From the NCBI GenBank assembly GCA_019694595.1, contig JAIBBQ010000046.1, positions 1-36,547 of the forward strand: a stretch of DNA of 36,547 nucleotides, in the 5' to 3' direction. Source of the DNA: Myxococcaceae bacterium. GTDB taxonomy: Bacteria; Myxococcota; Myxococcia; Myxococcales; Myxococcaceae. Below the pieces are notes generated by a model, which ran no database searches, had not been told where the DNA came from, and saw only the letters and a list, made by a program, of their open reading frames with translations. Shown piece after piece: positions 1 to 36,547 of the stretch; within the stretch, counting starts at the first letter, position 1, and the number at the start of each line of letters is the position of its first letter. The position numbers and the translations under genes are program-made.

Positions 1-153
1 CAGGTGCGCGGCGCCGCGGGCCGAGCGGGCGTCGTTGAGCGCTCGCGTCGCCAGCTCCTGTGCGCGCGCGGAGGCGAGGTCCTCGGGCGGCGGCGGCGGG
101 GCGACGACGGCGGGTGCGGCGGAGAGCAGCGCGACGGCCAGGGGGAGCAGCAT
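1..153 (-). CDS. Secreted protein, N-terminal fragment (runs off left edge)
   Basis: An ATG on the minus strand at 151-153 opens a frame that reaches the window edge without a stop, giving 51 residues. The first ~17 residues form a hydrophobic signal peptide (MLLPLAVALLSAAPAVVA). A proline run (PPPPP) and an Ala/Arg-rich, probably helical stretch follow. The start lies only 18 bases beyond the stop of the upstream lipoprotein gene on the same strand, so the two are probably co-transcribed. No family can be named from this fragment; export to the periplasm or beyond is the only supported statement. Confidence 0.6.
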   Translation of the reverse strand, partial: MLLPLAVALLSAAPAVVAPPPPPEDLASARAQELATRALNDARSARGAAHL

Positions 154-171
154 GCCCGGCAGGTTCTAGGC

Positions 172-1167
172 TCAATGCACCAGGAAGCGGAGCGCCATCG
201 GCACCTGGACGCCGGCGTCCTGGGGGAAGAAGACGTTGACGTCGGCGACCGCCACCTTCTCCCGGGTGAAGACGATGCTGCCCGCGGCGAACTCGGCCGG
301 CACCACGCGCACGGAAGGGTCGGTGGCGTTCGCGCAGGGGCCCAGCACGTAGCGGATCCGCTCCACCGCCCAGCTGCTGCCCGCGGGGCCGCTCACGTGG
401 ACGTTGGGGTTCCCCGCGGAGGCGCCGACCAGGGTGAGCACCGCGCAGCGGCTCGCCTTGGGGTCGTCGCGCAGCAGCTCGTAGCGCTCGAGCCCGGTGG
501 GCAGCGGCTGGAAGGTGTACTGGGTGACGCCGCCCGTCTCGCCGGAGCCCAGGCACTTGCCGTTGGAGTTGCGGGTGTCGAAGCCGTTGCTGCAGGCGCA
601 CCCTGCCCCGCTGCCCATCACCGCGCAGACGCCGGCGAGCGCGGAGGTCTGCGGGTCGCCCTGGCACGCGAAGCCGTTTCCCGGGGTGCACTGCGGCGTG
701 GGGAGCACGCAGTGGGCGGTGGAGAAGTCGAAGACGTAGCCCGAGAAGCAGAAGCAGCTGCCGTCGGGGGCGCACAGGCCGGTGGCGGCGGCGCCGCGGG
801 GGTCGCTGCAGGCGCCGACGTCGCCGACGCCGGGGCATTCCACGGTGGCCTGGAGCCCGCAGCGGCCGGTGTCGGGGTCGAGGGTGAAGGGGCTGATGCA
901 GGTGCAGCGGCCGTCGCGGTCGCACGTGCCGGCCGTGGCGGACATCGACGCGTTCTCGTTGCAGGTGGAGTCGACCCCGGGCGTGCACACGCCGGCCCCG
1001 CCAGCGCCGCCGCTGCCACCGCCTCCGGTGCCCCCGCCGCGTCCGCCGGCCGCGCCTCCGCCGCTGGCGGAACCTGCACCGCCTCCCGCCGCGCCCATCG
1101 ACACCGGCTGGAGACACCCCGCGAGCACGAGCCCGAGCACCACCGCACTGCCAAGCGACCGCTGCAT
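172..1167 (-). CDS. Cys-rich lipoprotein with Gly/Ala-rich linker
   Basis: The 331-residue product starts with a lipoprotein signal peptide whose lipobox L-A-G-C puts the lipidated Cys at residue 18. The ATG at 1165-1167 was chosen because the signal peptide begins there; an in-frame start nine codons upstream would add a charged tail. Residues ~25-60 are a flexible Gly/Ala/Ser linker. They are followed by three Cys-rich modules of the pattern C-x-P-G..C..G-x-C-x-C-x-x-G-(F/Y), resembling EGF-like or myxobacterial disulfide-rich repeats. The C-terminal ~120 residues are probably a beta-rich domain I do not recognise. It is likely surface- or periplasm-exposed. It is followed after 18 bases by the secreted protein at the left edge. 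Function unknown. Confidence 0.75.
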   Translation of the reverse strand: MQRSLGSAVVLGLVLAGCLQPVSMGAAGGGAGSASGGGAAGGRGGGTGGGGSGGAGGAGVCTPGVDSTCNENASMSATAGTCDRDGRCTCISPFTLDPDTGRCGLQATVECPGVGDVGACSDPRGAAATGLCAPDGSCFCFSGYVFDFSTAHCVLPTPQCTPGNGFACQGDPQTSALAGVCAVMGSGAGCACSNGFDTRNSNGKCLGSGETGGVTQYTFQPLPTGLERYELLRDDPKASRCAVLTLVGASAGNPNVHVSGPAGSSWAVERIRYVLGPCANATDPSVRVVPAEFAAGSIVFTREKVAVADVNVFFPQDAGVQVPMALRFLVH

Positions 1168-1475
1168 CGCCACGACCTCACGCCTCCGGCCCAACCACGG
1201 CCTTCATGCTCGACAGCGGGCCCGGGGTGCAACTCTCTGTCTTCGCGAGGGCGCTGCCCGCGAAGACGGCGGGGCGTGCGCCCCGTCCAACGGGTGGGGG
1301 TCGGAGGGCTCTCGCCCAGGCACGCACTCGTCTCGTGAACACGGAGAGGACCGCAGCCTTCAGGTGAATGACTTCGATCCGCGGCGGTGCAGCGAGCACG
1401 GACCGCGGCGGGAAGCAATTCGGCCGCCGGAGCCTCGCGGGGCGCCGGCGGCCGGGAATGGGAGCTGGGGTCGGT
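1168..1475. other. 308-bp intergenic region holding repeat copy A
   Basis: This is the only gap over 300 bases. It separates two minus-strand lipoprotein genes. About 40% of it is the structured repeat at 1236-1364. The remainder (1168-1235 and 1365-1475) must hold the promoter of the 172-1167 gene, because the repeat separates that gene from its upstream neighbour. I could not pick convincing -35/-10 elements or any small gene with a ribosome-binding site. Confidence 0.5.
1236..1364 (+). repeat. ~128-bp interspersed structured repeat, copy A
   Basis: This stretch matches the reverse complement of 3011-3138. The first 95 bases (1236-1330 against 3138-3044) differ at only four positions. A 15-base unmatched but equal-length stretch follows, then a match over 1346-1364 with one extra base. 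It contains a hairpin with 8-bp arms TCTTCGCG (1240-1247) and CGCGAAGA (1259-1266) around an 11-base loop. A second hairpin, GGGGC-GTGC-GCCCC, lies at 1271-1284. It carries no transposase and no credible gene. It could be a REP/MITE-like mobile repeat or a duplicated terminator-like element. Confidence 0.85.
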
Positions 1476-2852
1476 TCAGCGGCGGGCGCCGTCGACGGGC
1501 TCCAGCGTGACCTGCAGGTGGTCGGAGACGAAGTGGGCGTACTGGTCGGCGCTCACCTCGCGCACGCGCCGGTCGGTGTCGAGCGGGCCGGTGTTGGGCT
1601 CGAGCTGCTGCGGGCCGGTGTTGGGGCCGACGCCGGGCTCCTCGCTCAGCTCCGAGCCCAGGTCGTACAGCTTCAGCTCGCCGGTGATGGGGCCGTAGAG
1701 GGGCTGGTCGCCGTCGAAGAGCTGCACGCCGCTCTCCGGGGTGCCGAAGAACCAGTCGTTGGACCAGCCGAACATGGTGACGAAGGACAGGCGCTCACCG
1801 GGGACCGCGGAGACGGTGAGCTCGTACGCGGCGCCGGGGGGCAGCGCGCTGGGGTTCTCCTTGCCGACCGGGGTGTCGAAGACGGCGACCTTGGAGAGCG
1901 ACTCACCCTGCAGCTTCTTCAGCATGTCGCCCAGGGCCTGTGCCTGGCCGTCCTCCGCGATGCGCTCGAGCCCCAGGCCGCGGTCCTGCTCGCCGAGCGC
2001 GAAGAGGGGGGCGCGCTCGCGGTGCACCACCAGCACGCCGGGCGAGTTGCCGGTGGCGACGCCGGTGAGCGGGCGAATCGCGGCGCCGAGGTCGGTGGGG
2101 TTGCCCATCTCGGCGATGAACTCCAGGCCCAGGCCGCGGTCCTTCTGGCCGTCGGTGAAGAGCGGGTCGCCCGCGGTGGTGACGGCGAAGACGCCCGGCG
2201 AGAAGCGCACCGGCTTGGGGCCTTCGCTGGTGAGGAGCGTGGTGGTGTCGCTCGCCACGTTCTCGATGCGCAGGCGGAACTCGCTGCCGCGGTTGGTGAG
2301 CGTGACCTTCACCATCTGGGCGACGGTGGGCGCCATGAAGCTGCCGCCGTTGGACAGCGGAATCGGGTTCACCAGGCGGCGCACGGTGGCGTTGGGGTCG
2401 TTCGCGCCCGGGCCGTCGGTGCTCGAGGCCTGCTTGGGGCCGGTGTGCGGACCGACGGCGGGCTCCTCGTCGACCTCGGTGCCCACGTCCCAGAGGAACA
2501 CCTTGTCGGTGATGTCCCCGGTGACGGCGACGCCGTTGTCGAAGAGCGCGAGGCCCTTGGCTTCCGGCGCGATGAACCAGTCGTTGGACGCGCCGAACAT
2601 CGACGCGAACGACAGGCGCTGGCCCCGGGCGGCGGTGAAGGCCACCTCGAACGCGTCGCCGGGGCCGATGGCGCCGGGCGCGCTCTTGCCGACCGGCACG
2701 TTGAAGATGCCCGACTTGAGCTGCTTGTACGGAGCGACGTTCTCGATGCGCACCTTGAACTGGGTGGGCGTGACGGCGGTGGGGGTGGTGCCGACCTCGG
2801 CGGTGCAGCCGACGACGAGGCAGCCGAGTGCGGTGGCGAACAGACGAGACAT
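1476..2852 (-). CDS. Lipoprotein with two spondin_N-like domains
   Basis: The 458-residue product has a signal peptide with lipobox V-V-G-C (Cys16). A strong ribosome-binding site GGAGG lies six bases before the ATG (2859-2863, read on the minus strand). Residues ~32-215 and ~225-440 resemble two spondin_N (PF06468) domains. Typical elements are F-K-V-R-I-E-N-V-A near each domain start, G-x-R/E-L-S-F-(A/V)-(S/T)-M-F-G with S-N-D-W-F, and E-P-(A/G)-V-G-P-(H/N)-T-G-P. These pieces occur twice, so the gene is an internal duplication. Animal spondin_N domains act in matrix adhesion and bind calcium; bacterial ones are mostly uncharacterised surface proteins. The gene stands alone between two inverted repeat copies. 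An adhesive role is inferred only. Confidence 0.82.
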   Translation of the reverse strand: MSRLFATALGCLVVGCTAEVGTTPTAVTPTQFKVRIENVAPYKQLKSGIFNVPVGKSAPGAIGPGDAFEVAFTAARGQRLSFASMFGASNDWFIAPEAKGLALFDNGVAVTGDITDKVFLWDVGTEVDEEPAVGPHTGPKQASSTDGPGANDPNATVRRLVNPIPLSNGGSFMAPTVAQMVKVTLTNRGSEFRLRIENVASDTTTLLTSEGPKPVRFSPGVFAVTTAGDPLFTDGQKDRGLGLEFIAEMGNPTDLGAAIRPLTGVATGNSPGVLVVHRERAPLFALGEQDRGLGLERIAEDGQAQALGDMLKKLQGESLSKVAVFDTPVGKENPSALPPGAAYELTVSAVPGERLSFVTMFGWSNDWFFGTPESGVQLFDGDQPLYGPITGELKLYDLGSELSEEPGVGPNTGPQQLEPNTGPLDTDRRVREVSADQYAHFVSDHLQVTLEPVDGARR

Positions 2853-3010
2853 GGTGAACCTCCAGGCGGGGCCCGTCAGGTGTGCCGGGCGCGCGGGTTG
2901 TGTTCACCGGTACTCGAGCCACCCCGTGCGGGTTACCCGGACGACCTGTCAGCCCCCTTCACACTCGCAAACCGCCCCGATTCCTCTCCCAACCGCGCGA
3001 AGACACGCCC

Positions 3011-3138
3011 CCTGAAGGCTCGGTCCTCGCTGAATTCCAATGTCGAGTGCGGGCCTGAGCGAGAGCCCCCCGCCCCCCACCCGTTGGACGGGGCGCACGC
3101 CCCGCCGTCTTCGCGGGCAGCGCCCTCGCGAAGACAGA
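3011..3138 (-). repeat. ~128-bp interspersed structured repeat, copy B (inverted relative to copy A)
   Basis: On the minus strand this copy begins at the base directly after the TAG stop (3139-3141) of the phosphoesterase gene. It runs towards the spondin_N gene and matches copy A with four differences in the first 95 bases. The same two hairpins are kept. Its placement straight after a stop codon would suit a terminator. Copy A, however, lies in the opposite orientation and does not follow a plus-strand gene, so a simple terminator role does not explain both copies. Confidence 0.85.
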
Positions 3139-4455
3139 CTACGGAAAATCGCGCGCGCACTGCGCCCGGCCGGCCGGGTCCACCACCGCCTCGGGCAAGT
3201 CGGGAACGCTGGTGTCCGCGAGCGCGAAGTCGAACAGGTCGAGCAGCGGCCACGCGTTGGCGTCGCGCCCGCTCATCGCCGGCAGGCCGAAGCGCGTCTC
3301 CACCAGCCGCGTGATGGACGTGTGGTCCACCACCTCGTGCGAGACGTACCCGCGGCGGCTCCACGGCGAGACGACGATGAGCGGCGTGCGAAAGCCGAGC
3401 TGGTCGAACCCGTGGTGCGGCTCGCTCACCGGCGGCGTGCCGTCGGGCGGGCACGCCTTGGGCGGCGGCACGCTGTCGTAGAAGCCGCCGTGCTCGTCGT
3501 AGGTGATGATCAGCACCGTGCGCGGCCACTGCGGCGAATGCAGCACCGCGCTGGTGACCTTGGCCACGAAGGCCTGCCCGACCTGGATGTTCCCTTCGGG
3601 GTGCTCGTCGCTCTCCTCGGTGCCTGGGCCGCCGCCGAACTGGCCTTCGACCACCGAGACCGCGGGCAAGGTGCCCTTCGCCGCGTCCTCGTAGAACTGC
3701 GAGATGCCCACGAAGTGGTCGAAGTCGCCGGTGATCATCTTGGGGAACATCAGCGGCGAGGCGACGTCGGTGACGTACGACAGCCACGAGACCTGCGCGT
3801 CGCTCAGCCGGTCGAACAGGCTCACCGGCGCCTTGCCCGTCGCCGGATCCACCGTCGGCGCGGCCGCGGCGTTGGTCGACCCGAACGAGGTGCCCGCCCA
3901 GTAGAAGAGCCGGTTGGGCGGCGTCGGCCCCAGCACCGAGGCGAAGTGCGCGTCGCTGATGGCGAACGTGCGCGCCAGCGCGTAGTACCAGGGCAGGTCG
4001 GTCTCGTCGTAGTAGGCGAGCGCGCGCGAGCCGTTGGGGTCGTTCGCCACCACGAAGCCGTCGTTCTTGCCGCCGTTGAACTCGCGGAACGAGCCGCTCC
4101 AGCCGTGGTTCACGTCCTTCAGGCAGTAGCGCGTCTCGTGGTAGCGCTGCACGGGCTTGCCGTCGGCGTCGGGGTTGGTGGCGAAGTTCGACGCCACGTG
4201 CACCCCGCCGTGGCTCAGCTGCGAGAAGTAGTGGTCGAAGCTGCGGTTCTCCTGCATCACCAGCACCACGTGGTCGAAGGGCAGCTCGTCTCCGATGGGG
4301 GAGCCGCGCCCGACGGTGTCCTGGGCCAGCGCGCCGCGGACGAACTCGCAGGCCCGGCGCGAGGCGCGCGCCGCCTCCACCGACGGCCGCCCCGAGGACA
4401 CCGGGGGCGGCCGGCAGGCGGCACAGAGCAGGACCAGCGGGAGCCAGCGGCGCAT
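3139..4455 (-). CDS. Phospholipase C / acid phosphatase-family phosphoesterase (PF04185), lipoprotein
   Basis: The 438-residue product has a short signal peptide ending C-A-A-C (candidate lipidated Cys14). The ATG at 4453-4455 was chosen because the signal peptide starts there. Family hallmarks are visible in order: V-V-L-V-M-Q-E-N-R-S-F-D-H-Y-F near the N terminus, I-S-D-A-H-F followed by P-N-R-L-F-Y-W-A-G, T-Y-D-E-H-G-G-F-Y-D in the middle, and G-F-R-T-P-L-I-V-V-S-P-W-S plus V-D-H-T-S-I-T-R-L-V-E-T-R-F-G-L near the end. Such enzymes hydrolyse phosphodiesters or phosphomonoesters (phosphatidylcholine, acid phosphatase substrates) outside the cytoplasm. The substrate cannot be told from sequence alone. 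It is transcribed divergently from speD across a 70-base gap. Confidence 0.9.
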   Translation of the reverse strand: MRRWLPLVLLCAACRPPPVSSGRPSVEAARASRRACEFVRGALAQDTVGRGSPIGDELPFDHVVLVMQENRSFDHYFSQLSHGGVHVASNFATNPDADGKPVQRYHETRYCLKDVNHGWSGSFREFNGGKNDGFVVANDPNGSRALAYYDETDLPWYYALARTFAISDAHFASVLGPTPPNRLFYWAGTSFGSTNAAAAPTVDPATGKAPVSLFDRLSDAQVSWLSYVTDVASPLMFPKMITGDFDHFVGISQFYEDAAKGTLPAVSVVEGQFGGGPGTEESDEHPEGNIQVGQAFVAKVTSAVLHSPQWPRTVLIITYDEHGGFYDSVPPPKACPPDGTPPVSEPHHGFDQLGFRTPLIVVSPWSRRGYVSHEVVDHTSITRLVETRFGLPAMSGRDANAWPLLDLFDFALADTSVPDLPEAVVDPAGRAQCARDFP

Positions 4456-4525
4456 CGCGCTGCGCTCATACTGGTTTCCGCCCTGAGCGCCAGCGCCAGC
4501 GCCGTTTGAGGTACAACCACCCGCC

Positions 4526-4894
4526 GTGGGAGGGACCGTACAGCTCGGCCAGGAATGGCTCGTCGACGCCTCGGGCTGCGACGCCCAGGCGCTGCGCACG
4601 CCCGCCGCGCTGGCCGCCCTCTTCGAGGCGCTGGTGGTCGAGCTCTCGCTCCACGTGGTGGGCACGCCCCAGTGGCACGTCTTCCCCGGCCCGGGCGGCG
4701 TCACCGGGGTGGCGATGCTGTCCGAATCGCACCTCGCGATTCACACCTTCCCCGAGCACCGGTTCGCGGCGCTCTCCATCTACTCTTGCCGCACCCGCCC
4801 CACCCCGCCGCTCGCCGCGCTCCTCGAGCGTCACCTGGGCGCGCAGAGCGTGGTGGTGCGCGAGGTGCCGCGCGGCGCGAAGGCGGCCCCGTGA
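4526..4894 (+). CDS. speD: S-adenosylmethionine decarboxylase proenzyme
   Basis: The 122-residue product belongs to the short bacterial AdoMet decarboxylase family (PF02675). This pyruvoyl enzyme makes decarboxylated AdoMet, the aminopropyl donor for spermidine synthesis. The autocleavage site is in L-S-E-S-H-L-A-I-H-T. Ser68 after Glu67 should become the pyruvoyl group. His73 (+5) and Cys88 (+20) match the catalytic spacing known for the family. The start is a GTG, with TTGAGGT (4506-4512) upstream as the only plausible but distant ribosome-binding site. The stop overlaps the next gene's GTG (GTGA at 4891-4894), so translation is probably coupled to the DUF4178 gene. The length is normal for the family and the domain appears intact. 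Confidence 0.95.
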   Translation: MGGTVQLGQEWLVDASGCDAQALRTPAALAALFEALVVELSLHVVGTPQWHVFPGPGGVTGVAMLSESHLAIHTFPEHRFAALSIYSCRTRPTPPLAALLERHLGAQSVVVREVPRGAKAAP

Positions 4895-6909
4895 GCCAGG
4901 GCCAGTGCCCCTCGTGCGGCGCCCCGGTCGACTTCCGCCCCGGCGCGGGCCAGGTGAAGGTCTGCGAACACTGCCGGACGGTGGTGCTGCGCGGCGAGGT
5001 GAAGCTGGAGTCGATGGGGAAGGTCGCGCTCCTCGTCGACACCGAGTCGCCGCTGAAGCTCGGCCTCTTCGGCAAGCACCGCGGCGTGGGCTTCGGCATC
5101 GCGGGCCGCATCCAGAAGTCGCACGGGAAAGGCACCTGGGACGAGTGGTGCCTCACCTTCGACGACGGGCGCACCGGCTGGCTGTCGGAGTCGGAAGGCG
5201 ACTGGCACCTGAGCTTCGAGGTGCCGGGGCTCAAGGCCGACGCCCTGCCCCAGCTCGAGGTGGCGGCCTTCTTCATGCTCGCTGGCCAGCGCTTCGTGGT
5301 GGAGGAGCGCGGCCACGCGAAGACGGTGTCCGCCGAAGGTCAGCTCCCCGGCTTCGCGCCCGAAGGCGACTACGTGGACGCCACCGGGGCCAACGGCCTC
5401 TTCGCCACCCTGGACTTCGGGCAAGGCCTGGAATGCTTCGTCGGCTCCAGGGTGACGCTCAAGGAGCTGGGCTTCGCTTCCAGCGACCTGCAGCCGCAGC
5501 CGCGCAAGGAAGCGCTCCGCCAGGCGCGCTGCACCGAGTGCAACGGCGCGCTCGACCTCAAGGCGCCCGACGCCACCCGCCGCGTGGCGTGCCCGTACTG
5601 CGGCGCGCTGCTCGACGTGAGCCACGGGGCGCTGTCGTTCCTGCAGCTGCTCGAGAAGCCGTCGCGCACGCCCGCGATTCCGCTCGGGCGGCAGGGCTTC
5701 CTCGGTGGCACCCGCTACACCGTGCTCGCCTACCTCGAGCGCAGCTGCGTGGTCGACGGCAACCGCTTCGTCTGGGACGAGTACCTCCTCTACGAGCCCA
5801 CCGCGGGGTTTCGCTGGCTGATGCGGTCCAACCACCACTGGACCTTCCTCACCCCGATTCCCGCGGGCGACACGGCGATGACCGACACCTCGCTGCGCTA
5901 CAGCGGGCCGCCGCTCAAGCCGGTGCAGGCGGAGCACCCGGTCGCCGCGCGCCCGCTCGACCTCAAGTTCTTCCAGTCGGTGAACGCCACCGTCGATGCG
6001 GTGCAGGGCGAGTGCTACTGGGAAGTCGCGGTGGGCGAGACCGCGTTCGCGCGCGAGTACGTGGCGCCGCCGTACAGCGTGAACCTCGACCGCACCCGCG
6101 ACGAGGGCACCTTCACCTTCGGCGAGCTCATCGACGCCAAGGTGGTCACCGAGGCCTTCAAGCTCGAGCAGCCGCTGCCGGCCGCGTACGGCATCGCCAG
6201 CGCGTCGGTGAACCCGTGGAAGGCGCGCGCCCGCGAAGGCTTCATCTGGGGCGGCATCTGGAGCGTGGTGCTGGTGGTGCTGGCCGTCGTCTTCGCGTCG
6301 ATGGAAGAGCACGGCACCTACCTGAAGAAGACCTTCATGACCCCGACCGGCGTGGCGTCGGGCAGCCCGGAAGCGCAGGCCTTCTCCGACGCCTTCGAGG
6401 TGCCGCACAAGACGCCGCTCGACGTGGAGGTCACCGCCGAGGGCCTCGACAACCGGTGGATGGGCGTCCAGACCGACCTGGTGAACGACGAGACCGGCGA
6501 GGTCGTCTCGCTCGACTACGAGCTGTCCAAGTACTCGGGCACCGACGAGGACGGCAGCTGGACCGAGGACAACCTGAGCTCGTCGAAGTCCACCAGCCCG
6601 GTGGAGCCGGGCCGCTACGTCATGCGCACCACGGTGAGCTTCGACCCGGCGCTGCCTCCGCCCGCGCGGCCGTACACGGTGGAGGTGCGCGCGGAAGGCG
6701 GCGGCACCGGCATGTGCTTCGCGTTCTTCTTCATCCTGCTGCTCTTCGCGCTGCCCATCGGCATGGCGTCGAAGTCGTCGTCCTTCGAGAGCACGCGGTG
6801 GGACGACTCGGTGCGGCAGTTCCCCGACTGGCTCAACGAGAAGCCGAAGCGCGGGCCCAAGGCCCCCATCGAGCTTCCCGAGGACGACGACGACGGAGGT
6901 GAGGCGTGA
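4891..6909 (+). CDS. DUF4178 membrane protein with two zinc ribbons
   Basis: The 672-residue product starts at a GTG overlapping the speD stop. It has two parallel halves, each a CxxC...CxxC zinc ribbon followed by a DUF4178-like beta-rich domain. Ribbon 1 uses Cys6, 9, 25 and 28. Ribbon 2 uses Cys214, 217, 234 and 237. Predicted membrane helices lie at ~451-471 and ~607-627, enclosing a ~135-residue beta-rich, presumably extracytoplasmic segment. The protein ends in an acidic tail (EDDDDGGEA). From memory, DUF4178 genes often sit with AdoMet decarboxylase, spermidine-synthase-like and DUF350 genes, as here; their biochemical role is not established. The gene stop overlaps the next start (GTGA at 6906-6909). 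Function unknown; a membrane-associated polyamine-linked role is inferred from context. Confidence 0.85.
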   Translation: MSQGQCPSCGAPVDFRPGAGQVKVCEHCRTVVLRGEVKLESMGKVALLVDTESPLKLGLFGKHRGVGFGIAGRIQKSHGKGTWDEWCLTFDDGRTGWLSESEGDWHLSFEVPGLKADALPQLEVAAFFMLAGQRFVVEERGHAKTVSAEGQLPGFAPEGDYVDATGANGLFATLDFGQGLECFVGSRVTLKELGFASSDLQPQPRKEALRQARCTECNGALDLKAPDATRRVACPYCGALLDVSHGALSFLQLLEKPSRTPAIPLGRQGFLGGTRYTVLAYLERSCVVDGNRFVWDEYLLYEPTAGFRWLMRSNHHWTFLTPIPAGDTAMTDTSLRYSGPPLKPVQAEHPVAARPLDLKFFQSVNATVDAVQGECYWEVAVGETAFAREYVAPPYSVNLDRTRDEGTFTFGELIDAKVVTEAFKLEQPLPAAYGIASASVNPWKARAREGFIWGGIWSVVLVVLAVVFASMEEHGTYLKKTFMTPTGVASGSPEAQAFSDAFEVPHKTPLDVEVTAEGLDNRWMGVQTDLVNDETGEVVSLDYELSKYSGTDEDGSWTEDNLSSSKSTSPVEPGRYVMRTTVSFDPALPPPARPYTVEVRAEGGGTGMCFAFFFILLLFALPIGMASKSSSFESTRWDDSVRQFPDWLNEKPKRGPKAPIELPEDDDDGGEA

Positions 6910-7067
6910 AGTACATCGGCGGCATCATCGTGCTGTTCTACGCAGCGGCGAACGCCTTCGGGTGGCTGCGGCTCGAGTCCGACGACCGCGGTCAGGTGCC
7001 GGAGTCGGTGCGGCGCGGCCCGGGCGGCATCCTGAGCTGGCACGACGGTTTCATGGGAGGCAAGTGA
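6906..7067 (+). CDS. 53-residue small membrane-associated protein in the speD operon
   Basis: The small frame opens at a GTG that overlaps the DUF4178 stop. It ends at a TGA whose last base is the first base of the DUF350 ATG (TGATG, 7065-7069). A chain of overlaps on both sides is strong support that it is real. The product has an N-terminal hydrophobic stretch (YIGGIIVLFYAAANAFGW), a charged middle (LESDDRGQVPESVRR) and a distinctive Gly/aromatic C terminus (SWHDGFMGGK). I do not recognise a named family. I recall similarly placed tiny proteins ending in a WH..GF..GK-like motif beside DUF4178 genes, but this cannot be checked here. It may be a membrane-tethered accessory peptide. Confidence 0.75.
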   Translation: MKYIGGIIVLFYAAANAFGWLRLESDDRGQVPESVRRGPGGILSWHDGFMGGK

Positions 7068-7285
7068 TGAACATGGAGACGCTGGGCAGGGCGCTGGTCA
7101 ACTCGCTGCTCTTCTCGCTGGTGGGGATGGCGGTGTTCGTCGCGGGCTTCTTCGTGGTGAAGCTCATCCTCCCGTTCGACGTGAACAAGGAGCTGGAGCA
7201 TGACCAGAACACCTCGGTCGGCCTGGTCATCTCCGCCTTCATCCTCGGCCTCGCCTTCATCGTCGGCATGGCCATTCACGGCTGA
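7067..7285 (+). CDS. DUF350-family small membrane protein
   Basis: The 72-residue product has two membrane helices (~12-34 and ~48-70) separated by a short loop with the charged segment N-K-E-L-E-H-D-Q-N-T. Small size, a Gly-containing first helix and a loop of this kind running into a V-I-S-A-F-I-L-G-L-A helix fit a single DUF350 unit (PF03994, relatives of E. coli YjfL); many family members have two or more units. The ATG at 7067 overlaps the stop of the 53-residue gene, so the four genes from speD onward form one translationally coupled operon. The molecular role of DUF350 is unknown. Its stop sits inside a 16-bp palindrome shared with convergent msrA. Confidence 0.85.
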   Translation: MNMETLGRALVNSLLFSLVGMAVFVAGFFVVKLILPFDVNKELEHDQNTSVGLVISAFILGLAFIVGMAIHG

Positions 7286-7296
7286 CCGCGGTCAGC
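7281..7296. terminator. 16-bp perfect palindrome between convergent stops
   Basis: GCTGACCGCGGTCAGC reads the same on both strands. It contains the DUF350 TGA (7283-7285) and the msrA stop (7292-7294, minus strand). In RNA it could fold as a six-base stem with a four-base loop from either side, so a bidirectional terminator is plausible. There is no U-tract, so efficiency as an intrinsic terminator is uncertain. Confidence 0.4.
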
Positions 7297-7888
7297 GCAT
7301 GTAGTGGCAGGTGTACCCGTTGGGGTGCTTCACCAGGTAGTCCTGGTGGTAGTCCTCGGCGGGGTACCAGGTCGACGCGGCGGTGATCTCCGTCACGATG
7401 GGCTTCTTCCACAGCCCCGAGGCCTGGACCTTGGCCTTCACCGCCTCGGCGGTCTTCTGCTGCTCGGGCGTGGTGAAGAAGATGGCCGAGCGGTACTGCG
7501 TGCCGGTGTCGTTGCCCTGGCGATTGAGCGTCGTCGGGTCGTGCATGCGGAAGAACCACTTCTCGAGCAGGTCCGCGTAGGCAAGCACCGTCGGGTCGAA
7601 GACCACCTTCACCGACTCCGCGTGGCCCGACGCGCTGTCGTGGGTGTCGTCGTACTTGGGGTTCTTGAGCCAGCCGCCGGTGTAGCCGGCCTCGGTGTCG
7701 AGCACCCCGGGGATCTTCCGCAGGAGGTCTTCCATGCCCCAGAAGCAGCCCCCGGCGAGAATGGCGGTTTCCTTGGTCGGCATCTTCTTCACCTGCTCCT
7801 TGGCGGGCGCCTTGGCGGGCGCGGCCTGCATGGGCGCGGGACTCTGCGCGACGGCGAACGTGGTCAGTGCGGCGAGGACGAGGGACAT
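7292..7888 (-). CDS. msrA: Exported peptide-methionine (S)-S-oxide reductase
   Basis: The 198-residue MsrA reduces methionine-S-sulfoxide in proteins. The catalytic motif G-G-C-F-W-G is present with Cys48. Further family signatures are E-A-G-Y-T-G-G, the A-x-G-H-A-E-S-V-x-V-x-F-D-P block, and Y-H-Q-D-Y-L near the C terminus. A late Cys in the terminal G-Y-T-C-H-Y-M-R may be a resolving residue. The ATG at 7886-7888 gives a signal peptide (cleavage near A-V-A) and an Ala/Pro/Lys-rich linker, so the enzyme is probably periplasmic. A longer start 18 codons upstream would bury the signal peptide. The gene lies convergent to the speD operon and divergent from the synthase, splitting the polyamine module. 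Confidence 0.93.
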   Translation of the reverse strand: MSLVLAALTTFAVAQSPAPMQAAPAKAPAKEQVKKMPTKETAILAGGCFWGMEDLLRKIPGVLDTEAGYTGGWLKNPKYDDTHDSASGHAESVKVVFDPTVLAYADLLEKWFFRMHDPTTLNRQGNDTGTQYRSAIFFTTPEQQKTAEAVKAKVQASGLWKKPIVTEITAASTWYPAEDYHQDYLVKHPNGYTCHYMR

Positions 7889-7971
7889 GTGGCCTCCGCA
7901 GCACTCTACGCGCCAGCCGGCATTCGGTTTCATCTGGCGCACCGCCTCCCGGGCGTGCTGAACCTCCGGGG

Positions 7972-9468
7972 GTGCAGCGCTCGCTCCTCTTCCTGACCGT
8001 GCTGGTCATCGCCACCTGCGGGCTGGTGTACGAGCTCCTGGTGGGAACGCTGGCGAGCTACCTGCTCGGCGACAGCGTCACCCAGTTCTCCACCGTCATC
8101 GGCGTGTACCTCTTCGCCATGGGCATCGGCTCGTGGCTCTCGCGCTTCGTGGAGAAGGGCCTCGCGCAGCGCTTCGTGGAGATCGAGCTCGCGGTGGCGC
8201 TGGTGGGCGGCCTGTCGGCGCCGCTGCTCTTCTTCACCTTCGCGTCGGGCGCGGCGTTCCGGCTCGCGCTCTACGGCGTGGTGCTCGCGGTGGGCACCCT
8301 GGTGGGCCTCGAGATCCCGCTGCTGATGCGGCTGCTCAAGGACCAGCTGGAGTTCAAGGAAGTCGTCGCCCGGGTGCTGACCTTCGACTACCTCGGCGCG
8401 CTCATCGCCTCGCTGCTCTTCCCCATCCTCCTGGTGCCCAAGCTCGGGCTGGTGCGCACCTCGTTCGTCTTCGGGCTGCTCAACGCGCTGGTGGGGCTGT
8501 GGAGCACCTGGCTCCTGGCGCCGCTGCTGGTGAACCCGGTGCGGCAGCGCATCAAGGCGGTGCTGGCGTGCGCGCTGCTCACCGTGGGCGCGGCGATGAG
8601 CGAGAAACTCACCTACTTCTTCGAGGAGCAGCTCTACAACGACGAGGTGGTGCTGGCGCACTCCACGCCGTACCAGCGGGTGGTGGTGACGCGCGGCCAC
8701 CGCGGCATGTCGCTCTTCCTGAACGGCAACCTGCAGTTCGCCGCGGTCGACGAGTACCGCTACCACGAGGCGCTGGTGCACCCGGCCTTCAAGGCGGCCA
8801 AGGCGCACGCCAAGGTGCTCATCCTCGGCGGGGGCGACGGCCTCGCGGTGCGCGAGGTGCAGCGCTGGAGCGACGTGGCGTCCATCACCCTGGTGGACCT
8901 CGACCCGTACATGACGAACCTGGCGAAGACGCTGGGCGAGCTCGCGGAGCTCAACCACCACAGCTTCGCCGACCCGCGCGTCACCATTCACAACGAGGAC
9001 GCGCTGCAGTTCCTCTCCGAGCGGGGCGAGCAGTACGACGTGGTGCTGGTCGACTTCCCCGACCCCAACAGCTTCTCGCTCGGCAAGCTCTACACGGCGC
9101 ACTTCTACGCGCTGCTGCGCAAGCACCTCGCGCCGGGCGGGGTGGCGGTGGTGCAGAGCACCTCGCCGCTCTTCGCGCGGCGGTCCTTCTGGTGCGTGGA
9201 CGCCACCCTCAAGGCGGCAGGTTTCACCACCCGGCCCTACCACGCGCTGGTGCCCAGCTTCGGCGAGTGGGGCTACGTGCTGGCGGCGGTGGGGCCCATC
9301 GAGGAGCACCACCCGCTGCCCGACGGCCTGCGCTTCCTGTCCGAGGACTCGCTCCCGGCGCTCTACAGCTTCCCGCCCGACATGGCGCCGCTCGAGGTGG
9401 AAGTGAATCGCCTCAACAACCAGGCCCTCGTTCGCTACTACGACGAGGAGTGGAAGCGCTGGAACTGA
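7972..9468 (+). CDS. Membrane-embedded spermidine/spermine synthase-like protein
   Basis: The 498-residue product has an N-terminal ~215-residue region of about seven membrane helices followed by a spermidine-synthase fold domain (PF01564). Synthase motifs are L-F-L-N-G-N-L-Q-F (Gln255), D-E-Y-R-Y-H-E (Asp260, Tyr264, His265), the nucleotide loop L-G-G-G-D-G (286-290), V-D-L-D-P (309-312) and V-L-V-D-F-P-D-P (Asp361, Asp364). Soluble spermidine synthases are ~280 residues and lack the membrane part. The reaction expected is aminopropyl transfer from decarboxylated AdoMet, the product of the nearby SpeD, to an amine. The acceptor is unknown and may not be putrescine. The GTG at 7972 was chosen because it starts the first helix; the upstream region has no better start. 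Confidence 0.88.
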   Translation: MQRSLLFLTVLVIATCGLVYELLVGTLASYLLGDSVTQFSTVIGVYLFAMGIGSWLSRFVEKGLAQRFVEIELAVALVGGLSAPLLFFTFASGAAFRLALYGVVLAVGTLVGLEIPLLMRLLKDQLEFKEVVARVLTFDYLGALIASLLFPILLVPKLGLVRTSFVFGLLNALVGLWSTWLLAPLLVNPVRQRIKAVLACALLTVGAAMSEKLTYFFEEQLYNDEVVLAHSTPYQRVVVTRGHRGMSLFLNGNLQFAAVDEYRYHEALVHPAFKAAKAHAKVLILGGGDGLAVREVQRWSDVASITLVDLDPYMTNLAKTLGELAELNHHSFADPRVTIHNEDALQFLSERGEQYDVVLVDFPDPNSFSLGKLYTAHFYALLRKHLAPGGVAVVQSTSPLFARRSFWCVDATLKAAGFTTRPYHALVPSFGEWGYVLAAVGPIEEHHPLPDGLRFLSEDSLPALYSFPPDMAPLEVEVNRLNNQALVRYYDEEWKRWN

Positions 9469-9490
9469 AGTCGCCGTAGACTCGCGGCCG

Positions 9491-10585
9491 TTGAAGCAAA
9501 CCCTGCTGATCAGCCTCCTCGCCGTCGCCGCGTGCGGCGCACCTTCGCCGGGCCGCGGCGATGCGGGCGTGGACGCGGGGGGCGACGCCGGCCCCGGTGA
9601 CGCAGGCCCCGACGTGCCGGACGCGAGCGTGGTGCCGTTCGTCTGGCCGTCGCTCGACGGCGGCTCGGCCTGCGTGGTGCCGGCGAACCCCACGCTGCTC
9701 AGCCAGACGTGTCTCTACCTCGACGTGAAGGCGCGCACGCTGCGCCCCGAGGTGGTGACGTACGAGCCGGCGCACGCGCTGTGGGCGGACCAGGCGGACA
9801 AGGACCGCTACGTGGTGCTCCCCGAGGGCGGGCGCATCGACACCAGCGACATGGACCACTGGCAGTTCCCGGTGGGCACGCTGTTCTTCAAGAACTTCGG
9901 GCTGGGCGGGAAGCTGCTGGAGACGCGCCTCCTTCGCCGCACCGGCCCCAAGGCCGGCGACTTCCAGCTGCTGGGCTTCGTGTGGCGCGCCGACGGCAGC
10001 GACGCCGACGTGTCCATCAACGGGCAGAACGACGTGCAGGGCACCGCGCACGACGTGCCGTCGCAGAAGACCTGCGGCAAGTGCCACGACGGCGAGCCGG
10101 GCAAGGTGCTGGGGTTCTCCGCCATCCAGCTCTCGCACCAGAAGGCGGGCCCCACGCTGCGCACGCTGGCTCCGAGCGGGAAGCTGACCGCGCCGCCGCC
10201 GCCGGGCGTCGACTACCCCGCGCCAGGCAACGCGACCGAGGCCGCGGCGCTCGGCTACCTGCACGCCAACTGCGGCCACTGCCACAACCCGCTGGGCGGC
10301 GAGGCGTACCTGCTGGTGGACCTCGAGCTGCGCCTCGCGGTGGCCGAGCGCACTCCGGCGGCGAGCGCGGCGGTGCAGACCGCGGTGGGGAAGAAGACGA
10401 GCGCGCTGCTCAACCGCCAGGCGCAGTACCGCATCACCAAGGGTCAGCCGGACCAGTCCGACCTCTACCTGCGCATGGGCCTGCGCAGCACGGCGTTCCC
10501 GCCCCCGCAGATGCCGCCGTACGCGAGCGAGGAGGTCGACCCCACCGGGCGCGCCGCCATCGCGGCGTGGATCAGCGCGCTCTGA
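9491..10585 (+). CDS. Diheme cytochrome c-like lipoprotein (SO2930/HNE_0200-type)
   Basis: The 364-residue product begins at a TTG and has a lipobox V-A-A-C (Cys15). An Asp/Gly/Ala-rich linker runs to about residue 45. Two heme-binding CxxCH motifs are visible: C-G-K-C-H (195-199) and C-G-H-C-H (261-265). The segment between linker and hemes (Y-E-P-A-H-A-L-W-A-D, L-P-E-G-G-R-I-D, F-P-V-G-T-L-F-F-K-N-F, L-E-T-R-L-L) fits the SO2930/HNE_0200 family of diheme proteins as I remember it. The protein is presumably an envelope electron carrier with an unknown partner. It begins 22 bases after the synthase gene and may be co-transcribed with it. It overlaps the convergent SET-domain gene by 14 bases at its end. 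Confidence 0.75.
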   Translation: MKQTLLISLLAVAACGAPSPGRGDAGVDAGGDAGPGDAGPDVPDASVVPFVWPSLDGGSACVVPANPTLLSQTCLYLDVKARTLRPEVVTYEPAHALWADQADKDRYVVLPEGGRIDTSDMDHWQFPVGTLFFKNFGLGGKLLETRLLRRTGPKAGDFQLLGFVWRADGSDADVSINGQNDVQGTAHDVPSQKTCGKCHDGEPGKVLGFSAIQLSHQKAGPTLRTLAPSGKLTAPPPPGVDYPAPGNATEAAALGYLHANCGHCHNPLGGEAYLLVDLELRLAVAERTPAASAAVQTAVGKKTSALLNRQAQYRITKGQPDQSDLYLRMGLRSTAFPPPQMPPYASEEVDPTGRAAIAAWISAL

Positions 10586-11000
10586 CGCGCTTCGCGGGCG
10601 GCTCCACCACCAGCAGCTTCCCGGTGCGCGCGTCGGGGACCTCGAGCGGGTCCAGGCAGTCGGGCACGAAGTTGTAGTTGAACGTCACCTCGGTGCCCGG
10701 GCGGATGCGCTTGATGGCCTTCACCACCAAGAGCCCGCGCGTGTGCTGGAAGTAGTAGCGCGCGTTCGGCGTGTACGAGTGGTTGTAGATGGCGCCGTAG
10801 CCCAGCGGCAGGCAGCGCTGATCCTCGTCTTCCCAGTGGAAGAGGTACGCGGCGAGGATCGTCTTCATCGCGGGCTGCACCTCGCGCGCGGCGAAGCGGA
10901 GCACCGGACAGCGCTCGATGACCTCGCCCGGAACGAACTCGCGCGTGGCGTAGACGCCGCGCCCCTTCCCCTTCGTCTGCCTGACCCTGAGCCCGTCCAT
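10572..11000 (-). CDS. SET-domain protein
   Basis: The 142-residue product is a small bacterial SET domain (PF00856). It shows G-R-G-V-Y-A-T near the start, L-G-Y-G-A-I-Y-N-H-S-Y-T-P-N-A-R in the centre (the N-H-S element of the AdoMet site) and G-T-E-V-T-F-N-Y-N-F with the conserved tyrosine. SET proteins are AdoMet-dependent lysine methyltransferases. Bacterial targets are largely unknown, and a ribosomal, DNA-associated or other substrate cannot be chosen here. I chose the ATG at 10998-11000; in-frame GTG (11021) and TTG (11024) starts would add seven or eight residues. Its 3' end overlaps that of the cytochrome-like gene. Confidence 0.8.
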   Translation of the reverse strand: MDGLRVRQTKGKGRGVYATREFVPGEVIERCPVLRFAAREVQPAMKTILAAYLFHWEDEDQRCLPLGYGAIYNHSYTPNARYYFQHTRGLLVVKAIKRIRPGTEVTFNYNFVPDCLDPLEVPDARTGKLLVVEPPAKRVRAR

Positions 11001-11091
11001 CGAGGGCCGCGCTTCGACCACCAAGCGCCCGGAGCGTCAATGCTCAACGCGCGCGTGAATGGGGTGACGCGAGGCCGGGACCAAGCGTCCC

Positions 11092-11883
11092 GTGGCGCGA
11101 CTCCACTCCCTCTTCCTCGCGGCGCTGACCCTGGGCACGAGCGCCCAGGCGTACGAGCTCAAGCACGACAGCGGCGGCCACCCGGTGCGCTGGCGCGAGA
11201 CGCTGGTCATCACCGTCGACGAGGCGACGCTGGCGCGGCTCGGGCCCGGCGCGACTTCCGCGCTCGACGCGGCGCTCGCCCAGCTGCAGACCGCCTGCAC
11301 GACGGTGACGCTGCGGCGCGAGACGGGCCGCCACCTGCGCATCTCCCACGAGGTCGACGACGAGCACCCGCGCGTCAACGCGGTGGTCGGCCTCGACGAC
11401 TGGCCGTACGACCCCAAGGCCCTCGCGGTGACCGTGGTGGCGAGCGACCCCACCACCCACGAGCTCGTCGACGCCGACGTCGCGCTCAACCTGCAGCACT
11501 TCCGCTTCGGCGTGCTGCCGCCCTCGGGCCCGCCCGCCGACCACTCGCTCGACGGCCTCGACGACGTGCAGAACACGCTGACCCACGAGCTCGGCCACGT
11601 GCTCGGCCTCGAGCACAACCCGCTCGACCAGGCCTCGGTGATGTTCCCCGGCACCAGCACCGGCGAGGTGCACAAGCGCACCCTCACCGCCGACGACCGC
11701 AAGGCGCTCGGGCTCCTCTACGACTGGCCCTTCGACCAGGGCTGGGGGCCAGGAGGCGCGGGGTGCTCCGCGGGCACCGGCGGTCCGGTGGGCCTCCTGC
11801 TCGCCATGCTCCTGTGGCTCGCGCGGCGGCCTAGAGTCCTCGCGCCATGGCCCTCACCGCCACGCTCTACGACTTCCAGATAG
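11092..11883 (+). CDS. Secreted zinc metalloprotease with MYXO-CTERM-like C terminus
   Basis: The 263-residue product starts with GTG and a signal peptide (cleavage near A-Q-A, residue ~20). The zincin motif H-E-L-G-H-V-L-G-L-E-H gives His165, Glu166, His169 and His175. A Met-turn candidate S-V-M-F-P-G is at Met184, as in matrixin/archaemetzincin-type proteases. Residues ~219-247 look like a MYXO-CTERM sorting tail: a Gly-rich stretch with G-A-G-C-S-A-G (Cys225), a hydrophobic helix and an Arg cluster (A-R-R-P-R). Such tails are thought to direct surface anchoring in myxobacteria. About 14 residues continue past the Arg cluster and overlap the YaeQ gene by 37 bases, which is unusual. Confidence 0.87.
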   Translation: MARLHSLFLAALTLGTSAQAYELKHDSGGHPVRWRETLVITVDEATLARLGPGATSALDAALAQLQTACTTVTLRRETGRHLRISHEVDDEHPRVNAVVGLDDWPYDPKALAVTVVASDPTTHELVDADVALNLQHFRFGVLPPSGPPADHSLDGLDDVQNTLTHELGHVLGLEHNPLDQASVMFPGTSTGEVHKRTLTADDRKALGLLYDWPFDQGWGPGGAGCSAGTGGPVGLLLAMLLWLARRPRVLAPWPSPPRSTTSR

Positions 11884-12401
11884 CCCTCTCCAACGTCGAC
11901 CGGCGCATCGAGCAGTCGCTGTCCTTCAAGGTGGCCCGCCACCCCTCGGAGACGATGGAGCGGCTGTGGCTGCGCGTGCTCGCCTACTGCTGGCAGTACG
12001 AGGAGCGGCTGGAGTTCGGCAAGGGCCTGTCGGACCCTGACGAGCCCGACCTGGCGACGAAGGACTACACGGGCCAGGTGACGCGGTGGATCCGCGTCGG
12101 CAAGCCCGAACCCGAGAAGATTCACCGCGCCATCGCGCAGAACTCGAGCGCCGCGGTGGTGGTGCTCTTCGAGTCGCCCGAGCGCCTGCAGACGTTCCTC
12201 GCCGAGGCCGCCGAGCAGAAGCTGAGCCGCGTCTCCAAGGCCCACCTCGCGGCGGTCGACCCCGGGCTCCTCGAGCGCCTCGCCGAGAAGGACGAGCGCC
12301 GCGCCAAGCTCACCCTCACCCTGGTCGGCGACCATTTCTACGTGGACCGCGACGGCGAGTCGCTCGACGGGCCGCTCACGCTGGGTCCTTCGCCCGGCTG
12401 A
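11847..12401 (+). CDS. YaeQ family protein
   Basis: The 184-residue product fits the YaeQ family (PF07152) over its full length. Signatures include M-A-L-T-A-T-L-Y-D-F-Q-I-A-L-S-x-V-D-R near the start, R-H-P-S-E-T-x-E-R-L-W-L-R-V-L-A-Y and W-I-R-V-G-K-P-E-P-E-K-I-H-R-A. YaeQ has a PD-(D/E)xK nuclease-like fold. Its physiological role is unsettled. Early E. coli work linked it to suppression of RfaH loss, which was later questioned. It is cytoplasmic, with no signal peptide. The ATG lies inside the 3' end of the metalloprotease frame, so the two are on one transcript or this gene has a promoter within its neighbour. Confidence 0.92.
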   Translation: MALTATLYDFQIALSNVDRRIEQSLSFKVARHPSETMERLWLRVLAYCWQYEERLEFGKGLSDPDEPDLATKDYTGQVTRWIRVGKPEPEKIHRAIAQNSSAAVVVLFESPERLQTFLAEAAEQKLSRVSKAHLAAVDPGLLERLAEKDERRAKLTLTLVGDHFYVDRDGESLDGPLTLGPSPG

Positions 12402-12412
12402 GGCTGCGCCTC
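12400..12412 (+). terminator. Short hairpin at the YaeQ stop
   Basis: GAGGC-TGC-GCCTC forms a five-base stem beginning in the TGA stop. There is no T-tract after it, so it is only a weak terminator candidate. The rest of the gap to 12555 shows no gene. Confidence 0.25.
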
Positions 12413-12555
12413 GAGCGCACCCGGGCTGTCCTCTGGCAGGAGACTGTCGAGCGCAGGCCACAGCATGCAGCGCGGCGGTGACACGCCGGCCGAGCCAAGC
12501 CAGCGAACTTCCCGCACCTCCCGCGGGCACATGGGTTGCTCAACCAGGGCGCGTC

Positions 12556-13701
12556 ATGCGCGCACCGCTCCTCGGCCTCCTCTGTGGACTCCTGCTCTCC
12601 TTCACCGGCTGTGGCCCCGAGGCTCTCGAGGAGCCCCTCGGCGAGAGCGCGCTCGACCTCGCGGCGGGGCAGCGGAAGGTCGCCCTCACCCCGGGCGCCG
12701 ACGACCACGCCGAGCTGGTGAAGCTCCTGCCGGTGGCGAGGAGCGAGGCGGCTGCGTCGCGGCACGTGGCGCTGCAGCTCACCCCCGCGCAGCTGCCCCA
12801 TCTCGCGCCGGGCGACCGCCTCACCGTCGCCGCCGAGGTGCAGGTCACCACCCGCTGCGACGTGGGCCAGGTCGCCCCCGGCTGCGACTACGACCCGCAC
12901 GTGAAGGCGCAGCTCATCCTCACCGGGGACCCCAACGGGAAGGACGCCAGCGGCCCCGGCGCGAAGGTGCTCGCCACCCAGAGCACCCAGTGCAGCAAGG
13001 CCGAGCACCACTGCATGTTCGTCTTCCGCCCGGGCCAGACGAGCACCGGCCTCGACCGGCTCCCGTGCATGGCGAACGACAGCTGCCGGGTGAACCTGGT
13101 GCTGTGGGCCTGGCACCCCGACGCGCGCAGCGACGGCCAGGACGAGGTGCTGGTGGGCGGCAACGACCACGACTTCCTGCAGAACCACAAGGTCGAAGGC
13201 GACGTGTCGCGGCTCATGGCGGTGCGCGAGCGCGGCGTGCGTGCGCAGGACCGCGACGTGCGCGAGACGAGCGGCAGCGGCACCATGAGCGTCAACACCA
13301 CCGCGCGCGCGGAGGTCGTCTACTCCCAGCGCCTCACCTCGAGCGGGCTCGAGCCGGGGGAGCAGTTCCTCATCGAAGCCGAAGTGCAGACCGACGTCGG
13401 GGGCCGGGTGCGCTTCTCCACCGAGCTGATGCTCGCGCCGGGGCCCGAGGACGCCGACGGCCGCGCGGTGGACGAGGTGACCCCCAAGCACCTCGGCGAG
13501 CAGAACGGCTTCAACTGCACCTCGCGCTGCACCACCCACAAGGTGGCCGTCTTCCGCGTCGACCGGCCGCTCTCCGGCTCGTGGTTCGTCAACGTGGTGG
13601 CCAAGAGCGAGGTCCCCGGCGGCGGCTCGACCTCGGTGCGCGTGAACAAGGCCGAAGGCTTCGTGCGCACCACGCGCTGGGGAGCGCAGCTGGCGAAGTA
13701 G
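12556..13701 (+). CDS. Uncharacterised lipoprotein
   Basis: The 381-residue product has a signal peptide with lipobox F-T-G-C (Cys19). The ATG at 12556 was chosen over an in-frame start 26 codons upstream because it opens the signal peptide. The mature part is probably beta-rich. It contains two similar halves in which phrases such as L-A/E-P-G-D/E-x-L/F-x-(V/I)-x-A-E-V-Q recur (near residues 90 and 260). Each half has Cys residues that could pair (C-D..G-C-D-Y, Q-C..H-H-C, P-C..S-C in the first half; N-C-T-S-R-C-T-T in the second). I do not recognise a family. It looks like a two-domain surface lipoprotein of unknown role. Confidence 0.75.
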   Translation: MRAPLLGLLCGLLLSFTGCGPEALEEPLGESALDLAAGQRKVALTPGADDHAELVKLLPVARSEAAASRHVALQLTPAQLPHLAPGDRLTVAAEVQVTTRCDVGQVAPGCDYDPHVKAQLILTGDPNGKDASGPGAKVLATQSTQCSKAEHHCMFVFRPGQTSTGLDRLPCMANDSCRVNLVLWAWHPDARSDGQDEVLVGGNDHDFLQNHKVEGDVSRLMAVRERGVRAQDRDVRETSGSGTMSVNTTARAEVVYSQRLTSSGLEPGEQFLIEAEVQTDVGGRVRFSTELMLAPGPEDADGRAVDEVTPKHLGEQNGFNCTSRCTTHKVAVFRVDRPLSGSWFVNVVAKSEVPGGGSTSVRVNKAEGFVRTTRWGAQLAK

Positions 13702-13702
13702 C

Positions 13703-13784
13703 GACGGTGGTGCATCGGGTGTCCACCGGCGGATCGCGACACCTCGGTCCTGCGTCTCGCGGCTTTCGATGCTCCACCGCCGTC
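13703..13784. repeat. Imperfect long inverted repeat after the lipoprotein gene
   Basis: Arms GACGGTGGTGCATCG (13703-13717) and CGATGCTCCACCGCCGTC (13767-13784) pair with one mismatch and one small insertion around a ~49-base loop. They start one base after the stop of the lipoprotein gene. The element could be a structured 3' end of the upstream transcript or part of the next gene's leader. No T-tract is present. Confidence 0.35.
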
Positions 13785-13842
13785 CTCGCCCGGGCGCAGC
13801 CTCGAGAGCGACGTGGGCGCCGGACTTGCAGAGCGCTCGCGC

Positions 13843-14379
13843 ATGTCGCCTCGACGCCTGCTGCTCCCCGTCGCGCTCCTCGGCCTGCTCACCGGCTGCT
13901 TTCTTCCCCTCCCTGGTCCCAAGGCGGTGAGCCAGCAGCCGCTCGGCGGCCCATGCACCGGCAACGGAGACTGCGCGGGGGGGCTGTCCTGCCTCCACTT
14001 CACCGCAGGGGCCGCGATCGGCGGAATTGCCCCCGACGGAGAGACCAGCAGCCTCTGCACCACGCGCTGCGGCGCGGCGGCCTGCCCGGCAGGAACGACG
14101 TGCCTGAGCCCCGACGGCCGGACCGATGGCGGGGTCGATGCGCTCTGCGTCCCCACCTGTGCGACGGCGGCCGACTGCCGCCACGGCGGGCGGGCCCAGG
14201 TCTGCGCTCAGGTCGCCGACGCGGGCCCTGCGGTGTGCCAGTTCGTCACCTGCAACCCCTACGTCGGCTACTCGTGCGGGCCGCCGAACTGCGGCTTCAG
14301 CTGCCCCACGGGCTTCCGCTGCGTCGAGCCGGTGCACCCGAACAGCTCCGAGCTCACCTTCTGCGAGAGCACGCCCTGA
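13843..14379 (+). CDS. Cys-rich lipoprotein
   Basis: The 178-residue product has a lipobox L-T-G-C (Cys19). The ATG at 13843 was chosen because it starts the signal peptide directly with basic residues. The mature part carries paired Cys motifs typical of small disulfide repeats in myxobacterial lipoproteins: G-P-C-T-G-N-G-D-C, C-T-T-R-C, C-P-A-G-T-T-C, C-V-P-T-C-A-T-A-A-D-C and C-G-P-P-N-C-G-F-S-C-P-T-G-F-R-C. It is probably surface-exposed. Function unknown. It runs convergently into the oxidoreductase gene with a 7-base gap in which the two stops form a small five-base inverted repeat. Confidence 0.78.
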   Translation: MSPRRLLLPVALLGLLTGCFLPLPGPKAVSQQPLGGPCTGNGDCAGGLSCLHFTAGAAIGGIAPDGETSSLCTTRCGAAACPAGTTCLSPDGRTDGGVDALCVPTCATAADCRHGGRAQVCAQVADAGPAVCQFVTCNPYVGYSCGPPNCGFSCPTGFRCVEPVHPNSSELTFCESTP

Positions 14380-14386
14380 GCTGCCG

Positions 14387-15484
<1,098 letters not shown>

Positions 15485-15520
15485 TCTAGCGGTTCGGCGC
15501 GGTCCGGCGACCCCGGAGCG

Positions 15521-16003
15521 TCAGGCCACCACTGCGCAGCCGCCGTGCGCCGCCGCGATGGCGTGGTAGCCGCCGAAGTGGAGCAGCGCGTTCTTGAGTT
15601 CCGCGGCGTCGTACGGAAACGGCTCCAGCCCCGAGACCACCACCTCGCCGCGGGCCGCCACCTCGCGCCGGAAGCGCTCCTGGGTGTCGTTCCACTGGTC
15701 GCGCAGCACGTTCACCAGGTCGGCCGAAGGCGGCTCCTCGACGAACACCCGCATCGCGCGGGCGATGGCGGTGCACTGCCCGGTGGTGAACTGGTGGCCC
15801 ACCTCCCAGAAGTCCTCCCGGGACAGCAGCGCCGGGTCGCGCTGGTCGGACGTCGCCACCACGCCGAGCCCGATGAGCGCCGTCACCAGCATCTCGAGCT
15901 CCACGTGCCGCAGCACGTAGTCGGCCGGGCGCGCCGGGTCCCGGGGTGGAAACCAGGCGGGCAGCGCCTCCGGGGTCCGCGTCATGCGCAGCGTGGTGGT
16001 CAT
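15521..16003 (-). CDS. Uncharacterised cytoplasmic protein
   Basis: The 160-residue product begins at an ATG (16001-16003) and has no signal peptide or membrane helix. The sequence is mainly helical, with conserved-looking aromatic/acidic stretches (F-W-E-V-G-H-Q-F-T-T-G-Q-C, D-Q-W-N-D-T-Q-E-R-F-R-R-E-V). It ends in a small Gly/Ala/Cys tail. I do not recognise a family. Codon use matches its neighbours. It is probably co-transcribed with the ketopantoate reductase-like gene downstream and diverges from the secreted protein at 16074. Confidence 0.65.
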   Translation of the reverse strand: MTTTLRMTRTPEALPAWFPPRDPARPADYVLRHVELEMLVTALIGLGVVATSDQRDPALLSREDFWEVGHQFTTGQCTAIARAMRVFVEEPPSADLVNVLRDQWNDTQERFRREVAARGEVVVSGLEPFPYDAAELKNALLHFGGYHAIAAAHGGCAVVA

Positions 16004-16073
16004 GGCGGGAGGCTCTACCAGACACCCGAGGATGCCGCTGTCCGCCACCGACGGGATGAGCGACGCTGCGCCC

Positions 16074-17099
16074 ATGCCCTTCGCCACCGCGCTGTTCGCG
16101 CTCGCGCTCCACGCCGCCCCCACCGAGCTCATCGTGCTCGACGTCGACCGCGACGCCCGCGCCCCCGTGGAACGCGCGACCCGCGCCAAGCTCGGAAAGG
16201 ACGCGCTCGACGGCACCAGCGTGTGGCAGCCGCTCTTCGCGCCCCCGGGCGCACTGCCGATTCCCTTCGCGCAGTTCACCGAGCCGCCGCCGCCGGGCTG
16301 GCCACAGGCGCTCGAGCGCACCTGGAAGGACACCCTCGCCGCCTTCCACTCGGTGGTGGGCCCGCCGCCGTACCCGGTGACGGCGCGCGAGCGCTCGATG
16401 CTCTTCATGTCCGCCAACCTCGACGCGGCGAACCTGCTCTGGGAGCGCTACCTCGCTTCCCGCGGCGCGAAGCAGGTCACCGTGCTGCGCCTCACCGGAG
16501 ACGGCGCCGAGCGGCAGCTCTCGGCGCAGCGCTACCTGCCCGGCGACGGCAAGACGCGCACCTTCTCCCAGCCGTGCCCCAAGGGGTCGGAGGAGGCCGT
16601 CACCACCACCGTCCTCACCCGCATCGCCGGCGAGACGTACATGGACGGCACCCGCCCGGTGCTCCGGGGCACCCCCGCGGTGGCCACCGCGCTGTCGCTC
16701 AAGGGCAGCGACGACGCCGCCGCCCTGCCCTCGCCCGACGACTGCGTGCTGCCCGCGGCGCTCGAGGTGACGCCCGGCTCGCCGCTCGGCGCCGCGCTCA
16801 CCGCGCGCTGGGCCCGCACCGTCGAAGGCCGCAAGACGGGGCCGAAGCTCGCCTGCACCCTCGCGCTCATCACCAGCCCGGCGGCGCTCCTCGTCGGCGA
16901 AGCCCAGCTCGCCATCGCCGGGCTCCAGTGTGGCGACGTGCACGCCGCGGGGCAGGTGCTGGCCGAAGGCAACGGGCGCGAGCCGCCGCGCGACCAGCTC
17001 ACCTTCACGCTGCTGAAGCAGCTGGTGGTCGCCCGCTGCCCTTCGGCGGCGCCCCTCTTCGCCCCCAAGCTGCGGGCCCCGAAGGACGTCGGCCGCTGA
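16074..17099 (+). CDS. Secreted protein of unknown function
   Basis: The 341-residue product has a signal peptide (MPFATALFALALHAA). The ATG at 16074 was chosen because the hydrophobic segment starts there; in-frame ATGs at 16032 and 16056 would add polar residues. The mature part has six Cys that may form disulfides and a Pro-rich early region (P-P-P-P-G-W-P, P-P-P-Y-P). No domain was recognised. It ends four bases from the convergent stop of the beta-barrel-like gene. Confidence 0.65.
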   Translation: MPFATALFALALHAAPTELIVLDVDRDARAPVERATRAKLGKDALDGTSVWQPLFAPPGALPIPFAQFTEPPPPGWPQALERTWKDTLAAFHSVVGPPPYPVTARERSMLFMSANLDAANLLWERYLASRGAKQVTVLRLTGDGAERQLSAQRYLPGDGKTRTFSQPCPKGSEEAVTTTVLTRIAGETYMDGTRPVLRGTPAVATALSLKGSDDAAALPSPDDCVLPAALEVTPGSPLGAALTARWARTVEGRKTGPKLACTLALITSPAALLVGEAQLAIAGLQCGDVHAAGQVLAEGNGREPPRDQLTFTLLKQLVVARCPSAAPLFAPKLRAPKDVGR

Positions 17100-17102
17100 C
17101 CC

Positions 17103-17759
17103 TCACAGCCGCACGGTGACGCCCAGCCGCCAGGTGAAGCCCGACAGGGGCATCGAGCCCAGGTTCACCGCGCCGCGCGCGATGGGGTCTTCCTGCCGGC
17201 CCGACGGCGGGGGCGGCGCCAGCGCGTCGAAGGTGTACGCCGGGCGCACCACGTAGCCGACACCCAGGTCGACCACGAAGGCCAGGCCTCCGGGCGCTCC
17301 CACGCCGAGCGCGAAGGGGAACTGCAGCCCGCCGAGGAAGGTGCCCGACGGGTGCAGCACCGTCTGCTCGAGCGCGCTCGAGCCCGTGAGCGACAGGCTC
17401 GCCCAGTCGAGGCCCACGCCCGCCCGGGCATACGGCTCGAGGTGCTTGAGCCACGCGAAGCGGTAGCCGGCGCTCACGTCCACGCCGCGGACCCAGAGCG
17501 AGGAACTCAAGGTGCCGTGCGCGGTGGCGCTCGCCGCGCCGCTGCGCCAGCCGAGCTCCACGTCGACGTGCCCGCGCGGCGCCGCGAAGGTCCCCGCGGC
17601 CGCCACCCGGTACATGCGCAGCGGGTCATCGGCCGACACCAGGTCGTACTGGCTCGACGTCATCAGCTCGGACGCGAAGCCGAAGCTCGCCGACAGCTCC
17701 GGCCGCTCGGCCCACGCCGCCGCGGAGAGGCACAGCATCAGCAAGGTGGCGGTCTTCAT
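17103..17759 (-). CDS. Outer-membrane beta-barrel-like protein
   Basis: The 218-residue product has a cleavable signal peptide (cleavage near A-W-A, residue ~17). Alternating polar/hydrophobic strands follow, rich in Gly and aromatic residues (V-D-V-E-L-G-W, V-D-V-S-A-G-Y-R-F, P-Y-A-R-A-G-V-G-L-D-W), and the protein ends with a strand finishing V-T-V-R-L. This is the pattern of small outer-membrane beta-barrels. Its ATG overlaps the stop of the upstream propeller-like lipoprotein (ATGA at 17756-17759), so it is the third gene of a coupled operon. No specific substrate or family is indicated. Confidence 0.72.
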   Translation of the reverse strand: MKTATLLMLCLSAAAWAERPELSASFGFASELMTSSQYDLVSADDPLRMYRVAAAGTFAAPRGHVDVELGWRSGAASATAHGTLSSSLWVRGVDVSAGYRFAWLKHLEPYARAGVGLDWASLSLTGSSALEQTVLHPSGTFLGGLQFPFALGVGAPGGLAFVVDLGVGYVVRPAYTFDALAPPPPSGRQEDPIARGAVNLGSMPLSGFTWRLGVTVRL

Positions 17760-19249
17760 CGGGCATCCTCCGGGCGCTGCAGGTCACCGCTCAGCGCGAA
17801 GTCGCTCAGCCGCAGCGCCCCCGCGCGGTCCGACGTGCCGGCGGGCGCGAAGGTCACGTCGCCCAGCAGCGCTCCGTGGTCGGCCGCCACCAGGTCGGTG
17901 CCCGGCAGGTAGAAGAGCCGCTGCGGCGTGGCGTCGAGCGCCAGCTCCACCAGCTGCAGCGTGCGCAGGTCCATCGACACCACGGTGGAGCTTCCGGCCA
18001 CCGAGAAGAAGAGCCGCTGTCCCTGCGCGTCGTACGCGCTCGCGGCGAAGGCCTGCGCGAGCTGCACGCCCTGCAGGTGCAAGCGCACGCGGTTGGTGTC
18101 GTCGGTGAGCGACACCGTGGCCAGCGCCGGGCCGGTGCCCGCGGAGCTCGAGACCTGCGGCAGCGGGAAGAGCGCCTTGTCGAGCGCCGGCACCACCAGC
18201 GGCGCGGACGCCACGCCGTCGAGCGCCACCACGCCCGAGCGCCCGTCCTTCACGTCCCACGCGGTGACGGTGCGCGAGCCTTCGTTCCACAGGAGCACCG
18301 TGGTGCCCGTCATGCGCGCCACGTGCGCCGCCACGTCGGTGAGCGACAGGCGCCGGTGGTTGTCCTGGATGCCGCGGGCGTCGAGGAGGAAGGCCTCCTT
18401 GCTCGAGGCGTACACCGCGAGCACCGCGTCGTCGGTCCCTTCCGGAGCCGTCTCGATGTCGGCGAGGCCGCGGCCGCCGGCCACGAAGTTCACCGACGCG
18501 CTCACCGGCGCGCCGACCTCGCTGCCCAGCTCGACGGCCACCACGTCGTCCTGGCCCGACACGCGCAGGAAGAGCCAGTGCGCGTCGCGGGAGAAGACGG
18601 CCTCCAGCACCGGGGTGTCTCCCGTGCTGCCCTGCGGACGCACCGAGATGCGGCGCGTGGGCACCTCGGGGTGGAGCGCGTCGAGCACCGCCACCCCGCG
18701 CTCCAGCGTCACCGCCACCAGCCGCCGCGCGCCTTCCACCGGGCCGAACACCACGCTGCGCGGCGCCAGGCTCTCGGTGTCCAGCTGCAGGCGCCGGAGC
18801 GACAGCGACGCGGTGTCGAGCAGGCCCACCTCGTTCAGGTTGCGCGCCACCAGCTGACCGCCGCGCGCCGCCGCCACGTAGGTGAGCAGGCCGAAGCGGC
18901 CGTCGGGGCTGAAGGTCACCGTGTCGAAGAAGCCCGGCGTCTCCAGCACCGTCGCCGACAGCCCCGCGACGTCCACCAGGTCGAGCGTGGGCGCCTTGGG
19001 AGCGCCGGTGAGCACCGCCACGGTGTCGGTGCCCGGCACGGCGACCGCCGCGCGCGCGCCCGACGACAGCGTCACCGTCTGCGTGTACGGCGTGGTCCCC
19101 GTCACCACCACCGCGCGGTTGGTCTGCGGCACCACCTGCACCAGGGCACCCTGGGTCGCCACCAGCGGCAGCGGCTTGAGCGGCGAAGTGTAGAGCGAGC
19201 CGCGGGTACCGCAGGCGGCGAGGACGAGCAGCGGCAGCAGGCGTCTCAT
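17756..19249 (-). CDS. Beta-propeller-like lipoprotein
   Basis: The 497-residue product has a lipobox L-A-A-C (Cys13). The mature protein is a run of short beta repeats resembling WD40/YVTN/NHL-type propellers: F-S-P-D-G-R-F-G-L-L-T near residue ~115, F-S-R-D-A-H-W-L-F-L, and L-D-A-x and V-D-V-A-G strand ends throughout. Propellers usually serve as binding scaffolds. There is no catalytic motif. Its ATG overlaps the stop of the preceding lipoprotein gene (ATGA at 19246-19249) and its stop overlaps the next ATG. It appears to be a paralogue in kind of its upstream neighbour. Ligand unknown. Confidence 0.75.
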   Translation of the reverse strand: MRRLLPLLVLAACGTRGSLYTSPLKPLPLVATQGALVQVVPQTNRAVVVTGTTPYTQTVTLSSGARAAVAVPGTDTVAVLTGAPKAPTLDLVDVAGLSATVLETPGFFDTVTFSPDGRFGLLTYVAAARGGQLVARNLNEVGLLDTASLSLRRLQLDTESLAPRSVVFGPVEGARRLVAVTLERGVAVLDALHPEVPTRRISVRPQGSTGDTPVLEAVFSRDAHWLFLRVSGQDDVVAVELGSEVGAPVSASVNFVAGGRGLADIETAPEGTDDAVLAVYASSKEAFLLDARGIQDNHRRLSLTDVAAHVARMTGTTVLLWNEGSRTVTAWDVKDGRSGVVALDGVASAPLVVPALDKALFPLPQVSSSAGTGPALATVSLTDDTNRVRLHLQGVQLAQAFAASAYDAQGQRLFFSVAGSSTVVSMDLRTLQLVELALDATPQRLFYLPGTDLVAADHGALLGDVTFAPAGTSDRAGALRLSDFALSGDLQRPEDAR

Positions 19250-20961
19250 TGGATTTCCCCGTTCAGGGTGAAGCCGGTCGCGGTGCGCACCTGACCGGAG
19301 TCCAGCTGGGTGACGCTGATGCGCCCCGCCGGGTGCTGCTGGCTGACGAACACCCGGTGCGGCGTGATGCCCGGCGCCTCGGGCACCGTGCCCATGAAGA
19401 GCGGCGCCGACGGCAGGGTGAGCGTGGTCGACACCTGCGAGGTGAGGTTCACCGCCATCAGCGCGAACCGCTGCAGGCCGTCGTTGCGCAGCGCGACCCC
19501 CACGTAGCCACCGCGCGGGCTGAAGGCGAAGCGGGTGGGCCTCGTGGTGCCGGTGCGCTGCAGCTGCCAGGAGCCGCTCGCCACGTCGACCACCGAGAAG
19601 CCCTGGTCGCGGTCCACCGCCGCCTCGTACGGGTCGGTCGCGGTGGTGTCGGGCTGCGCGCGGTGAATGATGATGGCCGACTTCGAGTCGGGCGAGACCG
19701 CGACCTCGTCCACCCGCTTCTCGAGCGGCCAGCGGGTCACCACGCCCGACGGCAGGTCGACCTTGGCCAGCGACTCGTCGCCGGTCACGTTGCTCCACAC
19801 CAGCGCGAACATGCCGCCCGCGGGCAGCTCCGGCGGGAGCGCCACCTGGCCCACGCCGTTGCCCGGCACCGGGAACTCCTGGATGCCCGTGGGGTCCACC
19901 AGGTCCTGCGGCAGCTCGAGGTACGCCACGCTGCCGCGGGTGCGCAGCGCCGCCACCGCCGCGGTGCCGCCGGGCAAGAGGTCGAGGTCGGTCGCCACCT
20001 CCGGCAGCGGCACCGTGGTGAGCGCCACGCCGTCGTAGGCCGCGAGCTGCGGCGAGACGGTGGAGCGCAGCATCACCACGTGGCCGTCGTCGCTCGCCAC
20101 CACCTCGCGCGAGCTGACGTCGGCGCTCATCGACGCCGGGAGCGTGAGCCGCGTCGGCAGCGTGCTGCCCCCCGTGGTGAGGTCGAAGCTTGAGACGGTC
20201 GACTTGGCGAACACGTACAGGCGCGTGGTGACGCCCGCGTCGGTGCGGAAGACCACGTCGGTGAGGCGGTAGCCGCCGCCGAGCTCCTGCACCACCTCCG
20301 ACGCCGGCTTGCCCGCGCGGGCCTTCACCAGGTCGACCAGGGCGAAGACGCCTTCCGCGCCCGAGGCCGGCGCCGTGCCGTCGGGCCAGGCCACCGCGAA
20401 GTGCCCGTCGGGCGAGATGGCGAGGCGCCCGTACTGGCGCTTGAGCGGCAGCCGCACCAGCTTCGACGGCAGCACCCGGCTGTCGATGAGCGAGAGCGAC
20501 AGGTCGTCGGCGCTCAGCACCACCGCCGCGTCTTCACCGGGCATCGCGGCCAGCGCGATGGGCCGGGGCCCGACGGCGACCGCTTCGATGGCCAGCGTCG
20601 CGGGGTCGATGCGCGCCACCGACGCGCCGCTGGGGTTGAGCGCGAAGACGTAGTGCGGCGTGGCCACCGGCGGCGACTGCGACAGCCCGGTGTTGGTCTC
20701 CACCTCGGGGCGCACGCAGGCGCCCGCCTCGCAGGTGAAGCCGGCGGGACATTGCGCTGCGGTGGTGCAGGCCGCCGCGCCGCCTCCGGACGACGAGGAG
20801 CCTCCGCCGGACGACGAGAAGCCTCCACCCGGCGCCGCGCCCCCACCCGAACCGCCGTTGGGAACGTTGTCTCCCCCGTCCTTGAGGGCATTGGCCCCAC
20901 ACGCCACCGCCCAGGCCGCGAATGCTCCGAGCGCCAGCGGCGCCCACGACGTGCCACGCAT
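19246..20961 (-). CDS. Beta-propeller-like lipoprotein with Cys-rich N-terminal module
   Basis: The 571-residue product has a signal peptide ending A-V-A-C (Cys21) and a Gly/Ser-rich linker (residues ~30-62). A small disulfide module follows (C-T-T-A-A-Q-C-P-A-G-F-T-C-E-A-G-A-C), then ~470 residues of propeller-like repeats (A-I-S-P-D-G-H-F-A-V-A, V-A-V-S-P-D-S-K-S-A-I-I, F-A-F-S-P-R-G-G-Y-V-G-V-A). The start is well supported: GGGGGAGG with GGAGG at 20971-20975 (minus strand) sits nine bases before the ATG. It is the first gene of the three-gene operon, so the promoter should lie in 20962-21181, where I saw no clear elements. Function unknown. Confidence 0.78.
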   Translation of the reverse strand: MRGTSWAPLALGAFAAWAVACGANALKDGGDNVPNGGSGGGAAPGGGFSSSGGGSSSSGGGAAACTTAAQCPAGFTCEAGACVRPEVETNTGLSQSPPVATPHYVFALNPSGASVARIDPATLAIEAVAVGPRPIALAAMPGEDAAVVLSADDLSLSLIDSRVLPSKLVRLPLKRQYGRLAISPDGHFAVAWPDGTAPASGAEGVFALVDLVKARAGKPASEVVQELGGGYRLTDVVFRTDAGVTTRLYVFAKSTVSSFDLTTGGSTLPTRLTLPASMSADVSSREVVASDDGHVVMLRSTVSPQLAAYDGVALTTVPLPEVATDLDLLPGGTAAVAALRTRGSVAYLELPQDLVDPTGIQEFPVPGNGVGQVALPPELPAGGMFALVWSNVTGDESLAKVDLPSGVVTRWPLEKRVDEVAVSPDSKSAIIIHRAQPDTTATDPYEAAVDRDQGFSVVDVASGSWQLQRTGTTRPTRFAFSPRGGYVGVALRNDGLQRFALMAVNLTSQVSTTLTLPSAPLFMGTVPEAPGITPHRVFVSQQHPAGRISVTQLDSGQVRTATGFTLNGEIQ

Positions 20962-21181
20962 CTTCGACTGCCTCCCCCGGCCCCAGCGCCCGGGACCAGG
21001 AGCAAGAAGCCTGCCCGGCTTCCGCGTGCGCCGTGTTCAGAGGGAGTTCGGCGCCTGGAGCAGCGATGTCGCGGATCAGCCCTCCGGACGGGCGTGTCAG
21101 TTGAGGTGGAGCACGTGCGCCGCACCCGCTCCTGCTTCACCCGATGCGAGGCACCGGCGTTTCGGCTTAGCTCCCGCGCCG

Positions 21182-21826
21182 GTGGGGACCTTCGCACGCG
21201 CACTGGTGGCAGCCTGGCTGGCGAGCGCCCCCGCGCCTGCGCCCGCGGCGCGCTGCGCGAGCGGCCAGGTGAAGTCGGCCGGCCACTGCTGCTGGCCCGG
21301 CCAGACCTGGGACGACAAGCTGCGCGCGTGCACCGGCGAGCTGCGCTGCCCGGAGCCGCTCGAGGCCCGGCTCGGCCGCTGTCTGCCCCGGCTGGCTCCC
21401 GAGCTCGAGCGCCTGGCGCCGCTGCTCACGCTCAAGCCGCTCGACGGCGCGGCGAAGGGCTGCGGCGCGAGCGCCTACGTCCAGCGACTCGCGTCCAGCG
21501 AGGGCTGCACCCTGAGCGTGGAGCGCGCGCTCCTGGCAGGCTCGGGCTGCACCGAGCCGGCGCTGCTGTCGGGGGGACCGGCGCTCAGCGTGGCGCTCGA
21601 CCGGCTGCAGTCGCTCGAGGTGCTCTGCAGCTGGCCGAAGGACGAGACGCCGGTCGATGCCTGCCTGGTGCTGCTCACCAGCTCGGGCGTCGACGAGCGG
21701 CGGGAGCGCGGCACCGCGGTGCTGGTGGCCGACACGCCCCAGCGCGCGCGCGCCCTGTCCCAGGCCCTGGCGTCGGCGGCCCGCGCGTGCGGCAAGTCGC
21801 CGACCCTGCGCGAAGTGAAGCGCTGA
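21182..21826 (+). CDS. Secreted Cys-rich protein with HCCWPGQ motif
   Basis: The 214-residue product starts at a GTG and has a signal peptide (L-V-A-A-W-L-A-S-A-P-A-P-A-P-A-A). The frame is open further upstream, but only this start gives a signal peptide. Right after cleavage comes C-A-S-G-Q-V-K-S-A-G-H-C-C-W-P-G-Q-T-W followed by C-T-G and C-P. This HCCWPGQ-type module is one I associate with secreted or kinase-linked proteins of myxobacteria. The remaining ~150 residues contain evenly spaced Cys and no recognised fold. Role unknown. It is divergent from the propeller operon. Confidence 0.65.
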   Translation: MGTFARALVAAWLASAPAPAPAARCASGQVKSAGHCCWPGQTWDDKLRACTGELRCPEPLEARLGRCLPRLAPELERLAPLLTLKPLDGAAKGCGASAYVQRLASSEGCTLSVERALLAGSGCTEPALLSGGPALSVALDRLQSLEVLCSWPKDETPVDACLVLLTSSGVDERRERGTAVLVADTPQRARALSQALASAARACGKSPTLREVKR

Positions 21827-21962
21827 TCCACCCACTCCCGCGCTGAAGCATTCCAGGCCGATCTGGAGCGCCACTGCTCCACCCCTCGCCGCGGGGGGTG
21901 CCCACAAGTGTTCACACTCATTGGGCTCCCCTCTTGGTGCGTCACTTGTATACACATCAGGA

Positions 21963-22868
21963 ATGGGGAAGCGGCCCACCCAGGGCAAGAAGGCGAAGAA
22001 GCGCGCGCCGCGCCGCGGCACGGCCGTCGGCCTGGCGGTCGCCGGGCTCGGCGGGCTCCTGGGCACCACGCTGCTGGTGGGCATCCTCACCTCCAAGACG
22101 GAGACGGTGCCGCCGCCGCCGCGCGTCGACCTGCGCGCCCAGCTCGCGCACGCCGAGGAGTGGGAGCCGGCGGCCAACGAGACGCCGATTCCGCTGCCGC
22201 CCACCAAGGAAGAGCTCACCCACTTCGACACGGTGAAGCTCATCACCAGCATCGAAGGCGACCGCGAGCCGTCGGCGAAGGCGCCGCGGGCGAAGCCGGA
22301 AGCGCCGTCGCGCGCGCCGAAGAACGGCCTGCTGCTGTGGCCCGCGGGCATCACCGCGCTCTCGAGCGGCTTCGGCTACCGCGACAACCCGCTGAGCGGC
22401 GGGGCGATGCAACTGCACCGCGGCGTCGACGTGCGCGCGCCGTGCGGCAGCGAAGTCGTGGCGGCGGCGGGCGGCGTGGTGAGCTTCGCGGAGTGGACCG
22501 ACTCCAGCGGCAACACGGTGAAGGTGACGCACGCCAACGGGCTCACCACCCGCTACGCGCACCTCTCCGCGCTCAACGTGAGCCCCGGCGACCGCGTGCG
22601 CGCGGGCGACCGGCTCGGCCTGTCGGGCGACACCGGCCGCATGTCGACCGGGCCGCATCTCCACTTCGAGATCTGGAAAGACGGCCAGCCCGTCAACCCC
22701 ATGGCCTTCCGCTACCACTACCTCGCGCCGGGCACGCTCGGCCGCAGCACCGCGGTGGTGTGCGCGGGCGGCGGCGGCTACGGCGCGGGCCCGATGGCGA
22801 TGGGCTCGATGGACCCCGGCAACACCGGCAGCAGCGCCGAGGCCATCTACTCGTCCTTCACGCGCTGA
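21963..22868 (+). CDS. Membrane-anchored M23 (LytM-type) peptidase
   Basis: The 301-residue product has a basic N terminus (KKAKKRAPRR), one membrane helix (~20-40) and a ~90-residue linker. A LytM/M23 zinc peptidase domain (PF01551) follows at ~120-250. Zinc and catalytic residues are visible: His152 and Asp156 in L-H-R-G-V-D-V, R-Y-A-H-L, and His232/His234 in H-L-H-F-E. Such enzymes cleave peptidoglycan cross-links or act as regulators when residues are missing; here the ligands are intact. A Gly/Met-rich tail (~270-295) follows. I chose the ATG at 21963; an in-frame TTG at 21921 is possible. The upstream region 21911-21962 is less GC-rich than its surroundings and holds a TATACA hexamer (21949-21954), hinting at a promoter with a very short leader. 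Confidence 0.9.
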   Translation: MGKRPTQGKKAKKRAPRRGTAVGLAVAGLGGLLGTTLLVGILTSKTETVPPPPRVDLRAQLAHAEEWEPAANETPIPLPPTKEELTHFDTVKLITSIEGDREPSAKAPRAKPEAPSRAPKNGLLLWPAGITALSSGFGYRDNPLSGGAMQLHRGVDVRAPCGSEVVAAAGGVVSFAEWTDSSGNTVKVTHANGLTTRYAHLSALNVSPGDRVRAGDRLGLSGDTGRMSTGPHLHFEIWKDGQPVNPMAFRYHYLAPGTLGRSTAVVCAGGGGYGAGPMAMGSMDPGNTGSSAEAIYSSFTR

Positions 22869-22877
22869 AAGAGCGCG
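22861..22877 (+). terminator. Hairpin at the end of the M23 gene
   Basis: CGCGCT (22861-22866) and AGCGCG (22872-22877) pair around GAAAG and overlap the TGA stop. The downstream bases start CTTG without a T-run, so this is only a possible terminator. Confidence 0.3.
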
Positions 22878-22910
22878 CTTGCCCGACCCCGGGGCCTCAA
22901 CTACGCGCCG

Positions 22911-22929
22911 CCGGCGAACCCTTCGCCGG
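22911..22929 (+). promoter_or_regulatory. Strong hairpin just before the S9 peptidase start
   Basis: CCGGCGAA (22911-22918) and TTCGCCGG (22922-22929) form a perfect eight-base stem with loop CCC, ending 10 bases before the ATG. There is no T-tract. It may end the M23 transcript or shape the leader of the S9 peptidase mRNA by lying across the ribosome-binding region. Confidence 0.4.
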
Positions 22930-22939
22930 TCAGGTGCAC

Positions 22940-24955
22940 ATGCTGAAGCTCGCGCTCGCCGTCTCCCTGTCCCTCGCGGCCGCCAAGCGGCCGTACACGG
23001 TGCAGGACCAGGTCAACCTCCGCCGCCTGCTGGCCGTCGCCAGCTCGCCCGACGGCACGCAGCTGGTGCTGACGGTCCGCGACACCGACTACACCGCCAA
23101 CCGCGGGCGCACCGACCTCTGGCTGGTGCAGGCCGACGGCTCGAACCTGCGGCAGCTCACCGCGCACCCCGAGGCCGACTCCGACCCGGTGTGGGCGCCC
23201 GACGGCAAGTCCATCTTCTTCCTCTCCGGGCGCACCGGCACTTCCCAGGTCTTCCGCCTGTCCCTCGAGGGCGGCGAGCCCACCGCGGTCACCAGCTCGC
23301 CCCTCGACGTGAACGCCTTCGTGCTCTCGCGCGACGGCAAGAGCCTCGCCTTCGCGGCCGACGTCTTCCTCGACTGCGACCTCGACTGCACCCAGAAGAA
23401 GCTCGACGAGAAGGCGAAGAGCAAGGCCTCGGGCCGGCTCTACGACTCGCTCTTCGTGCGCCACTGGGACACCTGGGGCGACGGGCGCCGCAGCCACCTC
23501 TTCGTGCAGGCGGTCGCGGGCGGCCCGGCGAAGGACGTGATGAAGAAGATGAACGCCGACGCGCCGTCGAAGCCCTTCGGCGGCAGCGAGGAGTTCACCT
23601 TCTCGCCCGACGGCAAGCAGCTGGTCTTCACCGCCCGCGACGTGGGCCGCGAGGAAGCCTGGTCCACCGACATGGACCTCTTCGCCGCGCCGGTCGACTC
23701 GAGCGCCCCGCCGAAGAAGCTCACCACCGCCAACCGCGCCACCGACACCTCGCCCGTCTTCTCGCCCGACGGCAAGACGCTGGCGTACCTGGCGATGAAG
23801 CGGCCCGGCTACGAGTCGGATCAGCTGTGGATCCGCCTGCGGGACTGGGCGAGCGGCCAGGAGCGCGAGCTCGCCTGGGGCTCGAGCCCCGACCTGCTCA
23901 AGTGGAGCACCGACGGCAAGACGCTCTACGCCTCCGCGTGGGACGACGGGCAGGCCAAGCTCTTCGCGGTGGACCCCGCGACGGCCAAGGCCACCGCGCT
24001 CATCGCCTCGGGCCACGTGGCGGGCCTCGCGGTCACCGCCCAGGCGCTCTTCGCGGTGCACGACTCGCTCTTGGGCCCCGCGGAGCTGGTGACGCTGCCG
24101 CTCGCCGGCGGGCCGGTGAAGACGCTCACCGCGCTCAACGCCGCCGCGATGAAGGACGTGCAGCTCGGCGAGACCGAGCAGTTCAGCTTCCCCGGGTGGA
24201 ACGGCGAGACGGTGAAGGGCTACCTGGTGAAGCCGGTCGGCTTCGACGCCAAGAAGAAGTACCCGCTCGCCTTCCTCATCCACGGCGGGCCGCAGGGCAG
24301 CTTCGGCAACGACTGGCACTACCGCTGGAACCCGCAGGTGTACGCGGGCCACGGCTACGTGGCGGTGATGATCGACTTCCACGGCAGCACTGGCTACGGC
24401 CAGGGCTTCACCGACAGCATCCGCGGTGACTGGGGCGGCAAGCCGCTGGAGGACCTGCAGAAGGGCCTCGCGTACGTGCTCAAGCAGTACCCCTTCGTCG
24501 ACGGCAACCGCGCCTGCGCGCTCGGCGGCAGCTTCGGCGGCTACATGGTGAACTGGATCGCCGGCCAGTGGCCCGACGCCTTCAAGTGCCTGGTGAACCA
24601 CGACGGCAACCTCGACGAGGCGATGGCCTATTACGACACCGAGGAGCTCTGGTTCCCCGAGTGGGAGCACGGCGGCACGCCCTGGGAGCAGCACATGGGC
24701 TACGCGAAGCACAACCCGGTGGACCACGTCGCCAAGTGGAAGGCGCCGATGCTCGTCATCCACGGTGCGAAGGACTACCGCGTGGTGGAGACGCAGGGCA
24801 TCGCCACCTTCACCGCGCTGCAGCGCCGCGGCATCCCGTCGAAGCTGCTCGAGTTCCCCGACGAGAACCACTGGGTGCTCAAGCCCCAGAACTCCGTGCT
24901 CTGGCACGAGACGGTGCTCGGCTGGCTCGACCAGTGGACCGCGCCCAAGAAGTAA
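22940..24955 (+). CDS. S9-family prolyl oligopeptidase-like serine peptidase, exported
   Basis: The 671-residue product has a short signal peptide (MLKLALAVSLSLAAA). An N-terminal beta-propeller of TolB/WD40-like repeats (S-P-D-G-T-Q, A-P-D-G-K-S, S-P-D-G-K-Q, S-P-D-G-K-T) runs to ~residue 410, and an alpha/beta-hydrolase domain (PF00326) follows. The catalytic triad is Ser531 in G-G-S-F-G-G-Y-M, Asp612 in H-G-A-K-D-Y-R and His644 in E-N-H-W-V. The oxyanion-type H-G-G-P-Q-G motif is present. The order and length resemble dipeptidyl-peptidase/acylaminoacyl-peptidase members of S9. It is probably a periplasmic or secreted peptidase that releases short peptides. A GTG two codons upstream is an alternative start. 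Confidence 0.93.
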   Translation: MLKLALAVSLSLAAAKRPYTVQDQVNLRRLLAVASSPDGTQLVLTVRDTDYTANRGRTDLWLVQADGSNLRQLTAHPEADSDPVWAPDGKSIFFLSGRTGTSQVFRLSLEGGEPTAVTSSPLDVNAFVLSRDGKSLAFAADVFLDCDLDCTQKKLDEKAKSKASGRLYDSLFVRHWDTWGDGRRSHLFVQAVAGGPAKDVMKKMNADAPSKPFGGSEEFTFSPDGKQLVFTARDVGREEAWSTDMDLFAAPVDSSAPPKKLTTANRATDTSPVFSPDGKTLAYLAMKRPGYESDQLWIRLRDWASGQERELAWGSSPDLLKWSTDGKTLYASAWDDGQAKLFAVDPATAKATALIASGHVAGLAVTAQALFAVHDSLLGPAELVTLPLAGGPVKTLTALNAAAMKDVQLGETEQFSFPGWNGETVKGYLVKPVGFDAKKKYPLAFLIHGGPQGSFGNDWHYRWNPQVYAGHGYVAVMIDFHGSTGYGQGFTDSIRGDWGGKPLEDLQKGLAYVLKQYPFVDGNRACALGGSFGGYMVNWIAGQWPDAFKCLVNHDGNLDEAMAYYDTEELWFPEWEHGGTPWEQHMGYAKHNPVDHVAKWKAPMLVIHGAKDYRVVETQGIATFTALQRRGIPSKLLEFPDENHWVLKPQNSVLWHETVLGWLDQWTAPKK

Positions 24956-24971
24956 CCCGCGCGCGACGCTT

Positions 24972-25028
24972 CGTGAGGTCATCGAGGACCCGCGCCCTTG
25001 ACGGTGCGGGTCGCCTCACGCGATGACC
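24972..25028 (+). promoter_or_regulatory. Nested and competing inverted repeats over a start region
   Basis: Three complementary pairs lie here. CGTGAGG (24972-24978) pairs with CCTCACG (25014-25020). GACCCGC (24987-24993) pairs with GCGGGTC (25006-25012). GGTCATCG (24977-24984) pairs with CGATGACC (25021-25028). The first two nest into one long hairpin; the third competes with the first. A GAGGA ribosome-binding site (24984-24988) and the TTG start (24998-25000) of the MepA-like gene lie inside. The arrangement could switch access to the start, or end the S9 transcript. Confidence 0.4.
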
Positions 25029-26089
25029 CCTGCCCCGTGCTTGCCGCGCTCCTCCTGACGCTGGCCGCCGTTCCCGTTGCGGGAGCACCCGAGCTCCAGC
25101 TCGCGCCTGCCCAGCAGCAGGACGAGGAGGCGAGCGACGGGGTGCCTGCGCCGGCGGTGGCGGTGAGCCCCGATGCCGGGGTGCGCTTCTCGGAAGACCT
25201 CGACGACGACGCGCTGGTGAAGGCGTTCCAGGAAGAGCCCGACGCGCTGGGCTCGGTCTGCGTGGGCCTGCCGGAAGCGGGGCGGCTCATCAACGCGGTG
25301 ACGATGGGCGAGGACCCCGCGTGGACGGTGGTGGCCCCCGACGATGCCTGGGGCACCGCGGAGACCATCGACGCGCTCACCCGCGTCGCGCGCGCGGTGC
25401 ACGACGAGCTGCCGCAGTGCGCGCCGCTGCGCATCAACCACATCTCCAAGCGCGAAGGCGGCTACCTGCGGCCGCACCAGAGCCACCAGGCGGGCCGCGA
25501 CGTCGACCTGGGCTTCTTCTACCCGGCGGGCGTCGACCCCCGCGCGCCCAAGGCCAAGCGCGAGTCGGTGATGGACGTGCAGGCCAACTGGGAGCTGGTG
25601 CGCGCGCTGGCCTCGATGAGCGACGTGGAGGTCATCCTCGTCGACCGCCACGTGCAGGCGGTGCTGCTCGCCTATGCGCGCAAGCACGGGGAAGACGCGC
25701 AGGTCCTCGACGCGCTCTTCGGCCCCGGTCCCGACGCGCTGCTGCGCCACGCGCGCGGCCACCGCGACCACTTCCACGTGCGCTTCTACGCCCCGCGCTC
25801 GCAGGAGCTCGGCCGCCGCATCCAGCCCTTGCTCGCGCTGCGGCCCGAGCAGAACGTGGTGATTCACCGCGTGCAGTCCGGCGAGACGCTGGGCGGCATC
25901 GCCTCGCGCTACGGCAGCTCGGTGAAGCTCATCCAGAAGGCGAACGGGCTCACCAGCAGCTTCCTCAAGCTGGGTCGCACGCTGAACGTGCCGCTGCGTG
26001 GGCCGTGCACCCGCTGCCCGCTGCCGCCGCCGGTGGTGGTCCCGCCGCGCCGCGTGCCGCCCAAGGGCGCGGTCGCTTCCCCGTCCTGA
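24998..26089 (+). CDS. MepA-like penicillin-insensitive murein endopeptidase with LysM domain
   Basis: The 363-residue product carries an M74/MepA peptidase domain (PF03411) at ~75-285. The zinc-site pattern H-Q-S-H-Q-A-G-R-D-V-D gives His160, His163 and Asp170, and H-R-D-H-F-H-V-R-F gives His255, His258 and His260, matching the spacing in E. coli MepA. A LysM domain (PF01476) at ~288-333 (V-Q-S-G-E-T-L-G-G-I-A-S-R-Y-G) and a Pro-rich tail follow. MepA hydrolyses peptide cross-links in murein; LysM binds glycan. The hydrophobic stretch at residues 14-30 is the signal peptide. The TTG start is favoured by GAGGA nine bases upstream; GTGs at 25004 and 25037 are alternatives. The LysM fusion is not present in the E. 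coli enzyme. Confidence 0.9.
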   Translation: MTVRVASRDDPCPVLAALLLTLAAVPVAGAPELQLAPAQQQDEEASDGVPAPAVAVSPDAGVRFSEDLDDDALVKAFQEEPDALGSVCVGLPEAGRLINAVTMGEDPAWTVVAPDDAWGTAETIDALTRVARAVHDELPQCAPLRINHISKREGGYLRPHQSHQAGRDVDLGFFYPAGVDPRAPKAKRESVMDVQANWELVRALASMSDVEVILVDRHVQAVLLAYARKHGEDAQVLDALFGPGPDALLRHARGHRDHFHVRFYAPRSQELGRRIQPLLALRPEQNVVIHRVQSGETLGGIASRYGSSVKLIQKANGLTSSFLKLGRTLNVPLRGPCTRCPLPPPVVVPPRRVPPKGAVASPS

Positions 26090-26115
26090 GCGCGCGCGCT
26101 GTAGCGTCCGTCGCC

Positions 26116-27681
26116 ATGCGGCGGAGCGCGGTGCTGGTGGCCCTGGCAGCGGTGGCGTCTCACGCTCCGGCGCTGCGGAACGGCTTCACCTGGCTCGACC
26201 ACGGCGACCTCGAGGCCGGCGCCGCGCTCGCCTCGCCCGCGCAGTGGCTCTCGCTCTTCACCCACGGCTACGCGCGCACCGGCTTCTACCGGCCGCTCAC
26301 CGCGCTGAGCCTCTCGGTGGACGCGCTCGCCGGCGCCCCGTGGCTCTTCCACGCCACCAACCTGGTGCTGCACGCGGCGGCCGCGGTGGCGGTGCTGTTC
26401 ATGGCGTCCCTGGTGCTGGAGCGCTCACCCGCGGTCGCCACCACCGCCGGAGTGCTCTTCGCGGTGCACCCGGTGACGTCGGTGGTGGCGAACCAGCTCA
26501 CCTACCGCGGCGACGCGCTGATGACGCTGGGCCTGATGGTGATGCTCGTGGGGCAAGCGCGCCGGCGTCCGCTCCTCGCCGTCTCCGGGCTCCTGCTCGC
26601 CGCGCTCTCCAAGGAGACGGGCCTGGTGCTGGGCCCGCTGCTCGCCCTCGGGTGGGTGGCGAGCCTGCCGCGCGAGCGCTGGCGCGCAGAAGGAGCCTCG
26701 CTCCTCGCCGTGGGCGGCGGTCTCCTCGCGGCGCTCGCGCTGCGGCTCGCCTTCGCGCCCGCGTGGCACGTGCAGAATCCGGCGCTCTCTGCGCTGGAGT
26801 TCGTGGGCACCCGGCTCGCCTCGCTCGGCAAGAGCGCGCTGGCGCTGCTCGCCCCGGTGGATCCCCGCGTCTGCGACGCCTTCCCGGTGACGCTGCCCTG
26901 GCAGCCGCTGGCGCTGCTCGGGCTCGGGGTGGGGCTCGCGCTGCTGGTGCTCGCGGTCCGCGCCCGGCCGCTCGGGCTCTGGCTCGGCCTCGCGCTCGCC
27001 CCGTCGCTGAGCCTGGTCCCGGTGCCGCGCTTCTGGTCCCCCCACTACCTGTACTTGCCGCTCGCCTTCGCGGGCGTGCTGGCCGCGGAGGCCCTCGAGC
27101 GCACCGGCCGGCGCTGGGCGCTGCAGCTCCTCTGGGCGGCGTGCGCGGTGCTCGCCGTGGTGTCCTTCGTCGACAGCCGTCGCTACCGCGACGACGGGGC
27201 GCTCTTCGGCACCGAGCTCGAGGGGCGCGCCGAGCGCCGCGAGGCGCAGCTCTACTTCGGCGACGCGCGCCGTGCCGCGGGGGACCTCGCCGCCGCCGCC
27301 GCCGCGTACCGGGCCGCGGTGACCCGCACGCCGGGTGTCATCGCGTACAGCGACGAGCTCGCCGCGCTGCAGAACCTCGGGCTGGTGCAGCTGCAGCAGG
27401 AGCAGTACCTCGAGGCGGAGCTCACCTTCCTCGAGGCGCTGGAGCGGCCGCACGACGAGCGGCGCGGGCGCGAGCTCAACCACGACCTCGCCGCGGTGGC
27501 GCTGGCGCGCGGAGACCCCGGGGGCGCGGAGGCGCTGCTGCGCGCCGAGGCCGCGCGGTCCGACGCCTTCCCCGAGTCGCTGGCGCTGTTCGCCCGGGCG
27601 CTGCACGCGCTCGGCCGCGACGACGAGGCGCGCGCGGTGCTCGAGCGGAAGGCGGCTACAGCCCCTTCTCCGCCACGATGA
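26116..27681 (+). CDS. GT-C/TMTC-like membrane protein with C-terminal TPRs
   Basis: The 521-residue product has ~10 predicted membrane helices over residues 1-365 and a C-terminal helical region (~380-515) with TPR-like repeats (A-A-A-A-Y-R-A-A-V..., N-L-G-L-V-Q-L-Q-Q-E-Q-Y-L-E-A-E-L-T-F). After the first helix comes W-L-D-H-G-D (Asp28, Asp31), then G-F-Y-R-P-L-T-A-L-S-L and H-x-x-N-L-x-L-H. These features resemble the TMTC/GT-C glycosyltransferases that use lipid-linked sugars and add mannose to proteins. This assignment is by resemblance. The gene starts 26 bases after the MepA-like gene and overlaps the convergent membrane gene by 26 bases at the end. Confidence 0.75.
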   Translation: MRRSAVLVALAAVASHAPALRNGFTWLDHGDLEAGAALASPAQWLSLFTHGYARTGFYRPLTALSLSVDALAGAPWLFHATNLVLHAAAAVAVLFMASLVLERSPAVATTAGVLFAVHPVTSVVANQLTYRGDALMTLGLMVMLVGQARRRPLLAVSGLLLAALSKETGLVLGPLLALGWVASLPRERWRAEGASLLAVGGGLLAALALRLAFAPAWHVQNPALSALEFVGTRLASLGKSALALLAPVDPRVCDAFPVTLPWQPLALLGLGVGLALLVLAVRARPLGLWLGLALAPSLSLVPVPRFWSPHYLYLPLAFAGVLAAEALERTGRRWALQLLWAACAVLAVVSFVDSRRYRDDGALFGTELEGRAERREAQLYFGDARRAAGDLAAAAAAYRAAVTRTPGVIAYSDELAALQNLGLVQLQQEQYLEAELTFLEALERPHDERRGRELNHDLAAVALARGDPGGAEALLRAEAARSDAFPESLALFARALHALGRDDEARAVLERKAATAPSPPR

Positions 27682-28099
27682 CCAGGCCGGACACGAAGGC
27701 GAAGGCCACCAGGGCGAAGAGCGCGAGCGCGAAGACGGCGAAGGCCACCGGCACCGCCTCGTCCTCTGCGCGCTTGCGGCGGCCGAGCAGGAAGAGCCCC
27801 ACGCCGAGCGGCAGCGTGAAGAGCCCGGCCGCTTCCTTGAGCTCGAAGAGCTCCCCGGCCCACGGCGCGGCGTCCTTGAGGTGCGCGGCGAAGACCTGCA
27901 CCTTGTACGCCGGGTAGAGGACGAGCCCCACCGCGACCACCGCGAGACAGAGGGCCGCGCAGGTGAGCCCGTAGATCCGCACCAGCCGCGGCGACGGCTT
28001 GCGCCCGGTGAGTGACTTGAGCGCCACCACCGCGAGGTGGGTGACCGCGCCGGCGAGCGCGGTGGCCAGGAGCGCGTGCACCACCAGCAAGGCGCGCAC
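27656..28099 (-). CDS. Four-helix membrane protein of unknown function
   Basis: The 147-residue product has four predicted membrane helices (about 3-27, 43-64, 87-106 and 117-142) with a basic segment between helices 1 and 2 (K-S-L-T-G-R-K-P-S-P-R) and another (G-R-R-K-R-A-E-D-E) before helix 4. I do not recognise the family. It begins three bases after the lipoprotein gene on the same strand, so the pair is an operon. Its end overlaps the convergent glycosyltransferase-like gene. No catalytic motif is visible. Confidence 0.7.
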   Translation of the reverse strand: MRALLVVHALLATALAGAVTHLAVVALKSLTGRKPSPRLVRIYGLTCAALCLAVVAVGLVLYPAYKVQVFAAHLKDAAPWAGELFELKEAAGLFTLPLGVGLFLLGRRKRAEDEAVPVAFAVFALALFALVAFAFVSGLVIVAEKGL

Positions 28100-28102
28100 G
28101 GC

Positions 28103-29005
28103 TCAGCGCTTCCGCGGGAAGGGCCCGTCGACCACCAGCGCCCAGTCGTTGGGGTGAATCGCGATGGGGTCCGCGTCGGGGCCGCCCGCGTAGAAGCCTT
28201 CGACGCCGTCCACCTTCGCGGTGCCGAAGTGGAACTCGCGGCAGGTGGCGCCCGCGCACAGCGTGGCCACCGCGGCGGGGGTGTCGAGGCCGAGTGCCGA
28301 CGGCGGCGCGCTCGGGTGCTCCGTCGCCTCGCGCCCCAGGAAGACGCCCACCACGTCTTCCAGCTCGATGGCGGGCGAGGCCTTGGGGCTCGAGCGCCAC
28401 GCCTTGCCGTCGAAGTCGAGCTGGTAGCTGCGCCGGCCCTTCACCGTGAGCCGGGTGAGTTCCTTCGGCGCCGACACCCACAGCCCGGTGCTCAGGTAGT
28501 CGGTGGGGTCCGGCAGGCCGGTGGCGAAGACGGCCGGGTCGAGCGCGAAGGTGCCCACCTGCGACACCTCCACCGGCACCGGCGCGCCGAGCGCCACCTG
28601 GAAGGTGCGCAGCGTGGTGGTGCCGCCGTCGGCGTAGCCGAGCTCGAGCCGGAAGGCCTCCTTCGCGTCCGCGGGGAGCGGCTCTCCGGCGGAGCGGACC
28701 TGCGGCTCCTTCAGCGTCAGCGCGAGCGTCTTCAGCGCGTCGAGGTCCGCCTCGCCGCGGTGAGGCGAGAGCGCGCGCCACCCGGCGTCGGGCTCGAGCG
28801 AGAGCCTGGTCTCCCGCCGCGGCTCGTCGCCTCGCGTGCGCGCCACCACCAGCGAGGTGAGCCCCTCGGTGAGCCCCACCGGCCAGCGGGGTGGACTCGG
28901 GGCGAGCGCCGCGTCGGCGACCTGCGGTACCGCGGCGACCGGCGCGGCCCCTTGCCGGCACCCGAGGGAGGCCACGAGCCACAGCGCACTGCTGATCCGC
29001 CACAT
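28103..29005 (-). CDS. Lipoprotein with DUF4340-like repeats
   Basis: The 300-residue product has a signal peptide with lipobox S-L-G-C (Cys16). The mature part resembles DUF4340-type proteins in its rhythm: W-R-A-L-S-P-H-R-G-E-A-D-L-D-A-L-K-T-L-A-L-T-L, then L-D-F-D-G-K-A-W-R-S-S and a later strand-rich portion with two Cys (C-A-G-A-T-C). The family link is tentative. It is transcribed with the downstream four-helix membrane protein, and the promoter should lie in 29006-29178, which holds a perfect palindrome. Function unknown; anchoring in the inner or outer membrane cannot be decided. Confidence 0.7.
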   Translation of the reverse strand: MWRISSALWLVASLGCRQGAAPVAAVPQVADAALAPSPPRWPVGLTEGLTSLVVARTRGDEPRRETRLSLEPDAGWRALSPHRGEADLDALKTLALTLKEPQVRSAGEPLPADAKEAFRLELGYADGGTTTLRTFQVALGAPVPVEVSQVGTFALDPAVFATGLPDPTDYLSTGLWVSAPKELTRLTVKGRRSYQLDFDGKAWRSSPKASPAIELEDVVGVFLGREATEHPSAPPSALGLDTPAAVATLCAGATCREFHFGTAKVDGVEGFYAGGPDADPIAIHPNDWALVVDGPFPRKR

Positions 29006-29076
29006 GCGCCCGCACGGTACCCGCGAAGCCTTCGGCCACCGCCCAAATTCCTCGCCCGGGCCTCCGCGCTCCAGCT

Positions 29077-29092
29077 GTCAGGCGCGCCTGAC
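29077..29092. promoter_or_regulatory. 16-bp perfect palindrome in a divergent promoter region (operator candidate)
   Basis: GTCAGGCGCGCCTGAC is identical on both strands. It lies in the 173-bp gap between two divergent transcription units, 72 bases from the minus-strand start and 87 from the plus-strand start. A perfect dyad of this length in this position is typical of a dimeric repressor site. It could equally be a short hairpin in a leader. No matching regulator gene lies beside it. Confidence 0.45.
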
Positions 29093-29178
29093 GTCGACCC
29101 GCGGCCGCCCGGGCCCACAACCCTCCGGGACTGCGCGGGATTTCCACTGGCGGGCGGGTTGCACAGGGAGCCTCTTCG

Positions 29179-29583
29179 ATGACCGCGCGCACCGAAGCCC
29201 TCTGCACCGCCGCCGCCTCCGTGGGCCTGGCCGCGGGCTACGCGCTGGTGCCGCTGCTCCACCCGCCGATGTTCTGGCTCGACCCGGTCGAGCTCACCTG
29301 GAGCCTGGGCGCGGCGCCTGGCCCGCTGGCGATGGGCTACTTCGCGCGCGCCGCCTACGGGCTCTCGGCAGCGCTCCTGCTCGCCGGCCTCGCTCGCCTC
29401 GCCGCCGGACTGCGAGCGCCGCGCCGGGTGCTGACGAGCGCGGGCGCGGTGGCCGCGGTGCTGGCGCTCGCCGCGTCGCTCGCCTTCGAGGCCAGCCGGG
29501 TCGGGGCCTTCACCTTCTCCATCTCACCGGGCGCCGTCGCGGCCCGCGCGGTCGCCGTTTCACCCACCGAGGAGACGCCATGA
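29179..29583 (+). CDS. Small membrane protein coupled to the GH99/phosphatase lipoprotein
   Basis: The 134-residue product has about three membrane helices (~8-27, ~47-73 and ~86-103) and a polar C terminus. A GGGAG ribosome-binding site lies about ten bases before the ATG. The TGA overlaps the next gene's ATG (ATGA at 29580-29583), so the two are translationally coupled and may work together, for instance in export or anchoring of the large lipoprotein. That role is inferred. The family is not recognised. Confidence 0.7.
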   Translation: MTARTEALCTAAASVGLAAGYALVPLLHPPMFWLDPVELTWSLGAAPGPLAMGYFARAAYGLSAALLLAGLARLAAGLRAPRRVLTSAGAVAAVLALAASLAFEASRVGAFTFSISPGAVAARAVAVSPTEETP

Positions 29584-32500
29584 AGCGCACGCTCGACGCC
29601 CAGGCCCTGATGCTGGTGCTGCTCCTGGCCGGCTGCACCCAGCCCGGCATCATCGAGGAGCTCCCCGACGACTCCGCGCTCCCGCCCGACGAGGTGGCGG
29701 ACCCCACGAGCTACGGCCAGGCCATCGCCGCGGCGAGCACCCTGCTGGTGCCGACCGTCGACGTGGCGCGCAGCCACGTGGTGGGCATCACCGACGACGG
29801 CACGCTCTTCCGCAACGTCGACGACGGCACCGCCTTCTCGATGACCGACGACTCGACCTCCTACGTGCGCGGTGAGGCGGGCGTCGCGCTCGCGTCCCAC
29901 ACCGTGGGCTTCAGCGGCGCGCCCGCGGGGACGGTCACCCAGGTCACCGTGTCGTACCGCGCCAACCGCGGCTCGGCGCACGGCACGGTGCAGGCGCGCC
30001 TCTACGACGGCGACACGCTCATCGGCACCGGCAAGGTGAACACCGCCGGCTCCTGGACCAGCTACTACGACACCTTCACCGGCCTGAAGGTCGCCGACGC
30101 CAACGCGCTGCGCGTGGAGCTGGCGCTCAACAACACCGCCAAGCGTGGCGCGCTCCGCTACAGCCAGGTGTTCGCGGGCATCGCCGTGGCGCGCACCGAC
30201 GTCACGCCGCCGCAGGCCGCGGTCATCGCGCCGGTGGCGGGCACCGCCTTCACCTCCGAGCAGGACGTCACCCTCCTCGCCTCGGCCTCCGACGACGTGG
30301 GCGTGGCGCAGGTCGCCTTCGAGCTCGACGGCGCGCCGCTGGCGAGCGCGGTGCTCGGCGCGCAGGGCTGGGCGCTCACCTACCACGCGAGCGCGACCGC
30401 CAACGGCAAGCACGGCCTGGTCGCCGTGGCCCGCGACGCCGCGGGGAACGTGGGCCGCTCGGTTTCGGTGGACTTCAGCATCGCCATCGGCACCACGCCG
30501 CCGCCGCCGCCTCCTCCGCCCGGCGATCCGACGCTGCCGCTGCGCGCGACCTTCTATTACCCGTGGTTCCCCGAGACCTGGGGCGGCACGCCCAGCCCCT
30601 TCACGCACTACCACCCGACGAGCGGCTTCTACCGGTCGGATGACCCGGCCATCATCCAGAAGCACCTCGACGCGATGGTGTACGGCAACATCAAGGCCGC
30701 CTTCTCGTCGTGGTGGGGCCAGGGCCACTACACCGACGCGCGCTTCGCGCAGCTGCTCGCCGCCACCGGCACCCGCGATTTCCACTGGGCGCTCTATTAC
30801 GAGAAGGAGAGCACCGGGAACCCGACGGTCGCCGAGCTGCAGTCGGACCTCAACGCCATCAAGACCAAGTACGGCAGCGACCCGCACATGCTGCGGATCA
30901 ACGGCAAGCCGGTGGTCTTCGTCTTCGCCGACGCCACCGACGCCTGCGGCATGGCCGACCGCTGGAAGCAGGCCAACACCATGGGCATGTACATCGGCCT
31001 CAAGGTCTTCACCGGCTACGCCGCCTGCGCGAGCCAGCCCGACGCGTGGCACCAGTACGCCCCGGCCGGCGCGGACCACGACTTCTCGCCCGACTCCTAC
31101 AACGTGAGCCCCGGCTTCTTCCTCGCCTCGGAAGCGACCCCGCGGCTGGTGCGCGACCCGGTGCGCTTCGCGAACAGCGTGAAGGCGATGATGGCGTCGA
31201 ACGCCAAGTGGCAGCTCGTCACCAGCTTCAACGAGTGGGGTGAAGGCACCGCGGTGGAGAGCGCTACCGAGTGGAGCTCGCCGTCGGGCTTCGGCGTGTA
31301 CCTCGACGTGCTGCACGTGAACGGAGGCGCCACCCCGCCCCCGCCGCCGGTGAACACCCCGCCCACCGTCAGCGCGGGCGCGGACCAGACGCTCGCCTCC
31401 GCCGTCACCGTCACCCTGCAGGGCACCGCGAGCGACGCCGACGGCGACGCGCTCACCGCGACCTGGAAGCAGACCGCGGGCCCCACCGTCACCCTGAGCT
31501 CCGCGAGCGCGCTCAAGCCGACCTTCACCGCGCCCACCGTCACCACCGCCACCACGCTCGTCTTCACCCTGAGCGTCACCGACGGCAAGGCCACCACCAC
31601 CGACTCGGCGAGCGTCACCGTGCTGGCGCCGGCGGTGAACCACCCGCCCACCGTGTCCGCGGTGGCGCCGCCCAACGCGGCGAGCAGCGCACTGGTGACG
31701 CTCGACGGCAGCGCCTCCAGCGACCCCGACGGCGACTCCCTCACCTTCGCCTGGACGCAGCAGAGCGGCCCCGCGGTGACGCTGGCGGGCGCGAGTTCCG
31801 CCAAGGCGAGCTTCACCACGCCGGCCGTCACCGCCGACACCGCGCTCTCCTTCAAGTTGACGGTCACCGACGCCAAGGGCGCCAGCGCCTCGTCGATGGT
31901 CTCGCTCACCGTGGTGGCGCCGACCGCCAACCGCGCGCCGGTCGCCAACGCCGGCGCGGACCACGCGGCGGCCTCTGGCGCGGCGGCGAGCCTCGACGGC
32001 AGCGCCTCGTCGGACCCCGACGGCGACCCGCTCACCTACGTCTGGAAGCAGACCGGCGGCACCGCGGTGACGCTGTCCAGCACCAGCGCGGCGAAGCCGA
32101 CCTTCACCGCGCCCACCGTCACCGCGGCGACCGCGCTCACCTTCTCGCTGGTGGTGACCGACGCCAAGGGTCTCGCCTCCGCGGCGGACGCGGTGGTGGT
32201 CACCGTGAATCCCCCGTCCACCGTCACCGCCAAGTTCACCAAGGCGGTGTCGCTCCACGCGGTGACCCGCTCGAGCATCGTGGTCTTCTTCATGACCGAC
32301 GTCGCGGTGGCGGCGACCGTGAACTACGGCGTCTCCTCGACGGGCGAGCAGTCGGTGACCGAGCCTTCGCCGGTGACCCGCCACGTGGTGACGCTCTCGG
32401 GCATGACCGCCAACACCCCGTACCAGTACGCGGTGAGCGCGGGCGGCTCGACGGCGGCGGGCACCTTCACCACCGCCATCGACGGCGCCGCGGGCACGCA

Positions 32501-33278
32501 GCCCTTCACCTTCGCGGTGGCGGGTGACGCCCGCGGGCACGCCGCGTGGGCCACCGTGGCCAAGTCCATCGCCGCCAAGAAGCCGCGCTTCCTCATCCAG
32601 ACGGGCGACAACAACGACGCCAGCGGCTCGGCGACCAACTGGGAGGACTACTACAACGTCGCCAAGGACTTCTTCGCCAACGTCCCGGTCTTCGCCGCGC
32701 AGGGCAACCACGACACCGGCTCCAACTTCACCACCTACAACGTGGCGCCGCAGTCCTCGTCGGGCTCGTCCATCTATTACGCCTTCGTCTACGGCAACGC
32801 GGGCTTCGTGGCGGTGAACACCAACGCCCTCGACTCCACCCAGACCAGCTGGGTGAAGAACGCGATGACCGCGATGTCCGGCGGACCGATGTTCGCCTTC
32901 CACCACCACCCGCTCTACTCCTGCGGCTCCCACGGCAGCGACAGCGGCCTGCAGAGCACCTTCAAGGCGTCCTTCGAGGCGGCGAAGCTCACCACCGACT
33001 TCACCGGCCACGACCACGACCTCGTCTACTGGAGCGCGCTCAACGGCGTGCGCTACGTGGTGTCGGGCGGCGGCGGCACCGGGCTCTACGCGCTGTCGGG
33101 CTGTCAGGGGCCGTTCGCCAAGTCGAGCTACGGCTTCATGCTGGTGACGGTGAACGGTGCCACCATCACCCAGACCTTCTACGACCAGAACGGCGTGCAG
33201 CTCTTCGCCGACGCGCCCTTCCAGGCCGCGGGGCCCACGGTGCCGCTGAGCAGCCTGGGCAGCCTCGTCGTCCGGTAG
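29580..33278 (+). CDS. Two-enzyme lipoprotein: GH99-like glycosidase, three PKD-like domains, metallophosphatase
   Basis: The 1232-residue product has a lipobox L-A-G-C (Cys19). Domains in order: a beta-sandwich (~50-205), a bacterial Ig-like domain (~205-305) and a Pro-rich linker. A GH99/GH71-like barrel (~325-581) comes next, with F-Y-Y-P-W-F and F-N-E-W-G-E-G-T, placing Glu552 and Glu555 three apart as in the known GH99 active site. Three PKD/K319-like domains (~592-880) are followed by an FN3-like purple-phosphatase N domain (~882-975) and a calcineurin-like metallophosphatase (~978-1190). The last shows G-D-A-R-G (Asp983), G-D-N-N-D (Asp1010), G-N-H-D (1042-1045), H-H-H-P (1108-1111) and G-H-D-H-D (1143-1147). 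It is likely a surface enzyme removing phosphate and cleaving alpha-mannan-like glycans; the substrate is inferred. Confidence 0.88.
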   Translation: MKRTLDAQALMLVLLLAGCTQPGIIEELPDDSALPPDEVADPTSYGQAIAAASTLLVPTVDVARSHVVGITDDGTLFRNVDDGTAFSMTDDSTSYVRGEAGVALASHTVGFSGAPAGTVTQVTVSYRANRGSAHGTVQARLYDGDTLIGTGKVNTAGSWTSYYDTFTGLKVADANALRVELALNNTAKRGALRYSQVFAGIAVARTDVTPPQAAVIAPVAGTAFTSEQDVTLLASASDDVGVAQVAFELDGAPLASAVLGAQGWALTYHASATANGKHGLVAVARDAAGNVGRSVSVDFSIAIGTTPPPPPPPPGDPTLPLRATFYYPWFPETWGGTPSPFTHYHPTSGFYRSDDPAIIQKHLDAMVYGNIKAAFSSWWGQGHYTDARFAQLLAATGTRDFHWALYYEKESTGNPTVAELQSDLNAIKTKYGSDPHMLRINGKPVVFVFADATDACGMADRWKQANTMGMYIGLKVFTGYAACASQPDAWHQYAPAGADHDFSPDSYNVSPGFFLASEATPRLVRDPVRFANSVKAMMASNAKWQLVTSFNEWGEGTAVESATEWSSPSGFGVYLDVLHVNGGATPPPPPVNTPPTVSAGADQTLASAVTVTLQGTASDADGDALTATWKQTAGPTVTLSSASALKPTFTAPTVTTATTLVFTLSVTDGKATTTDSASVTVLAPAVNHPPTVSAVAPPNAASSALVTLDGSASSDPDGDSLTFAWTQQSGPAVTLAGASSAKASFTTPAVTADTALSFKLTVTDAKGASASSMVSLTVVAPTANRAPVANAGADHAAASGAAASLDGSASSDPDGDPLTYVWKQTGGTAVTLSSTSAAKPTFTAPTVTAATALTFSLVVTDAKGLASAADAVVVTVNPPSTVTAKFTKAVSLHAVTRSSIVVFFMTDVAVAATVNYGVSSTGEQSVTEPSPVTRHVVTLSGMTANTPYQYAVSAGGSTAAGTFTTAIDGAAGTQPFTFAVAGDARGHAAWATVAKSIAAKKPRFLIQTGDNNDASGSATNWEDYYNVAKDFFANVPVFAAQGNHDTGSNFTTYNVAPQSSSGSSIYYAFVYGNAGFVAVNTNALDSTQTSWVKNAMTAMSGGPMFAFHHHPLYSCGSHGSDSGLQSTFKASFEAAKLTTDFTGHDHDLVYWSALNGVRYVVSGGGGTGLYALSGCQGPFAKSSYGFMLVTVNGATITQTFYDQNGVQLFADAPFQAAGPTVPLSSLGSLVVR

Positions 33279-33291
33279 GAAAGCGAAAAGG

Positions 33292-33327
33292 CCATCGAGG
33301 GCGTGGGCTATGGTTTTCCCTCGATGG
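33292..33327 (+). promoter_or_regulatory. Perfect 10-bp inverted repeat over a start codon
   Basis: CCATCGAGGG (33292-33301) and CCCTCGATGG (33318-33327) pair perfectly around a 16-base loop. In RNA a G-U pair and a G-C pair extend the stem to 12. The ATG at 33324-33326 is buried in the 3' arm and an in-frame GTG (33303) lies in the loop. It sits 13 bases after the lipoprotein stop. It could limit translation of the downstream gene or act as a terminator for the upstream one. Confidence 0.45.
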
Positions 33328-34280
33328 TCTGGCCGCTCCTCCTCTCGCTCGCCCTCGCGGCGCCAGGCTCCCGGGCCGCGCAGACGCTGTCCGAGGCCAC
33401 CGCGCTGCGCGACAAGCGCCAGCTCGCCGAGGCGTACGACGCCGCGCAGCGCGCACTGAAGGCGGGCGACGCCACCGAGAAGCAGACCTGGGCCATTCAC
33501 GCCCTGCTCGCAGAGCTCGCCGCGGCGATGGACTACGCCGACGCGGCCACCACCGAGTTCGCCCGCACGCTCGAGCTCAACCCGGCCTACGAGCTCTCCG
33601 CGCTCGCCAGCCCCAAGCTGGCGCTGCCCTTCAAGAAGGCCAAGGAGCAGCTCGCCGGCGCCGCGCTCGCCGCCACGGTCACCACCAAGGTCGCGCCCGA
33701 CGGCGCGTGGCTGACCGAGGTGACGGTCACCGGCGATGCGAACCGGCTCGTCCGCGCCGGGGCGCTGCTGCAGCGCGGCCCCGAAGGCGTGGCCCGGCGG
33801 GGCCTCGCCGCGGTGACGACCGAGAACACCGGCGCGCTCCAGGCCGCCTGGTCCTGCGCCCAGCCGCGCTGCGAGTACGACGTGGTGCTGCTCGACGAGT
33901 CGGGCAACGAGCTCTGGCGCGCGGGGAGCGACGACGCCCCGCTCACCGTCTTCGCGCCCGGCGCGGTGGCCCCCGTCGCGGCGCTGACGCCCTCGACTGA
34001 AGCGGGCGCTCCCGTGGCGGCGGTGGACACGCGCGCCTGGTACGCCCGGCCGCTCCCGTGGGCCATCGGCGCCTCGGCGCTGGCCATCGTGGGCGCGGTG
34101 CTGATGTCGCTGACGCTGCACGACGCCGGGGAGCTGCGCGACGCCCTCGCGCACCCGTCGCTCCACCTGTACGCCGACGTGCAGGCGCTGGAGTCCTCGG
34201 CGCAGACCAAGCGGGCGGCGATGTTCGGCGCCTACGGCGGAGCGCTGGCGCTCGCCGGGGTGATGGCGTTCCAGTTCTAG
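33324..34280 (+). CDS. TPR-like protein with two C-terminal membrane helices
   Basis: The 318-residue product begins with a signal peptide-like segment (V-W-P-L-L-L-S-L-A-L-A-A-P-G-S-R-A). A helical, TPR-like region follows (A-Y-D-A-A-Q-R-A-L-K-A-G-D-A and D-A-A-T-T-E-F-A-R-T-L-E-L-N-P-A-Y). A beta-rich middle with a Cys pair (S-C-A-Q-P-R-C) and two membrane helices near the C terminus (~246-266 and ~298-316) complete it. A GTG at 33303 (with AAGG 11 bases before it) is an alternative start, and an inverted repeat covers both. It sits 13 bases before the FHA/sigma-54 gene and may be a signalling partner. No specific family was recognised. Confidence 0.68.
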   Translation: MVWPLLLSLALAAPGSRAAQTLSEATALRDKRQLAEAYDAAQRALKAGDATEKQTWAIHALLAELAAAMDYADAATTEFARTLELNPAYELSALASPKLALPFKKAKEQLAGAALAATVTTKVAPDGAWLTEVTVTGDANRLVRAGALLQRGPEGVARRGLAAVTTENTGALQAAWSCAQPRCEYDVVLLDESGNELWRAGSDDAPLTVFAPGAVAPVAALTPSTEAGAPVAAVDTRAWYARPLPWAIGASALAIVGAVLMSLTLHDAGELRDALAHPSLHLYADVQALESSAQTKRAAMFGAYGGALALAGVMAFQF

Positions 34281-34293
34281 AAGAAGGTCCACG

Positions 34294-35593
<1,300 letters not shown>

Positions 35594-35616
<23 letters not shown>

Positions 35617-36547
35617 AGGCACACGGGTCGGTCCGTACGCGCTGACGCGCCAGCTCGCCGTGGGCGGCATGGCGTCGGTGTGGGAAGCGCAGCACCGCGA
35701 CGGCGGCCAGCGGGTCGCGCTCAAGGTGCTCCACTGGCAGTACGCGAGCGACGACCGCATCGTGGGCCGTTTCCTCGACGAGGCGCGCCTCGGCGTGGTG
35801 CTCCAGCACCCCAACATCGTGCGCACGCTCGACGTGGGCCGCGACGGGCCCAGCCTGGTCTACCTGGCGCTCGACCTGCTCGACGGCGCTTCGCTCAACG
35901 AGGTGGTGCAGGCGAACCCACACGGGCTCCCGTACCCCGCGGTGGTGGCGCTGGGCGCGCAGGCCGCCGACGCGCTCGCCTACGCCCATGCGTTTCGCCG
36001 CGACGACGGCGCGCTGCTCAACCTGGTGCACCGCGACGTGAAGCCGTCGAACCTGCTGCTCACCGTCCAGGGCGTGCTCAAGGTCATCGACTTCGGCATC
36101 GCGCGCGTGCAGTGGGAGACCAAGGGCCAGACGCAGACCGGCAGCTTCGTGGGCTCGCTCGCCTACTCCGCGCCGGAGCAGGTGAACGAGCTGGCGGTGA
36201 CCGCGGCGAGCGACGTCTTCTCGCTGGGCGCGGTGCTGCACGAGCTGCTCACCGGCGCCCAGGTCTTCGGCCGCGCCAGCCAGGCGGCGACGGTGCGCGC
36301 GGTGTCGTGGAGCCCGGCCCCGCCGGTGCGCTCGGTGCGGCCCGACGTGCCCAGGGCGCTCGAGGCCTGCGTGCTGCGCGCGCTGGAGAAGAAGCCCGAG
36401 GCGCGCTTCGAGTCGGCGGCCGCGCTGGCGCAGGCGCTGCGCGAGAGCCTGGGTGGCGAGGCGCCCTGGGGCCCGGAGCAGCTCGCCGCGCTGGCCCGCG
36501 TCCCCCGGCGCCCGCTGGTGGCGGCGTCCGGCACCCAGTCGCTCCCC
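35594..36547 (+). CDS. Ser/Thr protein kinase, N-terminal part (runs off right edge)
   Basis: An ATG at 35594, inside the 3' end of the FHA activator gene, opens a frame that is still open at the window edge (318 residues visible). It is a Hanks-type kinase domain: a glycine-rich loop variant (L-A-V-G-G-M-A-S-V, 21-29), Lys44 in V-A-L-K, Glu63 in D-E-A-R-L, the catalytic H-R-D-V-K-P-S-N (146-153), D-F-G (166-168) and Y-S-A-P-E-Q (191-196). All key residues are present, so an active kinase is expected. The overlap with the FHA gene suggests it phosphorylates that regulator or a protein that binds its FHA domain (inferred). The C-terminal part, which could hold a sensor, is outside the window. 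Confidence 0.92.

Follow-up and report, generated by a model that had tools for sequence, protein, structure and literature searches.

In characterised GH99 glycosidases, which include the enzymes of Bacteroides xylanisolvens (BxGH99) and B. thetaiotaomicron (BtGH99) and human MANEA, the substrate's own 2-hydroxyl assists catalysis. The EWxE motif of this family corresponds to E404/E407 in MANEA, a conserved tryptophan (W126 in BxGH99, W189 in MANEA) is used as the criterion for mannose at subsite -2, and GH71 carries DYGE instead of EWxE (PMC11025385). Among the relatives of purple acid phosphatases (PAPs), ACP5 has been reported to take part in the removal of phosphate from mannose-6-phosphate (PMC6714136). 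In the literature that we searched, no paper was found pairing GH99 with a metallophosphoesterase or a calcineurin-like phosphoesterase, and GH99 is mentioned twice among viral auxiliary genes, each time as a bare list entry.

The window analysed here is the whole of a 36,547-nucleotide stretch from a Myxococcaceae bacterium (assembly GCA_019694595.1, contig JAIBBQ010000046.1), and it encodes a lipoprotein that joins a GH99-like barrel to a PAP-like phosphatase. Both parts are of known kinds; for the repeated pairing of this barrel with phosphatases of two unrelated types, the literature searched gave no description. With a probability of roughly 0.6, we read the product as a paired two-enzyme protein for phosphate-bearing alpha-glycans that probably contain mannose.

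Domain layout and predicted active sites

The gene is an uninterrupted frame of 1232 codons with a GC3 of 0.94, starting at an ATG that lies just downstream of a ribosome-site-like GAGGAG at 29569-29574 (Table 1). Inspection of the sequence places the lipobox cysteine, C19, at the end of MLVLLLAGC after a hydrophobic leader, and PF22352 matches in three stretches between the barrel and the phosphatase, so the lipoprotein assignment and the three PKD-like spacers of the initial annotation both hold. That annotation had not described the Big_7 domain and the region of about aa 45-205 that precede the barrel, nor the FN3-like domain, similar to the N-terminal domain of PAPs, that precedes the phosphatase. 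The adjoining genes encode a murein endopeptidase with LysM, an FHA sigma-54 activator and a kinase, and give no hint of the substrate.

Table 1. Features of the lipoprotein gene, in positions of the window
Feature	Positions	Strand	Basis
GH99-like / PKD / PAP-like phosphatase lipoprotein gene, 1232 aa	29580..33278	+	frame, Pfam
Lipoprotein signal peptide, ending in lipobox LAGC (C19)	29580..29636	+	sequence
N-terminal region (about aa 45-205)	29712..30194	+	no Pfam family matched
Big_7 bacterial Ig-like domain (aa 211-280)	30210..30419	+	PF17957, 39.3 bits, cut-off 24.1
GH99-like (beta/alpha)8 barrel, predicted catalytic (aa 316-585)	30525..31334	+	PF16317 above cut-off; AlphaFold2 model; VIA Z
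W379, equivalent of BxGH99 W126 / MANEA W189	30714..30716	+	PDB alignment
E408, glutamate of the third GH99 motif	30801..30803	+	alignment of relatives
Predicted catalytic dyad E552-W-G-E555	31233..31244	+	PDB alignment; relatives
Three PKD-type repeats (spacers)	31350..32219	+	PF22352 in three stretches, E 4.9e-41
FN3-like domain resembling PAP N-terminal domain	32247..32474	+	PF16656, E 6.5e-4, under cut-off
PAP-like metallophosphatase domain	32487..33275	+	PF00149; rat PAP; Foldseek

The barrel matches the GH99 family PF16317 in two stretches with 53.8 bits, against a curated cut-off of 33, and the two glutamates proposed earlier as catalytic, E552 and E555, align to E333/E336 of the B. xylanisolvens enzyme, with W379 aligning to its W126 (both in the numbering of the PDB chain). 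An AlphaFold2 model built on 83 aligned relatives has a pLDDT of 93 and a pTM of 0.90. Its top structural matches by Foldseek and VIA-align are GH99 enzymes (Z 27-28, 2.5-2.9 Å, about 268 of 281 residues), followed by a glycoside-hydrolase-like protein (Z 23), GH71 (about 19) and other barrels (17 or less). The initial annotation had named structure comparison as what could take the barrel out of GH99 and GH71; the comparison shows it to be GH99-type rather than merely GH71-type. On these fold scores, together with weak or absent family matches, we rejected an assignment of the barrel to GH71 or WbsX. By the published tryptophan criterion, W379 predicts mannose at subsite -2 (PMC11025385). The third GH99 motif keeps its glutamate, E408, and has lost the histidine and proline (YYEKE here, where GH99 has H[I/L]EPY). 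The group, which shares the motif FYYPWFPExW, is therefore best named a GH99-like subfamily. Across 99 relatives, E408 is found in 95, E552 in 91, E555 in 92 and W379 in 87. This retention of the EWxE pair in the window copy and in more than 90 of the 99 relatives argues against a barrel that is a non-catalytic glycan binder or a relic, with the phosphatase alone of importance. Such a barrel does have precedent in the same genome, where two further barrel lipoproteins have lost the pair (NDFVA and NDWGT in its place), and we consider it very improbable for the protein studied here.

The metallophosphatase had been described as having nearly complete metal motifs. The domain matches PF00149 with 32.3 bits against a cut-off of 21.5 and has six predicted metal ligands, D983 in GDAR, D1010 in GD, N1043 in GNHD, H1109 in HHH, and H1144 and H1146 in GHDH. 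In the alignment with PDB structures, the position of the PAP tyrosine, the ligand responsible for the purple colour, is taken by D1013, and we therefore class the domain as PAP-like only. Its nearest solved relatives by sequence are the mammalian PAPs (rat PAP, E 2.6e-10), and PAPs are also nearest by fold (Foldseek 4e-15). Structure prediction, which had been proposed for both active sites, gave a confident GH99-type fold for the barrel and only a modest model for the phosphatase (pLDDT 60), because the alignment of the latter is thin.

Recurrence of the pairing in bacteria and tailed phages

The alignment of the barrel was scanned against 84,980 species genomes and IMG/VR, and yielded 79 loci in genomes and 12 in viral sequences. 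A Pfam analysis of 83 barrel proteins, which answers the proposed search for GH99 combined with PF00149, found GH99 in 81, PF00149 in 19, PF04185 in nine and CBM96 in 19. In a census of fusions with more sensitive local profiles, with duplicates removed and 89 barrels with known ends scored, a phosphatase is fused to 35 barrels: 22 have the calcineurin type (PF00149) and 13 have PF04185, the latter N-terminal to the barrel in three proteins and C-terminal in 10. The initial annotation knew of no description of this architecture and had not noted its recurrence; such fusions recur across several bacterial groups and phages. Plasmids supply only three matching records, one of them from Streptomyces with 45% identity. 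One actinobacterial branch that lies further off in the barrel family (L077-L089, Micromonospora among them) has no fused phosphatase, which limits the association to part of the family.

On the tree, which has many weak branches, the calcineurin-type and PF04185 states change at least 15 and at least 11 times, and constraining each type of fusion to one clade is rejected (p-AU 1.8e-79 and 1.6e-5, respectively); neither these counts nor the single-clade tests separate gain from loss. Two near relatives, L020 and L046, bear different phosphatase folds (SH-aLRT 93). With two unrelated partners, and at either end of the barrel, the fusions have not all descended from one event. Identity between the phosphatase domain of the window protein and those of the other aligned fusions is only 20-28%, which suggests that this fusion may have a separate history. 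At E 1e-15, the barrel is found in only three of 195 genomes of the same phylum, the window genome included; it is therefore rare in the phylum and was probably acquired.

Both forms of fusion are also carried by tailed-phage contigs in IMG/VR, the calcineurin type in L015, L016/L099, L101 and L108 and the PF04185 type in L098, L103 and L105, with a PF04185 gene adjoining the barrel in L018/L107 and L100. Neighbours of the viral barrels include genes for the major head protein, portal and terminase. Some viral copies have a leader peptide, one has a lipobox and is a predicted lipoprotein, and some have neither. The phage evidence consists of these IMG/VR contigs, as 50,697 records of named phages contained no relative of the barrel.

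So that the choice of proteins would not favour fusions, we used the barrel alone as query against an evenly drawn set of 301 Chloroflexota-type genomes. Among the 17 barrels found, a phosphatase is fused in six and adjacent (within about 1.5 kb) in another seven, giving 13 of 17. As controls, 60 loci encoding GH18 or GH5 proteins of that phylum were scored with the same profiles, which found no phosphatase fused or adjacent; by Pfam, none of the 60 proteins contains a phosphatase domain. After clustering at 60% identity, the comparison is seven of eight barrels against none of 40 controls (Fisher p 1.1e-7), or four of eight when only fusions are counted (p 3.6e-4). PF00149 (Metallophos) is also the commonest Pfam family adjoining bacterial barrels, with nine of 110 immediate neighbours. 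Recurrence with two unrelated phosphatase folds, set against the empty controls, bears out the earlier suggestion that the pairing of glycosidase and phosphatase is meaningful.

Phosphatases are frequent partners within secreted proteins, and the two domains could each contribute to nutrient scavenging without sharing a substrate. Under general carbon and phosphorus scavenging, secreted hydrolases with separate substrates would have been joined in a low-phosphate setting for co-expression and shared anchoring. Both phosphatase types come from families in which specificity can be broad, CBM96 or Ig-like modules are present in many fusions, and phage copies would be compatible with auxiliary nutrient genes; yet the lack of phosphatases at all 60 loci of two other secreted glycosidase families indicates a pairing specific to the barrel, and we regard scavenging as an unlikely explanation.

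Probable substrate of the paired enzymes

The joining of one GH99-like subfamily, many times over, to two unrelated phosphatase folds implies a shared phosphate-bearing glycan, and it is this genomic pattern that suggests a common substrate for barrel and phosphatase. In a two-enzyme protein of this kind, the lipid anchor would hold the product, probably exposed at the surface, and the PKD repeats would space the barrel from the phosphatase. The barrel would use E552/E555 to cut inside an alpha-linked, probably mannose-containing glycan. The PAP-like domain would strip phosphate from the same material, which may unblock the chain for the barrel or free the phosphate of the fragments. The reported part of ACP5 in the dephosphorylation of mannose-6-phosphate (PMC6714136) is a precedent for such a role of a PAP relative.

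The target glycan could be phosphomannan of fungi or a phosphoglycan of bacteria. The fungal version of this explanation, an attack by a predator on yeast or other fungal phosphomannan along the lines suggested in the initial annotation, draws on the mannose predicted at subsite -2 from W379, on the digestion of yeast mannan by Bacteroides GH99 enzymes (PMC11025385) and on a single GH76 in the window genome. Against it, the window genome lacks GH92, the partner in yeast-mannan degradation, no mannan-utilisation genes were recognised among the scanned neighbours of the gene, and the architecture occurs in phages and in bacteria with neither GH92 nor GH76. Twelve Chloroflexota-type genomes with the same barrel lack both families, which, along with the missing GH92 of the window genome, leaves a universal yeast-mannan programme unsupported. 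We consider the fungal target improbable.

The bacterial version, remodelling of phosphate-bearing glycans on bacterial surfaces (polymers of the cell itself, of competitors or of phage hosts), is possible, though less likely than not. Phage versions would then modify the envelope of the host or have a role in release or entry, which suits the tailed-phage copies near head genes with their one predicted lipoprotein and leaderless members. Genes of glycosyltransferase family 2 and of the GtrA type are repeatedly found next to bacterial copies, and the 12 Chloroflexota-type genomes described above fit as well, while the GH76 of the window genome would suit the degradation of alpha-mannan instead. 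For the family as a whole, the phage copies and the other carriers that have neither GH92 nor GH76 tilt the balance towards a bacterial phosphoglycan.

Taken beyond the window, paired action on a phosphate-bearing glycan may extend to an undescribed class of two-enzyme phosphoglycan degraders, in which a GH99-like subfamily has been joined repeatedly and independently, across several bacterial phyla and tailed phages, to two unrelated phosphatase folds, and acts on a phosphate-bearing alpha-mannan-like polymer; we put this broader proposal slightly below even odds. As a genomic hint, the convergent joining to two unrelated phosphatases is strong: the glycan of the subfamily probably carries phosphate. 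This offers a testable substrate class for widespread uncharacterised GH99-like enzymes, points to undescribed phosphoglycans among Chloroflexota-type and actinobacterial groups, and prompts the question why phages, too, have this glycosidase-phosphatase pair. The proteins may also provide tools for dephosphorylating and trimming phosphomannans.

Relation to known enzymes

In comparison with BxGH99, BtGH99 and MANEA, the window barrel has the same fold (Z 27-28, about 2.5 Å over 268 residues), the EWxE dyad, the -2 tryptophan and the glutamate of motif 3, and differs in its sequence (about 20% identity), in YYEKE as motif 3, in a core of 263 positions against 341 in the Pfam model of GH99, and in the phosphatase fused to it. 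GH71 alpha-1,3-glucanases and WbsX-type proteins have a related barrel, and some relatives of the window barrel match WbsX weakly; structurally, GH71 is clearly more distant (Z about 19), and it has DYGE where the window protein has EWxE. Purple acid phosphatases such as TRAP/ACP5 and plant PAP are closest to the phosphatase domain by both sequence and fold and likewise have an FN3-like domain in front, whereas the window domain has D1013 for the tyrosine and GDAR for GDxG, and lies inside a multidomain lipoprotein. The PF04185 phosphoesterases, which include AcpA and phospholipase C, are unrelated to this calcineurin-type domain, and 13 relatives have one joined to this barrel subfamily.

Upstream gene and N-terminal region

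The stop codon of the small gene preceding the lipoprotein gene overlaps the lipoprotein ATG as ATGA, which suggests translational coupling of the two genes. In the lipoprotein itself, the N-terminal region (residues 45-205, window 29712-30194) has no Pfam matches.

Related proteins in the window genome

Besides the 29580-33278 protein, the window's own genome (G000) encodes two more GH99-like lipoproteins, with NDFVA and NDWGT at the site of the EWxE catalytic pair; the homologue in another genome (G018) has NNWPA. A GH76 endo-alpha-1,6-mannanase-type protein is also encoded in the window genome (C2:42985-43971; frame of 731 aa).

Features adjoining or related to the lipoprotein gene
Feature	Location	Remark
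Small predicted membrane protein	window 29179-29583	stop overlaps lipoprotein start
GH99-like lipoprotein paralogue 1	G000 C152:739-1689 (L136)	catalytic pair gone
GH99-like lipoprotein paralogue 2	G000 C244 (L137:2514-4397)	catalytic pair gone

Phage-encoded barrels

In phage contigs L017, L018 and L100, the barrel proteins lack a leader and begin right at the domain, and a PF04185 phosphatase gene adjoins the barrel in L018 and L100. Another phage contig encodes a GH99-like and PF04185 protein (L098:7575-9767) with the lipobox LAAC; a phage-encoded surface lipoprotein would be unusual.
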